DNA of 64,000 nucleotides from Actinokineospora diospyrosa (GTDB taxonomy: Bacteria > Actinomycetota > Actinomycetes > Mycobacteriales > Pseudonocardiaceae): positions 1-64,000 of the forward strand of contig NZ_JAMTCO010000007.1 of NCBI RefSeq assembly GCF_024171925.1, in the 5' to 3' direction. Each line of letters starts with the position of its first letter. Within the stretch, counting starts at the first letter, position 1. Made by a program: the position numbers and the translations under genes. Below, in pieces: positions 1 through 64,000 of this stretch. The notes beneath the pieces are model-generated. The model searched no databases. It was not told where the DNA came from and saw nothing but the letters and a program-made list of their open reading frames with translations.

Positions 1-125
1 CGAGCAACCACCGAATGATGCCGACCCAACATCAACGCAATCGACCGAAAAGACCGGCCCGACCGCAACTCACGCGAAATCGTCTCCCGATCATGCGAAC
101 CCAACACAACACCACGCACAGACAC
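1..125 (-). CDS. IS30-like transposase, N-terminal part, cut by the left window edge
   Basis: The minus-strand frame from a GTG at 125 runs off the window and encodes about 41 residues. The stretch LGSHDRETISRELRSGRS followed by FRSIALMLGRHHSVVAR resembles the N-terminal helix-turn-helix of IS30-family transposases (HTH_38 type), which binds the terminal inverted repeats. An in-frame stop lies just upstream, so this is the 5' end; the DDE catalytic core would be to the left of the window. Whether the gene is intact cannot be seen. It sits next to a repeat-rich block and could be a relic of the rearrangement there. The family call rests on a short segment. Confidence 0.5.
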   Translation of the reverse strand, partial: MSVRGVVLGSHDRETISRELRSGRSFRSIALMLGRHHSVVA

Positions 126-188
126 AATCTCCGATCACTCCGACACGAAGATCATCCCACACCCGGCGCACTCACCACTGGAGACCAA

Positions 189-303
189 GGGCCCCTACAA
201 CACCCGACGCAGAACCGCAAAGCAGGGGCCCAAAAGCAGGCCCTGCCGCGCGGAAACGCTACGGGTGTTGTCCCCCCACGCAAAACAAGTCCGCCCCATC
301 GAG
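189..303 (+). repeat. Dispersed palindromic element, copy 1 (left end missing)
   Basis: This copy has the same orientation as the copy at 60747-60889. It keeps the inner inverted repeat (ACAACACCCG ... CGGGTGTTGT) and the right terminal arm CGCAAAACAAGTCCGCCCC-ATCGAG. It lacks the first ~25 bp of the left arm, so the hairpin cannot close fully. It forms the outer end of the left arm of the long inverted repeat around 0.2-4.3 kb. Confidence 0.85.
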
Positions 304-780
304 CCGGCCTGGCACCAGCGACTCCGACTGTCCAGGTGCTGGGTTGGCAGGGCAGACGAGAGCGGGCTGGGATGGCACCGCAACTTCCGAGTGTCCGGTG
401 GTCGGCCAGGTGGGTTGGGGCGGACCTCACGGAAGGGCAGTTGGCACCGCCGGGTCCAAGTGTTCAGAGGCTGGGCAGGTGGGCTGGGGCGGATCTGCCG
501 GAAGTCGGGCAGGCGCCAGCGACTCCCGGGTGTCCAGGTGCTGGGTTGGGCGGTGGGGCGGACCTGGTGGGGCTGGGGGCACCGCTGGGTCCGAGTGTCC
601 GGTGGCCAGCCGGGTGGGGCGGGGCGGACCTGACGGCGGCGGGTACCGGGGCTTCCGGGTGTCCAGGTGATGGGTTGGTGGGCCAGGACCGGACTTGGCG
701 GAAGGCCGGGGGTAGCACCAGCAGCTTCCGAGTACCCAGTGGCTGGGTTGGGCGGGGTAGGCCACCCCGACGACAGTGCC
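304..780 (+). repeat. Left arm of a long inverted repeat made of degenerate ~70 bp units
   Basis: Non-coding array of imperfect direct repeats, each built on the pattern GGCACCGC...TCCGAGTGTCC, GGTGGYCGGCCAGGTGGG, TTGGGGCGGACCT. The reverse complement of 3690-4150 matches it colinearly with scattered substitutions; for example GGGTACCGGGGCTTCCGG occurs near 640 and, inverted, near 3800. Open frames through this region are repetitive and unconvincing. From 781 to 916 nothing recognisable was seen. Confidence 0.75.
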
Positions 781-916
781 AGTCATTGCGCTGAGGTGGC
801 ACGGCGCTTGTGGCTGTCCAGCGATCAATTGCGGTCTGGGTAGAGGGCTGGACTGGCGACTCGGCGGGTGGGTATCCGGTGAGGAGGGGCCTAGTGGAGT
901 CGCGTGGGGTGCGGGC

Positions 917-1510
917 TCAGCCGCCAGTGGGTGATAGGTCGGACATGGCGTTTTGGAGGATGCGTTTGGCGGTGGCCAGGCCGTTTTCCTGGATGAGGTC
1001 GCGGAGGCACCGGCAGTCGCCCAGGTCTCGGTTTTGGGTGGCGCAGAGGTAGACCCCGAGTACCTGGAGGGACTGGGGAAGGTGCTCCGGTGTGCCCAAT
1101 GCGGCGAGGCGGGTTGCGAGGTGGGCCGCGACCTGGGGTGCGATGGGGCCAACGCTGTGGCCCTGGGGGCTGTCGAGGGCGGCGAGTTGGGCGAAGCGGG
1201 TGCAGGTGGAGGGGGCGTCCGCTTCGGTGAGGGATTGCCAGGCTTCAGCGGGGATGGCGAGTTGCGCTTGGGCGGCGACGATGGATTGCCACTGCTCGGT
1301 GGCGATTCGGACGCCTTCCAGGCGGGTGGCGGCGCGCATGGGGGTGCGTGCCGCGCGCGGGGTTTGCCGTGGGAGCACGGGCTTCGGGGATCGGAACAGC
1401 AGTCCGAACAGGGTGTGCTCACGGCAGCGTTTGCCCCGGCGGGACACCTCGTTGGGGCATGGTTCGCCGTTCCAGGTTTTGGTGCTGTTGCAGTGCGCCA
1501 CGACTGGCAT
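917..1510 (-). CDS. Hypothetical protein with N-terminal Cys/His cluster
   Basis: 197 residues from an ATG. The N-terminus has cysteines at roughly residues 8, 18 and 29 and a His at 32 (CNSTKTWNGEPC ... KRCREHT), a spacing that could bind one zinc ion. The middle is Ala/Gln-rich and probably helical. The C-terminus (CRCLRDLIQENGLATAKRIL) looks like a genuine folded helix. No enzymatic family was recognised. It is the only gene of unknown type inside the block bounded by the long inverted repeat. The antisense and overlapping frames here look like GC-rich shadows. Alternatives are a small regulator or an IS accessory protein; neither can be proven. Confidence 0.6.
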   Translation of the reverse strand: MPVVAHCNSTKTWNGEPCPNEVSRRGKRCREHTLFGLLFRSPKPVLPRQTPRAARTPMRAATRLEGVRIATEQWQSIVAAQAQLAIPAEAWQSLTEADAPSTCTRFAQLAALDSPQGHSVGPIAPQVAAHLATRLAALGTPEHLPQSLQVLGVYLCATQNRDLGDCRCLRDLIQENGLATAKRILQNAMSDLSPTGG

Positions 1511-1557
1511 GGTGCGGGGTACGGGGGTGGGCTGTCACCTCGGGTCCCCCGAACAGG

Positions 1558-2133
1558 TCAGGGCAGGTCGAAGTAGCTGGTCAGGCCCGCTGCGAACGCG
1601 ATGTCGCCCTTGACCTTGACCCGGCCGGACAGGAACAGCATCGGCAGGGTGGTCGCGCCGGTGATGGCGCGGAGGAAGTCGACCGGGTCGATCGTGATGG
1701 TCACGCGGGGGTCGGCGGTCGGTTCGGGTCCGGTCAGGCAGCGGCCTCCCGCGATCACGGTCTCGAACCGGTCTTCGCCGTCACGGGCCGTGAAGCGCCA
1801 GTGGATCACCGCGCGGACGCTCCCTGCGCGCTCGAGCGACAGGTGCACGGCCATCCGGCGGAACAGCTCAGCGAACAACATCGGACGCAGCTCGGGATGC
1901 GCAGTCAACTCACTTAGCTGCTCCCGGGACGCTCGGCCAAGGAAGCGCAAGAACGTCGCCGTGCGCATGCCCGACAACTCCACGCCAGTACCGGCGTCGC
2001 CCAGCATGTGCAGGACCTCTATGAGCTGCACGAACTGTTCGGCGGTGAGCTTGCCGGGGTCGACAGCGTCGGCAAGGCCATCGAGGTCGACCACCGTTGC
2101 CTGCGGCAGACGATGCCACCGTCGCCTGCTCAT
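1558..2133 (-). CDS. SCP2 sterol-carrier-like protein (second of a pair)
   Basis: 191 residues. The start ATG overlaps the TGA of the upstream SCP2-like gene in an ATGA junction, so the two are probably translationally coupled; the longer frame upstream is inside the neighbour. The C-terminal ~110 residues have the SCP2 pattern: LFRRMAVHL, VIHWRFTARDGEDRFETVIAGG, a VTITIDPVDFLRAITG strand-helix segment and MLFLSGRVKVKGDIAFAAGL. SCP2 domains bind sterols, fatty acyl chains or acyl-CoA in a hydrophobic tunnel; this one has no fused enzyme. Its position beside TetR and near MaoC/FabG/thiolase suggests a role in steroid or fatty-acyl metabolism, which is inference. Confidence 0.85.
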   Translation of the reverse strand: MSRRRWHRLPQATVVDLDGLADAVDPGKLTAEQFVQLIEVLHMLGDAGTGVELSGMRTATFLRFLGRASREQLSELTAHPELRPMLFAELFRRMAVHLSLERAGSVRAVIHWRFTARDGEDRFETVIAGGRCLTGPEPTADPRVTITIDPVDFLRAITGATTLPMLFLSGRVKVKGDIAFAAGLTSYFDLP

Positions 2134-2750
2134 GGACGCGGTAGGTCGAACAGGCCAGTTAGGCCTGCCGCGAAGGCGATGTCTCCGCGGGCCTTGAGCT
2201 TGCCGGTCATGAACAGGACGGGCGCGGACGCGTTCTGGGTGACCAGCTTGCAGAAGTCCGCCGGTGACAGCGTGATCGTCACCCGGGCGGGCGCGGTCAT
2301 CTCGCGGCTGACCGCGCAACCGCCGTCCGCGATGGTCGTCTCGAACCGGTCGTAGCCGTCGGCGCCGGAGCCGCCGGTGAACCGCCAGTGGACCACCGCG
2401 TGCAGCCCCGCCACCCGGTCGGCCCGCAGGTGGGTGCTCATCCGGCGGAAGATCTCGGTCAGCACGCGTTCGCGCAGGTCGGCGTCGGCCATGACCGCCC
2501 GGACCTGCTCGGCGGAGGCGGTGGCGATGATCCGCGCGAAGGTCGTCGGGGCCAGGCCGGACAGGGCGAACTCGGGGAAGCGGCCCAGGGTCGCGAGCAG
2601 GGCGCCGAGGTCATCGCGGCCAAGTCGACGCGGGTCGACCGCCCGACCGATAGCATCAACGTCGATGTCCAGCGCGGCGACGTCCTCCGGCGTCAGCCGT
2701 TCGAGCAGCTCGACGAGCTCGGTTTGCGTGAGTGCGCCGAGGTCGGCCAT
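2130..2750 (-). CDS. SCP2 sterol-carrier-like protein (first of a pair)
   Basis: 206 residues from the ATG at 2750, which is preceded by AGGAGG five bases upstream; a GTG two codons earlier overlaps that ribosome-binding site and is less likely. It is a paralogue of the next gene: an N-terminal helical segment (LTQTELVELLERLTPEDVAAL) followed by an SCP2 fold with LHAVVHWRFTGG, FETTIADGGCAVS, VTITLSPADFCKLVTQ and LFMTGKLKARGDIAFAAGL. Lipid or acyl-CoA binding is expected. The gene is divergent from the TetR gene, with a palindromic operator between them, so repression by that TetR is likely. Confidence 0.87.
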   Translation of the reverse strand: MADLGALTQTELVELLERLTPEDVAALDIDVDAIGRAVDPRRLGRDDLGALLATLGRFPEFALSGLAPTTFARIIATASAEQVRAVMADADLRERVLTEIFRRMSTHLRADRVAGLHAVVHWRFTGGSGADGYDRFETTIADGGCAVSREMTAPARVTITLSPADFCKLVTQNASAPVLFMTGKLKARGDIAFAAGLTGLFDLPRP

Positions 2751-2764
2751 GGACACCTCCTGTA

Positions 2765-2780
2765 CCTACTGGACGGTAGG
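2765..2780. promoter_or_regulatory. Putative TetR operator, site 1
   Basis: CCTACTGGACGGTAGG, with arms CCTAC/GTAGG, lies between the SCP2 pair and the divergent TetR gene. Its reverse complement CCTACCGTCCAGTAGG matches the sites at 7159-7172 and 10833-10846 (consensus CTACYNYCCAGTAG). It sits 15 bp upstream of the SCP2 start, where binding would block transcription. Confidence 0.7.
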
Positions 2781-2826
2781 CTACGGGTGAGTAGGTAGCC
2801 GGGCAAGTGGAGCGGGGAGGTACGGC

Positions 2827-3486
2827 GTGAGCGTCGACGAACAGCGTCGACCGGCGCGCGTGAAGCGGCTGCCCAGGGAGGTCCGCGAGCGGCAGATCCT
2901 CGACGCCGCCGTCCGGGTGTTCTCCCAACACGGCTACCACAACGCGTCCATGGACGAGATCTCCGACGTCGCCGGGGTCTCCAAGCCGATGATCTACGCC
3001 TACCTCGGCCACAAGGAAGACCTGTTCGCCGCCTGCATCCGGCGCGAGGCCACCCTGCTGATGGAGGCCATCGCGGGCGGGGTGCGCGCCGAACTGCCCC
3101 CCGACATGCAGCTGTGGCACGGCCTCCGCGCCTTCTTCCGCTTCGTCGGCGACCAACGCGAGAGCTGGCGCGTCCTACACCGCCAGGCAACCTCACAAGG
3201 CGGCCCGTTCAGCGAAGAACTCCTGGCCATGCGAACCAGGGCGATCACCCTGGTCGACGCCCTGCTCGTGCGCTCAGCCACCAGCCGAGGCCTGGACGAA
3301 ACCGCCACCAAGTCAACCGAAGCCCTAGCCGCCGCCCTAGTAGGCGCAGGCGAATCCCTAGCCGACTGGTGGCTAGACCACCCCGGCGTCCCCGAAAAGG
3401 TCGTAGCCTCCTGGCTGATGAACCTCGTCTGGATGGGCCTAGGCAACCTAGTAGACGGCGCGGTCTGGACCCCGACCGAGGAATAG
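2827..3486 (+). CDS. TetR-family transcriptional repressor
   Basis: 219 residues from a GTG preceded by GGGAGG. The N-terminal helix-turn-helix (residues about 15-62) reads RERQILDAAVRVFSQHGYHN, ASMDEISDVAGVSKPMIYAYL, GHKEDLFAACI, typical of the family. The C-terminal all-helical ligand domain runs to the end. It is transcribed away from two SCP2 genes; a 16 bp palindrome in the shared promoter recurs upstream of the FabG/thiolase pair and of the small membrane protein at 10.9 kb. It is therefore probably a local lipid-metabolism repressor answering to an acyl-CoA or sterol-like ligand. The ligand is unknown. Codons near the 3' end shift to CTA-rich usage next to the repeat arm. Confidence 0.92.
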   Translation: MSVDEQRRPARVKRLPREVRERQILDAAVRVFSQHGYHNASMDEISDVAGVSKPMIYAYLGHKEDLFAACIRREATLLMEAIAGGVRAELPPDMQLWHGLRAFFRFVGDQRESWRVLHRQATSQGGPFSEELLAMRTRAITLVDALLVRSATSRGLDETATKSTEALAAALVGAGESLADWWLDHPGVPEKVVASWLMNLVWMGLGNLVDGAVWTPTEE

Positions 3487-3499
3487 CCCCCGCCTCCCT

Positions 3500-4150
3500 G
3501 GGGCAGCCAGCCACCGCTCGCAGAAGTCGCCAGCGCCACCCAACCCGCGCGACCTCTGCCCACCCGGCCATCCACTGGACGCTCTCGCCAACCCAGCCCA
3601 CGCGCGAACCGGACCCAACCCTCCTGGCCGACCACCCGACCGCAGGAAGTTCCGGTGCCAGGCCAACTCCTGTCAGGACCGAGCCTCGCCTACTCGACCC
3701 ACCAGCCATTGGGCACTCGGAAGCTGCTAGTGCCACCCCCGCCCTTCGCCAGGTCTGGCCTTGGCCTACCAACCCATCCCCTGGACATCCGGAAGCCCCG
3801 GTACCCGGCCCAGCCGCGATCAGGACCGCCCCCATCCGACTGGCCACCGGACACTAGGACCCAGCGGCGCCACTCCAACCCCGCCAGGTCCGCCCCACCC
3901 CCCCACCCAGCACCTGGACACCTGGGAGTCGCAGGTGTCTGCCCGACTTCCGTCAGATCCGCCCCAGCCCACCTGCCCAGCCCCTGGACACTTGGATCCA
4001 GCGGTGCCAACTGGCCTTCCGTCAGGTCCGCCCTATCCCACCTGCTCAGCCCGTGGACACTCGGACCCGGCGGTGCCCACCCCAGCCCCCGTCAGGTCCG
4101 CCTCAACCCGCCTGATCACCCCACGCTCCTCGGACTCGCTGGTGCCAACT
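3500..4150 (-). repeat. Right arm of the long inverted repeat
   Basis: Reverse-complement partner of the array at 304-780, with extra units on its inner side (about 3500-3690). On the minus strand it shows the same units (TCCGAGTGTCC, CCAGGTGGG, GGCGGACCTGACGG). It ends against palindromic element copy 2, as the left arm starts with copy 1, so the order is mirrored. No gene is supported here. Confidence 0.75.
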
Positions 4151-4151
4151 G

Positions 4152-4279
4152 CTCGATGGGGCGGACTTGTTTTGCGTGGGGGGACAACACCCGTAGCGTC
4201 GTTCGCGGCAGGGCCATGCTTTGCGGTCCTGCCACGGGTGTTGTAGGGGCCCCGCGCAAAACAAGTTCGCCCCATCGAG
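4152..4279 (+). repeat. Dispersed palindromic element, copy 2 (shortened centre)
   Basis: Starts CTCGATGGGGCGGACTTG and ends CAAGTTCGCCCCATCGAG, so its ends pair with one G-T wobble. The inner arms ACAACACCCGTAGCG and CACGGGTGTTGT are present. It is 128 bp instead of 143 bp because about 15 bp of the central hairpin are missing. Confidence 0.88.
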
Positions 4280-4392
4280 CTGCACGCATTGTCGCGTTTC
4301 CCGCCGATGTTGCCGCCAGGCGACGAGGCGTCCCCCGGAGCCGAAGGCGGAGGCCCGAATCCCTTGCGACGCAACCCCAACCCCGGGCATGC

Positions 4393-4966
4393 GCCAAGAT
4401 CAACCTGATCGAAAGCCCCCAAATGCACAGCCTACCGAGGAAGCCCGACAAACCGGGAGCAGCAAGCAGGAGCTTGTGGACAGGAGAACCCGTTGTGGAT
4501 AACCAAACCTGGGCCGCAACGACGTATTCCTCGATACCAAGATCAAACCGGCACAAGTGCCCCCGATCCACAGTCTACCGAGCGGCACCGATGGAACGGG
4601 AGTGGCGATCGTGGGCTGTGGATGGCCAGTTCTGTTGTGGATAACCAACCACGACGGAGCGGCCCGTGGGGTTCGATGCAGGGGCTTGTTCAGGCTTTGA
4701 TCAACCCGCTTCGGGGGAGGACGCGGGTGTTGGCCCAGCGGGCCCGCGGCCGTCGAGTTGGGGGTGGAGCGGGAGAGGAGGCACCGCATGAGCGGGCTCG
4801 ATGTTCAGGCTGGGGTAATTTGTGGCGAAGTCCGGAGGTTGTGGAGAACCGGCCAGCGAAAGATCAACTGGATGAAGAGCCCCCGAATAAACAGGCTACG
4901 AGAAAGCGCCGACAGAAGGGCGGCGCAAAGCGGGGACTGTGGACGGCGGAAGGGGTTGTGGATAAC
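4393..4966 (-). repeat. Three degenerate direct repeats, each with twin DnaA-box-like 9-mers
   Basis: Three units of ~110 bp share AAGATCAA...GCCCCC...CACAG-CTACCGAG and end in TTGTGGATAAC. Each carries two DnaA-box-like 9-mers on the minus strand, 19 bp apart: CTGTCCACA (4475-4483) and TTATCCACA (4494-4502); CCATCCACA (4617-4625) and TTATCCACA (4636-4644); CCGTCCACA (4938-4946) and TTATCCACA (4957-4965). A further near-match TTCTCCACA lies at 4840-4848. TAGGCT, TAGACT and TAGCCT hexamers lie 67-68 bp from the outer box. No coding frame is convincing in 4280-4984. Confidence 0.8.
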
Positions 4967-4984
4967 TAGCAAGCGCGGTGGGTG

Positions 4985-5800
4985 CTAGAGGGGGGTGATG
5001 ATTCCGGATAGGTGGGGTTTGCCGTGGGGGGTGAGGAGGTGGAAGTGGGTTCCGTTGGTGTGGAAGCCCAGTTTGGCGGGGAGTAGGACGGGGAGTTTGA
5101 AGCGGACGTCAACTTCGAAAGCGTGGGGGAGTCGGCCTTCTAGGGCGGCTAGGCAGCGGGCTTTGGTCCACATGCCGTGGGCGATGGCTTGGGGGAAGCC
5201 GAATGGGCGGGCGGTGAGGGGGTGTAGGTGGATGGGGTTGCGGTCGCCGGATACCCGCGCGTAGTGGCGGCCGGTGTTGGCGGGGGCGTGCCAGTGGGAG
5301 GTGGGGTGGGGGAGTTCTTCGCGGGTCTGGCCGGGGGCGCTGGTGTGGGGGCCGCGGCGGAGGTAGGTGCTGGTGGAGTGCCAGACGACTTCGCGATTGA
5401 CGAGGGCTTGGGCGATCATGTCGAACTGTTCGCCCTTGGGGTGTTTGCGGCGGTTCTCGACGTGGACGCGTAGGTCCAGTTGCTCCGCCATGTGCAGGGG
5501 GCGGTGTTGGGTGATCCGGTTGGCCACGTGCACGGTGCCGATGAGCGGGTACGGGAAGTCGGCGTCGGTCATTAGCTTGACTTGTAGGGGGAAGGTCAGC
5601 ACGTGGGGGTAGGTCACCGGTAGCTGGTCGGTCAGCCGGAACGCGCATACCCGGTTGTACTCAGCCAAGTGGCTCGCATCGACTTGAACACCAACGCGCT
5701 CATAGAGCCGCGAAGGCAGCTCTCCACCCCTCTTAGTGAGCCCGGTCAACGCCTTCAAGTACAGCGGCGCCAACCGTGGTGCTTCCGATAAGACCGGCAT
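4985..5800 (-). CDS. MaoC-like (R)-specific enoyl/3-hydroxyacyl-thioester dehydratase, HtdX-like
   Basis: 271 residues from an ATG that overlaps the FabG stop as TGATG; a start 27 bp earlier would lie inside fabG. The C-terminal hot-dog domain holds the hydratase 2 motif YARVSGDRNPIHLHP followed by FGFPQAIAHGMW (about residues 178-205), with the catalytic Asp and His. The N-terminal half is a second, degenerate hot-dog. The order MaoC-FabG beside a thiolase matches the mycobacterial htdX-fabG4-fadA2 locus, so it probably hydrates trans-2-enoyl thioesters in a fatty-acyl cycle. The codon usage is unusually G-ending compared with other genes here. Confidence 0.88.
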   Translation of the reverse strand: MPVLSEAPRLAPLYLKALTGLTKRGGELPSRLYERVGVQVDASHLAEYNRVCAFRLTDQLPVTYPHVLTFPLQVKLMTDADFPYPLIGTVHVANRITQHRPLHMAEQLDLRVHVENRRKHPKGEQFDMIAQALVNREVVWHSTSTYLRRGPHTSAPGQTREELPHPTSHWHAPANTGRHYARVSGDRNPIHLHPLTARPFGFPQAIAHGMWTKARCLAALEGRLPHAFEVDVRFKLPVLLPAKLGFHTNGTHFHLLTPHGKPHLSGIITPL

Positions 5801-7140
5801 CACGCCCCCAGGAGGCTCTGGCCGCACACGCGGACAACGTTGCCGTTGACCCCGCCGGAGGCAGGGTTGGCATACCAGGCAATGGTTTCCGCAACGTCCA
5901 CAGGGAGCCCTCCCTGTGACAGGCTGTTCATCCGCCTACCTGCCTCGCGAATGAACAACGGCACCGCAGCGGTCATCTTCGTCTCGATGAAGCCGGGTGC
6001 GACAGCGTTGATGGTGATACCGCGCGGAGCCAGCAGGGGTGCGTAGGCATCCACCATCCCGATCACGCCTGCCTTGCTAGTGGCGTAGTTCGTCTGCCCG
6101 GTGTTACCCGCGATGCCAGCAATCGACGACACCCCGATGATCCGCCCGCCTTCGCGCAAGATGCCGTCGGCGAGCAGTGCGTCGTTGACCCGCAACTGGC
6201 TCGATAGGTTCACCGAGAGCACGGCATCCCAAGCGGCGTCCTTCATGTTGGCAAGCTTCTTATCGCGGGTGATGCCAGCGTTGTGCACGACGATGTCGAC
6301 CCCGCCGTGGCGGCTGCGTAGGTACTCGACCAACCGCGCAGGGGCGTCGCCGCCGGTGATGTCTAGTTGCAAGGTAGAGCCACCGACCCGGTTGGCGACG
6401 GCAGCCAGTTCGTCGCCTTGTGCGGGGATGTCGAGGGCGACCACGTGCGCGCCATCGCGACTAAGCACCTCAGCGATGGCCGCGCCGATGCCTCGCGATG
6501 CCCCGGTTACCAAGGCAACCTTGCCTGCCAGCGGCGCCGTCCAGTCCTCTGGCTCGACAACATGGCCGCCATAGATACCGATCCGGATCACCTGGGCGTC
6601 GACGTAGGCAGACTTGCCAGACAGTAGGAACCGCAGCGTGGAACCGATCTGCTCCTCCGCGCCCGGCTCTACGTAGACAAGCTGAGCCGTAGCCCCGCGC
6701 ACCAACTCTTTGCCTACCGACCGGACGAACCCCTCCAGCGCGCGCTGGGCGATGAGCTCATCAGCGTCCGCGATCCGCTCCGGCGGGGTGCCCAAGACGA
6801 TGACCCGACCGCAGGTTCCCACCGCACGCAGCACCGGGTTGAAGAAGTCGTACAGCTCGCGCAGCTGCGAGACCGAGGCGATGCCAGTCGCGTCGAACAC
6901 AAGCGCGCCATACGTCTTCGGGCCCGCCGCGGTCAGCACCTCGATCCCGGCGGCCTTGCACACCGCGCCGACCGCTTCAGCCAACCGACCGCCAGGGGCG
7001 GACCTGAGCAACGCCGGGCCGTCGAGCGCGGGGTCACCTGCCCGGTGGCGGCGCAGCGGAGTCGGGTTCGGCAGGCCCAGTCGCTTGACCAGGGCCCGGC
7101 CGACGCCGGAGTTGGTGAACTGCTGGTAGCGGTCGGTCAT
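5800..7140 (-). CDS. 3-oxoacyl-thioester reductase, FabG4-like (high-molecular-weight FabG)
   Basis: 446 residues. The ATG at 7140 has GGAGGT about eight bases upstream; the GTG at 7155 overlaps that site. The N-terminal ~190 residues are the degenerate Rossmann/flavodoxin-like domain that distinguishes FabG4 from ordinary FabG (~250 residues). The C-terminal SDR domain has VTGASRGIG near residue 210, HNAGITRDKK, the catalytic SSIAG, and YATSK near 351. It reduces 3-oxoacyl thioesters with NADH or NADPH. It is cotranscribed with the MaoC gene, divergent from the thiolase, with the shared TetR-type operator between them. Confidence 0.92.
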   Translation of the reverse strand: MTDRYQQFTNSGVGRALVKRLGLPNPTPLRRHRAGDPALDGPALLRSAPGGRLAEAVGAVCKAAGIEVLTAAGPKTYGALVFDATGIASVSQLRELYDFFNPVLRAVGTCGRVIVLGTPPERIADADELIAQRALEGFVRSVGKELVRGATAQLVYVEPGAEEQIGSTLRFLLSGKSAYVDAQVIRIGIYGGHVVEPEDWTAPLAGKVALVTGASRGIGAAIAEVLSRDGAHVVALDIPAQGDELAAVANRVGGSTLQLDITGGDAPARLVEYLRSRHGGVDIVVHNAGITRDKKLANMKDAAWDAVLSVNLSSQLRVNDALLADGILREGGRIIGVSSIAGIAGNTGQTNYATSKAGVIGMVDAYAPLLAPRGITINAVAPGFIETKMTAAVPLFIREAGRRMNSLSQGGLPVDVAETIAWYANPASGGVNGNVVRVCGQSLLGA

Positions 7141-7158
7141 CTGGCGCACCTCCACAAT

Positions 7159-7172
7159 CTACTCTCCAGTAG
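7159..7172. promoter_or_regulatory. Putative TetR operator, site 2
   Basis: CTACTCTCCAGTAG has perfect 5-bp arms (CTACT/AGTAG). It lies in the 77 bp between the divergent fabG-like and thiolase genes, so one bound repressor could control both. It matches site 1 at 2765-2780 in 12 of 14 core positions. Confidence 0.7.
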
Positions 7173-7217
7173 GTTACGATGGTAGCGCAGGCCCGACCCC
7201 CCGTTCAGGAGGATGCG

Positions 7218-8495
7218 ATGACCCCGAGCGTGCGCCGAGTGGCGGTCCTGGGCGGGAACCGCATTCCCTTCGCCCGCTCCAACGGTCCTTACGCGCAGGC
7301 GTCCAACCAGGACATGTTCACCGCCGCGCTGGACGGTCTCGTCGCCCGGTTCGGGTTGCGCGGCCAGCGGATCGGCGAGGTGGCCGCGGGCGCGGTCCTC
7401 AAGCACAGCCGCGACTTCAACCTCACCCGCGAGTGCGTGCTCGGCAGCAGCCTGTCCGCCGACACCCCCGCCTACGACGTCCAGCAGGCGTGCGGCACCG
7501 GCCTGCAGGCGATCACCCAGGTGGCGAACAAGATCGCGCTCGGGCAGCTCGACTCGGCGATCGCGGGCGGCGTCGACACCACGAGCGACGCGCCGTTGCA
7601 GGTCAACGAGGACCTCCGGCGGATCCTGATCTCGCTCAACAACGCCAAGACGGTCGGCCAGCGGCTGCGGCTGATCGCCAAGATCCGGCCCGGCCACGTC
7701 GTGCCGGACATCCCGCGCAACGCCGAGCCGCGCACCGGTCTCTCCATGGGCGAGCACGCCGCGCTGACCGCCGAGCGGTGGGGGATCAGCCGCGAGGCCC
7801 AGGACGAACTCGCCGCGGCCAGCCACCAGAAGCTCGCCGCCGCCTACGAGCGCGGGTTCTTCGACGACCTGCTCACGCCGTTCCAGCGCCTGTCGCGCGA
7901 CCAGAACCTGCGCCCGGACTCGACCGCCGACAAGCTCGCCAAGCTGAAGCCCGCCTTCGGTGGCGAGGACGGCACGATGACCGCGGGCAACTCGACCCCG
8001 CTCTCCGACGGCGCCTCGGCGGTGCTGTTGGCCAGCGAGCAGTGGGCCAAGGAGCGCAGCCTCCCGGTCTTGGCCTACCTGACCTTCACCGAGACCGCCG
8101 CTGTCGACTACGTCCAGGGTGACGAGGGCCTGCTCATGGCCCCCGCCTACGCCGTGCCGCGGATGCTCGCCCGAGCCGGGCTCACCCTGCGGGACTTCGA
8201 CTTCTACGAGATCCACGAGGCGTTCGCGTCGCAGGTCCTCGCGACGCTCGCCGCCTGGGAGGACGTCGAGTTCGCCAAGGACCGCCTCGGCCTCGCCGAA
8301 CCGCTCGGCGCGATCGACCGGTCCAAGCTCAACGTCAACGGCTCCTCCCTCGCCGCGGGCCACCCCTTCGCCGCGACCGGTGGTCGCATTGTGGCGACCC
8401 TGGCCAAGCTGCTGGACGAACGCGGTTCCGGCCGCGGCCTGATCTCGATCTGCGCGGCGGGCGGCCAGGGCGTCACCGCGATCCTGGAGAAGTAG
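7218..8495 (+). CDS. Acetyl-CoA C-acetyltransferase (thiolase), FadA2-like
   Basis: 425 residues from the ATG at 7218, which follows AGGAGG by five bases; an earlier in-frame ATG at 7179 has no ribosome-binding site. The thiolase catalytic set is complete: acyl-accepting Cys in QQACGTG (about residue 92), His in YEIHEAFASQ (~334), His in AGHPFAATGG (~383) and Cys in SICAAGGQG (~412). It cleaves or forms 3-ketoacyl-CoA. With the MaoC and FabG4-like neighbours it completes the last three steps of an acyl cycle. It is probably derepressed together with them through the shared operator. Confidence 0.94.
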   Translation: MTPSVRRVAVLGGNRIPFARSNGPYAQASNQDMFTAALDGLVARFGLRGQRIGEVAAGAVLKHSRDFNLTRECVLGSSLSADTPAYDVQQACGTGLQAITQVANKIALGQLDSAIAGGVDTTSDAPLQVNEDLRRILISLNNAKTVGQRLRLIAKIRPGHVVPDIPRNAEPRTGLSMGEHAALTAERWGISREAQDELAAASHQKLAAAYERGFFDDLLTPFQRLSRDQNLRPDSTADKLAKLKPAFGGEDGTMTAGNSTPLSDGASAVLLASEQWAKERSLPVLAYLTFTETAAVDYVQGDEGLLMAPAYAVPRMLARAGLTLRDFDFYEIHEAFASQVLATLAAWEDVEFAKDRLGLAEPLGAIDRSKLNVNGSSLAAGHPFAATGGRIVATLAKLLDERGSGRGLISICAAGGQGVTAILEK

Positions 8496-8498
8496 GCC

Positions 8499-8540
8499 CG
8501 TATCTGCTTATCTACGGCGATCAGTAGATAAGCAGATACG
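8499..8540. repeat. Perfect 17-bp inverted repeat between thiolase and ATPase genes
   Basis: CGTATCTGCTTATCTAC, eight bases, then its exact reverse complement. The stem is A/T-rich for this genome and is not followed by a T-run. It starts four bases after the thiolase stop. It may be a terminator-like hairpin or an operator for the next gene; the sequence does not decide. Confidence 0.8.
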
Positions 8541-8606
8541 CACCTAGCGGTGGGCGCGCCGGGGGAAATATCGGGCTGGTCCTAGATGCGCCGATACGGT
8601 CGCGGG

Positions 8607-9800
8607 ATGGATCCGGTGCGCAACCCCTTCGCCCCCGGCGCCGGTCAGCGCCCCCCGGAGCTGGCGGGCCGGGAGAAGGAGCTGCGGGCCTTCGAGGTCG
8701 TGCTCGAGCGCGTCGCCAGGGGTAGGCCAGAGCGCAGCCTCGTGCTCACCGGGCTGCGCGGGGTCGGCAAGACGGTCCTGCTCGGCGAGCTGCGGTCGAT
8801 GGCGGTCCGCCGGGGCTGGGGCGCGGGCAAGATCGAGGCCCGACCGGACGCCGACCTGCGCAGGCCGCTCGCTGCCGCGCTGCACCGGGCGATCCGCGAC
8901 CTGGCCGTGCGCCACCGGGCCCCGGAGCGGGTCGAGCAGGTGCTCGGTGTGCTCAAGGCGTTCGCGCTGAAGGCGAACCCGGACGGGGCCAAGCTGCGCG
9001 AGCGCTGGCAGCCGGGCATCGACGTCCCGGCGACCCAGGGCCGCGCGGACTCGGGGGACATCGAGATCGACCTGGTGGAGCTGTTCACCGAGGTCGCCGA
9101 GCTGGCCCAGGACGTCGGCACCGGCGTCGCGGTGCTGATCGACGAGATGCAGGACATCGGCGCCGACGACATCTCCGCACTGTGCGCGGCCTGCCACGAG
9201 CTGTCGCAGTCCGGCGCGCCGCTGGTCGTGGTCGGTGCCGGGCTGCCGCACCTGCCCGCGGTGCTCTCGGCGAGCAAGTCCTACTCCGAGCGGCTGTTCC
9301 GCTACGTGCGCATCGACCGGCTCGACCGCGAGGACGCCGACCAGGCCGTGCTGGTGCCGGTCGACCGCGAGCAGGCCGAGATCACCCCGGACGCGCTCGC
9401 CGCGCTGTTCGAGCGCTCCGGCGGCTACCCGTACTTCATCCAGGCCTTCGGCAAGGCAGCCTGGGACGCCGCACCGGCCGACCCGATCACCGCGGAGGAC
9501 GTGCTGGTCGCCGCGCCGGAGGCCGAGGCGGAGCTGGCCGTGGGGTTCTTCGGCTCCCGCTACGAGCGCGCCACCCCGGCCGAGCGGGAATACCTGCGGG
9601 CGATGGCCGAGCTGACCGACGGCAAGGACGAGAGCTCCGGGACCTCCGACATCGCGGTGTTCCTCGGCCGCAAGCCGTCCTCGCTCTCGCCCGCGCGGGA
9701 CAGCCTGATCAAGAAGGGCCTGGTCTACTCCGCCGAGCGCGGCCGGATCGCCTTCACCGTGCCGCACTTCGGCCGCTACCTGCTGGGCATGGAGGAGTGA
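8607..9800 (+). CDS. AAA-type ATPase of the NTPase/HTH (orc1/cdc6-like) kind
   Basis: 397 residues; the ATG before DPVRNPFAPGAG is preferred over one seven codons earlier. Walker A is GLRGVGKTVLL (residues ~50-60) and Walker B is VLIDEMQD (~176-183). The sensor region (GAGLPHLPAVLSASKSYSER) and a winged-helix-like C-terminus (SLSPARDSLIKKGLVYSAERG) fit AAA_16/Orc1-like ATPases common in actinomycetes. Soluble, probably DNA- or protein-binding. The biological role of this family is not established and no partner is evident nearby. Confidence 0.82.
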   Translation: MDPVRNPFAPGAGQRPPELAGREKELRAFEVVLERVARGRPERSLVLTGLRGVGKTVLLGELRSMAVRRGWGAGKIEARPDADLRRPLAAALHRAIRDLAVRHRAPERVEQVLGVLKAFALKANPDGAKLRERWQPGIDVPATQGRADSGDIEIDLVELFTEVAELAQDVGTGVAVLIDEMQDIGADDISALCAACHELSQSGAPLVVVGAGLPHLPAVLSASKSYSERLFRYVRIDRLDREDADQAVLVPVDREQAEITPDALAALFERSGGYPYFIQAFGKAAWDAAPADPITAEDVLVAAPEAEAELAVGFFGSRYERATPAEREYLRAMAELTDGKDESSGTSDIAVFLGRKPSSLSPARDSLIKKGLVYSAERGRIAFTVPHFGRYLLGMEE

Positions 9801-10082
9801 CGCCGGTTCTGGCGCACTCTCGACCTATCTAGCACTCCCCCTAGAAAGCCCTATAAACCGCGATCGGTGATCGCGGTGTGCCCGCGCGCGTTAGCACAGT
9901 GTTCGCCAGCTCACCAGAAACCGGACACTATCCGGTGAGCTCCAGGTCACTGCCGACGATTCATCGGTGTGTGCGCCAGTTCACCGGACAGATAGGTGCA
10001 ATTGCGGCCCCTAGCGTGCATACTTGGGTCATGCCACTCAGCCAGAGCGGCGAGCGAAGTCCTTAGAGGGGATGCAAGAGCA

Positions 10083-10226
10083 ATGAACGTGACCGCGAAG
10101 ATCCGTGCCCGCCGCGCCGAGGCCCGGACGCGCAAGGCCGTGAACCGCGCGATCGACCAGGCCGCCACGCCGGCGATGCGCCACGAGCTGATCGCCCTGG
10201 CGCAGACCCAGAACGTCTGGCGCTGA
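10083..10226 (+). CDS. Small basic protein, unknown function
   Basis: 47 residues (MNVTAKIRARRAEARTRKAV ... LIALAQTQNVWR) from an ATG preceded by GAGGGG. It is rich in Arg/Ala in its first half and probably one long helix. It is followed by two hairpins, which supports real transcription. Similar short ORFs are, to my recollection, often annotated in related genomes as hypothetical proteins. From 9801 to 10082 there is only an inverted repeat (GCTCACC at 9909-9915 with GGTGAGC at 9934-9940) that may belong to its promoter. Confidence 0.6.
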   Translation: MNVTAKIRARRAEARTRKAVNRAIDQAATPAMRHELIALAQTQNVWR

Positions 10227-10237
10227 CCCACGAGCTT

Positions 10238-10273
10238 GGGCTGGGGATGTGATGCAGGGCACATCTCCAGCCC
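10238..10273 (+). terminator. Hairpin after the small basic protein gene
   Basis: GGGCTGGGGATGTG pairs with CACATCTCCAGCCC with one wobble across an 8-base loop. Only a weak T-content follows. It lies 11 bases after the stop codon. Confidence 0.6.
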
Positions 10274-10313
10274 GTTGTAACACCACCGGGGCTCTCCACG
10301 ATGTTCCGGTTGA

Positions 10314-10366
10314 CCCCGTAGCGCTGGCGGACCCCCGACCTGGCAGCGCTACGGGGTTTCCTTATT
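10314..10366 (+). terminator. Strong Rho-independent terminator
   Basis: Perfect 13-bp stem CCCCGTAGCGCTG / CAGCGCTACGGGG with a 17-base loop, followed by TTTCCTTATT. Plus-strand direction. It is a second terminator 88 bases beyond the small gene, or the end of an unrecognised short RNA. Confidence 0.8.
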
Positions 10367-10832
10367 CCCCAGGGCTTTCGCCCAGCGCGGCCGTGCCGAT
10401 CCCGGCCGCGCGCCCACCGGTCCACCAGTTCGTCCGCCGCTCGGCGAAGTGGCCCGGTTCGACGGACGGCGAACGGCACCCGGTCCCGCCCCGAGCCCCA
10501 CCCGCGCCCCGTGCGCGCCGGGCGGCGGTCGACTATTGGTTGCCCTAGAGCGACCAACGGAGAGTGACCGTATTTCGCCATCCACCATGGGATTGCCCTG
10601 TGCGGATGAACCGGACACCGGCACCGAGCGTCGCCGGACTGGGCCGCCTGGATTGCCTGGTATGCGGTTGATTGGGCCAAGTGCGCCGCGACTACTCCAC
10701 CCGTTCAGTTCTACAGCCGACGGATGGCGGTCGTCGTAGGCCATCCGCAGTAGCAGTGGGTCATGGTGTCACCCGATAGGTGAGGCGGATCACAAGGATG
10801 CCGCTCACCGACGAACACGCTCCGCTTACCGT
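10367..10832. other. Intergenic stretch without supported genes
   Basis: Open frames on both strands here are overlapping and lack ribosome-binding sites or recognisable motifs. A short inverted repeat TCACC-CGATA-GGTGA lies near 10770-10784, upstream of the operator at 10833. It is read as the promoter region of the small membrane protein gene. Confidence 0.5.
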
Positions 10833-10846
10833 CTACTACCCAGTAG
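10833..10846. promoter_or_regulatory. Putative TetR operator, site 3
   Basis: CTACTACCCAGTAG has perfect CTACT/AGTAG arms. It is the third occurrence of the palindrome seen at 2765 and 7159, here 33 bp upstream of the small membrane protein gene at 10880. Confidence 0.62.
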
Positions 10847-10879
10847 TTACCTGCCTGGCACGCCTCGACGAGGAAACTG

Positions 10880-11263
10880 ATGGGTAATCGCAGTACCACG
10901 AAGGAGCCTGACACCTTGGCCGTGACAGGAACGGAGTCCGTGGGCACGGACGTCCGCCGCACCCTGCACCTCACCTTCGAAGACCCGGCACTGCAGGTGC
11001 CGCCCATGCCACACCGCTATGTGGACCGGGCCACCAGTGCCGACGCCGCCGCACCGCACGTGCGACGCACCCGCCTGCACGACAAGGCGCTGGTGCTCGC
11101 CGAGCGGTTGCTCGGCGGCTGGGCGCCGACGCTGCACCGGGCGATGTTGCTGGTCGCCTGCGTCGTCGTGGCGCTCATCGTGCTCGCCGTCGTCGCCGGG
11201 GTCGTGCCTGCCCTGGCGAGCGCGGCGCTGCTGGTGCTGATGAGCGTTCTGCGCCAGCGCTGA
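10880..11263 (+). CDS. Small membrane protein, unknown function
   Basis: 127 residues from an ATG with GAGGAA upstream; a TTG at 10916 preceded by AAGGAG is an alternative start. The first ~85 residues are polar with Arg/His-rich stretches. The C-terminus holds one long or two short hydrophobic segments (AMLLVACVVVALIVLAVVAG and VPALASAALLVLM), so it is an inner-membrane protein with a cytoplasmic N-terminal domain or the reverse. No family was recognised. The operator-like site upstream suggests control by the same TetR as the lipid genes. Confidence 0.62.
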   Translation: MGNRSTTKEPDTLAVTGTESVGTDVRRTLHLTFEDPALQVPPMPHRYVDRATSADAAAPHVRRTRLHDKALVLAERLLGGWAPTLHRAMLLVACVVVALIVLAVVAGVVPALASAALLVLMSVLRQR

Positions 11264-11321
11264 TCGATGGCGGAAGGGGCGGGTCCACACCGGGACCCGC
11301 CCCTTCCAGCACGCGAACCGC

Positions 11322-12956
11322 TCAGTGCGTGGCGACCGGCCGCAGCTTCGCCGAGTTCTCGTCGACGTGGTAGTCAGCGGGCTCGGTCTGGTCGATCCCG
11401 TTGAACACCTTGAGCTTGCGGGCGAGCAGGGTGAGCAGCACGGCCACGACCAGGTTCGTCACCAGCGCGATGAACCCGACGTAGATCTGCACCGTCGTGC
11501 CGCCGAACGGGTGCCAGCCGAACAGGTTCAGCTCACCGAGCTTGAGCGCGGACGCGCCGAAGTGCTTGCGCTTGCCGTCGGCGCTGGGGATGTTGTAGAG
11601 CATGATCATTCCCCAGCCCATGCCCGCGATCCAGCCGCCGACCAGGCCCCAGATGTGGAACCACCGGGTGTAGAGCGCGATCGCCACCGCAGGCAGGGTT
11701 TGCAGGATCATCACGCCGCCGATGAGCTGCAGGTCGATCGAGAACTGCGGGTCGATGAACAGCACGAAGGCCACCGCGCCGAACTTGACCACCAGTGAGG
11801 CGAACTTGGCCTGCTTGGCCTCGTCCTTCGGGGTGGCGTCGCGGCGGATGTACTCCTTGTAGATGTTGCGGGTCCACAGGTTCGCCGCCGCGATGGACAT
11901 GATCGCCGCGGGCACCAGGGCCCCGATGCCGATCGCGGCGAAGGCCACGCCCGCGAACCAGGCGGGGAACTGGCCAGCGAACAGGTTCGGGATGATCGTG
12001 TTCGTGTCCGGGTTGCCGGTCGCCTGGTTGACCAACGGCTTGGTCCCGGCGGCGATGGCCACGAAACCCAGCAGCGCCAACAGTCCCAGCAGCAACGAGT
12101 ACGCCGGGAGCGCGGACATGTTGCGCTTGATCACGGTGCGCCCGCGCGAGGCGAGCACGCCGGTGAGCGAGTGCGGGTACAGGAACAGCGCCAGCGCCGA
12201 GCCCAGGGCCAGCGTCGCGTACTGCAACTGGTTGTTGGCGTTGAGCAGCAACCCGTCGCCGGGGGCAGGCGTCGCCTTGAACTTCTCGTCGGCCGCCTGG
12301 AAGATCGCGCCCCACCCGCCGAGCTTGATCGGCAGGTACACCACGGCCACGATGATCACGAGGTAGACCAGGATGTCCTTGACGAACGCGATCAGCGCGG
12401 GCGCCCGCAGGCCGGACTGGTAGGTGTAGACCGCCAGGATGACGAACGCGATCAGCAGCGGCAGGTGCCCGACGATGCCGGATCCGTTGAGCCCCAACGT
12501 GCGCAGCACCGCTTCGAGCCCGACCAGTTGCAGCGCGATGTACGGCATGGTCGCGACGATGCCGGTGATGGCGACGAGCAGCGCGAGCACCGAGGAGCCG
12601 TAGCGGCCGCGGACGAAGTCGGCCGGGGTGACGTACCCGCGGGCGCGCGACACCGACCAGATCCGCAGCAACGGCATGAACGCCAACGGGTAGAGGATCA
12701 CGGTGTAGGGCAGGGCGAAGAAGCCCGCCGCACCGGCGCTGAACATCAGCGCGGGCACCGCCACGAAGGTGTAGGCCGTGTAGACGTCACCGCCGATGAG
12801 GAACCAGGTGATCCACGACCCGAACTTGCGCCCGCCGAGGCCCCACTCGTCGAGGTGGTCGAGGGTGCTGCCCGCCTTCCACCTGGCCGCGAGGAACCCC
12901 AGCACGGTCACCAGGCCGAAGAGGACGACGAAGACGATCAGCTCGGTCCACCTCAT
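11322..12956 (-). CDS. mctP: Sodium:solute symporter, monocarboxylate permease MctP/ActP-like
   Basis: 544 residues with about 13 transmembrane helices, the usual SSS-family size. The start ATG overlaps the stop of the upstream DUF3311 gene (ATGA); the open frame further upstream is not coding. Recognisable parts are WGLGGRKFGSWITWFLIGGDVYTAYTF, then RARGYVTPADFVRGRYGS and LALFLYPHSLTGVLASRG, as in acetate/pyruvate/propionate permeases. It imports short monocarboxylates with Na+ or H+ at the cytoplasmic membrane. The DUF3311-SSS pair is a standard actinobacterial unit. The gene symbol is by family resemblance; the substrate is not proven. Confidence 0.88.
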   Translation of the reverse strand: MRWTELIVFVVLFGLVTVLGFLAARWKAGSTLDHLDEWGLGGRKFGSWITWFLIGGDVYTAYTFVAVPALMFSAGAAGFFALPYTVILYPLAFMPLLRIWSVSRARGYVTPADFVRGRYGSSVLALLVAITGIVATMPYIALQLVGLEAVLRTLGLNGSGIVGHLPLLIAFVILAVYTYQSGLRAPALIAFVKDILVYLVIIVAVVYLPIKLGGWGAIFQAADEKFKATPAPGDGLLLNANNQLQYATLALGSALALFLYPHSLTGVLASRGRTVIKRNMSALPAYSLLLGLLALLGFVAIAAGTKPLVNQATGNPDTNTIIPNLFAGQFPAWFAGVAFAAIGIGALVPAAIMSIAAANLWTRNIYKEYIRRDATPKDEAKQAKFASLVVKFGAVAFVLFIDPQFSIDLQLIGGVMILQTLPAVAIALYTRWFHIWGLVGGWIAGMGWGMIMLYNIPSADGKRKHFGASALKLGELNLFGWHPFGGTTVQIYVGFIALVTNLVVAVLLTLLARKLKVFNGIDQTEPADYHVDENSAKLRPVATH

Positions 12957-13222
12957 CGGCCCGCCCCCTCGTCCAGCGTGTCCACGTCGCGGTCGGTGCC
13001 GCGCGCCGGGACCGTCGGCTTGTCCTTGGTCTTGGCGAACACGATCGCGGTCGCCAGCACGCCGAGCGCGACGCCCGCGAGCTGGAACCAGTAGAAGAAC
13101 GGCATGCCGAACAGCGCGGGCCCGCTGCGGTTGAAGATCGGGGTGATCAGCAGGGCGAGTGGGATCAGCAGCAGCAGGTTCCAGTTGCTCCAGCGGATGC
13201 CGGAGCGGCCGGGTTGTGTCAT
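12953..13222 (-). CDS. DUF3311 small membrane protein, partner of the symporter
   Basis: 89 residues with two transmembrane helices (WNLLLLIPLALLITPIF and FYWFQLAGVALGVLATAIVF) and a charged C-terminal tail, the layout of DUF3311 proteins that precede sodium:solute symporters. The ATG at 13222 was chosen because the two helices begin soon after it; the longer frame is Cys-rich and unconvincing. The stop overlaps the permease start by four bases, indicating translational coupling. It is probably a small subunit or assembly factor of the permease. Confidence 0.85.
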   Translation of the reverse strand: MTQPGRSGIRWSNWNLLLLIPLALLITPIFNRSGPALFGMPFFYWFQLAGVALGVLATAIVFAKTKDKPTVPARGTDRDVDTLDEGAGR

Positions 13223-13377
13223 CGGGGCCTCGCTCTCCGTGACGGGAGGTATGCCGCGACACACTAGAGCCCGAACACCGGTCTCGTCACCAGGTAACTC
13301 GCTGTGCGCCCATTTGGCCCTTTGTTGGCGACCGATCGCCGCCGCCGAGCACCGCTCTCCACAGGCTGTGCACAACC

Positions 13378-13398
13378 TTGTCCACAGCTTGTGGACAA
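13378..13398. promoter_or_regulatory. Convergent pair of perfect DnaA-box sequences
   Basis: TTGTCCACA and its reverse complement TGTGGACAA are separated by three bases. CTCTCCACA (13355-13363) and CTGTGCACA (13366-13374) lie just upstream. The cluster is 130-180 bp upstream of the DUF3311-mctP operon. Confidence 0.7.
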
Positions 13399-13475
13399 CT
13401 CTGCGGCGGCTGTGACGTGTGGGACTGGTGGGTAGGACCAGGGGAGACGGCGGTTGTCCCCAGGGTGTTCCCAGG

Positions 13476-13715
13476 TCAGTCCACAGCCGGGGCGACCCGC
13501 GCGGCGAGCTCGTCGCCGACGATCAGCAGGCACGGCAGGCACCGGGTGCCTTCATGCGAGCGGGTGACGCGGGCGAAGGGCACGGTGTGCAGGCAGGCCG
13601 CCTCGATGAAACTCGCGGGCCGCTCACCAGCGGGGAAGGCGTGCACGCGCTCGTCGTAACCGGAGCGCTGCCAGCGCCAACCGCGGTGCTCGCGCGCGGT
13701 GCGGTGTTCGGCCAC
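13476..13715 (-). CDS. Small Cys/His protein, unknown function
   Basis: 79 residues from a GTG preceded by GGGAGG five bases upstream. The segment CLHTVPFARVTRSHEGTRCLPC contains two spaced Cys/His groups that could bind a metal ion or form a small zinc ribbon. No enzyme signature. It lies between the DnaA-box cluster and the PEP carboxykinase terminator, on its own transcript. Small proteins of this type occur in related genomes as far as I recall, but no function is known to me. Confidence 0.6.
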   Translation of the reverse strand: MAEHRTAREHRGWRWQRSGYDERVHAFPAGERPASFIEAACLHTVPFARVTRSHEGTRCLPCLLIVGDELAARVAPAVD

Positions 13716-13793
13716 TGGACCTCCCCTCCTCGGTGTGCGCACACCATCCCAGAACGGACCCCGGCGTGCTGTGACCCACCGAACACGCGCACG

Positions 13794-13832
13794 AAAAACC
13801 GGCCCCCACCACGAGCGCGGTGAGGGCCGGTT
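13794..13832 (-). terminator. Terminator of the PEP carboxykinase gene
   Basis: AACCGGCCC pairs with GGGCCGGTT. On the minus strand the stem is followed by a run of T (TTTTT, from AAAAA at 13794-13798), just after the pckG stop. On the plus strand TTTCTGTGT follows, so it may work in both directions. Confidence 0.8.
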
Positions 13833-13848
13833 TCTGTGTATGCGGGGC

Positions 13849-15672
13849 TCAGCCCAGCCGCTGCTTGAGCAGCTCGAGCTCGTCGCGCAACGGGGTGGGC
13901 AGCTTGTCGCCGATCTTGTCGAACCACTCCTCGATCAGCGGCAGCTCGGCGCGCCACTCCTCGGCCGAGACCTCGAGCGCGGCCTCGATGTCGGCGCGGT
14001 CGCCGTCGACACCGTCGAGGTCGAGCTCGTCGGCGGTGGGAACCCAACCGATCGGGGTCTCCCGCGCGGCAGCCTTGCCCTCGATGCGCTCGATGGCCCA
14101 CTTCAGGATGCGGCTGTTCTCGCCGAACCCGGGCCACAGGAAGCGCTTGTCCTCGCCGCGGCGGAACCAGTTGACGTAGAAGATCTTCGGCAACTTGGTC
14201 GCGTCGGCGCGCTTGCCGGTCTCGATCCAGTGGTTGAAGTAGTCACCGGCGTTGTAGCCGATGAACGGCAGCATCGCCATCGGGTCGCGGCGCACGACAC
14301 CGACCGCGCCGACCGCGGCCGCGGTGGTCTCGCTCGACAGCGTCGCACCCATGAAGGTGCCGTGCTGCCAGTCGCGCGACTCGGTCACCAGCGGGATGGT
14401 CGTCGCCCGGCGGCCGCCGAAGAAGATCGCCGAGATCGGCACGCCCTGCGGGTCGTCCCACTCGGCGGCCTTGGTGTCGCACTGGTCGATCGGGGTGCAG
14501 TAGCGCGAGTTCGGGTGCGCCGCCTTCTCCTGCGAGCCGGGCGCCCAGTCCGCCTTCTTCCACGAGGTGAGGTGCTCCGGCGCGGCGCCGATGCCCTCCC
14601 ACCAGATGTCACCGTCGTCGGTCAGCGCGACGTTGGTGAACAGCGAGTTGCCCTTGGCGATGGTGCGCATCGCGTTCGGGTTGGTGTGGTAGTCGGTGCC
14701 CGGTGCCACGCCGAAGAAGCCGTTCTCCGGGTTGACCGCGTAGAGGCGGCCGTCGGCGCCGAAGCGCATCCAGGCGATGTCGTCGCCGATGGTCTCGACC
14801 TTCCACCCGGGGATGGTCGGCTCCAGCATGGCGAGGTTGGTCTTGCCGCAGGCGCTGGGGAACGCGGCCGCGACGAAGTAGACCTTGTCCTCGGGCGAGG
14901 TGAGCTTGAGGATCAGCATGTGCTCGGCGAGCCAGCCCTCGTCGCGGCCGATGACCGAGGCGATGCGCAGCGAGTAGCACTTCTTGCCCAGCAGCGCGTT
15001 GCCGCCGTAACCGGAGCCGTAGCTCCAGATCAGCCGCTCCTCCGGGAAGTGCACGATGTACTTGGTGTCGTTGCACGGCCACGCGACGTCGGCCTGGCCC
15101 GGCTCCAGCGGCGCGCCGATCGAGTGCAGCGCGGGCACGAAGTCACGCTCGGTGCCGTCGGCGTCGATGAAGCGCTCGAGCGCCTTGGTGCCCATCCGGG
15201 TCATGATCTTCATCGAGACCACGACGTATTCGGAATCGGTGATCTCCACGCCGAGCATCGGGTTCTCCGCGTTGAGCGGGCCCATGCAGAACGGGATCAC
15301 GTACATGGTGCGACCGCGCATCGAACCGCGGTAGAGCTCGGTCATGACCGACTTCATCTCGGCCGGGTCCATCCAGTTGTTGGTTGGACCGGCGTCGGCC
15401 TCGTCGACCGAGCAGATGTAGGTGCGCTCCTCGACCCGGGCGACGTCGTTGGGGTCGGAGGCCGCGTAGAACGAGTTCGGCTTCTTGTCCAGGCGGGTGA
15501 ACGTGCCCGCGTCGACCAGCTTGTCGGTGAGCCGGGTCCACTCCTGCTCGGACCCGTCGACCCAGACCACCTGCTCGGGGGCGGTCAGCTCAGCAACCTC
15601 GCGCACCCACGCCAGGAGTCGTTTGTGCGTCGTCGGTGCCTGGTCAACGCCAGGGATTGTCACTGCCGTCAT
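13849..15672 (-). CDS. pckG: Phosphoenolpyruvate carboxykinase (GTP)
   Basis: 607 residues, the normal length of GTP-dependent PEPCK. It catalyses oxaloacetate + GTP to PEP + GDP + CO2, the entry to gluconeogenesis. The P-loop [13 protein letters not shown] lies near residue 272, with VEWV-type substrate loops in [20 protein letters not shown] and the metal/GTP-site segments [21 protein letters not shown] and [14 protein letters not shown]. The ATG at 15672 ([14 protein letters not shown]) has a GAGG-type site upstream; the frame upstream is not conserved-looking. A terminator follows. Growth on the monocarboxylates imported by the nearby permease would need this enzyme. Confidence 0.97.
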
Positions 15673-15997
15673 CTCGCCTCGTCTCCTGACTGAACGCCGA
15701 AATGCCGATCGGGACACCACCGACCTGACCGGGGACGGCGGCGTCCTAACCGAATGGCTGAGCCCCCGCCCATGTCGAGCGGGTGCGTGCCGTGAAGGAA
15801 TGCATATGAGGCTAGCGGGGTGACGGCGAGGTAACCGAGACCTTGCCTGTCGGTTCTCTCACAAGAACGATAAGGGAATCGATTCAGTACCCACTTGCGA
15901 GGCTGCAAATCGACCGATCGGACGTTCGGATACCGGACAGTCGTGACTCACAGTGATCTCGGCCACGGCTGAGCAGGTCAAACGGGGCTGAACAAGC
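15673..15997. other. Promoter region of pckG, no gene seen
   Basis: No convincing ORF. A perfect 10-bp palindrome GAATCGATTC is at 15876-15885, about 200 bp upstream of the pckG start, and could be an operator. Confidence 0.45.
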
Positions 15998-16031
15998 GAG
16001 ATCCCGGCACGGAGAGACGTGCCGGGATCTC
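15998..16031 (-). terminator. Hairpin after the acidic-repeat protein gene
   Basis: Perfect 14-bp stem GAGATCCCGGCACG / CGTGCCGGGATCTC with a 6-base loop, 63 bases downstream of the minus-strand gene at 16094. There is no clear T-run; high-GC terminators often lack one. Confidence 0.7.
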
Positions 16032-16093
16032 ACGCAGCGTGGTTCAGATTACAGGGTGGGCAGCGTCTCGCCGAACCCCGGTAACGCGCGGGC

Positions 16094-16828
16094 TCAGCCC
16101 TGCCAGTTGGCGTCCGAGCCTGCGGCGGTGGGGGCGGCACCGGCCGAGTCGGACTCGTAGGAGCCGTCGGCGTTGATGTGACCGGTCTCGACGGTGGACC
16201 ACTCGTCCTCGCCGGTGTGCTGGGCCACGGTCACGTCGCCGTCGGCCTCGATGACGATGGCCTCGTCGGCCTCGCCGTCGCCGTCGTTGTCGGTGAACGC
16301 GTAGGTGTTGCCCTGCTCGTCGGTGACCACGGCGGTGTCGTTGGTGCCGTCGCCGTCCGCGTCGTACTGCGCCTCGCCCGCGGTCACGTCGCCGGACTTG
16401 GTGTCGACGGTGATGTCGTCGCCCGAGCCGGAGTTCACCGGGGTGGCGGCGTCGTCGCCGGAGTCGTGCGAGGGGGACTTGGAGCCGTGCTCGTCGGCGC
16501 CGTCGCCACCGGGGGCGTTCACCGAGTTCGCGTCCGACTCGGTCCACTCGCCGGAGGTCTCGTTGTACTCGGCCGCGGCGACCACGTTGCCCTGGTCGTC
16601 GAGCTGCACCGCGGTGTCGGCGTTGCCGTCGCCATCGGTGTCGGCGAAAGCGATGTAGCCGTCCTCGGTCTGGACCACGGCGGTGTCGTTGTCACCGTCC
16701 TGGTCGTAGTCGAAGTTCTCCTGGACCTCGTACTCCTCGCCACCGACCTCGACGGTCAACTCGTCGTGGCCCGCGTCAGCAGTGCTGTCGGTCGCGGTGT
16801 CGTCGGCGCCGGTCTCGTCAACGTACAC
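16094..16828 (-). CDS. Very acidic protein with repeated DxDGDGxxD calcium-binding-like loops
   Basis: 244 residues from a GTG with AGAGGGGG upstream. Four repeated segments carry Asp-rich loops: DYDQDGDNDTAVV, DTDGDGNADTAV, DADGDGTNDTAVV and DNDGDGEADEAIV, alternating with short beta-strand pairs (YIAFA, TYAFT). The loops resemble EF-hand/dockerin-type calcium sites as in DUF6802-like actinobacterial proteins. No signal peptide or membrane segment is visible, so it is probably cytoplasmic or exported by an unusual route. It follows the dynamin-like gene by 99 bases on the same strand and may be cotranscribed. Confidence 0.72.
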   Translation of the reverse strand: MYVDETGADDTATDSTADAGHDELTVEVGGEEYEVQENFDYDQDGDNDTAVVQTEDGYIAFADTDGDGNADTAVQLDDQGNVVAAAEYNETSGEWTESDANSVNAPGGDGADEHGSKSPSHDSGDDAATPVNSGSGDDITVDTKSGDVTAGEAQYDADGDGTNDTAVVTDEQGNTYAFTDNDGDGEADEAIVIEADGDVTVAQHTGEDEWSTVETGHINADGSYESDSAGAAPTAAGSDANWQG

Positions 16829-16927
16829 GGGTAGCCCCCTCTGGCTGATCCCTTGGCGGGATGCTCAATGGCTTGTTGTTGGCGGTATGACTGACGCTTC
16901 GCCCCGCTGGTTCCCGGCGTTACGACG

Positions 16928-18757
16928 TTAGTTCTTGTCGCGAACGGACCGGATACCGGCAAGGAGCCTCTCCGCCCGTTCTTGCCCGGCGACCACGTCT
17001 GTCAGGCGCTTGTTTACCACGGTGACGCGCTTCTGCCGCTCGCTCACATCAAGTCGTAATGCTTTGTCGACCTCGCGCAGCTGCTCCTCGATCCCGCTGA
17101 TCCGCTTGCCGAGCGCCTCGTCGAGGGCAAGGGAGAGCTGGGATTCCGCGTCGATCAACTGCTCGGACACCAACTGGTCCAATGTGGACCGGGCATCGGC
17201 GATGGAGTCGTTGAGCCACAGCTTCATGTGCTGCTTGTCCGCGGTGTGCTTGCGGGTGCGCGCGATCCACCACCCGGCGCCGAGGCCGATGATGATGGTG
17301 GGCACCAGCAGGATCGGCGCGGCGATCGCGCCTGCCAGCGGGATCACCGCCATCTTGCCCGCGCCGATGCCGCCGGAGACGCCCATGAAGACGAGCAGCT
17401 TGTCCTCGGCGGTCGGCAGCCGCTTCTCCGCGGCCCGCAGCACCACTTGCGACGCCCCGCTGCGCGCGAACTGGCCGCGGATGACGGCGAGCTCGTCCTC
17501 GCTGAACAGTTCACTGAGGACGGAGTCGGCGACCTGGTTGAGCCGGGTGCTCACCGACTCCGACACCTTGCCGCTGACCATCTGCATGGCGGCGTCGACC
17601 TGACCGGGCAGGTCCTTGAGCCGGTCCTTGTCCGCCACGTCGATCGCCTGGCGGAACCAGGCCTGCACGTCGCGCATCTGGCGGCTGACCTCGTGCGCGT
17701 TCTCCAGCCGGGCCCGCTGGACCTCGCCGCGCAGCTTGACCTGCCAGCCGCGGGTCGAGGACCGGCGCTCGGCGGTGAGCTCGTCCTTGCGCGCGCGCAG
17801 CGCCTCCGCCTCGGCCTCACCGGTGGTCAGCGCCCGGCGCTCGTTCTCCAGGTTGACCTTCAGCTCACCGAGCGAGGAGGACAGCGCACGCAGGGTGTTC
17901 GCCTCGCCGAGCATCGCCGAGCGGCCGACGAGCAGCGACTGCAGCGATTCGACCAGTTGCGGGACACCGGAGCGGTCCTTGAGCATTTCGGCGGAATCCG
18001 GGTTGGGCGCTTTGCCCGCCATTTCGAACATGCGCGAGGAAACCGGGTGGAAAGTGGCGTCCTTGAACCGCGGTGCGTGTTCGGCCAACAGCGCCTGGTT
18101 CGCCTCGAGCACCTGCCGCCAGCCGCGGTAGGCGTCTACTTTGGACAGCGCGAATACCACCGTCTCGACCCGGTCGCCGACGTTGGCCAGGAACCCGAGC
18201 TCGCCGACGGTGAACGGCGCGGAGGCGTCGACGACGAACAGCAGCGCGGTGGCCGACGCGGCCGCCTCGACGGCCAGCTCGCCGTGCACCGAGTCCAGCC
18301 CGCCGACCCCGGGGGTGTCGACGATGACCAGCTTCTCCAGCAGCGGCACCGGCCCGTCGACCTCGACGTAGCGCGGCGGCAGCTCCCCGTCGGGCAGCTC
18401 GTGCGCCGCGGACACCCAGTTGACCAGCTTGGCGATGTCCACCGGCACCGGCGCGAGCTGACCGGGGTAGCAGGCGCGCGCCTCCCACTGCTCGGCGTGG
18501 CCGAACACCAGGTAGGTCGCGGTCGCCACGTCCGCGTCGACCGGGGACAGCCCCGAGGTCTCGATCATGGCGTTGACCAGCGAGCTCTTGCCCCGGTTGG
18601 TCTCGCCGACGACCACGACGGAGGGCTTCTTGCGGCGCCGGGCGCGGATCTGCTCGACCCACTGCGCCGACTCGGGGGCCGTCTCGCGCAGCAGGGCCAG
18701 CAGCTGCTCCCTGGTCTGCGCGACCTGCTTGGGCAGCGAGAGCTTCGGCTGGGTCAT
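16928..18757 (-). CDS. Dynamin-like GTPase with membrane segment (first of two in the region)
   Basis: 609 residues. The G domain has VVVVGETNRGKSSLVNAMI (G1, ~47-62), a VDTPGVGGLDS switch II (~147) and FALSKVDAY as the G4-like motif. A long helical middle follows, then a hydrophobic hairpin (AVIPLAGAIAAPILLVPTII) near residues 465-495 and a C-terminal coiled coil. This matches bacterial dynamin-like proteins (IniA and related), which remodel membranes. Its ATG overlaps the stop of the GrpE-like gene (ATGA). A role in envelope stress is an inference from the family. Confidence 0.87.
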   Translation of the reverse strand: MTQPKLSLPKQVAQTREQLLALLRETAPESAQWVEQIRARRRKKPSVVVVGETNRGKSSLVNAMIETSGLSPVDADVATATYLVFGHAEQWEARACYPGQLAPVPVDIAKLVNWVSAAHELPDGELPPRYVEVDGPVPLLEKLVIVDTPGVGGLDSVHGELAVEAAASATALLFVVDASAPFTVGELGFLANVGDRVETVVFALSKVDAYRGWRQVLEANQALLAEHAPRFKDATFHPVSSRMFEMAGKAPNPDSAEMLKDRSGVPQLVESLQSLLVGRSAMLGEANTLRALSSSLGELKVNLENERRALTTGEAEAEALRARKDELTAERRSSTRGWQVKLRGEVQRARLENAHEVSRQMRDVQAWFRQAIDVADKDRLKDLPGQVDAAMQMVSGKVSESVSTRLNQVADSVLSELFSEDELAVIRGQFARSGASQVVLRAAEKRLPTAEDKLLVFMGVSGGIGAGKMAVIPLAGAIAAPILLVPTIIIGLGAGWWIARTRKHTADKQHMKLWLNDSIADARSTLDQLVSEQLIDAESQLSLALDEALGKRISGIEEQLREVDKALRLDVSERQKRVTVVNKRLTDVVAGQERAERLLAGIRSVRDKN

Positions 18758-19230
18758 GCGGTGGCGGCCTTACCGGTGTAGACGGTCACGATCGGCGGGC
18801 GCAGCACCTGCCCGCGATCGCTGAACCCCACCACCTCGGTCTCCGCGACGGTCCCCTGCAGCCCCTCGTCCTCGGTGACCAGCGTGCCGCCCGCCTCGTG
18901 GTGCGCCGGGTCGAACCGGTCGCCGTCCGGCCGGACCGCCAGCACGCCGACGTCGGCCAAGCCCTCCTCGATCCGCTCGGCCACCCCGGAACTGCGGGCC
19001 CGGTCGTGCGCGTAGAGGGCCAGCGACACCAGCGCCCGCCGCTCCGCGACCGCCTGGTCGTACACCTCGGGCGCGATGCTCACCAACGTCGGCTCCACCC
19101 GGAAGTCGTCACTCAGCTCCTCGTGCGCCACCACTTCGACGACCTCCTGATCGGCCTCGGCGATCACCTCGGCCCGCACCTCGATGGTCGAGTCCTCGTC
19201 TTTGCGCTTGCCCTTGAACCAGGACGCCAT
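18754..19230 (-). CDS. GrpE-like protein preceding a dynamin-like GTPase
   Basis: 158 residues. The C-terminal ~70 residues (GLADVGVLAVRPDGDRFDP, AHHEA, then VAETEVVGFSDRGQVLRPP and IVTVYTG) match the beta-domain of GrpE, the nucleotide exchange factor of DnaK. The N-terminal dimerisation helix is short and very acidic, so it is not the housekeeping GrpE (~200 residues). No dnaK or dnaJ gene is adjacent. Coupling by overlap to the dynamin-like gene suggests it serves an Hsp70-like partner or the GTPase itself. That is inference from the arrangement. Confidence 0.75.
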   Translation of the reverse strand: MASWFKGKRKDEDSTIEVRAEVIAEADQEVVEVVAHEELSDDFRVEPTLVSIAPEVYDQAVAERRALVSLALYAHDRARSSGVAERIEEGLADVGVLAVRPDGDRFDPAHHEAGGTLVTEDEGLQGTVAETEVVGFSDRGQVLRPPIVTVYTGKAATA

Positions 19231-19470
19231 TCCGCCTCACCCAGCCTGTCCGCACCGTGTAGCGCCGAATCGTATAGCCGGCGGGCGGCCCACCCCGGCG
19301 GTTCCGAGCAGCACCGACGACCGGGACCGAGCTGTGACCTGGACCACCAACCCCCAGATCGACCTGCCCGCCGACGTTGATCACCGTGAGGCGCGGAGGC
19401 GTCCGCACCTCGTGCTCCACCAGTTCAGCTCGCTCGAACACAGCATCGAGCCCGGAAGAACGGAGCCGGC

Positions 19471-20082
19471 ATGACCGGCAGCGTTTCACGCCGAGGCGCC
19501 TGGTCCGAGTCCCCACTCGGGCGGGCAGGCCGGGCACTCCCGAACGGGACAGCGCGCCCACCCACCCCCGATGTCGACCCGCAGCCGCTCGAAGAGGAGT
19601 TCGAGGGTTTCGTCGCGAGCACTTACGACACCGTCTTCCGAACGGCGTGGCGCAAGAGCGGAGATCGCGACCTGAGCCAGGACTTCACCCAAGAAGCGTT
19701 CCTGCGGCTGTGGAAGCACCGGGTGGAAACCGGTAACCAGGTCTGGACCGCGCCTTACGCGGTCCAGACCGTGAAGAACATCATCCTCGACCACCACCGG
19801 CGGCAGCGCGGCACTGTTGTCCCGATGGCGGCCGAGCACCTCAGCGACCACCCCCACGGCGAGGACACCTACGACTGGGAGCGGTCGATGAGCACGGCGG
19901 TTCGCAACGCTTTCGACCGGTTGCCCGTTCGACAACGACAAGTCGTCGACGCGGTGGTGCTGCAAGGGATCACGCCCGCCGAACTCGCGCGGACGATGAA
20001 CCTGGACCGGCAGACCGTGTACGACTACAAGCGAATGGGCCTGCGGAGACTCGCGAGGTTGCTTTCCGGGAAAACAGAGTAG
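19471..20082 (+). CDS. ECF-type RNA polymerase sigma factor
   Basis: 203 residues. Region 2 is FEGFVASTYDTVFRTAWRKSG and DLSQDFTQEAFLRLWKHR (~46-85). Region 4 (~145-200) has FDRLPVRQRQVVDAVVLQG and ITPAELARTMNLDRQTVYDYKRMG, a helix-turn-helix. It lacks region 3, as ECF factors do. The ATG has a GGAG upstream; the first 40 residues are Pro/Arg-rich. No anti-sigma factor with a membrane segment follows; the downstream gene is a small soluble protein, so regulation is unlike the classical sigma/anti-sigma pair. The 240 bases upstream hold no recognised gene. Confidence 0.87.
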   Translation: MTGSVSRRGAWSESPLGRAGRALPNGTARPPTPDVDPQPLEEEFEGFVASTYDTVFRTAWRKSGDRDLSQDFTQEAFLRLWKHRVETGNQVWTAPYAVQTVKNIILDHHRRQRGTVVPMAAEHLSDHPHGEDTYDWERSMSTAVRNAFDRLPVRQRQVVDAVVLQGITPAELARTMNLDRQTVYDYKRMGLRRLARLLSGKTE

Positions 20083-20100
20083 GCGGAGAAAAGAGGAGCC

Positions 20101-20472
20101 ATGGGCGTTGACCAGCGGTCAGGCCGCCCGCCCCTCACCGAGCACGAGCGCGGGGACCGGGTGCGCGAGATCATCGCCGCGGTCCAGGCGCGCCCCGAAC
20201 TCGGCCGCGTTGGGCAGGTCGGCAGCCGCGCCGACCTGCCCTGCGCAGGGGCTGCTCGCGGTGTTGAGCAGTGGGTGAACGAAGAACACGTCCGCGCGGA
20301 ACTGGCGGACGCCGAACGGGCGGCGCTCGCGGGCGATTGTCGTAGTGCCCGCCGCGCCGCCGAGCTTTACCAAGCGATCCACGAGTTCGACCGGTCGACC
20401 GCCTGGTGGCGGACTGCGGCCGAACTCGGCGACGAGGACGCCATCGACTACGTGCGGTACGTCCTCGACTAG
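20101..20472 (+). CDS. Small helical protein downstream of an ECF sigma factor
   Basis: 123 residues starting 18 bases after the sigma gene, with a GAGGAG site just before the ATG, so the two form an operon. The C-terminal half (LAGDCRSARRAAELYQAI ... AWWRTAAELGDEDAIDYV) looks like one or two TPR/Sel1-like helical hairpins. The N-terminal part is charged. It could be a regulator or effector tied to the sigma factor. No family was recognised with confidence. Confidence 0.68.
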   Translation: MGVDQRSGRPPLTEHERGDRVREIIAAVQARPELGRVGQVGSRADLPCAGAARGVEQWVNEEHVRAELADAERAALAGDCRSARRAAELYQAIHEFDRSTAWWRTAAELGDEDAIDYVRYVLD

Positions 20473-20577
20473 CCGATCCGGGCGGCTGGACAACGGAGTA
20501 CCACGCGCCGATTCCGGTTGTCGGGACCGGAATCACCCCGGGGCACCGGGAACCAGACCAGCATTGCGCCACGAAAT

Positions 20578-20620
20578 GGGCGGCTTTCGCGAACACCGCG
20601 AAAGCCGCCCATTTTCTTTT
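20578..20620 (+). terminator. Strong Rho-independent terminator of the sigma operon
   Basis: Perfect 14-bp stem GGGCGGCTTTCGCG / CGCGAAAGCCGCCC with loop AACAC, followed by ATTTTCTTTT, about 105 bases after the small gene's stop. From 20621 to 20831 only a 26-codon ORF (20692-20772) is seen, which is too short to call. Confidence 0.92.
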
Positions 20621-20831
20621 CGCCGGGACTCCAGATCGGACGGCGGTTCTCGTTGAAAGGAGTAGGTGTAGCACCCAGCGAGAGGGCAGGCATGACCCGA
20701 GGTGAACGCGTCCCGGCAGTTCTCGACGACCGCGATCGCGAGTGGACGGTGGCGGTCGCGGTCGGCCGGTGATCCGGCGGTTGCGGGCGACCGGTCCCAC
20801 CGCAGGCTGAAGATCGGCGACACTCTGCGGC

Positions 20832-21548
20832 GTGGACCCGATCGCCGCTGCCCGCGCCGTCGTCGCGCGGCGCTTCCCCGACGCGTTGGCCGCCGTGCTC
20901 GGCGGCAGTGCGCGGACCAAGCACCGGACCGCGCTGTCGGACCTCGACATCGTGGTGGTCCTCGGTGGAGCGCCCGCGCCGTTCCGCGAGACGACCGAGC
21001 ACGAGGGTTGGGTGGTCGAACTGTTCTGCCACACCACCGAGTCGCTCGGGGAGTTCGTCGATCGCGAGACCGCGGCCCGCCGCTCGCCGTTGCTGCATAT
21101 GTGCGGCGAGGGCGTGTTGCTGGTCGACTCGGGCGGCGCGGGCGGGCGGATCCGGGAAGAGGCGCGAGCCCGGTTGGCCGCGGGACCACCACCGCTGACC
21201 GAGGTCGACATCGATGACCGCCGCTACATGATCACCGATCTGCTCGACGACCTCGCTGGATCGCCCGACCGCGACGAAGCGGTCTTCATCGCGAACCGGC
21301 TGCTGACGGCCACCGGCGAGTTCGTCCTCGGCCTGCGGCGGCGGTGGCAGTCACACGGCAAGTGGCTCCACCGCCGCCTGCGCGAAGCCGACCCGCGGCT
21401 GTGCGCGGACCTGCTCCTCGGGTACCGGCTGCTGGTCCACGCGGGGGACCGGTCCGGGTTCACGCGGGTCGTCGAGTCGGTCCTCGACCAAGCGGGCGGC
21501 AGGCTGCTCACCGGCTACCGGAGGGTCAGCCGCCAGCCTGGGCCTTGA
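20832..21548 (+). CDS. Nucleotidyltransferase-fold protein
   Basis: 238 residues from a GTG. The polymerase-beta-type motif is present: LGGSARTKHRT followed by SDLDIVVVLG, with the two Asp residues that bind metal. The C-terminal half is helical (ITDLLDDLAGSPDRDEAVFI ...) as in the minimal nucleotidyltransferases and streptomycin adenylyltransferase-like enzymes. It probably transfers a nucleotide to a small molecule or protein; no substrate is indicated. Its 3' end overlaps the convergent dynamin-like gene by 23 bases. No obvious ribosome-binding site precedes the GTG, so the start is less certain. Confidence 0.75.
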   Translation: MDPIAAARAVVARRFPDALAAVLGGSARTKHRTALSDLDIVVVLGGAPAPFRETTEHEGWVVELFCHTTESLGEFVDRETAARRSPLLHMCGEGVLLVDSGGAGGRIREEARARLAAGPPPLTEVDIDDRRYMITDLLDDLAGSPDRDEAVFIANRLLTATGEFVLGLRRRWQSHGKWLHRRLREADPRLCADLLLGYRLLVHAGDRSGFTRVVESVLDQAGGRLLTGYRRVSRQPGP

Positions 21549-23127
21549 GCTGCTGCCAGATGAGGAAGTACGCGCGGTGCACGACGTGCGCCACCCGGCT
21601 CTGCGCGGGGGTGGCACCGAAAGAGGCGAAGGAGCGCCACCAGCCCGCGCGTTCCAGCGCGTACGCCGAGTGTTCGTTGTGCGGGCGGCCCTTCATGCCC
21701 AACTGCTCGCCGATGTCGGCGTTGCTGCCGACCCGGAGCACCTCCTCCGCCAGGTCCTCCGGCATGTCGACCGCGCCGGAGGTCACCAGCGTCAACGCCT
21801 CCAGCAACCGCAACTGGTGCGCCTCCGGCTTGGCGAGCAGGACCTCGATGGCATCGTGCACGCGCTGGCGCTCGCCGGGGTCGCCGGAGGCGTGGGCGAG
21901 GGCGGTAACCGAGGCCAGCGCGGCGGCGGCCTTGATGCCGTCGGCGCGAGCGCGGAAGACGGCGTCCAAGCGGGAGCGGACGCCCGCGAGGCCGGAGGCG
22001 TCGAGGAGCTTGCGGCGCAGGGCGCCCGCGGTGAGGTCGGGGTCGGCCCGCAGGGCGTCGACGGCGCGGCGGATGCCGTAGAGGTCGAGCTTCTCCAGCA
22101 GGCGCACGCGGGTCCCGGTCGGGACGTCGCACTCCCAGGTGGTGAAGATGTCCGCCGAGATCAGCATGGTTTCCCAGATCGCGTCGTCGAGCTGGGCGAG
22201 CAGGCGCAGGGCGTCGGCGTCGGCCGAGGTGAAGCCGCCGGACTCGGCCGACTCGGCGATCAGGCCGATGACCGGGATGACGTCGGCGACGCGCGGCTTG
22301 AGCGTGGCGGCCTGCTTCTCGGCGAGCAGGGTCGCCGCCTTCCACACGTCGCCGTCGCTGCCGGTGACCGACTCCGGGGTGATGGTGTCGGCCTTGTTCA
22401 GCACGGCGATCGCGTTGACCGGACCGGCCTCGCGGCTGGCCGTCGCGGCGGTGAACGCGGCGAGGGCCTGCTGGTCGTCGGCGCGCACGCCCTGGGTCAC
22501 CACGTACAGCACGGCCTCGGCACCGGCGACGGCGTTGCGCGAGGTCTCGTCGAGGTCGTCGGAGTCGTCGGGGTCCTTGTCGCTGTCCTTGTCGGGGTCC
22601 GCGCCCTCCTCGCCGTCCTTGCGGTGCTTGGCCGCGCCGAGCAGCTGCTCGGTGCGCTTGACCGAGGCCAGGTCCAGCGAGCCGAGCCCGGGGGTGTCGA
22701 TCACCGTGAGGTCGCGCAGCACGGCGTTGGTCAGGTAGGCCTCCAGGTGCGAGACCTTGTCGAAGTCGACGTCGAGGTCGTTGGGGATCATGCCGCCGAC
22801 GTCGAAGGGCAGCACCTGCTTGGTGCCGTCGAAGAACACCAGCTCCACCCGGTCGACCGTGCCGTACTGGAACCGGGTGACCAGCCGGGTGCACTCGCCG
22901 ACGTCGGTCGGCGCGATCCGGCGGCCGATCAGCGCGTTCACCAGCGTCGACTTGCCCGACTTGATCCGGCCCGCCACCGCCACCTGCAGCGGGGCGGAGA
23001 GCCTGCGCAGGACCTCCCGGAACCCAGCCGCGGTGCGCGCGGACACCTGCGGCTGCAGGCGCTGGCACAGGTTGGCCACCGCGGCGGACAACGGTCCAGC
23101 GAGGTGCTGCTCGGTCGCGCTCGACAA
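21526..23127 (-). CDS. Dynamin-like GTPase (second of two in the region)
   Basis: 533 residues. G1 is VAVAGRIKSGKSTLVNALI (~50-68), switch II is VIDTPGLGSLDLA (~140), and AIAVLNKADT is the NKxD G4 motif near 243. An acidic insert (DPDKDSDKDPDDSDDLDE) interrupts the G domain after the AKHRKDGEEG stretch. No strong transmembrane hairpin is evident, unlike the paralogue at 16928, so the two may form an IniA/IniC-like pair with one membrane-inserted member. They are separated by the sigma-factor genes and are not in one operon. Confidence 0.85.
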   Translation of the reverse strand: MSSATEQHLAGPLSAAVANLCQRLQPQVSARTAAGFREVLRRLSAPLQVAVAGRIKSGKSTLVNALIGRRIAPTDVGECTRLVTRFQYGTVDRVELVFFDGTKQVLPFDVGGMIPNDLDVDFDKVSHLEAYLTNAVLRDLTVIDTPGLGSLDLASVKRTEQLLGAAKHRKDGEEGADPDKDSDKDPDDSDDLDETSRNAVAGAEAVLYVVTQGVRADDQQALAAFTAATASREAGPVNAIAVLNKADTITPESVTGSDGDVWKAATLLAEKQAATLKPRVADVIPVIGLIAESAESGGFTSADADALRLLAQLDDAIWETMLISADIFTTWECDVPTGTRVRLLEKLDLYGIRRAVDALRADPDLTAGALRRKLLDASGLAGVRSRLDAVFRARADGIKAAAALASVTALAHASGDPGERQRVHDAIEVLLAKPEAHQLRLLEALTLVTSGAVDMPEDLAEEVLRVGSNADIGEQLGMKGRPHNEHSAYALERAGWWRSFASFGATPAQSRVAHVVHRAYFLIWQQLKAQAGG

Positions 23128-23273
23128 ATCCCGTCTCCCTCACTCGCCCGCCGGAATGGTGCCATGCGCGCCCCGGGGGGTGGTGGCGAACGCCCCGCTC
23201 AGCCTGCGGGCGGACGCGACGATCCGACGGCGGGCGGACGCGGCCGAGCACCGGGGGTGCTTACGCTCGCACC

Positions 23274-24455
23274 GTGCGGAGGCTCAGTCTGTGGATGAAG
23301 GCGCACCCCATCGCCGGGGACAGCGTCATCGCCGCGCTGCTCGCTGCCATGGAGCTGGTGTCGCTGTTCGCCATGCCCGGCGGGGTGCACCCGGTGGTGT
23401 TCTGGCTGGTCGGGGCGGCGCTGCTGGGGCCGCTGGTGATCCGCAGGCGCGACCCGCTGCTGGCCGCGTACCTCATCCTGGCCGCGGGGTTCGCCCAGCT
23501 GCTGACCCACGGGCCCAACCCGAGCGGGATCGACGCGCGGATCCGGGTGTCCGACATCGCCCTGGGCATCGCGCTGTACACCACGGTCGCCTACGTCGGC
23601 CGCAGGCAGGGCGCGCTGTACGTGCTCTGGCTGGCGATCGGCACCGCGGCCTGGGCGACCTGGCGGATGGACCTGCCGGAGTCGATCCTGCCGACGCTGA
23701 TCTTCGTGGTGATCTTCGCGTTCTGCTGGGTGCTCGGGGAGTTCTCCGGGGCGCGGCGGGCCTACCACCTGGAGGTCGAGCGGCGGCTGGCGCTGCTGGA
23801 GACCGAGCGCGACCAGCAGGCCAGGATCGCCGTCGGCCAGGAGCGGGCCCGCATCGCCCGCGAGCTGCACGACGTGGTGGCGCACGCGGTGAGCGTGATC
23901 GTGGTGCACGCCGACGGCGCCGCCTACGCGGTGCGCTCGCAACCCGAGGTGGCCGAGCGGGCCATCCACACCATCTCCGCCACCGGCCGCGAGGCGCTCA
24001 CCGAGCTGCGCCGCCTGCTCGGCGTGCTGCGCAGCGAGGACGGCGAGAGCGACCGCACCCCCCAGCCGGGCACCCGGTCCATCTCCGACCTCGCCGAGCG
24101 GGTCCGCACGATCGGCGTCCCGGTGCTGCTGGACCTGGCGGGCGAGCTCGACGACCTGCCCGCCGGTGTCGGCCTGGGCATCTACCGGATCGTGCAGGAG
24201 GCGCTCACCAACACGATCAAGCACGCGGGCCCGGGCGCGACGGCCGCGGTGCAGGTGCGCCGGGTGGGCGACCGGGTGGAACTCGACATCACCGACCGCG
24301 GCCCGGGCACCTCCCGCAACGGGCTCGCCCCCGGCGGCAACGGGCTCATCGGGATGCGCGAGCGCGCCAACGTCTTCGGCGGCACGCTGCAGGCGGGCCC
24401 GCACGCCGAGGGCGGCTGGCGGGTGCGCGCGGTGCTGCCGGTAACGACCTCGTGA
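23274..24455 (+). CDS. Sensor histidine kinase of the NarL/DesK type
   Basis: 393 residues from a GTG. The N-terminal ~155 residues contain four to five transmembrane helices without a large extracytoplasmic loop. The HisKA_3 dimerisation box is ERARIARELHDVVAHAVSVI, with the phosphoacceptor His near 199. The ATPase domain has VQEALTNTIKHAG (N-box, ~313) and NGLIGMRERA (G-box). It phosphorylates the response regulator encoded 12 bases downstream. The signal is unknown. The class is very common in actinomycetes, and neighbours do not identify a target. Confidence 0.93.
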   Translation: MRRLSLWMKAHPIAGDSVIAALLAAMELVSLFAMPGGVHPVVFWLVGAALLGPLVIRRRDPLLAAYLILAAGFAQLLTHGPNPSGIDARIRVSDIALGIALYTTVAYVGRRQGALYVLWLAIGTAAWATWRMDLPESILPTLIFVVIFAFCWVLGEFSGARRAYHLEVERRLALLETERDQQARIAVGQERARIARELHDVVAHAVSVIVVHADGAAYAVRSQPEVAERAIHTISATGREALTELRRLLGVLRSEDGESDRTPQPGTRSISDLAERVRTIGVPVLLDLAGELDDLPAGVGLGIYRIVQEALTNTIKHAGPGATAAVQVRRVGDRVELDITDRGPGTSRNGLAPGGNGLIGMRERANVFGGTLQAGPHAEGGWRVRAVLPVTTS

Positions 24456-24467
24456 GGAAGGGCTACG

Positions 24468-25133
24468 TTGGGCCGCGTGATCAGGGTTGTGCTGGTGGAC
24501 GACCAGGAGCTGATGCGGGTCGGGTTCCGCATGGTGCTCGGCGCGCAGGACGACATGGAGGTCGTCGGCGAGGCCGGTAACGGCAGGGACGCGATCAAAC
24601 TCGCCGAGGACCTGCGCCCGGACGTCGTGCTCATGGACGTCCGGATGCCCGTTCTGGACGGGGTCGAGGCGACCAAGGCCATCACCGAGGCGGGCACGTC
24701 CAAGGTGCTGGTGATGACGACCTTCGACCTCGACGAGTACGCGTTGTCGGCGCTGCGCAACGGCGCGAGCGGCTTCCTGCTCAAGGACACCCCGCCCGGT
24801 CACCTGGTGTCGGCCCTGCGGTCGGTGGCCAGCGGGGACGCGGTGGTCTCGCCGAGCGTGACCCGCCGCTTGCTGGACCGGTTCCTCGGCCCCGGCGGCG
24901 GTGAACTGCGCGACGCCTCGGTGCTGGACGTGCTCACCGAGCGGGAGCGGGAGGTCCTCGTGCTGATGGCGCAGGGCCTGTCGAACACCGAGATCGCCCG
25001 CAAGCTGTTCCTGTCGGAGGCGACGGTCAAGACCCACGTGGGTCGGGTGCTGGCCAAACTCGAACTGCGCGACCGGGTACAGGCCGTCGTCCTCGCCTAC
25101 GAAACCGGCCTGGTCCGACCGGGCGACGTCTGA
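24468..25133 (+). CDS. LuxR/NarL-type response regulator
   Basis: 221 residues (TTG start, or a GTG three codons later). The receiver domain has VVLVDDQELMR and the phosphorylation Asp in VLMDVRMPVLDG near residue 57, Thr in MTTFDL and Lys in FLLKD. The C-terminal LuxR helix-turn-helix is LTEREREVLVLMAQGLSNTE, IARKLFLSEATVKTHVGRVL. It forms a two-component system with the preceding kinase. No target promoter can be identified from the sequence. Confidence 0.94.
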   Translation: MGRVIRVVLVDDQELMRVGFRMVLGAQDDMEVVGEAGNGRDAIKLAEDLRPDVVLMDVRMPVLDGVEATKAITEAGTSKVLVMTTFDLDEYALSALRNGASGFLLKDTPPGHLVSALRSVASGDAVVSPSVTRRLLDRFLGPGGGELRDASVLDVLTEREREVLVLMAQGLSNTEIARKLFLSEATVKTHVGRVLAKLELRDRVQAVVLAYETGLVRPGDV

Positions 25134-25249
25134 GGCTCTGGTCCCTGCTGGTCCTGAGTTCCCGGGTTCCTGGCCAGTGCTGACGGCGGCCGCCCCCACC
25201 CCGATCGGCTGAACCTTCCCCCCTGCTCATCCCCGACCTGCGGTTCGAG

Positions 25250-25380
25250 TTATCCACAACCCATCCGTGCATCCACAGCTTTTCGCCGACCCCCTCCGCG
25301 GGCCCCACACCGGGTAGACTGGCACCGGGGACGCCCCCCGTGGTGTGGTGGGGGCTGGGGTCGCGCGGGGAGGGCCTCCG
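25250..25380 (+). repeat. Twin DnaA-box module (single copy)
   Basis: TTATCCACA (25250-25258) and GCATCCACA (25269-25277) are 19 bp apart. CTTTTCGCCGACCCCCTCCG follows, then TAGACT at 25315-25320 (65 bp from the first box) and a conserved ~55 bp tail GGCACCGGGGACGCCCCCC ... GGAGGGCCTCCG. It is nearly identical to the three copies at 45 kb. Between it and the SDR gene (25381-25595) GGAGTTGGCGG recurs three times; no gene is seen. Confidence 0.85.
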
Positions 25381-25595
25381 GCTTGCCGGTTGGGTGCCGG
25401 TTGAGCGCCGGTTTTGTGGCTTGAGCTGGGGATTCTGAGCTGGAGTTGGCGGTCTGGCTGCGAGCCCTGGATGACCGACCTGGAGTTGGCGGCCGGGGTT
25501 GGTGGCCTGATGTTGGCGTGCCGGGGTTGGCGGGCCCGGGATGACCACCCTGGGGATAGCCGACTTGGAGTTGGCGGGCGGGGAGACGGCCGGGG

Positions 25596-26516
25596 TCAGC
25601 GGTAGGTGGTGGCGTCCACTGTGGTCGGGTCGATGCCGGTCTTGACGACCTCGTCGAACCAGCGGCCCCAGTCGGGTTGGCTGCCGTCGAGGTCGGTGAA
25701 GTTGTACTCGCGCATGAGGGTCCAGCTGGCCATGGTGCGCCCGGCGAAGCGGGAGACCTCGGGGTCCGCGGCCAGGGCGGCGATCGCGCGGCCGATGTAG
25801 CGGGGTGATTCGGCCAGGATGTAGTTCGGGTCCTTCTTGGTGCCGTCGCGCCAGTTGGACTCGGTTACCTCGAAGTGCTCCAGCATCATCTCCGAACGCA
25901 GGAAGCCGGGGGTGACCGACAACCCGGTCGCGCCGTGGGCGGCGAGTTCGGCGCCGAGCCAGCGGCCGATGGCGCGCACGCCGGACTTCACCAGGTAGTA
26001 CGGGATGCCGACCGGGCCGGGGTAGTCCTCGACGTCGCCGTCGGTCACCTCGACCACCAGGCCGCCGGGCTGGGCGACGACCAGCGGCAGCAGCCGGTGC
26101 AGGGTGATCAGGTGGGTGTCGAGGCCGTTGCGCACCACGCCGAGGCCCTTGTCCAAGTCGGACTCCCACCACGGCGTGCCGAACTCGACGAACGGGTCGC
26201 CGCCCCAGACGTCGTCGACCAGGACGTCGAGGTGGCCGTGGGTGGCGGCGATGCGGTCCCGCAGTGCGTCCACTTCGGACACCGAGGTGAAGTCGCAGCG
26301 GACCGGGATGCCGGTGCCGCCCTCGGCGTCGACCAGTTCGGCCGTTTCCTCGATCGTCTCGGTCCGGCGCATCGGCGACGCGGACTCGCGGGTCGTGCGA
26401 CCGGTGACGTACACCGTCGCCCCCGCCGCGCCGAGTTCGACGGCGATGCCCCGGCCGCAACCGCGGGTCGCCCCGGTGACCAGGGCGACCTTCCCCTGCA
26501 ACGTCATCCGCGTCAT
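25596..26516 (-). CDS. Short-chain dehydrogenase/reductase
   Basis: 306 residues. The ATG has AGGAGG six bases upstream and overlaps the TetR stop, so it is the second gene of a TetR-SDR operon. The NAD(P)-binding motif is VALVTGATRGCGRGIA (~10-25); the catalytic Tyr/Lys are in PYYLVKSGVRAIG (~175). The segment VDDVWGGDPFVEFGTPWWE, with a Trp-rich loop, is typical of a distinct SDR clade of about 300 residues. The substrate is unknown. Induction by its substrate through the upstream TetR is likely. Confidence 0.88.
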   Translation of the reverse strand: MTRMTLQGKVALVTGATRGCGRGIAVELGAAGATVYVTGRTTRESASPMRRTETIEETAELVDAEGGTGIPVRCDFTSVSEVDALRDRIAATHGHLDVLVDDVWGGDPFVEFGTPWWESDLDKGLGVVRNGLDTHLITLHRLLPLVVAQPGGLVVEVTDGDVEDYPGPVGIPYYLVKSGVRAIGRWLGAELAAHGATGLSVTPGFLRSEMMLEHFEVTESNWRDGTKKDPNYILAESPRYIGRAIAALAADPEVSRFAGRTMASWTLMREYNFTDLDGSQPDWGRWFDEVVKTGIDPTTVDATTYR

Positions 26517-27109
26517 CCACTACCTCCTCTGCCAGCGCGGCCCCAAGCCCCGAGGACCGCGTCCACGTCTTCACCGAGCCGGTCGGCCAACGTCCCGTGC
26601 GGCCGGACCGACCAGTCGATCGAAACCCCGTTGACCAGCGACAACAGCACCCGCACGGCGACCTCCGGGCTGGGCGCGCCCGGAAGCGCCCCGGCGGCCC
26701 GGTCGAACGCGCGGGCCAACTCGGCCCGGATCACCTCGAAGTGCGTGCCGAGCTTGGCGCGCAGCACCGGGTCGATCAGGTCGTACCCGAGTTGGCTCAG
26801 GTGGTTGGCCGCGGTGTCGGCGTCGCCGAGGGACAGGAAGGTGCCGATCGCGGCGGCCCGCAGCGCGGCGACCGGGTCGGCCGCCGCCTCGGCCATCGAG
26901 CGCATGGTGACGGCCACCTCGGCCGTCGCGTTGTCGAAGACCGCCTGCACCAACCGGTCCTTGGAACCGAACCGGGTGGCGACCGTGCCGACCGAGACCT
27001 GGGCCGCCGCGGCGACCTGGGCCAGGGTGAACCCCGGCCCGACCCGGCCGATCACCTGGTGCGCCGCGTCGAGGATCCGCTGGTCGGAGATGGTCTTCGG
27101 ACGCGGCAC
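26513..27109 (-). CDS. TetR-family regulator of the SDR operon
   Basis: 198 residues from the GTG at 27109 (MPRPKTISDQRILDAAHQVI). The frame extends upstream to 27148, but that part is the operator palindrome. The helix-turn-helix is FTLAQVAAAAQVSVGTVATRF, GSKDRLVQAVF. The remainder is the helical effector domain. It is the first gene of an operon with the SDR and probably represses itself and the SDR from the 26-bp palindrome three bases before its start codon. Confidence 0.88.
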   Translation of the reverse strand: MPRPKTISDQRILDAAHQVIGRVGPGFTLAQVAAAAQVSVGTVATRFGSKDRLVQAVFDNATAEVAVTMRSMAEAAADPVAALRAAAIGTFLSLGDADTAANHLSQLGYDLIDPVLRAKLGTHFEVIRAELARAFDRAAGALPGAPSPEVAVRVLLSLVNGVSIDWSVRPHGTLADRLGEDVDAVLGAWGRAGRGGSG

Positions 27110-27111
27110 CC

Positions 27112-27137
27112 GGTTATTGAACCACGGTTCATTAACC
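27112..27137. promoter_or_regulatory. 26-bp near-perfect palindrome, TetR autoregulatory operator
   Basis: The arms GGTTATTGAACC and GGTTCATTAACC flank a 2-bp centre; only one position per arm fails to match. It lies directly upstream of the GTG start of the TetR gene, where binding would block transcription or initiation of the TetR-SDR mRNA. Confidence 0.82.
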
Positions 27138-27360
27138 CTGTCACCCATCCGGACCGGGTGGGCGGATCAGGGTCCAGTCAGGGTCGTCACCGATATCCGG
27201 ACTCTCAGGATCACGAGAGGCTACGCCTGTGAGTTGACCCGACGGGGGGACCACAGGACGACGCGGGAACAGGGTCGCGACGGCCACCCTTGTGGCTATC
27301 AAGCGGGGGACGCGCTGCGGGGGCAGGGCGCACACAGCATTCGCTCGAAGGAGAAGCACC

Positions 27361-28305
27361 ATGATCGAGGCAGTCGGCCTCACCAAGAGTTACGGCAAGA
27401 CGCTCGCCGTCGACAACCTGTCGTTCTCGGTCCCGACCGGGCGGGTGACCGGCTTCCTCGGTCCGAACGGCGCGGGCAAGTCGACCACGATGCGGATGAT
27501 CCTCGGGTTGGACACCCCGACCGGCGGATCGGCGCTCATCGACGGCAAGCGCTACCGGGACCTGCACCAGCCGCTGCGCACCGTCGGCGCGCTGCTGGAC
27601 GCCAAGTGGGTCCACCCCAACCGCTCCGCCCGCGCCCACCTGCAGTGGCTGGCGCGGTCCAACCAGCTCCCGGCCAAGCGCGTCGACGAGGTGCTGGAGA
27701 TCGTCGGTCTCACCGCCGTGGCGAACAAGCGCGCGGGCGGGTTCTCGCTCGGCATGTCCCAGCGGCTCGGCATCGCCGCCGCGCTGCTGGGCGACCCGCA
27801 GGTGCTGCTGTTCGACGAACCGGTCAACGGCTTGGACCCCGAGGGCATCCTCTGGATCCGCAAGTTCATGCACCGGCTCGCCGAGGAGGGCCGCACGGTC
27901 TTCGTCTCCAGCCACCTGCTGTCGGAGATGGCGCTCACCGCGCAGGAACTGGTGGTGATCGGTCGGGGCAAGCTGATCTCGCAGAGCTCCACTGAGGACT
28001 TCGTCGCCCAGGCGACCGAGAACACCGTGCGCGTGCGCGGCCCGCAGCTCGCCGCGTTGCGCTCGGCGCTGGGCCAGGCCGGGGTGTCCATCCGGGACGA
28101 GGGCGAGAGCCTGGTCGTGTCCGGGATGGACTGCGCCGACATCGGCGAGCTCGCCGCGCGCACGCAGACCGTGCTGCACGAGCTCAGCCCGCAGCGCGGT
28201 TCGCTCGAAGAGGCGTTCATGCAGCTGACCGGCGACTCCGTCGAGTACCACACCGAGATCGCCGACGGCCCCACCCCGGCGACCCTCGTGCCCGCGGGGA
28301 AGTGA
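27361..28305 (+). CDS. ABC transporter ATP-binding protein (first copy)
   Basis: 314 residues from an ATG with GAAGGAG upstream. Walker A is GFLGPNGAGKSTTM (~33-46), signature FSLGMSQRLG (variant LGMSQ), Walker B VLLFDEPVNGLD (~149-160), and the H-loop SSHLLSE. A C-terminal extension of ~100 residues resembles other drug/lantibiotic exporter ATPases. It powers the membrane proteins encoded immediately downstream. It is a close paralogue of the ATPase at 29940, including identical stretches such as LLDAKWVHPNRSARAHL. Confidence 0.93.
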   Translation: MIEAVGLTKSYGKTLAVDNLSFSVPTGRVTGFLGPNGAGKSTTMRMILGLDTPTGGSALIDGKRYRDLHQPLRTVGALLDAKWVHPNRSARAHLQWLARSNQLPAKRVDEVLEIVGLTAVANKRAGGFSLGMSQRLGIAAALLGDPQVLLFDEPVNGLDPEGILWIRKFMHRLAEEGRTVFVSSHLLSEMALTAQELVVIGRGKLISQSSTEDFVAQATENTVRVRGPQLAALRSALGQAGVSIRDEGESLVVSGMDCADIGELAARTQTVLHELSPQRGSLEEAFMQLTGDSVEYHTEIADGPTPATLVPAGK

Positions 28306-28309
28306 CGAC

Positions 28310-29077
28310 ATGACCCTGCTCGCTGTCGAACGGATCAAGCTCTTCACCACCCGCTCGCCGTGGTGGTGCACCCTCATCGCCCTGGTGCTGACCATCGGCT
28401 TCGGCGCGCTGATGGCGGGCACCTCCGAGGAGAACATCGCGCCGCTCACCATCGCCGCCACCCAGTTCGGCTACACCTTCGGGCTGGTCGTGGTGATGGT
28501 GATGGCCGCGCTGGCGATCACCACCGAGTACCGCTTCTCCACCATCCGGGCCACCTTCCTCGCCGTGCCCAACCGGCCGACCGCGCTCATCGCCAAGGCG
28601 ACCGTGGTCGCGGTGCTGGCCGCGATCGTCGGTGAGATCGCCGCGTTCGGTTCCTGGGGGATCGCGCGCCTGATGAAGCCCAACGTCGACCTGGCGATCA
28701 ACACCGCCTACGAGTGGCGCGCGGTGGCGGGCGTCGGCCTGGTCTACGGCATCTCCGCGGTCGTCGCGGTCGCCGTCGGTGTGCTGCTGCGGCACTCCGC
28801 GGGCGCCATCGCGGTGCTGCTGATCTGGAACCAGCTGGTCGAGCCGCTGGTGCAGCTCATCCCCAAGGTCGGCGACGACATCCACAAGTGGCTGCCGTTC
28901 AACGTGGCCAACAAGCTGATCACCGGCAACCCGGACCCGTCCACGCGCGACGTGCTGCAGGGCCCGCCGCCCTCGGACGCGGTGCTCGGCCCGTGGCCCG
29001 CGCTGGCCGCCTTCGCGGGCTTCGCCGTGGTGCTGTTCGGCATCGCGCTCGTGGTCGCCAACCGGAGGGACGCCTGA
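28310..29077 (+). CDS. ABC transporter permease, copy 1
   Basis: 255 residues with six predicted transmembrane helices of the ABC2 type. It starts RIKLFTTRSPWWC, a signature shared by all three permeases of this locus. It begins four bases after the ATPase stop and overlaps the next permease as TGATG, so the three form one operon. The substrate is unknown; this family commonly exports peptides, lipids or drugs. Confidence 0.9.
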   Translation: MTLLAVERIKLFTTRSPWWCTLIALVLTIGFGALMAGTSEENIAPLTIAATQFGYTFGLVVVMVMAALAITTEYRFSTIRATFLAVPNRPTALIAKATVVAVLAAIVGEIAAFGSWGIARLMKPNVDLAINTAYEWRAVAGVGLVYGISAVVAVAVGVLLRHSAGAIAVLLIWNQLVEPLVQLIPKVGDDIHKWLPFNVANKLITGNPDPSTRDVLQGPPPSDAVLGPWPALAAFAGFAVVLFGIALVVANRRDA

Positions 29078-29805
29078 TGACCACCCTGCTCGCGACCGAG
29101 CGGATCAAGCTGTTCACCACCCGCTCGCCGTGGTGGTCGGCGTTCCTGGCGCTCGGCCTCACCATCGGCTTCGCCGGTCTCGTCGCGCTCAACCACAACG
29201 GCGGCCCGCTGCGCGTGGAGCACAGCCAGTTCGGCATCCAGTTCGGCCTGATGGTCGTCACCGTGATGGCGGCGCTGGCGATCACCACCGAATACCGCTT
29301 CGCCACCATCCGGGCCACCTTCCAGGCGGTGCCCAACCGCACCTCGGCGCTGCTGGCCAAGACCACCGTGGTCGCCGTGCTCGCCGCGGTCATCGGTGAG
29401 GTCGCCGCGTTCGGTTCGTGGGCCACGGTCAAGGTCATCGACGGCGGCGGTCCGGAGTTGGCGATCACGACCGGCGCGGACTGGCGGATGGTCGCCGGGG
29501 CAGGCCTGGTGTTCGGCATCGCCGCGGTCATCGCGGTCGCGGTCGGCACGCTGGTCCGCCAGTCGGCAGGCGCGATCTCGATCCTGCTCATCTGGCCGCT
29601 GCTGGTGGAGAACCTGGTGCAGTTGATCCCCGGGGCAGGCGACGACATCCACAACTGGATGCCGTTCACCGTGGCGGGTCGGTTCCTCAACGGGCCGGGC
29701 CCGGACGCGCCGCTGAGCGCGTGGGGCTCGCTGTTCTACTTCGCGGCCGTCGCCGCGGTCCTGCTGCTGGCCGCCATCACCGCGGTCAACAAGCGCGACG
29801 CCTGA
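29077..29805 (+). CDS. ABC transporter permease, copy 2
   Basis: 242 residues, ABC2-type, with six helices. It is very similar to the preceding gene (RIKLFTTRSPWW, ALAITTEYRF, TIRATF, AVPNR), so a tandem duplication is clear. The start overlaps the previous stop by one base (TGATG). It may form a heterodimeric membrane part with copy 1, driven by the ATPase at 27361. Confidence 0.9.
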   Translation: MTTLLATERIKLFTTRSPWWSAFLALGLTIGFAGLVALNHNGGPLRVEHSQFGIQFGLMVVTVMAALAITTEYRFATIRATFQAVPNRTSALLAKTTVVAVLAAVIGEVAAFGSWATVKVIDGGGPELAITTGADWRMVAGAGLVFGIAAVIAVAVGTLVRQSAGAISILLIWPLLVENLVQLIPGAGDDIHNWMPFTVAGRFLNGPGPDAPLSAWGSLFYFAAVAAVLLLAAITAVNKRDA

Positions 29806-29939
29806 CACAGCGGTCCGCCGGTCATTCGGGGAGCGGCGGACCACACCGGGGAACGGGAGCCCTGGTCACCTCGGGGGAGGGGACCAGGGCTCCCGCACGC
29901 GGCCTGCGGGCGCGGGGGATTGGTGCCAAGATCGGGCCC

Positions 29940-30878
29940 ATGATCGAGGCGACCGGGCTGACGAAGCACTACGGCCGCACCGTCGCGGTCGACAACTTGT
30001 CGTTCACCGTCGGCGAGGGCCGGGTGACCGGGTTCCTCGGCCCGAACGGCGCGGGCAAGTCGACGACGATGCGGATGATCCTCGGCCTCGACAGCCCAAC
30101 CTCCGGTGACGTGCGCATCGACGGTCAGCACTACCGCGACCTGCACCAGCCGCTGCGCACCGTCGGCGCCCTGCTGGACGCCAAGTGGGTCCACCCCAAC
30201 CGATCCGCGCGCGCCCACCTGCGCTGGCTGGCCGCCGCGACCAAGCTGCCGCGGTCGCGGATCGACCAGGTGCTCGACCTGGTCGGGCTCGGCGCGGTGG
30301 CCAACAAGAACGCGGGCGGCTTCTCCCTCGGCATGTCCCAGCGGCTCGGCATCGCCGCCGCGCTGCTCGGTGACCCGCGGGTGCTGCTGTTCGACGAGCC
30401 GGTCAACGGGCTCGACCCCGAGGGCATCCTCTGGATCCGCAAGTTCATGCACCAGCTGGCCGACGAGGGCCGCACCGTCTTCGTCTCCAGCCACCTGCTC
30501 TCGGAGATGGCCCAGACCGCGCAGGACCTCGTGGTGATCGGCCGGGGCAAGCTGATCTACCAGGGCACCGTGGACGAGTTCATCGCCAACGCCACCGAGA
30601 GCACCGTGCTGGTGCGCAGTCCAACGCTGGAGAAGCTGGGCGAGCACCTGCTCGCGGCTGGCGCGGGCATCAGCGACGACGGCGACGCGCTCCGGGTGTC
30701 CGGAATGGACAGTGCGGCGATCGGCGAGCTCGCCGCGACCCGCCAGATCGTGCTGCACGAGCTGAGCCCGCAGGTCGGTTCGCTCGAGCAGGCGTTCATC
30801 CACCTGACCGGCGACACCGTCGAGTACCGGACCGAAGAACCGGCGCTGGGCACCACCGAGGAGGGGCCGACGGCATGA
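29940..30878 (+). CDS. ABC transporter ATP-binding protein (second copy)
   Basis: 312 residues. All ATPase motifs are present in the same positions as in the first copy (GPNGAGKSTTM, FSLGMSQRLG, VLLFDEPVNGLDPEGILW, SSHLLSEM). The ATG was chosen by alignment with the paralogue. A 134-base gap separates it from the previous permease, so it may have its own promoter. The stop overlaps the next permease start (ATGA). Confidence 0.93.
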   Translation: MIEATGLTKHYGRTVAVDNLSFTVGEGRVTGFLGPNGAGKSTTMRMILGLDSPTSGDVRIDGQHYRDLHQPLRTVGALLDAKWVHPNRSARAHLRWLAAATKLPRSRIDQVLDLVGLGAVANKNAGGFSLGMSQRLGIAAALLGDPRVLLFDEPVNGLDPEGILWIRKFMHQLADEGRTVFVSSHLLSEMAQTAQDLVVIGRGKLIYQGTVDEFIANATESTVLVRSPTLEKLGEHLLAAGAGISDDGDALRVSGMDSAAIGELAATRQIVLHELSPQVGSLEQAFIHLTGDTVEYRTEEPALGTTEEGPTA

Positions 30879-31621
30879 GCCTGCTGGAAGCGGAGCGGAT
30901 CAAGCTGTTCACCACCCGCTCGCCGTGGTGGTGCGGGCTGCTGGCGATCGCGCTGCCGGTCGGGCTCACCGCGCTGATCGCCACCCAGGCGGGCGGCCCG
31001 GGGTCGGCCGAGTTCGACGCCAGCGCGACCCAGCTGCTCACCGGGCTCGGCCGCTCGGTGGTGATGGTGATGGCGGCGCTGTCGATCACCAGCGAGTACC
31101 GCTTCGGCACCATCCGGGCCACCTTCCAAGCCGTGCCCAACCGCACCTCGGCGCTGCTGGCCAAGACCGCGGTGACCGCGGTCCCCGCCGCGCTCATCGG
31201 CGCCGTCGTCGGCTTCGGCAGCTGGGCGGTGTTCCGGCTGATCCACCCGGATCCGGCGCTGGCACTGGATTCCGCGGCCGACTGGCGCGCGGTGGCAGGC
31301 CAGCCGCTGGTGTTCGCGATCACCGCGGTGCTCTCGCTCGGCGTCGGGATCCTGATCCGCCAGACCGCGGGTGCCGTCGCCGTGCTGCTGGTGTACTCGC
31401 TGCTGGTGGAGGGCCTGGTCGGGCTGATCCCGAAGATCGGCGACGACATCCAGCACTGGATGCCGTTCTTCGCCGCGGACCGGTTCATCGGCGTGCAGGC
31501 CGACGCCCCGGGCCTGCAGGAGCTGCCGCTCGGCCCGTGGGGCTACCTGGCCTACTTCGCCGCCATCGCGGTCGCCGTGCTGGCCGCCGGAATCTTGTCG
31601 GCTGGACGCCGCGACGCCTGA
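30875..31621 (+). CDS. ABC transporter permease, copy 3
   Basis: 248 residues, ABC2-type, with six helices. It begins SLLEAERIKLFTTRSPWWC, like the two other permeases, and shares ITSEYRFGTIRATFQAVPNR with copy 2. Coupled by ATGA to the second ATPase. With a single permease this half could act as a homodimer. From 31622 to 31784 no gene is seen. Confidence 0.9.
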   Translation: MSLLEAERIKLFTTRSPWWCGLLAIALPVGLTALIATQAGGPGSAEFDASATQLLTGLGRSVVMVMAALSITSEYRFGTIRATFQAVPNRTSALLAKTAVTAVPAALIGAVVGFGSWAVFRLIHPDPALALDSAADWRAVAGQPLVFAITAVLSLGVGILIRQTAGAVAVLLVYSLLVEGLVGLIPKIGDDIQHWMPFFAADRFIGVQADAPGLQELPLGPWGYLAYFAAIAVAVLAAGILSAGRRDA

Positions 31622-31784
31622 AGGACTTCCGACCCTGGCGATCTCGCGCGGAGTTTCCTACAACAAGCAGCAGGATTAAGACCACGTTAAGTAGGTGTGA
31701 GCCCAACCACACGTTGCGGACTTCGGTCGGCTCCCGGGGTCAGATGGACTCAAGGACCCGTCTCGGAACCCATGGAGGTGGACC

Positions 31785-32420
31785 TTGACGGTGCTTGACG
31801 CCAGCACGGACGACAGCCCGAACGGCAACGCGAGCGGCAGCGCGGCACAGCGGCGGCCCCCGGTGCCCGCCCAACGCGGCCTGCACGTCGAACCGATGAT
31901 CGGCCTGGAGTGGTCGGAGGCGCTGGAGCAACCCGGCGGACCACCGGCGACGACACCGGCCGACGCGCGCCGGGGGTGGGTGCACCGCGCGCCGGAACCC
32001 CAGGTCATCGCGCTCTACCGGGCCGTTGTCGCCGCCGACCCGGCGTTACCCGCGCCGTGGTGGCTGCGCGCGGTCGCCGCCGGTGAGCTCACCTCCCGCC
32101 GGGAGGGGTTCGCGGTGGAGGACCGGGTGGCGAAGCTGCTGGACGCCAGACCGGGCTGGGTCTTCGTCCCGTGGGGCGTCGACGGCGACTCCGGGTACTG
32201 GGAGTACATGCCGTCCGAGCGCGCGCTGGCCGAACCGGGGATGCCGACCACGCTGGCGCACACGCACCGGCACCCGGGCTGGATCGACGTGATCCAGGTG
32301 CACGCGGGCCAGGCACCGCCGTCGATCCGGGTGCACGGTCTCGCCGACCTGCGCGCGAACCTGTCCCGACTGGAGTCCCTGCGACCGGCCAACCGGCCGG
32401 ATGGCACCCTGGGCGGGTGA
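31785..32420 (+). CDS. Hypothetical protein cotranscribed with trmB
   Basis: 211 residues from a TTG preceded by GGAGGTGG. It has a low-complexity N-terminus (~50 residues). A folded part follows with PEPQVIALYRAVVAADP, PWWLRAVAAGELTSRREGF, GWVFVPWGVDGDSGYWEYM and HTHRHPGWIDVIQVHAG. No membrane segment or signal peptide. No known family was recognised. Its stop overlaps the trmB start (GTGA), so the two proteins are made together, which hints at an RNA-related or house-keeping role but does not prove it. Confidence 0.65.
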   Translation: MTVLDASTDDSPNGNASGSAAQRRPPVPAQRGLHVEPMIGLEWSEALEQPGGPPATTPADARRGWVHRAPEPQVIALYRAVVAADPALPAPWWLRAVAAGELTSRREGFAVEDRVAKLLDARPGWVFVPWGVDGDSGYWEYMPSERALAEPGMPTTLAHTHRHPGWIDVIQVHAGQAPPSIRVHGLADLRANLSRLESLRPANRPDGTLGG

Positions 32421-33121
32421 CACCGACCGACCAGGTGCCCCGCAAGCGCACCATCGTCAGCTTCGTCAACCGCAACGGCCGGATGACGGTGGGGCAAGCC
32501 CGCGCCTGGGAGCGGTCCTGGCCCGAGCTGGGCAAGCACGTCGCCGAGCTGCCGAGCGGCCCGCTGGACGCGACGAGCTGGTTCGGCCGCGAAGCGCCCG
32601 TGCTGCTGGAGATCGGCTCCGGCATGGGCGAGACGACCTCGCAGCTCGCGCAGGCCGCGCCGGAGCTCAACTACCTGGCGATCGACGTCTACGAGCCGGG
32701 CCTCGCGCAGCTGATCCTGCGCGCGGAGGCCATGGAGCTGGCCAACCTGCGGATGTTGCGCGGCGACGCCGTCGTGCTGCTGACCGAGCACATCGCCGCG
32801 GGCTCGCTCTCGGCGGTGCGGATCTTCTTCCCCGACCCGTGGCCCAAGAAGAAGCACCACAAGCGGCGGTTGGTGCAGCCGGAGTTCATCTCCCTGATCG
32901 CCGAGCGGCTGGCCCCCGGCGGCACGGTGCACCTGGCGACCGACTGGGCCGAGTACGCCGACCAGATGCTCGAGGTGCTCTCCGGGGAGCCGCTGCTGCG
33001 CAACCGGTTCGACGGCTGGGCGCCGCGGCCGGACTGGCGCCCGGTCACGAAGTTCGAGGCCAGGGCCCGGGAAGAGGGGCGAATCAGTCGCGACCTCATC
33101 TTCGAACGAGTGAATGACTAA
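32417..33121 (+). CDS. trmB: tRNA (guanine-N7-)-methyltransferase
   Basis: 234 residues from a GTG overlapping the upstream stop. It methylates G46 of tRNA using S-adenosylmethionine. SAM motif I is LLEIGSGMGETT (~57-68), followed by AIDVYEPGLAQ. The family hallmark IFFPDPWPKKKHHKRRLVQP lies near 136-155. The C-terminal substrate loop is ATDWAEYADQM. Length is normal for the family. It is followed 79 bases later, on the same strand, by the NOS-like gene, which may be read from the same transcript. Confidence 0.95.
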   Translation: MTPTDQVPRKRTIVSFVNRNGRMTVGQARAWERSWPELGKHVAELPSGPLDATSWFGREAPVLLEIGSGMGETTSQLAQAAPELNYLAIDVYEPGLAQLILRAEAMELANLRMLRGDAVVLLTEHIAAGSLSAVRIFFPDPWPKKKHHKRRLVQPEFISLIAERLAPGGTVHLATDWAEYADQMLEVLSGEPLLRNRFDGWAPRPDWRPVTKFEARAREEGRISRDLIFERVND

Positions 33122-33200
33122 CGGTCAGTCACATCGCCTCCGGCAGGACCACACGTCCGAGTAGTCGAGGCCACAGGTTTGCGTACCGATATCCAGTGAT

Positions 33201-34373
33201 GTGACCGCCCTGCGCGACGAGCCCGCCCCGACCGCTTCCCGCACCACCGCGCCGACGCCGCTCACCGCGCCCGCCCCACCGAGTCCGGTCGCCGCCTTCA
33301 CCGGGTCCGTGCCCAACCCGCTGGCGCCCACCGTGATCACCACCCCGGTGGCGCCGCCGGACCAAGGGCCGCCGAACCAGGTGCTGCCGAACCAGGTGCC
33401 CGCGGCCCGGTCGAAGGCGACGCCGCTCTACGACGCGGCTGAGCGGTTCCTGCGCGCCTTCCACGAGGCCCGGCCCAAGGCGGGTCCGATCGACGCGCGG
33501 CTGGCCAAGGTCCGCGCCGAGATCGCCGCGACCTGCACCTACCGGCACACCCCGGCCGAACTCGCCTACGGCGCCCGGCTCGCGTTGCGCGAGAGCGGCT
33601 GGTGCCCGGAGAGCATCCCCTGGCGCGGCCTGCTGGTCCGCGACCTGCGCGAGGTGCGCGCCGCGGCGGACGTCGCCGCCGAGTGCGTGCGGCACCTGCG
33701 GATGGCGGCCGGTGGCGGCACGATCCGCCCGGTCGTCAGCGTGTTCGCGCCGGACTCGCCGTGGCGCCCCGGCCCGCGCATCCGCAACGACCAGTTGGTC
33801 CGCTACGCGGGCTACCGCGAACCGTCCCATGTGCTCGGTGACCGCAGGTACGTCGACTTCACCACCGGCGTCTGCAAACTCGGCTGGCGCCCGCCGACCC
33901 CGCGCGGCCGGTTCGACCTGCTGCCGCTGGTGGTCGAGTCCGGCACCGACGGCGTGCGGCTGTTCCCGATCCCGCGCGACGCCGTGCTGGAAGTCCGGTT
34001 GACGCACCCGGAACTGCCGTGGTTCGCCGAGTTGGGCCTGCGCTGGCACGCGGTGCCGGTCATCGCCAACACCCGGCTGCACATCGGCGGCATCGACTAC
34101 CCGGCCGCGCCTTACAACGGCGTCTACATCTGCCGCGCCATCGGGGAGGACGTGCTCGGCGAGGACGCCGCCTACGGACTGGCCACTGTGGTCGCCGAGC
34201 GGCTCGGGCTCGACACCTCCCGCGAGCGCACCCTCTGGCGCGACCGCGCGGCCCTCGAACTCAACCGCGCGGTCCTGCACTCGTTCGACAAGGCGGGCGT
34301 CAGCATCGAGCACTCGGCCGAGGTGTACCTGCCCGCGGGCGACCACCAGGACCGCCCGGCGTTCGTCCGCTAA
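33201..34373 (+). CDS. Divergent nitric-oxide-synthase oxygenase-like haem protein, C-terminally short
   Basis: 390 residues from a GTG. After a Pro/Thr-rich tail (1-72), residues ~75-372 align along their whole length with bacterial NOS oxygenase: HTPAELAYGARLALRESGWC, GTIRPVVSVFAP, NDQLVRYAGY, LGWRPP, RFDLLPLVV, LEVRLTHPELPWF, LRWHAVPVIAN, IGGIDYPAAPYNG, LWRDRAALELNRAVLHSFDK and AGVSI. Cys135 sits at the haem-thiolate position. However, the C-IGR that follows in NOS is CPES here, the proximal Trp six residues before the Cys is Leu129, and the arginine-binding segment NGWYMGTEIG is NGVYICRAIG, so Trp becomes Val308 and Glu becomes Ala313. The ~65 C-terminal residues that bind pterin and form the dimer are absent. 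It is probably haem-binding but not an ordinary arginine-dependent NO synthase. Confidence 0.87.
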   Translation: MTALRDEPAPTASRTTAPTPLTAPAPPSPVAAFTGSVPNPLAPTVITTPVAPPDQGPPNQVLPNQVPAARSKATPLYDAAERFLRAFHEARPKAGPIDARLAKVRAEIAATCTYRHTPAELAYGARLALRESGWCPESIPWRGLLVRDLREVRAAADVAAECVRHLRMAAGGGTIRPVVSVFAPDSPWRPGPRIRNDQLVRYAGYREPSHVLGDRRYVDFTTGVCKLGWRPPTPRGRFDLLPLVVESGTDGVRLFPIPRDAVLEVRLTHPELPWFAELGLRWHAVPVIANTRLHIGGIDYPAAPYNGVYICRAIGEDVLGEDAAYGLATVVAERLGLDTSRERTLWRDRAALELNRAVLHSFDKAGVSIEHSAEVYLPAGDHQDRPAFVR

Positions 34374-36073
34374 GCGGTCGGCACCGGTTCCCGTTCCGCC
34401 GCCGCGTCAGCGGGCGGCGGCGGGGGCGAGGACTTCCTCAACCGGATGACCACCTTGTCCGGCGCGCCCTCGAGCACACCACCGGCCGGGTCGTCGCCGG
34501 GGAAGCGGCGGGCCAGGTCGCGCTCCGGGTGGTAGATCTCGCGGATGATCACCACGCAGATGAGCACCACCGCGATGTCGCGCAGCACGACCGTGCCGAG
34601 GAACCACTCCTCCGGCAGGCCCTTGTTGCTCTCGCCGAGGTAGTACATCATCCGCGGCGCCCAGACCAGGGCGTCGATGGTCATCCAGGCGAGCAGCAAC
34701 TTCCACCTGGGCAGCGCGAGGATCGCCAGCGGGACCAGCCACAGGCTGTACTGCGGGCTCCAGACCTTGTTGGTCAGCAGGAACGCGGCCACCACCAGGA
34801 ACGACAGCTGCGCGACCCGCGGCCGGGTCTTGGCGTGCAGGCCGATGAACGCGATGCCCGCGCAGCACGCCACGAACAGCACGGCGCTGACCAGGTTCAG
34901 CCAGGTCGGCGACTCGCCGAAGGGCACCTGGCCGTCGAAGCCCTCCCAGCCGGTGAACTTCATCAGCACGTTGTAGATCGAGTCCGGGTCCGCGCCGCGT
35001 TCGGAGTTGCGCCGGAAGAACTCCCACCAGCCCTGCCGGTACTGCTCCGGGATGATCAACCAGGCGTTGCAGATCGCCCACGTGAACGCGGCCAGACCGG
35101 CGGTGTTCCACCAGTCGCGCATCCGGCCCGAGCGCAGGCACAGGATCAGCAGCGGACCGAGCAGGAACGCCGGGTAGAGCTTCGCCGCGGCGCCGAGGCC
35201 GATGAGGATGCCTGCCACCCCGGTGCGCTTGCGCGACCACGCCAGCAGCGCGGCGGCGGCGAACGCGGTGGCCAGGGTGTCGAAGTTGGTGAACGCGTGC
35301 ACCGCGACCAGCGGGGACAACGCGATGAAGGCGACGTCCCACGGTCTATGTCGGGCCGTTCGACCCGTGGTCCAGATGGTGATCAGCCACGCGATGGACA
35401 GCCACAGCGCGCTGATCGTGAAGTAGATGACCACCGGCAGCGCCGTCGGCAACCACCCCTTGGCGGCGACCTCCATGTAGCCGTGGGTCAGCTTGGCGTT
35501 GACCCACTGGAACATGCCGGTGAGCACCGGGTACTCCATGTACCGCAGCTGCTGGGTCGGCTTGCCCTCGTCGTCGTACCAGGACGTCTTGTAGGGGAAG
35601 GTGTCCGGTTTGTCCAACCGCTCAGCGGTGTAGAGCGGGACGATGTCCGAGTAGCACATCGCCACGAACGGGCGGTTCGCCCGCCAGTCCAGCTCCAGCT
35701 TGTCGCCGGAGTTGTACTGCTGCACGCAGGCGGCCTTGGTGAACCACCCGAGCGCGAGCCCGACCACGGCGAGCAGCAGCGCCACCCGCAGCGGGGTCCA
35801 GAACCAGTGCCTGCCGACCACGGCGTGCCTGCCGAGCGGCCCGCCGAGCGGCCCGGTCGCCCCCCTGCCGATCGACTCCGACCAGGACGGGCGCACCCGC
35901 TCCTGCTCACTGAGCGTCGCGGTGTCGGCGACCTGGCCGACCCCGGGTACGACCACGACCGGGGACTCGTCCGCAACCGGGGAGTCACCCGCCACCGGGG
36001 ACCCGGCCGACGGCTCGGTCCCGATCTCAACCGGTCGCTCGGCCTCGTCTGGCCGCTCTGGATCGCCTGGCAC
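34370..36073 (-). CDS. GT87-type integral membrane glycosyltransferase (Rv0051-like)
   Basis: 567 residues with about 11-12 transmembrane helices between a Pro/Glu-rich cytoplasmic N-terminus (~90 residues) and a polar tail. Features of polyprenyl-phosphate-dependent GT-C enzymes are visible: CYSDIVPLYTAERLD with the acidic pair in the first loop, MEYPVLTG, FTNFDTLATAF, GLGAAAKLYPAFLLGPLL and LLTNKVWSPQYSLWLVP. It is expected to transfer mannose or a related sugar outside the membrane. Its place next to ponA corresponds to Rv0051 in M. tuberculosis. The 3' end overlaps the NOS-like gene by four bases. Confidence 0.87.
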   Translation of the reverse strand: MPGDPERPDEAERPVEIGTEPSAGSPVAGDSPVADESPVVVVPGVGQVADTATLSEQERVRPSWSESIGRGATGPLGGPLGRHAVVGRHWFWTPLRVALLLAVVGLALGWFTKAACVQQYNSGDKLELDWRANRPFVAMCYSDIVPLYTAERLDKPDTFPYKTSWYDDEGKPTQQLRYMEYPVLTGMFQWVNAKLTHGYMEVAAKGWLPTALPVVIYFTISALWLSIAWLITIWTTGRTARHRPWDVAFIALSPLVAVHAFTNFDTLATAFAAAALLAWSRKRTGVAGILIGLGAAAKLYPAFLLGPLLILCLRSGRMRDWWNTAGLAAFTWAICNAWLIIPEQYRQGWWEFFRRNSERGADPDSIYNVLMKFTGWEGFDGQVPFGESPTWLNLVSAVLFVACCAGIAFIGLHAKTRPRVAQLSFLVVAAFLLTNKVWSPQYSLWLVPLAILALPRWKLLLAWMTIDALVWAPRMMYYLGESNKGLPEEWFLGTVVLRDIAVVLICVVIIREIYHPERDLARRFPGDDPAGGVLEGAPDKVVIRLRKSSPPPPPADAAAEREPVPTA

Positions 36074-36255
36074 GCGGCGATGCTACGGCCTGCCGTGTGC
36101 GAACGGGGTAGGGCGGCGGGCAAATAACACCCTGCCGCGCGACCCCGCCCCGGGGTCTCTCGGGGGTCTAACCAGTCACTGTTCCAGCCACCGCCACCAC
36201 CACCGCTGCGGGCCTGATCCACCCCACCTCCCGCCAACCCCACCTCCTGTTCCTG

Positions 36256-36398
36256 CTCGATGGGGCGGACTTGTTTTGCGCGGGGGAGCGACACCCGTAG
36301 CGTTTCCTCGCGGCAGGGCCAGTCTTTTCGGCCCCTGCTGTGCGGACCTGCCACGGGTGTCGTAGGGGCCCCACGCAAAACAAGTTCGCCCCATCGAG
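36256..36398 (+). repeat. Dispersed palindromic element, copy 3
   Basis: 143 bp between the GT87 and ponA genes. Outer arms CTCGATGGGGCGGACTTG / CAAGTTCGCCCCATCGAG, middle arms ACACCCGTAGCG / CACGGGTGTCGT, inner hairpin CAGGGCC...GGCCCCTG. The rest of 36074-36530 holds no gene. Confidence 0.92.
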
Positions 36399-36530
36399 CC
36401 AACCGCACCCCCAACCCCGGCACGGACACACATGGACCGCCCACCCCACGCGCCTCGCCACCAGCTCACGTACTTAGCCACCGGCCACACGCTCTGCCGC
36501 CGGCCCACGCGCTTTGCCCCCAGAAACGAC

Positions 36531-36564
36531 CCAGGGCCGCAGACCCGGTGGTCTGCGGCCCTGG
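36531..36564 (-). terminator. Terminator of the ponA gene
   Basis: Perfect 15-bp stem CCAGGGCCGCAGACC / GGTCTGCGGCCCTGG with a 4-base loop, five bases beyond the ponA stop. On the minus strand GTCGTTTCTG follows. Confidence 0.85.
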
Positions 36565-36568
36565 ACCG

Positions 36569-39448
36569 CTAGTTGTTGCCCGGTAGTGGGACGTCGGTCC
36601 CGGTCGGGTTGGGTGGTGTTGGTTTCGTCGGCCGGGTCTTGGTCGTGGTCGCCGACGGGTCCGGGTCGTCCGGGTCGGTGGTCGTGGTGGTCACCGGCGG
36701 CGGGACCTCGGTCGTGGTCGTCGGCGGGTTGTTCTCCGTCGGCCGCGGCTTCGACTCGCTGGTCGGGGCGGGCTTCTCCGCCTCGCCGATGGGCACGAAC
36801 CGGGGGAAGTTCTCCTTCGGCGCGTCCGCGAGGTAGGCGTTCATGAACTTCTGCCAGACCTTGCCGGGCAGCCCGGAGCCGTAGACCGTCTTGCCGCCCG
36901 CGTCCTTGAGCGGCGCGCCGCTCTCCGCGCTCAGCGCCACCGCGACCGACACCTGCGGGGTGTAGCCGACCATCCACGCCTTCGCGTTGTCGGCGGTCTC
37001 CACGCCCTGCGGGTTGGTGTACTGGTGGGTACCGGTCTTGCCAGCGCACGGCCGGTCCTTGGCGCACTCGATCTTCGAGGACTTCGGGATCGGCAGCAGC
37101 GACTCGGTGACGTTGCGGGCGATCTTGGCGTTGTTGTCCGGGTTGTTCGGGTCGAACGCCAGGCTCTCCGCGTACGCGGGCTCGGCGGCCGCCTCCCACG
37201 CCGCGCCGCCGTCCGGGTACTCGATCTTGGCGACCAGGTGCGACGGCCTGCGCACCCCGCCGGAGGCGAAGGTCGCGTAGGCCGTGGCCATGTCCCTGGC
37301 GCTGACCCGGGTCATGCCACCGCCGATGGCGATGTTGAGGTCGAGCGCCTTGGACAGGTCCGAGGTGATGCCCGCTTCCTTGGCCGCCTCGGCGACACCG
37401 GCGGGTTTCACGTCGTTGTAGACCATGTCGCTGAACACCACGTTCAGCGATTCCTTCATCGCCTGCGCGACCGTGCACTCCCCGCAGCCGGGCTTGCTCG
37501 CGTTCTTGACGACCTTCGACCCGCCGAAGCTCTTGGGCGTGCTGTCGTACATCTCCTGCAAGCCCTTGCCCAGCTTGAGCAGGCCGACCAGGTCGAACGG
37601 CTTGAACGACGACCCGGGTTCCTGCTTGATGTTCGCCCAGTTCGTCCCGTTGGGATCGCTGCCCGGGTAGTAGGCGAGGATCCCGCCGGTCTTCGGGTCG
37701 ACCGCGACCGTGCCCATGTGCATGTTCGCGGGCTGGTTGGCCATCACCTGGCTGACCGACTCCTCGAGCAGCTGCTGCGCGCGCGGGTCGATGGTCGTGG
37801 TGATCTTGTAGCCGTTCTGCTTGAGCCGCGCCTCGTCGTAGCCGAGGTCCTCCAGCTCGGCGGCCACCAGGAACGGGATCTTCGCCCGCGGGCCGGTCAG
37901 CGCGGCCTGCTTGTTGGTCTCCGGGTCCAGCGGCGTGGGGAACGCGGCCGACGCCTTCTCCTCCTGCGACATCCAGCCGTTCTTGACCATCTGGTCGGAG
38001 ACGTAGTCGTAGCGCCGCTGCTGGTACTCCGGCAGCTTCGACTTGGCCGGGGTCTGGATCATGCCCGCCAGCAGCGCCGCCTGCGGGCGGGTGATCTGCC
38101 GCAGGTCGTCGACGCCGTAGTAGGCCTTCGCCGCCGCGGCGATGCCGTAGGCGCCGCGACCGAAGTACACCGTGTTGAGGTACGCGGTGATGATGTACTT
38201 CTTGTCGTAGGTCTTGTTCATCTTGTAGGCCTTCACGACCTCGACCCACTTGCGGGTGAGCGTGGGGTCGTCGTTGCCGCTGGCCTGCTTGATGTACTGC
38301 TGGCTGATCGTCGAGCCACCGCCGCCACCGCCGGTGGCGTTGTTCCACACCGCGCGCATGATGCCGCCGACGTCGAACCCGGAGTTGGTCTCGAAGGTGG
38401 CGTCCTCGGCCGCGTAGACGGCGTGCTTGAGGTCGTCGGGGATGTCCTCGGGCTTGAGCATCACCCGGTTCGCGCCGGAACCGGCGATCTTGGACATCTC
38501 CTGGCCGTTGTTGTAGAGCAGGGTGACGACCTTGGCCTGGCTGGCCGCGACGTCCTCCGGGTTGTCCACGTCGACGAGCTGGTAGGTGATGAAGAAGGCC
38601 AGGATCGGACCGATGATCATCAGGGCCGCGGCGACGTAGATGGTGCGCCGGACCCGCCGCCAGATCTTCTTCTTGCGCATGGCGCGCAGTTCCTCTTCGG
38701 TCGGACCGCGGTCCTCGTCCTCGGGTTCGTCGTTGTAGCCCTCTTCGAGCTCGGGCTCGCGGTGGGTGAGCAGCTGCGGCTCGGACCGGACCTGGCCCTG
38801 ACCGGGCGCCTTGGTCATGAACACCGTCGGCGCCTCACCCGGGCCGGGCCTGCCGATCGCGACCGTCTGGTCGGCGGAGCGGTTCGGGTCGGCACCGCGA
38901 CCGGGGGTCGCCATCGCCATCGTCGGGTCGGCTGGGCCCGGCCCACCGGGCCTGCGCGGACCGGGGCCGCCCGCGGGGCCCATCATCGCCGTCGCCGCGG
39001 GTCCACCAGGTCCACCGGGGCCAGCGGGCCCACCCGGACCACGCTGACCAGGACCTGGGCCGGGCCCACCTGGGCCGGGCCCACCAGGACCGCGACCGCC
39101 GGGACCACCGATCGGACCACCGGGCGGCGAACCGCCGGGACCGGGGCGCCCGGGTCCACCGGGACCACGACCGCCCGGGGCACCCGCAGGCGCGGGACCT
39201 CCCGGACCGGGGCCCGCTTGGCCGCGGCCAGCCGGTTCCTCGGGGCGGCGGGCACCGCGGTCACCGCGCTGCCCGCCCGCACCGTCCGCCGGGCCGTCGC
39301 CGTCGTCCTCCCAGAGCGGGCTCCAGAATCCGGTGCGCTCCTCGGACTGACCGGCGGGTTGCCCCGCCTTGGCGCGGCCCGCGTCCGGGTCGTCGCCGGT
39401 CGGCCACTCCGGCTCCGGCCGTCGACGCTGGTCACTGTGGTCGTTCAC
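36569..39448 (-). CDS. ponA: Bifunctional class A penicillin-binding protein (PonA1-like)
   Basis: 959 residues from a GTG with GGAGG eight bases upstream. A Gly/Pro-rich cytoplasmic tail (1-265) precedes one transmembrane helix (IYVAAALMIIGPILAFFITY, ~270-290). The transglycosylase domain has the catalytic Glu in VYAAEDATFETN (~346), GGGGGGSTISQQYIKQ and AYLNTVYFGRGAYG. The transpeptidase domain has SSFK (~611), SLNV (~666) and KTGT (~803). The tail is Thr/Pro-rich. It polymerises and cross-links peptidoglycan. The N-terminal tail, long even for actinobacteria, may be a phosphorylation or protein-docking region. Position corresponds to Rv0050. Confidence 0.96.
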   Translation of the reverse strand: MNDHSDQRRRPEPEWPTGDDPDAGRAKAGQPAGQSEERTGFWSPLWEDDGDGPADGAGGQRGDRGARRPEEPAGRGQAGPGPGGPAPAGAPGGRGPGGPGRPGPGGSPPGGPIGGPGGRGPGGPGPGGPGPGPGQRGPGGPAGPGGPGGPAATAMMGPAGGPGPRRPGGPGPADPTMAMATPGRGADPNRSADQTVAIGRPGPGEAPTVFMTKAPGQGQVRSEPQLLTHREPELEEGYNDEPEDEDRGPTEEELRAMRKKKIWRRVRRTIYVAAALMIIGPILAFFITYQLVDVDNPEDVAASQAKVVTLLYNNGQEMSKIAGSGANRVMLKPEDIPDDLKHAVYAAEDATFETNSGFDVGGIMRAVWNNATGGGGGGSTISQQYIKQASGNDDPTLTRKWVEVVKAYKMNKTYDKKYIITAYLNTVYFGRGAYGIAAAAKAYYGVDDLRQITRPQAALLAGMIQTPAKSKLPEYQQRRYDYVSDQMVKNGWMSQEEKASAAFPTPLDPETNKQAALTGPRAKIPFLVAAELEDLGYDEARLKQNGYKITTTIDPRAQQLLEESVSQVMANQPANMHMGTVAVDPKTGGILAYYPGSDPNGTNWANIKQEPGSSFKPFDLVGLLKLGKGLQEMYDSTPKSFGGSKVVKNASKPGCGECTVAQAMKESLNVVFSDMVYNDVKPAGVAEAAKEAGITSDLSKALDLNIAIGGGMTRVSARDMATAYATFASGGVRRPSHLVAKIEYPDGGAAWEAAAEPAYAESLAFDPNNPDNNAKIARNVTESLLPIPKSSKIECAKDRPCAGKTGTHQYTNPQGVETADNAKAWMVGYTPQVSVAVALSAESGAPLKDAGGKTVYGSGLPGKVWQKFMNAYLADAPKENFPRFVPIGEAEKPAPTSESKPRPTENNPPTTTTEVPPPVTTTTTDPDDPDPSATTTKTRPTKPTPPNPTGTDVPLPGNN

Positions 39449-39550
39449 GAAAAAGCCTCCCAGACCGGCGCCCCTGGGCGGGACGTCGTTCGGTGGTCAC
39501 GCGCGGCAACGCACAGGTGCTCGCGAGGGGACCCGGTCACGCAAAGCACC

Positions 39551-39946
39551 TCACTCGGCTGCCGTCCTCCTACGGGTGGGGACTCCCCCGGTACCCAGGA
39601 CGTACGACTGCACCAGGTGGTTCCACGAGCAGGTTCGACAAACCTCGACGGTGTAGACGGAGAACTCCTCGAACACCGCTGCCATCCGCGCCAGCTCCTC
39701 CGGCGCGCGGGCCGACCCGGAGGCGTGCTTGAGCTCGTCGCCGTAGACCCAGTTGACATTGGTGAGGTGTTCTTTCCGGCAGACCGGGCAGGTCACGTCG
39801 GTCGGCTGCCCGTGGAACTTGGCGGCGCGCAGCAGGTACGGGTTGGCGTCGCACACCTCGTTGGTGCCGACGCGACCCGAGTAGACCCCGGCGAGCAGCG
39901 ATCTGCGCTGCAACGCGTAGTCGACCACCTGCCGCTGCGTTCGCAC
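39551..39946 (-). CDS. DUF5318 protein (Rv0049-like)
   Basis: 131 residues. It contains two CxxC pairs (VTCPVCRKEHL and VCRTCSWNHLV) that should form a zinc ribbon, and the start RTQRQVVDYALQRRSLLAGV typical of this actinobacterial family. Function unknown. It lies directly upstream of ponA on the same strand, as Rv0049 lies next to ponA1, which suggests a link to cell-wall growth. The gap of 102 bases to ponA contains that gene's ribosome-binding site. Confidence 0.85.
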   Translation of the reverse strand: MRTQRQVVDYALQRRSLLAGVYSGRVGTNEVCDANPYLLRAAKFHGQPTDVTCPVCRKEHLTNVNWVYGDELKHASGSARAPEELARMAAVFEEFSVYTVEVCRTCSWNHLVQSYVLGTGGVPTRRRTAAE

Positions 39947-40153
39947 GAGGACAGCCTACGCGGCCGCGTTATCACGGCGGTGATCCGATTCGCGGCGCCG
40001 ACATGCACCGCCTTCCCCATTCGTGATCAGCGCGTGCCCTGACCGGCCCCGATGCGCCCGGCCGTGCGGCGGCGGGCGGCGCGCGCGGGTGACGTGGTGA
40101 TTGACACAGGCGGTCGAGTTGGCCAAGCTCGCGATGTATCGGCACGATATAAG

Positions 40154-40167
40154 TGACCAGTAGGTCA
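40154..40167. promoter_or_regulatory. Putative PadR operator
   Basis: TGACCAGTAGGTCA has perfect 5-bp arms with an AGTA centre, 43 bases upstream of the PadR start. Autoregulation is likely by position only. Confidence 0.55.
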
Positions 40168-40210
40168 ACCCACATCGTGCGGTGTTCGGTCCTGCGGAAG
40201 GGGGTGCCCC

Positions 40211-40753
40211 GTGCTCGAGTTCGCGATCCTCGGGTTGCTCCACGAGGCCCCGATGCACGGCTACGAGCTGCGCAAGCGCTTGCACGATCTGCTCGGCACG
40301 CTGCGGACGTTCTCCTACGGCTCGCTCTACCCGACACTGCGGCGACTGCTGCGGTCCGGGTGGATCGCCGAGGAGACCCCCGAGGGCGACCGGTCGTGGG
40401 GCAGGCGCGGCAAGCGCGTCTACAAGCTCACCGCGGAGGGCAAGGAGCACTTCGCGGACCTGCTGGCCGACGCGGGCCCGCAGACCTGGGACGACGAGGG
40501 TTTCGGCGTCCACATGGCGTTCTTCTCCCGGACCCCGGCCGAGGTGCGGATGCGCATCCTCGAGGGCAGGCGGCGCAGGGTCGAGGAACGCCGGGAGGGC
40601 CTGCGCTCGTCGATGGCGCGCGCGGGTGAGCAGATCGACCGCTACACCCGGGAGCTGCACCGGCTCGGCCTGGAGACCAGCGAGCGCGAGGTGCGCTGGC
40701 TCAACGAGCTGATCGCCAGCGAGCAGAGCGAGCAGCGCGACCCATCGGATTGA
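40211..40753 (+). CDS. PadR-family transcriptional regulator
   Basis: 180 residues from a GTG. The winged-helix domain reads [20 protein letters not shown], then [16 protein letters not shown] and [11 protein letters not shown]. The C-terminal half is a long helical dimerisation domain ([18 protein letters not shown]). It is directly upstream of ino1 on the same strand; in M. tuberculosis the neighbouring PadR gene Rv0047c has the same place. It may control itself and inositol synthesis. Confidence 0.93.
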
Positions 40754-40824
40754 CCGCGGGCAGGCAGGCGCCTGTGACGAGAGAACCGCGCCACGCGCGG
40801 CTGGAAACGAGAAGGAGAACCGGC

Positions 40825-41916
40825 ATGGGCGAGAACCGCCAGAGCGTGCGGGTGGCCATCGTCGGCGTCGGCAACTGCGCGGCGTCGCTTGTGCAGGGCG
40901 TGCACTACTACCGCGACGCCGATCCGACGACGCGGGTGCCGGGCCTCATGCACGTCCAGTTCGGCGACTACCACGTGCGCGACATCGAGTTCGTCGCCGC
41001 GTTCGACGTCGACGCCAAGAAGGTCGGCCGCGACCTGTCCGAGGCGATCGTGGCCAGCGAGAACAACACCATCAAGATCTGCGACGTCCCGCCGCTCGGC
41101 GTGTCGGTGCACCGCGGCCACACCTTCGACGGCCTCGGCGAGTTCTACCGCGAGATGATCACCGAGTCCGACGAGGAGCCGGTCGACGTGGTCGCCGCGC
41201 TGCGCGAGGCCGAGGTCGACGTGCTCGTGTCGTACCTGCCGGTCGGCTCGGAGGAGGCGGACCGCTTCTACGCCCAGTGCGCCATCGACGCGGGCGTCGC
41301 CTTCGTCAACGCGCTGCCGGTGTTCATCGCCTCGGACCCCGAGTGGGCGGCGAAGTTCACCGAGGCGGGCGTGCCGATCGTCGGCGACGACATCAAGTCG
41401 CAGGTCGGCGCCACGATCACGCACCGGGTGATGGCGAAGCTGTTCGAGGACCGCGGCGTGGAGCTGCAGCGGACCTACCAGCTCAACTTCGGCGGCAACA
41501 TGGACTTCATGAACATGCTGGAGCGCAAGCGGCTCCAGTCGAAGAAGATCTCCAAGACGCAGTCGGTCACCTCGCAGATCCCGCACGAGATGGCCAAGGC
41601 GGACGTGCACATCGGCCCGTCGGACCACGTGCCGTGGCTCGACGACCGCAAGTGGGCCTACGTCCGGCTGGAGGGGCGCTCGTTCGGCGACACCCCGCTG
41701 AACCTGGAGTACAAGCTCGAGGTCTGGGACTCGCCCAACTCGGCTGGCGTGATCATCGACGCGGTGCGCGCGGCGAAGATCGCCCTGGACCGGGGCATCG
41801 GCGGGCCGATCCTCTCGGCGTCCTCCTACTTCATGAAGTCCCCGCCGGAGCAGTACTCCGACGACGACGCCTTCGAGGCCGTGGAGGCCTTCATCCGCGG
41901 CGACGTCGAACGCTGA
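40825..41916 (+). CDS. ino1: Inositol-3-phosphate synthase
   Basis: 363 residues, the size of the actinobacterial enzyme. It converts glucose 6-phosphate to 1L-myo-inositol 3-phosphate with bound NAD+, the first step to phosphatidylinositol, mannosides and mycothiol. The NAD site is [16 protein letters not shown] (~9-24); further hallmarks are [43 protein letters not shown] and [15 protein letters not shown]. The ATG follows GAGAAGGAG. A 19-bp hairpin follows the gene. Confidence 0.97.
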
Positions 41917-41997
41917 GACACTCCTCCCGCCACCCACCCCCTCATCCCCGCCCGGCATCGTCCCCGGCTCGGGTGCGCGGGCAGGCGGGACACAAGT

Positions 41998-42039
41998 GCC
42001 GAAGGGCCGCCACCCGTACTCGGGTGGCGGCCCTTCGGC
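41998..42039 (+). terminator. Terminator of the padR-ino1 transcript
   Basis: Perfect 19-bp stem (GCCGAAGGGCCGCCACCCG with its complement) and loop TACT, 82 bases after the ino1 stop. No T-run follows. Confidence 0.85.
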
Positions 42040-42190
42040 GTCTGCGCGTCACGGTTCGGTTGCGCAGCGCGAGGAGCAAGGCGGAGCCGGAGGAGTTCGC
42101 TCGCTGTTCACGTAGATGCCCGCTTCACCTGGTTTCGGACTCCTAGGTTCACGCCGTTCCCACTTGACTGTCCGCACCCACGGAGGCTCC

Positions 42191-44245
42191 GTGACCACCA
42201 CCGACGGCCGGATCTCGCTGCCGCTTTTGCCGCCGAACCACCCGCTTGGCCGCTCCTCGATCACCTGCGAGTACCGGTGTGGCAACGCCTGCTCGCACGA
42301 GGCGCCCAACACCACGGACAACGCCTACTTCGGCGACGTGGTCCGCTCGATCGTCAGCCGCCGCGGCATGTTGAAGGCGGGCGCGGTGCTCGCCGTCGCC
42401 GGTGCCGGGGTCGCGGGCATGGCCGGTACCGCGGCCGCGCACCCCGACCACGGTGGCCACGGCGGTCGTCCGCCGCGCGGCCCCAAGGGCTTGGACTTCA
42501 CCGCCGTCGCGCCCAACCGCGAGGACCGGATCACCACCCCGGAGGGCTACCACAACTCGGTCGTCATCCGCTGGGGCGACCCGGTGCTGCCCGGCGCGCC
42601 CGCGTTCGACTTCGACAAGCAGACCGCCGCGGCGCAGGCCAAGCAGTTCGGCTTCAACAACGACTTCTGCGGGCTGGTGCCCTTCGGCCACGACCGCTGG
42701 CTCATGGTGAGCAACCACGAGTACACGACCGAGTCGGCCATGTTCAAGGGCTTCAGCCAGGCCAACCCGACCGAGGAGCAGGTCAAGATCGGCTGGGCCG
42801 CGCACGGCCTGTCGGTCGTGGTCGTCGAGCGCGACCGGCGCAGCGGCAAGCTGCTGCCCAAGCTCGACCGCCGCTACAACCGCCGGATCACGGTCACCTC
42901 GGAGTTCCAGGTCGACGGCCCCGCCGCGGGCAGCCAGTACCTGCGCACCACCGCGGACCCGTCCGGCCGCAAGGTGTTCGGCACGCTGAACAACTGCGCC
43001 GGTGGCGTCACCCCGTGGGGCACCATCCTCTCCGGCGAGGAGAACTTCAACCAGTACTTCGCCAACGCGGGCTCGGTGACCGAGCCGGTCGCCAAGGCCC
43101 GGCTGTCGCGCTACGGCCTCGCCGGGGCGGCCAGCACCCGCAAGTGGGAGAACTTCGACCCGCGCTTCGACGTGGCCAAGGAGCCCAACGAGGTCAACCG
43201 CTTCGGCTGGATCGTCGAGGTCGACCCGCTCGAGCCGGGTTCCAAGCCGGTGAAGCACACCGCGCTCGGCCGGTTCAAGCACGAGGGCGCGACCATCCAG
43301 ATCGCCCGCAACGGCAAGGTCGTCGCCTACCTCGGCGACGACGAGCGCTTCGACTACATCTACAAGTTCGTGTCGAAGGAGCGCTACCGCCCGGGCGACC
43401 GCGCGCACAACAAGAAGCTGCTCGCCGAGGGCACCCTCTACGTCGCCCAGTTCACCGGTGACAGCCCGGCCACCGAGTTCGACGGCACCGGCAAGCTCCC
43501 CACCGACGGCGAGTTCGACGGCTCCGGCAAGTGGATCCCGCTGGCCTCCGGCGACAAGTCCTTCGTGGACGGCTTCACCGCCGAGGAGGTGTACGTCTTC
43601 ACCCGCCTCGCCGCGGACAAGGTCGGCGCCACCAAGATGGACCGCCCCGAGGACATCCAGCCCAACCCGGTCAACGGCCGCATCTACGCCGCGCTGACCA
43701 ACAACACCGACCGCGGCAAGCCGGGCAAGGAAGGCCCGACCGAGATCAACCCGCGCAACGGCAACAAGCACGGCCACATCCTGGAGTGGGCGGAGAGCAA
43801 GGGCGACCACACCGCGCTCACCTTCTCCTGGAAGCTGCTGCTGGTCTGCGGTGACCCGACCACCACCGACACCTACTTCGGCGGCTACGACAAGACGCAG
43901 GTCAGCCCGATCTCCTGCCCGGACAACGTCGCCTTCGACCGCCACGGCAACCTGTGGATCTCCACCGACGGCAACGCCCTGGGCTCCAACGACGGCCTGT
44001 TCGTGGTGCCGGTGGAGGGCCGCTACCGCGGTTACCTCAAGCAGTTCCTCACCGTGCCCCTCGGCGCGGAAACCTGCGGCCCGGTCATCGAGGACGACTT
44101 CATCCTCGTGTCCGTCCAGCACCCGGGCGAGCTCGACGGCGCCAGCGCCGACAACCCCCTCACCCACTGGCCCGACGGCGGCACGGCCCAGCCGCGCCCC
44201 GCGGTCGCGGTGATCTGGAAGTCCGGCTGCCGCATCGGCGAGTAG
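42191..44245 (+). CDS. PhoX-type alkaline phosphatase (DUF839), Tat-exported
   Basis: 684 residues from a GTG with GGAGG upstream; the frame upstream lacks features. A twin-arginine signal follows an N-terminal cytoplasmic stretch: SRRGMLKAGAVLAVAGAGVA near residues 56-75, ending in GTAAAHP. The mature part is a beta-propeller-like PhoX: NNDFCGLVPFGHDRWLMVSNHEYTT, CAGGVTPWGTILSGEENFNQ, ENFDPRFDVAKEPNEVNRFGW, GDDERFDYIYKF, MDRPEDIQPNPVNGRIYAALTNN and CPDNVAFDRHGNLWISTDG. Members use Ca2+/Fe3+ and release phosphate outside the cell. The long segment before the Tat motif is normal for this family. Phosphate control cannot be seen directly. Confidence 0.92.
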   Translation: MTTTDGRISLPLLPPNHPLGRSSITCEYRCGNACSHEAPNTTDNAYFGDVVRSIVSRRGMLKAGAVLAVAGAGVAGMAGTAAAHPDHGGHGGRPPRGPKGLDFTAVAPNREDRITTPEGYHNSVVIRWGDPVLPGAPAFDFDKQTAAAQAKQFGFNNDFCGLVPFGHDRWLMVSNHEYTTESAMFKGFSQANPTEEQVKIGWAAHGLSVVVVERDRRSGKLLPKLDRRYNRRITVTSEFQVDGPAAGSQYLRTTADPSGRKVFGTLNNCAGGVTPWGTILSGEENFNQYFANAGSVTEPVAKARLSRYGLAGAASTRKWENFDPRFDVAKEPNEVNRFGWIVEVDPLEPGSKPVKHTALGRFKHEGATIQIARNGKVVAYLGDDERFDYIYKFVSKERYRPGDRAHNKKLLAEGTLYVAQFTGDSPATEFDGTGKLPTDGEFDGSGKWIPLASGDKSFVDGFTAEEVYVFTRLAADKVGATKMDRPEDIQPNPVNGRIYAALTNNTDRGKPGKEGPTEINPRNGNKHGHILEWAESKGDHTALTFSWKLLLVCGDPTTTDTYFGGYDKTQVSPISCPDNVAFDRHGNLWISTDGNALGSNDGLFVVPVEGRYRGYLKQFLTVPLGAETCGPVIEDDFILVSVQHPGELDGASADNPLTHWPDGGTAQPRPAVAVIWKSGCRIGE

Positions 44246-44255
44246 TAGGCCCCTG

Positions 44256-44287
44256 GGGCCCGTGCGCTTTCCGCTGCGCACGGGCCC
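44256..44287 (+). terminator. Terminator of the phosphatase gene
   Basis: GGGCCCGTGCGC / GCGCACGGGCCC, 8-base loop, then TAGGTTTG; 11 bases after the stop. The next gene starts 13 bases later, so it likely has a promoter within this hairpin region. Confidence 0.75.
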
Positions 44288-44300
44288 TAGGTTTGCCCCC

Positions 44301-44969
44301 ATGCCCCTGGCCTTGATCACCGGCGCCTCCCGCGGCATCGGCGCCGCCACCGCCCGCGCCCTAGCCGACTCCCACACCCTCCTGCTGGGTGGCCGCGACC
44401 GCGGCGCCCTCGCCGCCCTGGCAGCCGAACTCCCCGACGCCCGCCCCTGGCCGGTCGAACTGACCGACCCGTCCGCCCTCGCCGCCGCCACGTCCGATCT
44501 GTCCGAAGTGGACGTCCTGGTGCACTCGGCTGGCATCGCCCGGGTCGGCCCCCTCGAAGACGCCTCCGCAGCCCGCTGGCGGGAGATGTACGAGGTCAAC
44601 GTCATCGCCGCAGTAGAACTAACACGGTTGCTGCTGCCCGCGTTGCGTGCGACCGGTGGGCATGTGGTGTTGGTGAACTCGGGTGCGGGTCGCAACGCCA
44701 ACCCCGGGTGGGGGCCTTATGCGGCCAGCAAGTTCGCGTTGCGGGCTTATGCGGATGTGTTGCGGGGGGAGGAACCTGGGATTCGGGTGACCTCGGTCTT
44801 CCCCGGGCGGACCGACACCGCTATGCAGCGGACGGTTCGCGAGGACGAGGGCGGCGCTTATGAGGCGGAGCGCTACTTGCGGCCGGAGTCAGTGGCTGCC
44901 GCCATTCGCACGGCGGTGCTGGCAACGGCGGAGGCACATCTCACTGAGGTCGTGATTCGCTCGCGCTAG
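44301..44969 (+). CDS. Short-chain dehydrogenase/reductase
   Basis: 222 residues from the ATG before PLALITGASRGIGAATARAL. The catalytic Ser/Tyr/Lys are in VVLVNSGAGRNANPGWGPYAASKFALRAYA (described by its parts: VNSGAG and YAASK). It is somewhat shorter than usual (~250). The first half uses C-ending codons like the rest of the genome; the second half has many T- and G-ending codons, next to the 45 kb repeat array. Substrate unknown. Confidence 0.87.
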   Translation: MPLALITGASRGIGAATARALADSHTLLLGGRDRGALAALAAELPDARPWPVELTDPSALAAATSDLSEVDVLVHSAGIARVGPLEDASAARWREMYEVNVIAAVELTRLLLPALRATGGHVVLVNSGAGRNANPGWGPYAASKFALRAYADVLRGEEPGIRVTSVFPGRTDTAMQRTVREDEGGAYEAERYLRPESVAAAIRTAVLATAEAHLTEVVIRSR

Positions 44970-45032
44970 TTTCTGGCTGCTCCCCGTTTGGCTGAACCTT
45001 GCTGGCGCCTTGCTGTCGACCTGCGGTTCTGT

Positions 45033-45160
45033 TTGTCCACAACCCTTCTGGTTATCCACAGCTTTTCGCCGACCCCTTCCGCGGGCGTGAGACCGGGTAG
45101 ACTGGCACCGGGGACGCCCCCCGTGGTGTGGTGGGGGTCGGGGCCGCACGGGGAGGGCCT
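45033..45160 (+). repeat. Twin DnaA-box module, tandem copy A
   Basis: TTGTCCACA (45033-45041) and TTATCCACA (45052-45060), 19 bp apart; TAGACT at 45098-45103, 65 bp from the first box; then the conserved tail GGCACCGGGGACGCCCCCC...GGAGGGCCTCCG. First of three copies in the gene-free stretch 44970-45872. Confidence 0.87.
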
Positions 45161-45354
45161 CCGATTTGCGCGAATTGCCGGACGACCTGGCGATTCGCGC
45201 CGCTCTCTGCCTCAGCGATCCTTTCGGCACGCCCACATCGCCGCGACCGAGCTCCGGCTCTACCTCGCCCGAAGGTTCGACTCCACCCCTTCGTCAAGTC
45301 GCTCCCTTCGGCTGAACTTCCCACCGCTTATCTGCCCCCACCTGCGGATTCTGG

Positions 45355-45485
45355 TTATCCACAACCCCCTCCACCATCCCCAACTTTCCGCCGACCCCCT
45401 CCGCGGGCCCCACTCCCGATAGACTGGCACCGGGGACGCCCCCCGTGGTGTGGTGGGGGTCGGGGCCGCACGGGGAGGGCCTCCG
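45355..45485 (+). repeat. Twin DnaA-box module, tandem copy B
   Basis: TTATCCACA (45355-45363); the second box is degenerate, CCATCCCCA (45374-45382), still at 19 bp. TAGACT at 45420-45425 and the conserved tail follow. The upstream flank GGCTGAACTTCCCACCG is also shared with copy C. Confidence 0.87.
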
Positions 45486-45686
45486 ATTTGTGTGAATGGC
45501 CGGTCGACCTGCGGACGCACACCCTTTAGACGCTGGCAACCGCCATCAGACGAGCGGGATCACCCCAGCCTTGCCGCGGCTACACCCCATTCCCACCCAT
45601 CCGAAGTTTGATCCCACCGCCTCGCCAAACCGCCCTCATTCGGCTGAACTTCCCACCGCACATCCGCCCCCACCTGCGGATTCTGG

Positions 45687-45815
45687 TTATCCACAACCCA
45701 TTCGGTCATCCACAGCTTTTCGCCGACCCCCTCCGCGGGCCCCACACCGGGTAGACTGGCACCGGGGACGCCCCCCGTGGTGTGGTGGGGGCTGGGGCCG
45801 CACGGGGAGGGCCTC
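45687..45815 (+). repeat. Twin DnaA-box module, tandem copy C
   Basis: TTATCCACA (45687-45695) and TCATCCACA (45706-45714); TAGACT at 45752-45757 and the conserved tail follow. The three copies repeat with a period of about 325-330 bp; sequences between them are only partly similar. Confidence 0.87.
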
Positions 45816-45872
45816 CGAAGGGCGGATCCGGCGGCTGAGCTGGGGATTGACCAAGTAGACGCGCGAAGAGAG

Positions 45873-47177
45873 TTACACGAGCCGTCCAGCGGCTACGCGA
45901 GCTTTCGCCAGGGCGTCGGCCATCGGCACAGAAACGGTCTCGGCGTCGGATACCACCTGGGCGCCCGCGACCCAGACGTCCCGGACCGTTCGGCCGCCAG
46001 CTGCCCAGACCAGGTTCGACAGCAGGTGGTCGTCGGCGATGTCGAGGCCCGCGGCGAAGGCCGGGTCGTCCACGCCGATGTGCACGATGTCGGCCCAGGC
46101 GCCGGGTTCCAGGGTGCCGATGTCCGAACGGGACAGTGCGGCGGCGCCGCCGCGGGTGGCCAGCAGGAGCAGGTCCGCGGCGCGGAGCACGGTTGAGTCC
46201 ATGGTGGACACGCGGGCGAGCAGACCGGCCAGGCGGACGTCTTCCCAGAGGTCGAGGTCGTCGTTGCTGGCGGGGCCGTCGGTGCCGAGGCCGAGGGGGA
46301 CGCCCGCGGCGCGCAGGTCGGCGACGCGGGCGATGCCGGAGGCCAGTTTGGTGTTGGAGCCGGGGCAGTGGGCGACGCCGACGTTGTGCCGCTTGAGGGT
46401 GTTGATGTCCTCGTCGGACAGGTGCACCGCGTGGGCGGCGAGCACCCGTCCGCCGAAGAGGCCGACCTCGTCGAGCAGGGCGGGGACCGAGCCGTGCTTC
46501 TCGCGCTGCACGACGTCTTCCGGCAGCGACTCGGCGACGTGGATCTGGACCAGTGCGCCCCGCTCCCGCGCCGCCGCGCCGACCTGGGCGAGGGCGTCGG
46601 GGGAGAGGGTGTACGCCGAGTGCGGGCCGTAGCCGATCTCGATGCGCTCGCCGTGGCCGAAGCGCAGGCCGTCGTTGTCGATCCACGCGCTGGTCTGCTC
46701 GAGCTGCGCGGCCCAGTCCCAGCCGGGGGCGTCGATGATCGCCGGGGCCAGCACCAGCCTGGCCCCGGTGTCGAGCACCGCGCGGACCAGTTCCTCGCCG
46801 TAGAAGTACATCTCCGCGCTGGTCGTGACGCCCGCGCGCAGCATCTCCAGCGAGCCGAGGACCATGCCCGCGTACACGTCGTCCGGGGTCAGCTTCGCCT
46901 CGGTCGGCCAGATCACCTCGGTCAACCAGCGCATCAGCGGGAGGTCGCCGCCGAGGCCGCGCAGCAGGGTCATCGGGCTGTGCGCGTGCGCGTTGACCAA
47001 CCCGGGCATCAGGATCCCGGTTACCCGCCGGGTGGGTCCGTCGTGCCGCGGCGCCTGGTCGGCGGGGCCCGTGTGGGTGATCCGACCGTCGTCGCCGATG
47101 TCGAGGACGGCGTCGCGGACCACGGTGCAGTCGGGGTCGCACGGGAGGAGCACGGGTGCGTGGAGGCGAAGCGGCAT
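45873..47177 (-). CDS. Amidohydrolase, S-adenosylhomocysteine/5'-methylthioadenosine deaminase-like
   Basis: 434 residues from an ATG; the longer frame upstream is unsupported. It belongs to the TRZ/ATZ cytosine-deaminase-like metal hydrolases: metal site GLVNAHAHSPM (~60-70), IQIHVAES, VLAAHAVHLSDED, and the catalytic Asp in GLGTDGPASNDDLDLWED. The sequence TMDSTVLRAADLLLLATRGGAAAL is typical of the MTA/SAH deaminase group (inosyl products by deamination). Cytoplasmic. Other purine or pterin substrates are possible. Confidence 0.87.
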   Translation of the reverse strand: MPLRLHAPVLLPCDPDCTVVRDAVLDIGDDGRITHTGPADQAPRHDGPTRRVTGILMPGLVNAHAHSPMTLLRGLGGDLPLMRWLTEVIWPTEAKLTPDDVYAGMVLGSLEMLRAGVTTSAEMYFYGEELVRAVLDTGARLVLAPAIIDAPGWDWAAQLEQTSAWIDNDGLRFGHGERIEIGYGPHSAYTLSPDALAQVGAAARERGALVQIHVAESLPEDVVQREKHGSVPALLDEVGLFGGRVLAAHAVHLSDEDINTLKRHNVGVAHCPGSNTKLASGIARVADLRAAGVPLGLGTDGPASNDDLDLWEDVRLAGLLARVSTMDSTVLRAADLLLLATRGGAAALSRSDIGTLEPGAWADIVHIGVDDPAFAAGLDIADDHLLSNLVWAAGGRTVRDVWVAGAQVVSDAETVSVPMADALAKARVAAGRLV

Positions 47178-47197
47178 AGATGGATCCTGCCGGCCGC

Positions 47198-48046
47198 TCA
47201 AGCGGTCGACATCAGGTCGTCCGGGATGCCGCGGCCGATGGCGGGGGACCAGCCCGCCGCCTGGATGCGCGTGGTGTCGAGCACGGCGTCGGCGGCCAGG
47301 AAGCTCGCGCCCCAGCCGTGCGCGGCGATCGCCTCGTCCAGCGACCACGCGGCTACCGGGACGGCCGCCGCCGCGCCGACCGCGGTCATGAGGTCGACCA
47401 AGGACAGGTGTCCGTCCGCGACGTGGAACGCGCCGGTCGCCGGGGACTCCAGCAGCCGGGCGTAGGCGAGCGCGAGATCGCGGACGTGGACGGTGGACCA
47501 GCGGTTCTCGCCGTCGCCGATGTAGCGGGCCACCCCGTCGGCTGCGGCTTGGGCGACCAAGCGGTGCACCGGCCCGCCGCCGTCGCCGTAGACCATCGGC
47601 GGGCGGACGACGACACCGCGCACCCGCGAGTCCAGCACCCGCGCCTCGGCCTCGGCGAGCCACGCGAGCGGCCCGTCGGCGGGGGCGGTGTCGTCCTCGG
47701 TCACCGGGGTCCGCGATGACCGGGTCCGCGGCGCGCCGGTGGTCGTGATGAACACGCCGCCTGCCATCGCGCCGAGCATGGCGGTCACGGCGGCGCGGTC
47801 GACCTCGGCGCGGTCGGCGGTCTCGGTGGCGGCGGTGTGCACGACGCCGTCGCCCTCGGCGGCGGCGCGGGCCAGGGCGTCGAGGTCGGTCAAGCTCGCG
47901 CGGACCGGTTCGGCGCCGTGGCCGCGCACGACGGCCTCGGCGAGCGGGGTGCGGGCCAGGCCGCGCACCCGGTGCCCGCGGGCGATGAGGGTCCTGCTCA
48001 GCGCGGACCCGATGTACCCGCTGGCCCCGGTGACGAAGATGTCCAC
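47198..48046 (-). CDS. NAD-dependent epimerase/dehydratase family protein
   Basis: 282 residues from a GTG (DIFVTGASGYIGSALSRTLI). The extended-SDR fold is evident: GASGYIG at the N-terminus, VVHTAATET, VVVRPPMVYGDGGGPVHRL and WSTVHVRDLALAYARLLES. The catalytic YxxxK is not obvious, so it may be an atypical reductase or binding protein (NmrA/UDP-sugar-like). It is divergent from the AraC gene with a 78-base promoter between, so it is probably controlled by that regulator. Confidence 0.83.
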   Translation of the reverse strand: MDIFVTGASGYIGSALSRTLIARGHRVRGLARTPLAEAVVRGHGAEPVRASLTDLDALARAAAEGDGVVHTAATETADRAEVDRAAVTAMLGAMAGGVFITTTGAPRTRSSRTPVTEDDTAPADGPLAWLAEAEARVLDSRVRGVVVRPPMVYGDGGGPVHRLVAQAAADGVARYIGDGENRWSTVHVRDLALAYARLLESPATGAFHVADGHLSLVDLMTAVGAAAAVPVAAWSLDEAIAAHGWGASFLAADAVLDTTRIQAAGWSPAIGRGIPDDLMSTA

Positions 48047-48124
48047 TGTGGTCTCCCGTTCTGGTGGTAGACCAAAGGTAGGAATCCGGTGGGGGTGGCG
48101 GGAATGCTCGGGGGTCCAGGCTTC

Positions 48125-49039
48125 ATGCGCGACGGTCCAGGGGATGTGCTGTCCACGCTGCTGCGGCAGGTCCGCATCGGGGTGGCGCGGTTCGGGCGGG
48201 TGGAGCTGGGCGCGCCGTGGGGGGTGCGGTTGGCGCAGCGGGACACGGTCTCCCTGCACCTCCTGCTCGAAGGGGACCTGTGGGTAGACGACTGTCCTAT
48301 CGCGGTCGGTGAGCTCGTGGCGCTCCACAGTGCACCCCACACCTTGCGCAACCACCCCGATGCCGAGGTGGTGGACGAGCCCGACTGGCCGAGTGACAGC
48401 GAGCTCACCGTCTACCGACGACTCGGTGGTGACGGCCAACGCACGGTCCTGCTCTGCGCCGAGGTGACCATCGAGGGCGCAGGGCGCTCTCTTCTCCTAA
48501 GAGCCCTCTCGCCGATGGTGCACCTACCGTCGAGCCTGCCCAGCTTCGAAGCGCTCCTCGACGCGCTACGCGACGAGATCCGGGAACGCCGCCCGGCGAC
48601 CGAGGTGATCGCGGCCCGGTTGATCGAGTTGGTCCTCCTCCAGGTCATCCGGGTCGAACTCGCGCGACCCGCCGAGTCGGGCGCCTGGCGGGCGGCGCTG
48701 GCCGACGGCCGGATCGGGCGGGCGCTGGCGGCCATCTACACCGAGCCCGCCCGCGGCTGGACGGTCGCCGGGCTCGCGCGCGTGGCTGGGATGAGCCGGG
48801 CGGCGTTCGCGCCGCGGTTCCGCGAACTGGTCGGCGAGGGGCCCGGCGCGCACCTGACCCGCTGGCGGATGGACCTGGCGAAGGCGACCCTGCTGGAGCG
48901 GCCGGACCGGTCGGTCGCGCAGGTCGCCGCAGCGGTCGGGTACGGCAGCGAGTTCGCCTTCAGCACCGCGTTTCGCCGGGTCACCGGCTTGCCACCCGGC
49001 CGCTACCGGAATACCCACTTGCCCGAGGACGCTGTCTAG
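48125..49039 (+). CDS. AraC-family transcriptional regulator with cupin sensor
   Basis: 304 residues if started at the ATG at 48125; GTG 48089 and ATG 48104 are alternatives. The N-terminal half is a cupin_6-like sensor (GAPWGVRLAQRDTVSLHLLL, GDLWVDDCPIAVGELVALHS). The C-terminal AraC double helix-turn-helix is WTVAGLARVAGMSRAAFAPRF and RSVAQVAAAVGYGSEFAFSTAFRRVTGLPP. It most likely activates or represses the divergent epimerase-like gene. Confidence 0.88.
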   Translation: MRDGPGDVLSTLLRQVRIGVARFGRVELGAPWGVRLAQRDTVSLHLLLEGDLWVDDCPIAVGELVALHSAPHTLRNHPDAEVVDEPDWPSDSELTVYRRLGGDGQRTVLLCAEVTIEGAGRSLLLRALSPMVHLPSSLPSFEALLDALRDEIRERRPATEVIAARLIELVLLQVIRVELARPAESGAWRAALADGRIGRALAAIYTEPARGWTVAGLARVAGMSRAAFAPRFRELVGEGPGAHLTRWRMDLAKATLLERPDRSVAQVAAAVGYGSEFAFSTAFRRVTGLPPGRYRNTHLPEDAV

Positions 49040-49082
49040 ATGAAACACTGCGGCAATACATAGGATGATCGGAGGCCCGCGC

Positions 49083-49991
49083 ATGGCGAGTCGACAGGGC
49101 CTCTGGCTCGGCTTCTTCGCCTACCTCGCGTGGGGCTTCTTCCCGCTGTACTGGCCGCTGCTCGCCCCAGCGGGCCCGGTTGAGATCCTGGCGCACCGGA
49201 TCTGCTGGTCGCTCGTCGTCGTCGCGGCGATCACCGTGGTCGGCAAGCGCTGGAAGCACCTGCGCGCGATCAACCGCCGCACGCTCGGGTTCATCTCCGT
49301 CGGCGCGCTGACCATCGGCCTCAACTGGGGCATGTACATCTACGGCGTCAACAGCAACCAGGTGGTCGAGACCGCCCTCGGCTACTTCATCAACCCCCTG
49401 GTCACCATCGCCCTCGGCGTGGTGTTCATGGGCGAGCGGCTGCGCCCGGCGCAGTGGATCGGCCTGGCCGTCGCGTTCGCCGCCGTCGTGGAGTTGACCT
49501 TCGACTACGGCAGGCTGCCGTGGATCGCGCTGACCCTGGCGTTCTCGTTCGGCACCTACGGGCTGATGAAGAAGAAGGCCGACGTCGGCTCGAGCGAGGG
49601 CCTGGCGCTGGAGACCGCGATCCTCACCCCGCTCGCCTTCGGGTTCCTGGTGTTCACCCACAGCACCGGCGGTGGCACGTTCGGCCACGCGGGCTGGCTC
49701 AACGCCGTCCTCCTGGCGGGCACCGGCCTGATCACCGCCATCCCGCTGCTGCTCTTCGGCGCCGCGGCGACCAAGGTGCCGATGACCACGCTCGGCCTGC
49801 TGCAGTACTTCGTGCCGATCATCCAGTTCGGCATCGGCCTGCTGATCTTCCACGAGCAGATGACCACCGCCCGCTGGGTCGGCTTCGGCCTGGTCTGGCT
49901 GGCGCTGATCATCATCACCGCCGAGTCGCTGATCACCCGGCGCCGGGTCGGGGCGCGGCGGGTTGCCCAGCCGGAGCCGGAACTGGTCTAG
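49083..49991 (+). CDS. rarD: EamA-family transporter RarD
   Basis: 302 residues with ten transmembrane helices in two EamA repeats. The N-terminal segment GLWLGFFAYLAWGFFPLYWP and EILAHRICWSLVVV, plus NWGMYIYGVNSNQVVETALGYFINPLV, is diagnostic of RarD. The ATG follows GGAGG. The substrate is unknown, probably a metabolite. It converges with the DUF3052 gene with a 4-base overlap. Confidence 0.92.
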   Translation: MASRQGLWLGFFAYLAWGFFPLYWPLLAPAGPVEILAHRICWSLVVVAAITVVGKRWKHLRAINRRTLGFISVGALTIGLNWGMYIYGVNSNQVVETALGYFINPLVTIALGVVFMGERLRPAQWIGLAVAFAAVVELTFDYGRLPWIALTLAFSFGTYGLMKKKADVGSSEGLALETAILTPLAFGFLVFTHSTGGGTFGHAGWLNAVLLAGTGLITAIPLLLFGAAATKVPMTTLGLLQYFVPIIQFGIGLLIFHEQMTTARWVGFGLVWLALIIITAESLITRRRVGARRVAQPEPELV

Positions 49992-50377
49992 CGGTCGACG
50001 AGCCTGCGGACCAGCTTGAGCCCCGACCACACCGCGTCGATGGCGCACACCTTCACGTCGACCAGGCCGTGCTCCAGCGCAAACCCGCGGACGCCGTTCT
50101 CGTCGAGGTCGGTCGGGACCTTCGCGGCCTTCTTCGGCCAGGCGACCCACAGCGCGCCGTCGACCTTGAGCCGCGCCACCGACGGCGCCCAGCCGCGAAC
50201 CAGGTCAGCGGTCCACGGGCAGAACAGCAGCACCGCGTCGTAGGGCTCGCGACCGGCCCGGCTGTGGTGCGGGGCACCCAGGTCGAACCCCTCGGGCGCG
50301 CCGGTCACCAGCACCCGGGAGGCCGCCTTGACGCCCAACTTCTGCGCGAGCGGCTTGCCCGAGTACCCGGCGGTCAT
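49988..50377 (-). CDS. DUF3052 family protein
   Basis: 129 residues: AGYSGKPLAQKLGVKAASRV, APHHSRAGREPYDAVLLFCP, WVAWPKKAAKVPTDLDENGV and VDVKVCAIDAVWSGLKLVRR. It is a compact alpha/beta protein conserved in actinomycetes and proteobacteria, of unknown function. Its ATG overlaps the GT87 stop (ATGA), so it is the third gene of the nfo-like/GT87/DUF3052 operon. Confidence 0.85.
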   Translation of the reverse strand: MTAGYSGKPLAQKLGVKAASRVLVTGAPEGFDLGAPHHSRAGREPYDAVLLFCPWTADLVRGWAPSVARLKVDGALWVAWPKKAAKVPTDLDENGVRGFALEHGLVDVKVCAIDAVWSGLKLVRRLVDR

Positions 50378-51807
50378 GTGCGGGCGGGGGCGGCGGGCAA
50401 CAGCGGTTCGTCGACGGTGTCCTTCGCGCTGAGGAACGCGACGAACAGGCCGACCAGCAGCGCGGCCCGACCCCAGACGCCGATCATCACCGCCTGCGCG
50501 GCGAAGCCCTCGTAGATGCCCGAGGGCTGGCGGGCGGCGATCTGGGCGAACCAGAGGAAGATGCCGATCCCCATCGCCAGGTCCGCGACGCAGTAGGCCG
50601 CGATCCAGCCCCAGCGCAGGTTCAGCAGCACGAACATCGGCACCAGCCACAGCGTGTACTGCGGCGAGTGGACCTTGTGCAGCAGCAGGAACCCGCACAG
50701 CATGGCCGCCGACACCGCGATCCACGGGTAGGTGCCCTCGCGCTGGAACCGCAGCCAACCGATGACGCAGGCCACCGCGAACGAGGCGAAGACCAGGACC
50801 GGGGACATCACCCCGATGTACTCGTGCACGGTGAGGTTCTGCGGGTCCGAGTCCGGCCGCAGCGCCCAGAACCAGATCGAGTTCGCGGTGATGTCGGCCT
50901 TGCGCTGGCCCTGGAAGACGAACGAGGCCAGCCAGCCCTCGCGCCCGGCGATCGCGAACGGCAGGTTCACCGCGATCGCGGTGCCCATCGCCACCAGCGC
51001 GACCCGGACCATCCCGCTGATGTCGCGGGTCTTGCCCGCGGGCAGCTCGCGGCCGCCGCGACCGCCGGTGAGCACGTAGAGCATCAGCGGCAGCACGAAG
51101 ATCGCCGGGTACAGCTTGAACGCGAACCCGAGGCCGAGCAGCACGGCGCTGAGCGTGGCCCGCTGCACGAGCGGCCGGTCCACCCCGCGCGCGCCCCAGC
51201 CACGGTGCACCACGTAGACGGCGGCGACCGCGCAGGCCACGACCGGCAGTTCCCAGTTGTGGAAGGCGTACATGACCAGCGGTGGTGACACCGCCCAGAG
51301 CAGCGCCCGCCAGCGCGACAGCCTGCCGAGCAGCCACGCGGTCAGCAGCCCGAACGGCGCCATGATCAGCGCGGAGGCGAGCAGGAACCCGGCGTCGGTG
51401 TGCACGAACAGCGCGCCAGCCCAGATGAGCAGGCCGGTCAGGACCGGGTACTCGACGGTGCCGCCGGAGAGCTCGCCGGTCGCGGAGATCTTGCCGTGCA
51501 CGTACGGGAACACGTGCCGGTCGACGTCGCGGCCGATCCACAGGTACTGGATGTCGGAGTAGCAGACGTCGGCGTACTTGCGCTCGTCGAAGTCGGGCTG
51601 GCTGCGGCCCCAGGTGTCGAACTCCGGGCCGGTGCAGCGGTCCTTGTTGGCGAAGCCGAGCAGCAGGGTGATCCCGCACAGCAGCACCAGCACCGCGAGC
51701 GCGCCGCGGCCCAGGCGCGCGGCCGTCCCGGCCCCCAGCCGCGCCGGGGTGCCCGCCGGCTCGCCTGCCGGTGCGGCGGCGGTGACGCCAGTGGGCACTG
51801 TGCTCAC
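50374..51807 (-). CDS. GT87-type membrane glycosyltransferase
   Basis: 477 residues with 11-12 predicted transmembrane helices, started at a GTG overlapping the endonuclease IV stop (GTGA). It shares the plan of the GT87 protein at 34370: CYSDIQYLWIGRDVDRHVFP in the first loop, VEYPVLTGLLIW, FHNWELPVVACAVAA, GLGFAFKLYPAIFVLPL and LLHKVHSPQYTLWLVP. It is expected to use polyprenyl-phosphate-mannose to glycosylate envelope lipids or glycans. It is a distant paralogue rather than a recent duplicate. Confidence 0.87.
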   Translation of the reverse strand: MSTVPTGVTAAAPAGEPAGTPARLGAGTAARLGRGALAVLVLLCGITLLLGFANKDRCTGPEFDTWGRSQPDFDERKYADVCYSDIQYLWIGRDVDRHVFPYVHGKISATGELSGGTVEYPVLTGLLIWAGALFVHTDAGFLLASALIMAPFGLLTAWLLGRLSRWRALLWAVSPPLVMYAFHNWELPVVACAVAAVYVVHRGWGARGVDRPLVQRATLSAVLLGLGFAFKLYPAIFVLPLMLYVLTGGRGGRELPAGKTRDISGMVRVALVAMGTAIAVNLPFAIAGREGWLASFVFQGQRKADITANSIWFWALRPDSDPQNLTVHEYIGVMSPVLVFASFAVACVIGWLRFQREGTYPWIAVSAAMLCGFLLLHKVHSPQYTLWLVPMFVLLNLRWGWIAAYCVADLAMGIGIFLWFAQIAARQPSGIYEGFAAQAVMIGVWGRAALLVGLFVAFLSAKDTVDEPLLPAAPART

Positions 51808-52574
51808 CGTCCGAGCGCCTCACGCAGGAACGCGATATCCGCGGCTTGGCCCTCGGCCGGTGTCTCGACCACGACCGGGGCGCCCGCGGCGGCGACCACC
51901 CCGACCAGCTGGTCGGCGTCGATGGTGCCGGTGGCGATGTTGTCGTGCCGGTCGCGCGCCGAGCCGAACTCGTCGCGCGAGCTGTTGAGGTGCACCAGGT
52001 CGATCCGGCCGGTGATCGCCTTGACCCGCTCGACGATGCCGACCAGGTCCTCACCGGCGGCGAACGCGTGGCAGGTGTCCAGGCAGAAGCCCGCGTCGAA
52101 CTCGGCGACGGCGTCCCAGAGCCGGGCGAGCACGTCGAACCGGCGGGCCATGGCGTTGTCGCCGCCCGCGGTGTTCTCGATCAGGATCGGCACGCCGAAG
52201 CCGCCCTCGGCGTGCTGGCGCTCGAAGAACTTGCGCCAGTTGTCGATGCCGACCTGCGGGTCCTCGCCCTTGTTGACGTGCCCGCCGTGCACGACCAGGC
52301 CCTTCGCGCCGACCTTGGCCGCCGCGTCGGCGTGCTGGGTGATCAGCTTGCGGGAGGGGATCCGGATCCGGTTGTTCGTCGACGCCAGGTTGACCACGTA
52401 GGGCGAGTGCACGAAGACGGTGAGGTCGGTGGCGAGCAGTTCGTCGGCCTTCGGGTGCGGCTTGGGCGCTTTCCAGTCCTGCGGGTCGGCGAGGAAGAAC
52501 TGCACCACGTCGGCGCCGCGTTCGCGCGCTGCGTCGAGCGGGTCGTCATCGCGGACGTGGGCACCGATGCTCAT
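51804..52574 (-). CDS. nfo: Deoxyribonuclease IV (AP endonuclease)
   Basis: 256 residues from ATG (MSIGAHVRDDDPLDAARERG). It is a TIM-barrel xylose-isomerase-like AP endonuclease with zinc-binding residues in VFVHSPYVVNLAS, VVHGGHVNKGEDP, ILIENTAGGDNAMA, FCLDTCHAFAAGEDL, LVHLNSSRDEFGSARDRHDN and VVETPAEGQ. It cuts abasic sites in base-excision repair. It heads a three-gene operon with GT87 and DUF3052. The longer upstream frame is not needed. Confidence 0.93.
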   Translation of the reverse strand: MSIGAHVRDDDPLDAARERGADVVQFFLADPQDWKAPKPHPKADELLATDLTVFVHSPYVVNLASTNNRIRIPSRKLITQHADAAAKVGAKGLVVHGGHVNKGEDPQVGIDNWRKFFERQHAEGGFGVPILIENTAGGDNAMARRFDVLARLWDAVAEFDAGFCLDTCHAFAAGEDLVGIVERVKAITGRIDLVHLNSSRDEFGSARDRHDNIATGTIDADQLVGVVAAAGAPVVVETPAEGQAADIAFLREALGR

Positions 52575-52780
52575 GGCCGGAAAGGGTAGTCGTCGACTCC
52601 GACCGTGGGACCCCTCGGTGGTCGGTGAATCAGCGTCCGAGTGGGCCGGTGAGCGGCCCGCCTGCTCCAACCGGGCTAACGCGAAGCACTTTCGTGGAAA
52701 CCCCTCCCGTGCACGTCACCATGTCGGGTTACAGTCGTTGTCTCCCAGTGAAGCTACTCGCCGGTATTCGGAGGATCTTC

Positions 52781-53782
52781 ATGCGACGGCGTGGCAAGGT
52801 TTACGCGACCGGGCTCGTGCTGGTCATCAGCGGCACAGCGGCCGGCGTGCTGGCGGGCGCCGGTACGGCCGCGGCGGCCCCGCCCATCGTGGTCGGCAGC
52901 TGCGCGACGACGATCCAAGGTGCCCCGGGTACTCCGATCTCGCTTAGCCCCACCGCGGTACTCGACCCGGTCTTACGGGTGGTCAACGCCGTCCCACTGT
53001 TAGGTCCAACGCTGTCCGGCGGGGTTCGCGGCGCGGTGACGTCTATGGGAAACATCCCGCTCGGCGTCATCCCGGCGGCTAACTCGACGATCCCCGGCAG
53101 CACTATCGCAGCTGCGGCGGTGCCACAGATCAAGGCCGCGATCACCAAGGTTCCGCTTATCGGCCAGGCACTGTCCGGCATCGTCTCCGGCGTCCAAGGC
53201 GCCTTGACCGCGGGCTGCTCGATCACGGTCACTGTGGTCAACGCGGTCGCAGCGCCGGTTCAGGAAGGCGCGGGTGCCGTCGCTGGCGCTGTTGAGCGCG
53301 GCGCGGCAGCTCTACCGCCGCTGGCCCCGGGTACACCCGGCGTGCCCAACAAGCCCGGTACGAACCCGTCGCCCGGTACTGGGGGCAACCCGCAGACTCC
53401 GCCTGGCACGCCGGGCACCAACGGGCCGGGTACCTCTGTTGTTGGCGGTATTAACCCGGGCAGCTTGCCGCTCTATGGGTCCGGACTGAGCTTCGGACGG
53501 TCACCGATGACCGACTACTCCGGCATCCCCTACGCCCAGGCCGGGCTGTTCTCCCCGTCGCCCGGCGTCCGCTACGGCGGTTCCATCCCCGGGTACGCGC
53601 CGCAATTCGGCATCCTCGGCACGGGCGACGCGGACGGCGTCCAAGCCGCCGGGCACGCGGAAGCGCTCGACGCTCCCGGCAGCCGGGGTGTCGGGCTGCC
53701 GGTGCTGCTCGCCGTGCTCGCGCTCTCCGGGGTCACCGCCGCGCTCGTGCGCACCTGGGTATTGCGCCGCACCCCCGCCTGA
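52781..53782 (+). CDS. Exported, C-terminally anchored Pro/Gly-rich protein, paralogue 1
   Basis: 333 residues from the ATG with GGAGG upstream. Signal peptide MRRRGKVYATGLVLVISGTA ... AAAAPP, cleaved near residue 34. A hydrophobic Ala/Val/Gly domain with two Cys follows, then a Pro/Gly/Asn linker. The conserved box YAQAGLFSPSPGVRYGG and PGYAPQFGILGTG comes next, and a C-terminal helix (GLPVLLAVLALSGVTAALVRTWVLRR) that should anchor it in the membrane. No known domain. The box and the anchor recur in the next gene. Confidence 0.78.
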   Translation: MRRRGKVYATGLVLVISGTAAGVLAGAGTAAAAPPIVVGSCATTIQGAPGTPISLSPTAVLDPVLRVVNAVPLLGPTLSGGVRGAVTSMGNIPLGVIPAANSTIPGSTIAAAAVPQIKAAITKVPLIGQALSGIVSGVQGALTAGCSITVTVVNAVAAPVQEGAGAVAGAVERGAAALPPLAPGTPGVPNKPGTNPSPGTGGNPQTPPGTPGTNGPGTSVVGGINPGSLPLYGSGLSFGRSPMTDYSGIPYAQAGLFSPSPGVRYGGSIPGYAPQFGILGTGDADGVQAAGHAEALDAPGSRGVGLPVLLAVLALSGVTAALVRTWVLRRTPA

Positions 53783-53848
53783 CCCTAACTTAACTCGCCG
53801 GTAGGTTTCCGCGAACGAGTGATTCTCGTTCGAGTGAAGGGACTCGGC

Positions 53849-54700
53849 GTGCGTCGACGGCTCATGACGGTCACCGCGGTACTGCTCGGGACGGCCGTCC
53901 TCGGCGCCGCTCCAGCCAGCGCGGCCCCGCTGCCGTTCCTCGCCGTGGATTGCGCCCAGACCGTGCTCGCATTCAGCGGCCAGCCCGTGCAGCTCGCCAG
54001 GATCGCGGTCACCGGCATGGTCACCAAGGCGGTCCGGGAGACCCCCGGTCTCGGCCTGCTGCGGTCCACCTCGGTCGGGTTGAGCTTCCCGCTCGGTCCG
54101 GCCATCGCGGTCGGGACCGTGCCGGACGGCACCGCGCAGGTGAGCGCCGCGCAGGTCGCGGACGCCGTCGTCGAGGCGGTGCGGCCGCTCAAGGAGATCG
54201 AACCCGCGGTGGACGCCGTCCTCGCGTCCGTGCGCGCGCAGGTCACCGAGCACTGCGGCATGACGTTGCGGGCGATCAACCCGAGCGCCCCGACCAACCC
54301 GGGCAAACCGGGGACCACGCCGACGCCGGGCAAACCGACCCCGGGCCAGCCGGGCACCCCAGCCCCGACCACGCCCAACGCGCAGCCGGTCGGCGGCGCC
54401 CCGCAGGCCCCCGAGGTCGCGCTGTACCGGGCCGCTCCGCGCGACTACGGCACCGTGCCGTACGCCAGCGCGGGGGTCTACGCGCCCGGCCCGGAGGTCC
54501 GCTACGGCGGCGTCCCCGGTTACGCGCCACAGTTCGGCATCCTCGGTTCTGCTCCGACCGGGTTACGCACGGTCGGGGAGGCCCATGCACTGCCCGTGAC
54601 CCCGGCGGGCGCCGTCGGCCTGCCGGTCATGCTGGCCGCGCTGGCGCTGTCGGTGGTCACTGGTGCACTGGTCCGCAGCTGGGTGCTGCGCGGGACGTGA
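53849..54700 (+). CDS. Exported, C-terminally anchored Pro/Gly-rich protein, paralogue 2
   Basis: 283 residues from GTG (RRRLMTVTAVLLGTAVLGAA, then PASAAPLP), a signal peptide preceded by AAGGGA. It has the same plan as the upstream gene: mature domain with two Cys, a Pro-rich linker (NPGKPGTTPTPGKPTPGQPG), the box YASAGVYAPGPEVRYGG and PGYAPQFGILGSA, and the C-terminal helix LPVMLAALALSVVTGALVRSWVLRG. It is 66 bases downstream of paralogue 1 on the same strand and ends 88 bases before rpsF. It may be a cell-envelope structural or adhesion protein; function unknown. Confidence 0.78.
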   Translation: MRRRLMTVTAVLLGTAVLGAAPASAAPLPFLAVDCAQTVLAFSGQPVQLARIAVTGMVTKAVRETPGLGLLRSTSVGLSFPLGPAIAVGTVPDGTAQVSAAQVADAVVEAVRPLKEIEPAVDAVLASVRAQVTEHCGMTLRAINPSAPTNPGKPGTTPTPGKPTPGQPGTPAPTTPNAQPVGGAPQAPEVALYRAAPRDYGTVPYASAGVYAPGPEVRYGGVPGYAPQFGILGSAPTGLRTVGEAHALPVTPAGAVGLPVMLAALALSVVTGALVRSWVLRGT

Positions 54701-54788
54701 GCGGCGAGCTGTTACGCTGCGTCCGCTAAAGACCCTCCTGCCACGGATCGTCCGTGGCCGCCGAGTCCACAGGAGGTGAGTGGTCTTC

Positions 54789-55079
54789 ATGCGTCATTAC
54801 GAGGTCATGGTCATCCTCGACCCCACACTCGACGAGCGCACGGTCGCGCCGTCGCTCGACACGTTCCTCAACGTCATCCGCACGTCGGGTGGCAACGTTG
54901 AGAAGGTCGACATCTGGGGCAAGCGCCGGTTGTCCTTCGAGATCAAGAAGCACAGCGAGGGCATCTACGCCGTGCTCGACGTCAACGCCGAGCCGGACGC
55001 GGTCAAGGAACTGGACCGCCAGCTGTCGCTGCAGGAGTCCGTTCTGCGGACCAAGGTCATGCGGCGCGAGAACGCCTGA
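54789..55079 (+). CDS. rpsF: 30S ribosomal protein S6
   Basis: 96 residues ([20 protein letters not shown]). It is a small-subunit protein that binds 16S rRNA with S18. The ATG was preferred over a GTG three codons earlier because S6 proteins begin MRxYE and AGGAGGT at 54771 is 12 bases away. It heads the rpsF-ssb-rpsR-rplI operon; ssb follows after two bases. Confidence 0.97.
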
Positions 55080-55081
55080 CC

Positions 55082-55624
55082 ATGGCAGGGGACACGATCA
55101 TCACGGTCGTCGGCAACCTGACCGCGGACCCGGAGCTGCGGTTCACCCCCTCGGGTGCCGCCGTCGCCAGTTTCACCGTGGCGTCCACCCCGCGCACCTT
55201 CGACCGCCAGTCCGGCGAGTGGAAGGACGGCGAGGCGCTGTTCCTGCGCTGCAACATCTGGCGCCAGGCGGCTGAGAACGTCGCCGAGTCGCTGACCAGG
55301 GGCTCCCGCGTGCTGGTCACCGGCCGCCTCAAGCAGCGCTCGTTCGAGACCCGCGAGGGCGAGAAGCGCACCGTCATGGAGCTCGAGGTCGACGAGGTCG
55401 GCCCCTCGCTGCGCTACGCGACCGCCAAGGTCAACAAGGTCAGCCGGGGCACCGGCGGCGATGGTGGCGGCTTCGGCGGCGGCAGTGGCGGCGGCGGGCG
55501 CAGCGGTGGCGCAGGCGGTGGTGGCGGTGGCTACAACGGCCCGTCCGCACCGCCCGACGACCCGTGGGGCTCCGCACCGCCCGCAGGTGGCGGCGGCGGT
55601 TTCAACGACGAACCGCCGTTCTGA
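55082..55624 (+). CDS. ssb: Single-stranded DNA-binding protein
   Basis: 180 residues. OB-fold: [40 protein letters not shown] and [19 protein letters not shown] Gly-rich linker (~120-165) follows, then the acidic tip FNDEPPF, which recruits repair and replication proteins. It is placed between rpsF and rpsR as in most actinobacteria. It binds ssDNA in replication, recombination and repair as a tetramer. Confidence 0.98.
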
Positions 55625-55680
55625 CCGGGTAACGCACCCAACCCAGACGCTTTCTCGACATACCACTCAGGAGTTTGACC

Positions 55681-55929
55681 GTGGCCAAGCCACCGATTCG
55701 CAAGCCCAAGAAGAAGGTCTGCGTCTTTTGCAAGGACGTCAAGAAGGACCGTCCGGTCAACATTGACTACAAGGACACCACGCTGCTGCGCAAGTACATC
55801 TCCGACCGCGGCAAGATCCGCGCGCGTCGGGTGACCGGCAACTGCAGCCAGCACCAGCGTGACGTCGCCATCGCGGTGAAGAACGCCCGCGAGGTCGCTC
55901 TGCTCCCGTACACCTCGACCGCCCGCTGA
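55681..55929 (+). CDS. rpsR: 30S ribosomal protein S18, zinc-binding (C+) form
   Basis: 82 residues from the GTG at 55681, with AGGAG seven bases upstream; the TTG two codons earlier is too close to the ribosome-binding site. KKVCVFCKD and VTGNCSQHQ keep the zinc-binding Cys/His residues, so this is the zinc-containing paralogue; Zur-regulated C- forms usually lie elsewhere. It pairs with S6 in the platform of the 30S subunit. Confidence 0.97.
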
Positions 55930-55945
55930 CCAGGAGGGGACGATC

Positions 55946-56401
55946 ATGAAGCTCATCCTCACCACCGACGTCAGCGGCCTGGGTGGCCCCGGTGACCTCG
56001 TCGAGGTCAAGGACGGCTACGGCCGCAACTACCTGCTGCCGCGCGGCTTCGCCATCCTGGCGACCAAGGGCGCCGAGAAGCAGGTCCAGGTCATCCGCCG
56101 GGCGCAGGAGGCCAGCCGGATCCGCAACCTCGACCACGCCAAGGAGGTCAAGGCCGCGCTGACCGCGCTGGGCAGCGTCCCGCTCAAGGCCAAGGCCGCC
56201 TCGGGGTCGGGCAAGCTGTTCGGCTCGATCACCACCGCCGACATCGTCGCCGCGGTCAAGGCGGCCGGTGGCCCGGTCCTCGACAAGCGCGCCGTCGAGG
56301 TCGCTGGCCACATCAAGACCGTGGGCAAGCACTCGGTGAGTGTTCGCCTGCACCCCGATGTCACCGCCGCGTTCACGGTGCACGTCGCCGCCGCGAGCTG
56401 A
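55946..56401 (+). CDS. rplI: 50S ribosomal protein L9
   Basis: 151 residues: [40 protein letters not shown], long connecting helix and the C-terminal domain ([20 protein letters not shown]). It binds 23S rRNA. It is the last gene of the rpsF operon, with a hairpin after it. Confidence 0.98.
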
Positions 56402-56413
56402 CTCACGCACGCT

Positions 56414-56450
56414 GAACCGCCCCGCTCGGTCACGCTGAGTGGGGCGGTTC
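56414..56450 (+). terminator. Terminator of the rpsF-rplI operon
   Basis: GAACCGCCCC / GGGGCGGTTC, extended by an inner CTC/GAG pairing, 13 bases after the rplI stop, followed by TGCGTCTG. Confidence 0.8.
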
Positions 56451-56463
56451 TGCGTCTGCGCAG

Positions 56464-56688
56464 TTGTCCACAGGTCGTGGTCACCCTGCCGAGCGAACCA
56501 CCCCGCGACACGCCGAAAAACGACGATGGCGCGACACGCCGAAGAACCGGGCGGGCAATTTCTCCACAAGTTGTACACAGGCCCTGAGCTGGGCTTCTCC
56601 GAACAAGTCGGACACCTGTCCCCAGGTTGTCCACAGCCCGTCGGGTACCTGTGCTCAGCTGACCGCGATCATCCCCAGGTTATCCACA
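56464..56688 (+). promoter_or_regulatory. DnaA-box-like cluster upstream of dnaB
   Basis: TTGTCCACA (56464-56472), TTCTCCACA (56560-56568), TTGTACACA (56571-56579), TTGTCCACA (56627-56635) and TTATCCACA (56680-56688), all on one strand. CGCGACACGCCGAA occurs twice (about 56504 and 56531). It fills the 435-bp gap between rplI and dnaB, which has no gene. Confidence 0.68.
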
Positions 56689-56836
56689 GGACCGTCCCCA
56701 GCGTGGTTTGCAAGGGGCCGTTCGGGGGTCCTAGCGTCGCCTGGCGGCCCGGCGCGCGGTGGTCGACCACCACCCGAATGTCGTACCGCCGACCTAAGGT
56801 CCGCACCGGACCGAGTCTTCCAGGAGGGGCAGTTCC

Positions 56837-58210
56837 GTGGCGCTCGCTGACGACCTCTCCCTGCCGCCCGAGCCCGGCGAGCACGGGATGGACCGCAAGC
56901 CCCCACAGGACTTGCGGGCTGAGCAGAGCGTGCTGGGCGGCATGATGCTGTCCAAGGACGCCATCGCCGATGTCATCGAGGCGTTGAGCCCGGATGACTT
57001 CTACATGCCCAAGAACCAGATCATCTACGACACCGTGCTCGACCTGTACGGCCGCGGCGAACCCGCCGACCCGATCACCGTCTCCGCCGAGCTCGAACGC
57101 CGCGGCGAACTCCGCAAGGTCGGCGGCGCCCCGTACCTGCACACGCTGATCTCGATCGTGCCGACCGCGGCCAACGCCGGGTACTACGCCGAGATCGTCG
57201 CCGAGAAGGCCATCCTGCGGCGGCTGGTCGAGGCCGGGACCCGGATCGTGCAGCTGGGCTACCAGGGTGCCGAGGGCGCGGACGTTACCGAGATCGTCGA
57301 CCGCGCGCAGGCGTCGATCTACGAGGTCACCGAGCGCAGCATGAGCGAGGACTACGTCGCGCTCGAGGAACTGCTGCAGCCCACCATGGACGAGATCGAC
57401 GCCATCGCCTCCCGCGGCGGCATCTCCCAGGGCATCCCCACCGGCTTCGCCGACCTCGACGAGATCACCAACGGCCTGCACCCCGGCCAGATGATCATCG
57501 TCGCCGCCCGCCCCGGTGTCGGCAAGTCGACCCTCGGCCTGGACTTCGCCCGCTCCTGCTCCATCAAGCACGGCATGTCCAGCGTCATCTTCTCGCTGGA
57601 GATGAGCCGCACCGAGATCGTCATGCGCATGCTCTCCGCCGAGGCCAAGATCCGCCTCGGCGACATGCGCGGTGGCCGGATGACCGACGACGACTGGACC
57701 CGCCTGGCCCGCCGGATGAGCGAGATCAGCGAGGCCCCGATGTTCGTCGACGACTCACCGAACATGACCATGATGGAGATCCGCGCGAAGGCCAGGCGCC
57801 TCAAGCAGCGCCACGACCTGAAGCTCGTCGTGGTCGACTACCTGCAGCTGATGACCTCCGGCAAGCGCGTCGAGTCCCGCCAGCAAGAGGTCTCGGAGTT
57901 CTCCCGCCAGCTCAAGCTGCTGGCCAAGGAGATCGAGGTCCCGGTCATCGCCATCAGCCAGCTCAACCGCGGCCCCGAACAGCGCACCGACAAGCGGCCG
58001 ATGCTCTCCGACCTGCGTGAATCCGGCTCCCTGGAACAGGACGCCGACATGGTCATCCTGATCAACCGCCCCGACGCCTGGGAACGCGACGACCCCCGCG
58101 CGGGCGAGGCCGACCTGATCCTCGCCAAACACCGAGCAGGCCCCACCGCCACCGTCGTCGTCGCCCACCAACTCCACTACAGCCGCTTCGCCGACCTAGC
58201 CCAAGGCTGA
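56837..58210 (+). CDS. dnaB: Replicative DNA helicase
   Basis: 457 residues from a GTG. The N-terminal DnaB domain has QDLRAEQSVLGGMMLSKDAI. The C-terminal RecA-like motor has Walker A ARPGVGKSTLGLDFAR (~224-239), IFSLEMSRTEIVMRML, Walker B VVVDYLQLM, SQLNRGPEQR and SDLRESGSLEQDAD. It unwinds DNA ahead of the fork as a hexamer. No intein interrupts it, unlike the mycobacterial dnaB genes. It is preceded by DnaA-box-like sites. Codon use becomes slightly different near the 3' end but the gene is complete. Confidence 0.98.
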   Translation: MALADDLSLPPEPGEHGMDRKPPQDLRAEQSVLGGMMLSKDAIADVIEALSPDDFYMPKNQIIYDTVLDLYGRGEPADPITVSAELERRGELRKVGGAPYLHTLISIVPTAANAGYYAEIVAEKAILRRLVEAGTRIVQLGYQGAEGADVTEIVDRAQASIYEVTERSMSEDYVALEELLQPTMDEIDAIASRGGISQGIPTGFADLDEITNGLHPGQMIIVAARPGVGKSTLGLDFARSCSIKHGMSSVIFSLEMSRTEIVMRMLSAEAKIRLGDMRGGRMTDDDWTRLARRMSEISEAPMFVDDSPNMTMMEIRAKARRLKQRHDLKLVVVDYLQLMTSGKRVESRQQEVSEFSRQLKLLAKEIEVPVIAISQLNRGPEQRTDKRPMLSDLRESGSLEQDADMVILINRPDAWERDDPRAGEADLILAKHRAGPTATVVVAHQLHYSRFADLAQG

Positions 58211-58325
58211 CCCGCTCGACTGCGGAACTCATCTCCGCCACTCGCTAGGACCGAACTTGTCACGCTCAAGCGCCGTACACGAACAAGGCAATGCTTTCGC
58301 ATCTGCTGTGGGGCTCACCTTCGCG

Positions 58326-58468
58326 CTCGATGGGGTGAACTTGTTTTGCGCGGGGGGACAACACCCGTAGCGTTTCCTCGCGGCAGGGCCAGTCTTTTCG
58401 GCCCCTGCTGTGCGGACCTGCCACGGGTGTTGTAGGGGCCCCACGCAAAACAAGTTCACCCCATCGAG
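58326..58468 (+). repeat. Dispersed palindromic element, copy 4 (compensated arms)
   Basis: 143 bp in the gap between dnaB and the hydrolase gene. Here both outer arms differ from the other copies in a paired way: GGGGTGAACTTG on the left and CAAGTTCACCCC on the right, so pairing is perfect. Inner parts equal copy 3. The rest of 58211-58532 shows no gene. Confidence 0.93.
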
Positions 58469-58532
58469 CCAGCAGGCTCACGTGCTTTGCACCAGAAAGC
58501 AACAATCGCGCCCTGCACAGGGAAGTGTCGAG

Positions 58533-59462
58533 CTATCCCAGCCACTCCAGAATCAAGCGATTCGTTTCTTCCGGCCTTTCCTGCTGAATCCAATGACCGC
58601 AGTCCACACTGGTCACCTCCACATTCGGCACGAACTCAGCCATGTTCGCAGACCGCGCCACCACATCCCGATCGCCGTAGATCATGAGCGCTGGCTGCTG
58701 AACGATCGGGTCCACCCCAGCCAACAAGTGCCAGTTGCGATCAAGGTTCCGGTACCAATTGATGCTCCCCGTGAACCCGGTCGACTCGAAAGCGGAGACG
58801 TACACAGCCAGCTCCCTGTCGCTCATCAACGGCTCGCCGAGCGGTGTCTCCGCCCTGGCGAGCTCGATCATCGCCATACCCGGCTGAGGCTCCTTGGGCG
58901 GCTCGTTCTTCCGGTAGATGTTGCGGAGGAACCGGGACGCGTTCGCATCGAGCACCGCGTCCGCCACGCCCGGCTGCCGGTTGAAGTGGACGAAGTAGTA
59001 GTCGCCGCCGAGCAGCTCCTCCATGAACTCGATCCAGGGCTTTTCGCCCCGCTCGAAATAGGGCAGGCTCAGGCTGATCACCTTGTTCACCCGATGTGGG
59101 TGCAACAAGGTCAGCCCCCAAACCACCATTGAGCCCCAATCGTGCCCGACGAAAGTGGCGTCCTCGTACCCGTAGTGATCGAGAAGCGCGACGAGATCGC
59201 CCGACAGGTGTTCGATGTCGTATGCCGTCACCTCTGTCGGACGCGATGAGTTGCCATAACCCCGCTGGTTCGGGGCGATGACGTGGTAGCCCGCTGCGAC
59301 AAGTGCGGGAATCTGGTGGCGCCAAGAATAGGCGAGCTCCGGCCAACCGTGGCAGAGCACGATCGGCTTTCCGGCATTGTGCTGGCCTGCCTCGAAGACC
59401 TCAAGCTCCACACCGTTGACCGGAATTAGGGTTGGCTCAGGAAAACCGGTTGGATCAAACAT
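58533..59462 (-). CDS. Alpha/beta hydrolase, epoxide-hydrolase type
   Basis: 309 residues from ATG (MFDPTGFPEPTLIPVNGVEL). The oxyanion motif is VLCHGWPELAYSWR (~36), the nucleophile Asp is in FVGHDWGSMVVWG (~105), and the catalytic His is in SVDCGHWIQQERPEE near 283. GINWYR-type cap segments (SINWYRNLDRNW) carry a candidate catalytic Tyr. It opens epoxides to diols. It is divergent from the WYL regulator, with an AAACCGGTCA palindrome between, so the pair is probably an inducible detoxification unit. Confidence 0.9.
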   Translation of the reverse strand: MFDPTGFPEPTLIPVNGVELEVFEAGQHNAGKPIVLCHGWPELAYSWRHQIPALVAAGYHVIAPNQRGYGNSSRPTEVTAYDIEHLSGDLVALLDHYGYEDATFVGHDWGSMVVWGLTLLHPHRVNKVISLSLPYFERGEKPWIEFMEELLGGDYYFVHFNRQPGVADAVLDANASRFLRNIYRKNEPPKEPQPGMAMIELARAETPLGEPLMSDRELAVYVSAFESTGFTGSINWYRNLDRNWHLLAGVDPIVQQPALMIYGDRDVVARSANMAEFVPNVEVTSVDCGHWIQQERPEETNRLILEWLG

Positions 59463-59522
59463 GCGTTTCCTCTCACGGCCGTGAGACCTGTCGGTGAGGT
59501 CGTGCCGCCATCTTGCCGACCG

Positions 59523-59547
59523 AAACCGGTCACCCCATGACCGGTTT
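59523..59547. promoter_or_regulatory. Putative operator between hydrolase and WYL regulator
   Basis: 10-bp arms AAACCGGTCA / TGACCGGTTT with a 5-base centre. It is 60 bp upstream of the hydrolase start and 20 bp upstream of the regulator start. Confidence 0.72.
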
Positions 59548-59567
59548 TGTGTGCCAGTGTTCTCGGT

Positions 59568-60542
59568 GTGCGAACCGACCGACTGGTGGCGATCCTGCTC
59601 TTGCTGCAACGGCGCGAGCAGGTGACAGCGGCAGAGGTCGCCCAGGAGCTGGAGGTCTCCGAGCGCACCGCGCGCCGCGACCTCGATGCCCTGGCCATGG
59701 CCGGGGTGCCGGTGTACGCCACGCAGGGCAGGGGCGGCGGCTGGCGACTGGTGGGCGGCGCCCGCACCGACCTGTCCGGGTTGACCGCGAGCGAGGCCCG
59801 CGCCCTGTTCCTGGTCGCGGGCCAGGCCTCGGCCGCGACGCCCGCCGTGAAAGCAGCGCTGCGCAAGCTCGTCCACGCCCTGCCCGAACCCTTCCGGGTG
59901 CAGGCCGAGGCGGCAGCGTCGTCGCTGGTCGTGGACCCGCAACGGTGGGGGGCGAATCGGGTCGAGCGCCGCGCGCCGCCCTTTCTCGACGACCTCCAGG
60001 ACGCGGTGATCCGCGGCGTCCAGGTGCGGCTCGGCTACCTCGACCGCGAAGGCGCCGAAACCCGGCGAACCGTCCACCCGCTGGGCATCGTCGCCAAAGG
60101 CCCGTCGTGGTACCTCGTCGCCAACACCGACGCGGGCAGGCGGACCTTTCGCATCGACCGCGTGTCCTCCGCCGACCCGACCGACGATCCCGTGCACCGC
60201 CCCGCGGACTTCGACCTCGCCGAGAGCTGGCGCGAGATCGCCGACGAGGTCGACCGCAAGCGAACGCCGCTCGAGGCCCAGGCGGTGTGCGCGCCTGACG
60301 GGGTAGGCGTGCTCCGCATGGCTTTCGGCGGTCGGCTGGAAGTGGGGGGTGCTGCGATTGACGGTCGCGTTGAGGTCGTGATCCGTGGGCACAGCGAGTA
60401 CATGCTCGCTGGTGAGCTTGCTGGGCTGGTCGAATGGGTTGAGGTGACTGGGCCAGCGGGGGTGCGGGAGCAGCTGGCTGGGATCGGCAAAGTGCTCGTC
60501 ACGCGGTACGGCTCCTATGCGCAAGACACGCATGCCCGGTAG
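59568..60542 (+). CDS. WYL-domain transcriptional regulator (DeoR/YafY type)
   Basis: 324 residues from the GTG before RTDRLVAILLLLQRREQVTA. The N-terminal HTH_11 is AEVAQELEVSERTARRDLDAL; the WYL domain is near 150-215 (VHPLGIVAKGPSWYLVANTD, RTFRIDRV). The C-terminal WCX-like region ends the protein. It is divergent from the epoxide hydrolase. The WYL ligand is often a nucleic acid or a small molecule; which one is not known here. A start 7 codons earlier overlaps the palindrome. Confidence 0.88.
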   Translation: MRTDRLVAILLLLQRREQVTAAEVAQELEVSERTARRDLDALAMAGVPVYATQGRGGGWRLVGGARTDLSGLTASEARALFLVAGQASAATPAVKAALRKLVHALPEPFRVQAEAAASSLVVDPQRWGANRVERRAPPFLDDLQDAVIRGVQVRLGYLDREGAETRRTVHPLGIVAKGPSWYLVANTDAGRRTFRIDRVSSADPTDDPVHRPADFDLAESWREIADEVDRKRTPLEAQAVCAPDGVGVLRMAFGGRLEVGGAAIDGRVEVVIRGHSEYMLAGELAGLVEWVEVTGPAGVREQLAGIGKVLVTRYGSYAQDTHAR

Positions 60543-60591
60543 CTCGGCGTCTGCTGGTGTGGGGGCCTGCGGTGGCTGCTAGTGCGGTGGG

Positions 60592-60746
60592 CTCGATGGC
60601 GCGCGGCATCGGTGGGTCTGCGGTGGTTGGGAGTGTGGTGGGCTCGATGGGGCGCGGCATCGGTGGGGTCCGTGCTGGGGCTGGGAGTGCGTGTGGCTCA
60701 GTGGGGCGAGTAGCCGTGTGTCCGCTGGAGCTGGGAGTGCGGTCGG
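60592..60746 (+). repeat. Tandem ~51 bp repeats carrying the palindromic element's terminus
   Basis: CTCGATGG(G)GCG or the near copy CTCAGTGGGGCG begins at 60592, 60643 and 60697; the element's own left end at 60747 is the next in phase. The units also share GCGGCATCGGTGGG and CTGGGAGTGCG. No coding sense was found in 60543-61039 outside the repeats. Confidence 0.75.
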
Positions 60747-60889
60747 CTCGATGGGGCGAACTTGTTTTGCGCGGGGCCCCTACAACACCCGTGGCAGGTC
60801 CGCACAGCAGGGGCCGAAAAGACTGGCCCTGCCGCGAGGAAACGCTACGGGTGTCGTCCCCCCGCGCAAAACAAGTCCGCCCCATCGAG
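60747..60889 (-). repeat. Dispersed palindromic element, copy 5 (inverted orientation)
   Basis: Reverse complement of copy 3 with a few substitutions, 143 bp. Ends CTCGATGGGGCGAACTTG and CAAGTCCGCCCCATCGAG. It immediately follows a short tandem array in phase with its own terminus. Confidence 0.92.
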
Positions 60890-61039
60890 CAGGGGTGGGG
60901 TGGTGGGGTTGGTTGGGGTGGGGGAGGTTGGAGCGGGGGGTGAGGGTGAAGGGTGGGGCGGGCAGGGGTGCGGGGAAGCCGAGAAGTGTTGCCCTGCCGC
61001 GATATCTAGTGCTGGCGGATGTCGGGTCGAGAAGGTGTG

Positions 61040-62149
61040 TCAGCCGGGTTGGAAGAATGCGAGCATGCGGCGGCTCGCGTCCGGCAGGGTCAGGAGTTCT
61101 TGCACCTGGGCGGATCGCTTGCCGATTGCGCTGGTGCGTTTGAACATCTCGTGTTCGTAGTCCTCGATGGCCGCTGGGTAGTCGGTTGGGTGTGCGGCTA
61201 GGGCGAGGGCTAGGCGGGCTCCGTCGAGTAGGGCCATGTTGGCGCCCTCGCCCACTGGCGGCATCAGGTGCGCGGCGTCGCCGATCAGGGTGGTGGTGGG
61301 GTTGGTGGGCCAGGTCAGGCCGATCGGGAGGGTGCTGATCGATCGGGGGCGGACCACGTCGTCGCAGGCGGCGATCAGGGCGGTGAACTGGGGGTGCCAG
61401 CCCGCGAACAGGTCGATGAGTCGCGCGCGGGCGGCGGCGGGGTCGTCGAACGGGATGCCGCTGGTGGCGAACCAGTTCTCGGGGGTGTTGTAGAAGCCGA
61501 GGCCGATGCGGACGCGGCCGTCCCCGTTGCGTTGGGCGGCAAGGGATTGCCCGTTGCCGAGGACCCAGTAGTTGCCGCGGCCGACCATTGCCGCGAGGTC
61601 GGGGTGGGTTCGGTCGGCGTCGGGGATGCCGAGTTCGACGAGGTTGTGGCCGGTGTGCGCCGGTCGGGCGTCGGTGAGCAGTGCGCGGACCCGGGAGTTC
61701 GCGCCGTCGGCGCCGACCAGCAGGTCGTAGGTCGTGCTGCTGCCGTTGGCGAAGCGCAGCACGCCGTTGTCGGCCGAGTCGTAGGCGTGCCCCCAGCGCA
61801 CCGCGTGTTCGGGGAGGGAGTCCAGCAACATCTTGCGCAGATCAGCGCGATCCACCTCGGGCCGCAGCAGTGGCGCGTCCTCGGGAGTGTCCTCTTGCAA
61901 CAGTAGGGTGCCGTCCGGCTCTAGGAGCCGCATGTCTTGGCCCTCGCCGCGGGCGATCGCGTAGAACTCCTCGATCAGACCGGCCTCGCGCAACGCGGCC
62001 TGCCCGGAGTGGATGTCGAGCATCCCGCCCTGATCACGCTCACCGCGCCACGACTCCCGTTCGTACACGACCGCGTGGATGCCGTTCAGGTGCAGTACCC
62101 GGGCGAGGGCGAGGCCACCTAAGCCCGCTCCGACGATGGCGATGGTCAT
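61040..62149 (-). CDS. FAD-dependent monooxygenase, Tet(X)-like
   Basis: 369 residues from the ATG with a GAGGT site upstream; an upstream start would lie in the operator. The FAD-binding GxGxxG is IAIVGAGLGGLALARVLH; GGMLDIHSGQAALREAGL and the segment RPEVDRADLRKMLLDSLP resemble Tet(X), as do RIGLGFYNTPENWF and the second FAD motif LIGDAAHLMPPVGEGANMAL near 286. Flavin monooxygenases of this class hydroxylate aromatic substrates or antibiotics such as tetracycline or rifampicin. It is divergent from a TetR gene whose effector domain resembles the tetracycline repressor, so drug modification is plausible but untested. Confidence 0.87.
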   Translation of the reverse strand: MTIAIVGAGLGGLALARVLHLNGIHAVVYERESWRGERDQGGMLDIHSGQAALREAGLIEEFYAIARGEGQDMRLLEPDGTLLLQEDTPEDAPLLRPEVDRADLRKMLLDSLPEHAVRWGHAYDSADNGVLRFANGSSTTYDLLVGADGANSRVRALLTDARPAHTGHNLVELGIPDADRTHPDLAAMVGRGNYWVLGNGQSLAAQRNGDGRVRIGLGFYNTPENWFATSGIPFDDPAAARARLIDLFAGWHPQFTALIAACDDVVRPRSISTLPIGLTWPTNPTTTLIGDAAHLMPPVGEGANMALLDGARLALALAAHPTDYPAAIEDYEHEMFKRTSAIGKRSAQVQELLTLPDASRRMLAFFQPG

Positions 62150-62165
62150 GACCACCTCAATTCGC

Positions 62166-62181
62166 TGTATCAGTCGATACA
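62166..62181. promoter_or_regulatory. Putative TetR operator between monooxygenase and TetR genes
   Basis: TGTATCAGTCGATACA has perfect 6-bp arms with an AGTC centre, 17 bp from the monooxygenase start and 34 bp from the TetR start. A further half-site GTATCAC follows at about 62184. Confidence 0.78.
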
Positions 62182-62214
62182 CCGTATCACCCGTGGCGCT
62201 GTATTGTCCCCGGC

Positions 62215-62895
62215 ATGTTGGTGTGGGAGCGGCCGGAGCCGCCGGATCGACCGGTGCCCGCCCCGTTGAGCCGGGAGCGGATCGTCCACGCGGCGATCCG
62301 ACTGGCCGACGCGGACGGCCTGGACGCGGTGTCGCTGCGCAAGGTCGCCGCGGCTCTGGACGTCGGACCGATGCGGCTGTACGGCTACATCGCCACCAAG
62401 GAGGAACTGCTCGACCTGATGGTCGACGCGGTCTACGCGGAGATCCGCCCCACCGGCGACGGCTGGCGGGAGGTGCTGCGCTCCCTCGCCGAGGCCACCC
62501 GCAAAGCCGCCCACCAGCACGAATGGCTGGCCGACCTGCTCGGCGGGCGCCCCCAACTCGGACCGAACACGCTGGCCAGCGGCGAGTCCGTCGCGGCGGG
62601 CATGGGCGGCGTCGACCTGGGCACCGCCGTACCCGCGATCGCCGCGGTCAACGCGTACGTGATCGGCGCCGTCCGCCGCGAGATCACCGAGCGGCGCGCC
62701 GAGCGGGCGTCCGGGATGAACCGGGAGCAGTGGCAGAACGCCTTCGGGCCCTACCTGCTGCGGATCTTCGCCACCGGCCAGTTCCCCGCACTGTCCACCC
62801 TCGTGCACGACGGTCCTCACCTGGACGCCGACGACACCTTCCGAGCGGGCCTGGACTTCCTCCTCGACGGCATCGGCGCCCGCATCTCGCGCTGA
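62215..62895 (+). CDS. TetR-family repressor with TetR_C-like effector domain
   Basis: 226 residues from an ATG. The helix-turn-helix (~20-65) reads RERIVHAAIRLADADGLDAV, SLRKVAAALDVGPMRLYGYI. The C-terminal domain has the pattern of the classical tetracycline-repressor domain (HEWLADLLGGRPQLGPNTLA, then a long interface helix). It is divergent from the Tet(X)-like monooxygenase and most likely represses it and itself from the TGTATC palindrome. The inducer is probably the enzyme's substrate, by inference. Confidence 0.9.
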   Translation: MLVWERPEPPDRPVPAPLSRERIVHAAIRLADADGLDAVSLRKVAAALDVGPMRLYGYIATKEELLDLMVDAVYAEIRPTGDGWREVLRSLAEATRKAAHQHEWLADLLGGRPQLGPNTLASGESVAAGMGGVDLGTAVPAIAAVNAYVIGAVRREITERRAERASGMNREQWQNAFGPYLLRIFATGQFPALSTLVHDGPHLDADDTFRAGLDFLLDGIGARISR

Positions 62896-63008
62896 ACCCG
62901 CAGCTACTCCCTATCGCCGAGCCGCGTCCCGGTCGGGTGAATGTGGCGGGCGCGACCGCAGCGAACACCTCGGGAATACCCCGGGCCCGTCGAACGTCGT
63001 GGTAGATT

Positions 63009-63022
63009 GTTCAAGTTTCAAC
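63009..63022. promoter_or_regulatory. Possible MarR-type operator upstream of the dioxygenase
   Basis: GTTCAAGTTTCAAC, an imperfect palindrome of the GTTnAAnnTTnAAC kind, sits 18 bp before the dioxygenase start. No MarR gene is visible in the window. Confidence 0.35.
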
Positions 63023-63040
63023 TACTACGGGCGGTGGGCT

Positions 63041-63808
63041 ATGACGCAACCGGTGCTCTACCTCAGCCACGGGGCTCCGCCGCTGGCCGACGACGGGCTG
63101 TGGACCGGGCAGCTCGCCGCGTGGTCGGCCGAGCTGGCCAAGCCGACGGCGATCCTCATCGTGTCGGCGCACTGGGAGGCGGCCCCGCTGACCATCGGGG
63201 CGACCGAGACCGTGCCGCTGACCTACGACTTCTGGGGTTTCCCCGAGCGGTACTACCAGGTCGAGTACGCCGCGCCCGGCGCGCCGGAGCTCGCCGCGAA
63301 GATCCGCAAGCTGATGCCGACCCCGGTGGCGCAGGACCCGGGCCGCGGCCTCGACCACGGCGCCTACGTCCCGCTGGTCGAGATGTTCCCCGACGCCGAT
63401 GTGCCGGTGCTGCAGATCTCCATGCCGACGCTGGACCCCGCGGCGCTGGTCGCGATCGGCAGGCGGCTCGCACCGTTGCGCGACGAGGGCGTGCTGATCA
63501 TCGGCAGCGGGTTCTTCACGCACAACCTGACCGGCCTCAACATGAGCCGCGACCCCGCGCACACGCCGCCCGCCTGGTCGAGCGAGTTCGACGACTGGGG
63601 CGACCGGGCCGTTGCCGGACACGACATCGACGCGCTGGTCGACTTCGAGCGCAAGGCGCCAGCCGCGCGGTTGGCGCACCCGCGGACCGAGCACTTCGCG
63701 CCGCTGTTCGTCGCCCTCGGCGCCACTGTGGACAGTCCGGGCGAGCGGCGGGCCGTGATCGACGGCTTCTGGTACGGCCTGTCGAAGCGGTCTTGGCAGT
63801 TCAGCTGA
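63041..63808 (+). CDS. DODA-type extradiol ring-cleavage dioxygenase (LigB/YgiD family)
   Basis: 255 residues from ATG (TQPVLYLSHGAPPL). The class III extradiol family residues are present: His in LSHGAPP, His in IVSAHWEAAP, RGLDHGAYVPL near 107 and FFTHNLTGLN near 163. It cleaves catechol-like rings such as DOPA with an Fe2+ or Zn2+ ion. The small promoter palindrome may bind a MarR repressor. The gene is followed by a strong hairpin and has no operon partner. Confidence 0.9.
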   Translation: MTQPVLYLSHGAPPLADDGLWTGQLAAWSAELAKPTAILIVSAHWEAAPLTIGATETVPLTYDFWGFPERYYQVEYAAPGAPELAAKIRKLMPTPVAQDPGRGLDHGAYVPLVEMFPDADVPVLQISMPTLDPAALVAIGRRLAPLRDEGVLIIGSGFFTHNLTGLNMSRDPAHTPPAWSSEFDDWGDRAVAGHDIDALVDFERKAPAARLAHPRTEHFAPLFVALGATVDSPGERRAVIDGFWYGLSKRSWQFS

Positions 63809-63836
63809 GCAAGTAACCAAAGCAGGTCGAACAAAC

Positions 63837-63873
63837 GAACGGGCCCGGGGAGGCGTGCTCCCCGGGCCCGTTC
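63837..63873. terminator. Terminator between convergent genes
   Basis: Perfect 16-bp stem GAACGGGCCCGGGGAG with its complement and a 5-base loop, between the dioxygenase and the convergent minus-strand gene. It can serve both. Confidence 0.85.
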
Positions 63874-63885
63874 TCCGTGCGGCTA

Positions 63886-64000
63886 TCAGTCGAAGAGGTT
63901 CGCCAGACGCGACTGGGTGTCGGTCAGCGAGGACACACCCGGCAGGGCCGAGGTGGCGTCGATGCCCGACAGCGCCGGGGTCTGCACCGGGAGCTGGTGC
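63886..64000 (-). CDS. C-terminal end of an unknown gene, cut by the right window edge
   Basis: The last 38 codons are visible on the minus strand: QLPVQTPALSGIDATSALPG, VSSLTDTQSRLANLFD, then TGA. It is rich in Ala/Leu/Ser/Pro, with no membrane anchor at the end. A short exported or Ala/Pro-rich protein would fit, but the family cannot be named. The terminator-like stem lies just downstream on this strand. Confidence 0.55.
   Translation of the reverse strand, partial: HQLPVQTPALSGIDATSALPGVSSLTDTQSRLANLFD

Follow-up and report, generated by a model that had tools for sequence, protein, structure and literature searches.

A divergent paralogue of the nitric oxide synthase oxygenase beside trmB in Actinokineospora diospyrosa, probably retained for a task other than NO production

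Nitric oxide synthase (NOS) oxygenases are commonly taken to have a single function. One gene of Actinokineospora diospyrosa raises the question of whether a protein of this fold can be retained for something else. It lies in the window, by which we mean the whole stretch of 64,000 nucleotides that was analysed, and the first-pass annotation had described its product, here called NOSL, as a NOS-oxygenase homologue that keeps the haem Cys but has lost the residues that bind arginine. Is NOSL still a NO synthase, a decaying duplicate, or a member of a distinct family? The gene, the relevant segments of its product and its immediate neighbours are listed below.

31785..32420, + strand: X31, which encodes a conserved protein with no Pfam match at E 0.1; located upstream of trmB, whose GTG overlaps the X31 stop
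32417..33121, + strand: trmB-like methyltransferase (Methyltransf_4, Pfam E 6.1e-53, queried from 32396), the conserved upstream neighbour
33201..34373, + strand: NOSL, divergent NOS-oxygenase paralogue, 390 aa, GTG start, intact ORF
33201..33425, + strand: variable Pro/Thr/Ala-rich N-terminal stretch, residues 1-75; the Pfam match begins at residue 75 and orthologue lengths differ
33585..33605, + strand: proximal haem segment LRESGWC, with Leu129 (canonical Trp), Trp134 (canonical Arg) and Cys135 (thiolate ligand position)
33783..33803, + strand: RNDQLVR, with Gln198 and Arg201 kept; Arg195 stands at a position occupied by Trp in 22 of 28 canonical copies
34113..34154, + strand: distal segment YNGVYICRAIGEDV, with Val308, Cys311, Arg312, Ala313, Asp317 and Val318 for canonical Trp, Gly, Thr, Glu, Arg and Asn
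34308..34352, + strand: short linker, EHS plus 12 aa; canonical NOS has DHH plus 48 aa with the pterin/dimer Trp, Trp, Phe and His
34353..34364, + strand: RPAF (residues 385-388), the kept terminal strand, counterpart of canonical RPEF
34370..36073, - strand: GT87 glycosyltransferase, convergent, with a 4-bp overlap with the NOSL gene

The 390-aa protein matches the NO_synthase family (PF02898) with E 1.1e-93 and 314.5 bits (curated cut-off 22.7), over residues 75-370 and profile positions 4-299 of 362, so the claimed homology stands and the absence of a family match, which was to speak against it, did not occur. The NCBIfam models searched with the same protein gave no match, its PDB sequence matches were all NOS entries among the matches listed (60 of 81), and its predicted structure is that of a NOS oxygenase. 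The GTG start is supported by VTALRDE or VTALRDD, which several relatives show at the matching position. NOSL resembles the NOS of B. subtilis and Geobacillus (PF02898) in its predicted fold, in the order of the conserved segments, in the Cys ligand, in the Gln and Arg of QLVR and in the final PxF strand; unlike these enzymes, it is without the proximal Trp, the guanidinium Glu, the following Arg and Asn, and the aromatic pterin/dimer segment.

The pocket of NOSL was judged by alignment only, with 74 distinct NOS-like proteins (28 canonical and 46 divergent, first divided by the proximal Trp), among which some species are represented twice. Numbers such as 188, 193 and 371 we take to be mouse iNOS residue numbers, with equivalences that rest on our own alignment; on this assumption, Gln198 and Arg201 correspond to canonical Gln257 and Arg260, and Val308 and Ala313 occupy the positions of Trp366 and Glu371. 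All 28 canonical copies have Trp at Leu129, Cys at Cys135, Glu at Ala313, Arg at Asp317 and Asn at Val318, while Val308 faces Trp in 27 copies and Tyr in one. The earlier residue numbering (Cys135, Leu129, Val308, Ala313) was correct, and these columns bear out the proposed replacement of Trp and Glu by Val308 and Ala313 and of the proximal Trp by Leu129.

In the divergent rows, the proximal Trp is gone throughout (46/46; Leu in 42, Met in 2, Val in 2), a Trp stands directly before the Cys, at the canonical Arg, in 42, and the columns of the pterin/dimer Trp, Trp, Phe and His are empty in all 46. Judged from these columns, the family-wide marks are the loss of the proximal Trp, the change from Arg to Trp before the Cys and the disappearance of the pterin/dimer aromatics. 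The thiolate-position Cys is found in 45 rows, the exception (L087) having Tyr, and other pocket positions are kept as well: Pro286 in 45, Gln198 in 44, Arg201 in 42 and Asn306 in 46 of the 46. A residue other than Glu or Asp takes the guanidinium position in 25 rows, including the window's protein, so that homologues do not all keep Trp and Glu, as the first-pass annotation had allowed they might. With Glu or Asp at this position in the other 21 of 46, however, some members of the family may still bind arginine, and the loss of Trp and Glu (Val308 and Ala313 here) marks a part of the family rather than the whole: Val308 is present in 21 of 22 type-A rows, which also have Glu316 in 22 of 22, whereas type-B rows mostly keep both Glu and Trp. 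The distal pocket is very unlike between grades A, B and C; type counts were taken from a text motif, by which L033, L087 and L093 are counted as 'BC'.

The C-terminus had been described as lacking about 65 residues with pterin and dimer contacts. The pterin/dimer segment is indeed absent, but it has not been cut off. Of the 28 canonical copies, 27 have 48 residues between DHH and PxF and one has 49, against 12 in the window's protein, and the divergent copies fall into three grades of segment length, of 26, 18-19 and 12 residues (canonical 48), with the final PxF strand kept despite the excision. In a structural alignment, the C-terminal residues of the predicted model fall past the eNOS pterin segment. 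Spacing counts and structural alignment together led us to reject a simple C-terminal truncation in favour of an internal excision that leaves RPAF (385-388) in place, the true cut in the window's protein being limited to the tail after RPAF. Compared by eye, the type-B tail looks similar to the tails that follow the RPxF strand in canonical copies (L096 versus L076).

What these losses mean for catalysis can be gauged from characterized enzymes. The guanidine is held by Glu592 in nNOS (PMC6120233), the NOS thiolate is hydrogen-bonded by a Trp (PMC4304226), and the NOS dimer interface is centred on the helical lariats and BH4 (PMC12922734). Since the guanidinium Glu, the thiolate Trp and the pterin/dimer segment are all missing, NO production from arginine is not expected, and NOSL is very probably no longer a NO synthase acting on arginine. 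That it still makes NO or N-hydroxyarginine with a relaxed pocket appears highly improbable: the identity of 54-60% to canonical copies of the same family, the retained Gln198 and Arg201 and the Glu and Trp of most type-B rows would fit such an enzyme, but NOSL lacks the guanidinium Glu with the Arg and Asn that follow it, the proximal Trp and the entire pterin/dimer segment.

Is the gene then merely a remnant? The genome of the window has two NO_synthase matches, NOSL and a canonical 455-aa NOS on another contig. The canonical protein (contig C2, L001 and L027) shares 58% identity with NOSL over 305 aligned positions and, unlike NOSL, has WRNSARCVGR, NGWYLGTEIGARN and a DWSWIVPP...FHRYY segment. 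All 16 genomes of the genus carry the divergent copy free of stops, at 71-97% identity (self excluded). A second match, canonical in every case, occurs in 11 of these genomes and the divergent copy stands alone in the other five, which disfavours NOSL as a heterodimer partner of the canonical NOS. In a tree built without the Cys and distal segments, all 46 divergent rows group together in a single clade (100/98) that nests among actinobacterial canonical NOS, and with four more Cys-less rows the 50 rows again form one clade (100/97). The pocket-free tree reproduces the division first made on the proximal Trp, and in the tree without pocket columns the window's protein falls inside the trmB-linked SGWC NOS-like clade; the inner branching of the divergent clade is partly weak.

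Selection was estimated as dN/dS by the Nei-Gojobori method over the NOS domain. Values were 0.081-0.453 for type A (13 pairs), 0.094-0.378 for types B/C (8 pairs) and 0.109-0.320 for canonical copies (7 pairs). All of these lie well below 1, as does every one of the 27 divergent pairs for which dN/dS was computed. No canonical pair is as high as three of the type-A pairs (0.365, 0.389 and 0.453), which indicates looser constraint in some lineages. A decaying duplicate or sequencing artefact could draw on these pairs, which reach 0.45, and on one relative (G019) in which the copy at this locus has a broken frame. Nonetheless, the intact gene across the genus, the low dN/dS of the 27 pairs and the conserved locus described below make this explanation negligible, and for the window's gene the conservation results refute it. 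Clade, presence throughout the genus and purifying selection speak for a distinct conserved subfamily rather than a decaying or mis-sequenced gene.

How far does this subfamily extend? A 60-residue diagnostic query scored at least 77 bits in 114 of 390 genomes of the family (15 of 46 genera), a count made by hand with the cut placed just above a 76.3-bit copy assumed to be canonical (G055) and leaving outside three genomes of two genera (G252, G376, G377) whose copies are divergent by sequence. The surveyed family was taken to be Pseudonocardiaceae from named loci with the same sequences. Among 394 genomes of the class, 54 matched at E 1e-6, two of them from the genus and the other 52 at 65.7 bits or less; the 18 matches read were all canonical, with no divergent copy outside the genus among them. 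Eight order-level matches outside the family were read, four of the Gly type discussed below and four with WRNxxRCIGR.

The genomic context is equally constant. X31 and trmB lie close by in 38 of 40 divergent loci examined, upstream and co-directional in 37, with the NOS-like gene inverted relative to X31-trmB in L101; the loci without these neighbours hold extra copies (L086 and L088). The name trmB, which denotes a general tRNA gene, was assigned here from the family. No trmB was found in the searched flanks of six canonical loci from other genomes (0/6), and none of six loci with X31-trmB but without the gene (L120-L124, L126) has a NOS-like remnant within 8-10 kb. Few of the examined loci have GT87 next to the NOS-like gene, which places this glycosyltransferase outside the conserved context. 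X31 was considered as a dedicated partner and rejected: with 295 of 390 family genomes having it, it is much more widespread than the divergent gene and is therefore a landmark. The conserved context shows no partner dedicated to NOSL, no sensor domain and no regulator next to its gene, nor any biosynthetic or redox genes. NOSL is best read as a member of an old paralogous NOS-oxygenase branch, so far found only in Pseudonocardiaceae, beside trmB.

As the parts needed for NO production have been lost while selection has preserved the gene, a different haem-based job is probable. Haem would be bound through Cys135 in a pterin-free monomer or loose dimer. With no pterin for the two-step arginine chemistry and no Glu for the guanidinium, the altered pocket (Val308, Cys311, Arg312, Glu316, Asp317) would take another small ligand, be it NO, CO, O2 or a non-arginine metabolite, and the role of NOSL would then be haem-based ligand binding, redox work or regulation, and not NO synthesis. 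A haem-based ligand-binding or redox role, considered by itself, is a serious possibility that falls somewhat short of probable; the reading as a whole, of a NOS-derived haem-thiolate protein that does not make NO and serves in ligand binding, redox or regulation, is the one we favour with modest confidence.

The same haem ligand could instead serve catalysis: NOSL would then be a haem-thiolate enzyme that acts on a new small molecule in the manner of a P450 oxygenase or a peroxygenase, with a remodelled arginine pocket and no need of pterin. The proximal Trp being lost in 46 of 46 rows and the Cys kept in 45, the haem should be more P450-like, and the distal segment, altered as it is, is conserved within type A (Val308 in 21/22, Glu316 in 22/22). 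However, an oxygenase fits poorly with a conserved context free of biosynthetic or redox genes, with a distal pocket so unlike between the grades and with the loss of the Cys in one genus, and we regard it as unlikely.

In this genus (g22), the trmB-linked copy has VY for WC in all five copies read (5 of 8 genomes; L087, L106, L107, L108 and L128). These form one clade (100/100) with dN/dS of 0.045-0.154 (6 pairs). A separate NOS-derived lineage, in another family of the order (f13, genus g58; L110, L111, L112 and L113), has Gly at the Cys position in four of four copies read, within the motif RGIGR or KGIGR; its distal segment is changed too, and its dN/dS is 0.12-0.18 (6 pairs). As the g22 orthologue is Cys-less and yet under purifying selection, haem may not be needed everywhere, and these orthologues count against haem-thiolate chemistry as a universal role of the clade. 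Both lineages would suit a haem-independent pseudoenzyme that uses the NOS fold as a scaffold or protein-binding module, but the Cys in 45 of 46 rows and the similar retention of Pro286, Gln198, Arg201 and Asn306 weigh against it, and for NOSL we consider such a scaffold rather doubtful.

Returning to the favoured haem-thiolate reading, one may tentatively extend it to a pseudo-NOS lineage, in which a whole NOS-derived family turned to signalling or ligand binding without making NO, possibly as a haem sensor that became haem-free in one branch. The losses would then have been stepwise, the pterin/dimer segment being excised before the arginine clamp (one branch) and the haem ligand (one genus) were lost, all under purifying selection.

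Other actinobacterial NOS, PtnF, TxtD, RufN and Laj3, supply NO as a natural-product precursor (PMC10831120), whereas the conserved neighbours of NOSL are trmB and X31. No paper on such a NOS-like subfamily was found among the literature matches listed, a coverage that largely leaves out subscription papers. Many soil actinobacteria keep, beside a tRNA-methylation gene, a NOS copy without the parts that make NO. With the fold and a near-universal Cys retained, the pterin/dimer segment excised and the arginine clamp lost in one branch, this widespread clade amounts to a natural test of what each part of a NOS is required for. For annotation, Pfam-based 'nitric oxide synthase' labels in these genera can be wrong, the 114 of 390 family genomes with a divergent copy by bit score giving the scale.

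Some further observations concern individual copies and the surrounding DNA. In the g22 Cys-less copies the distal Pro segment is also altered, and two genomes (G212, G216) have Cys-bearing copies elsewhere too (L088, L086). At L115 (3334-5347, G019), the match of the trmB-linked NOS-like copy is split over two frames, and the copy is apparently decaying or mis-sequenced; that of G350 sits in a 223-aa frame. Upstream of X31-trmB, window positions 27292-31621 hold repeated ABC-transporter genes, by sequence presumably two ATPases and three related permeases, and related genes are found at many homologous loci (the ABC29 query used for locus comparison also contained sequence upstream of the gene).
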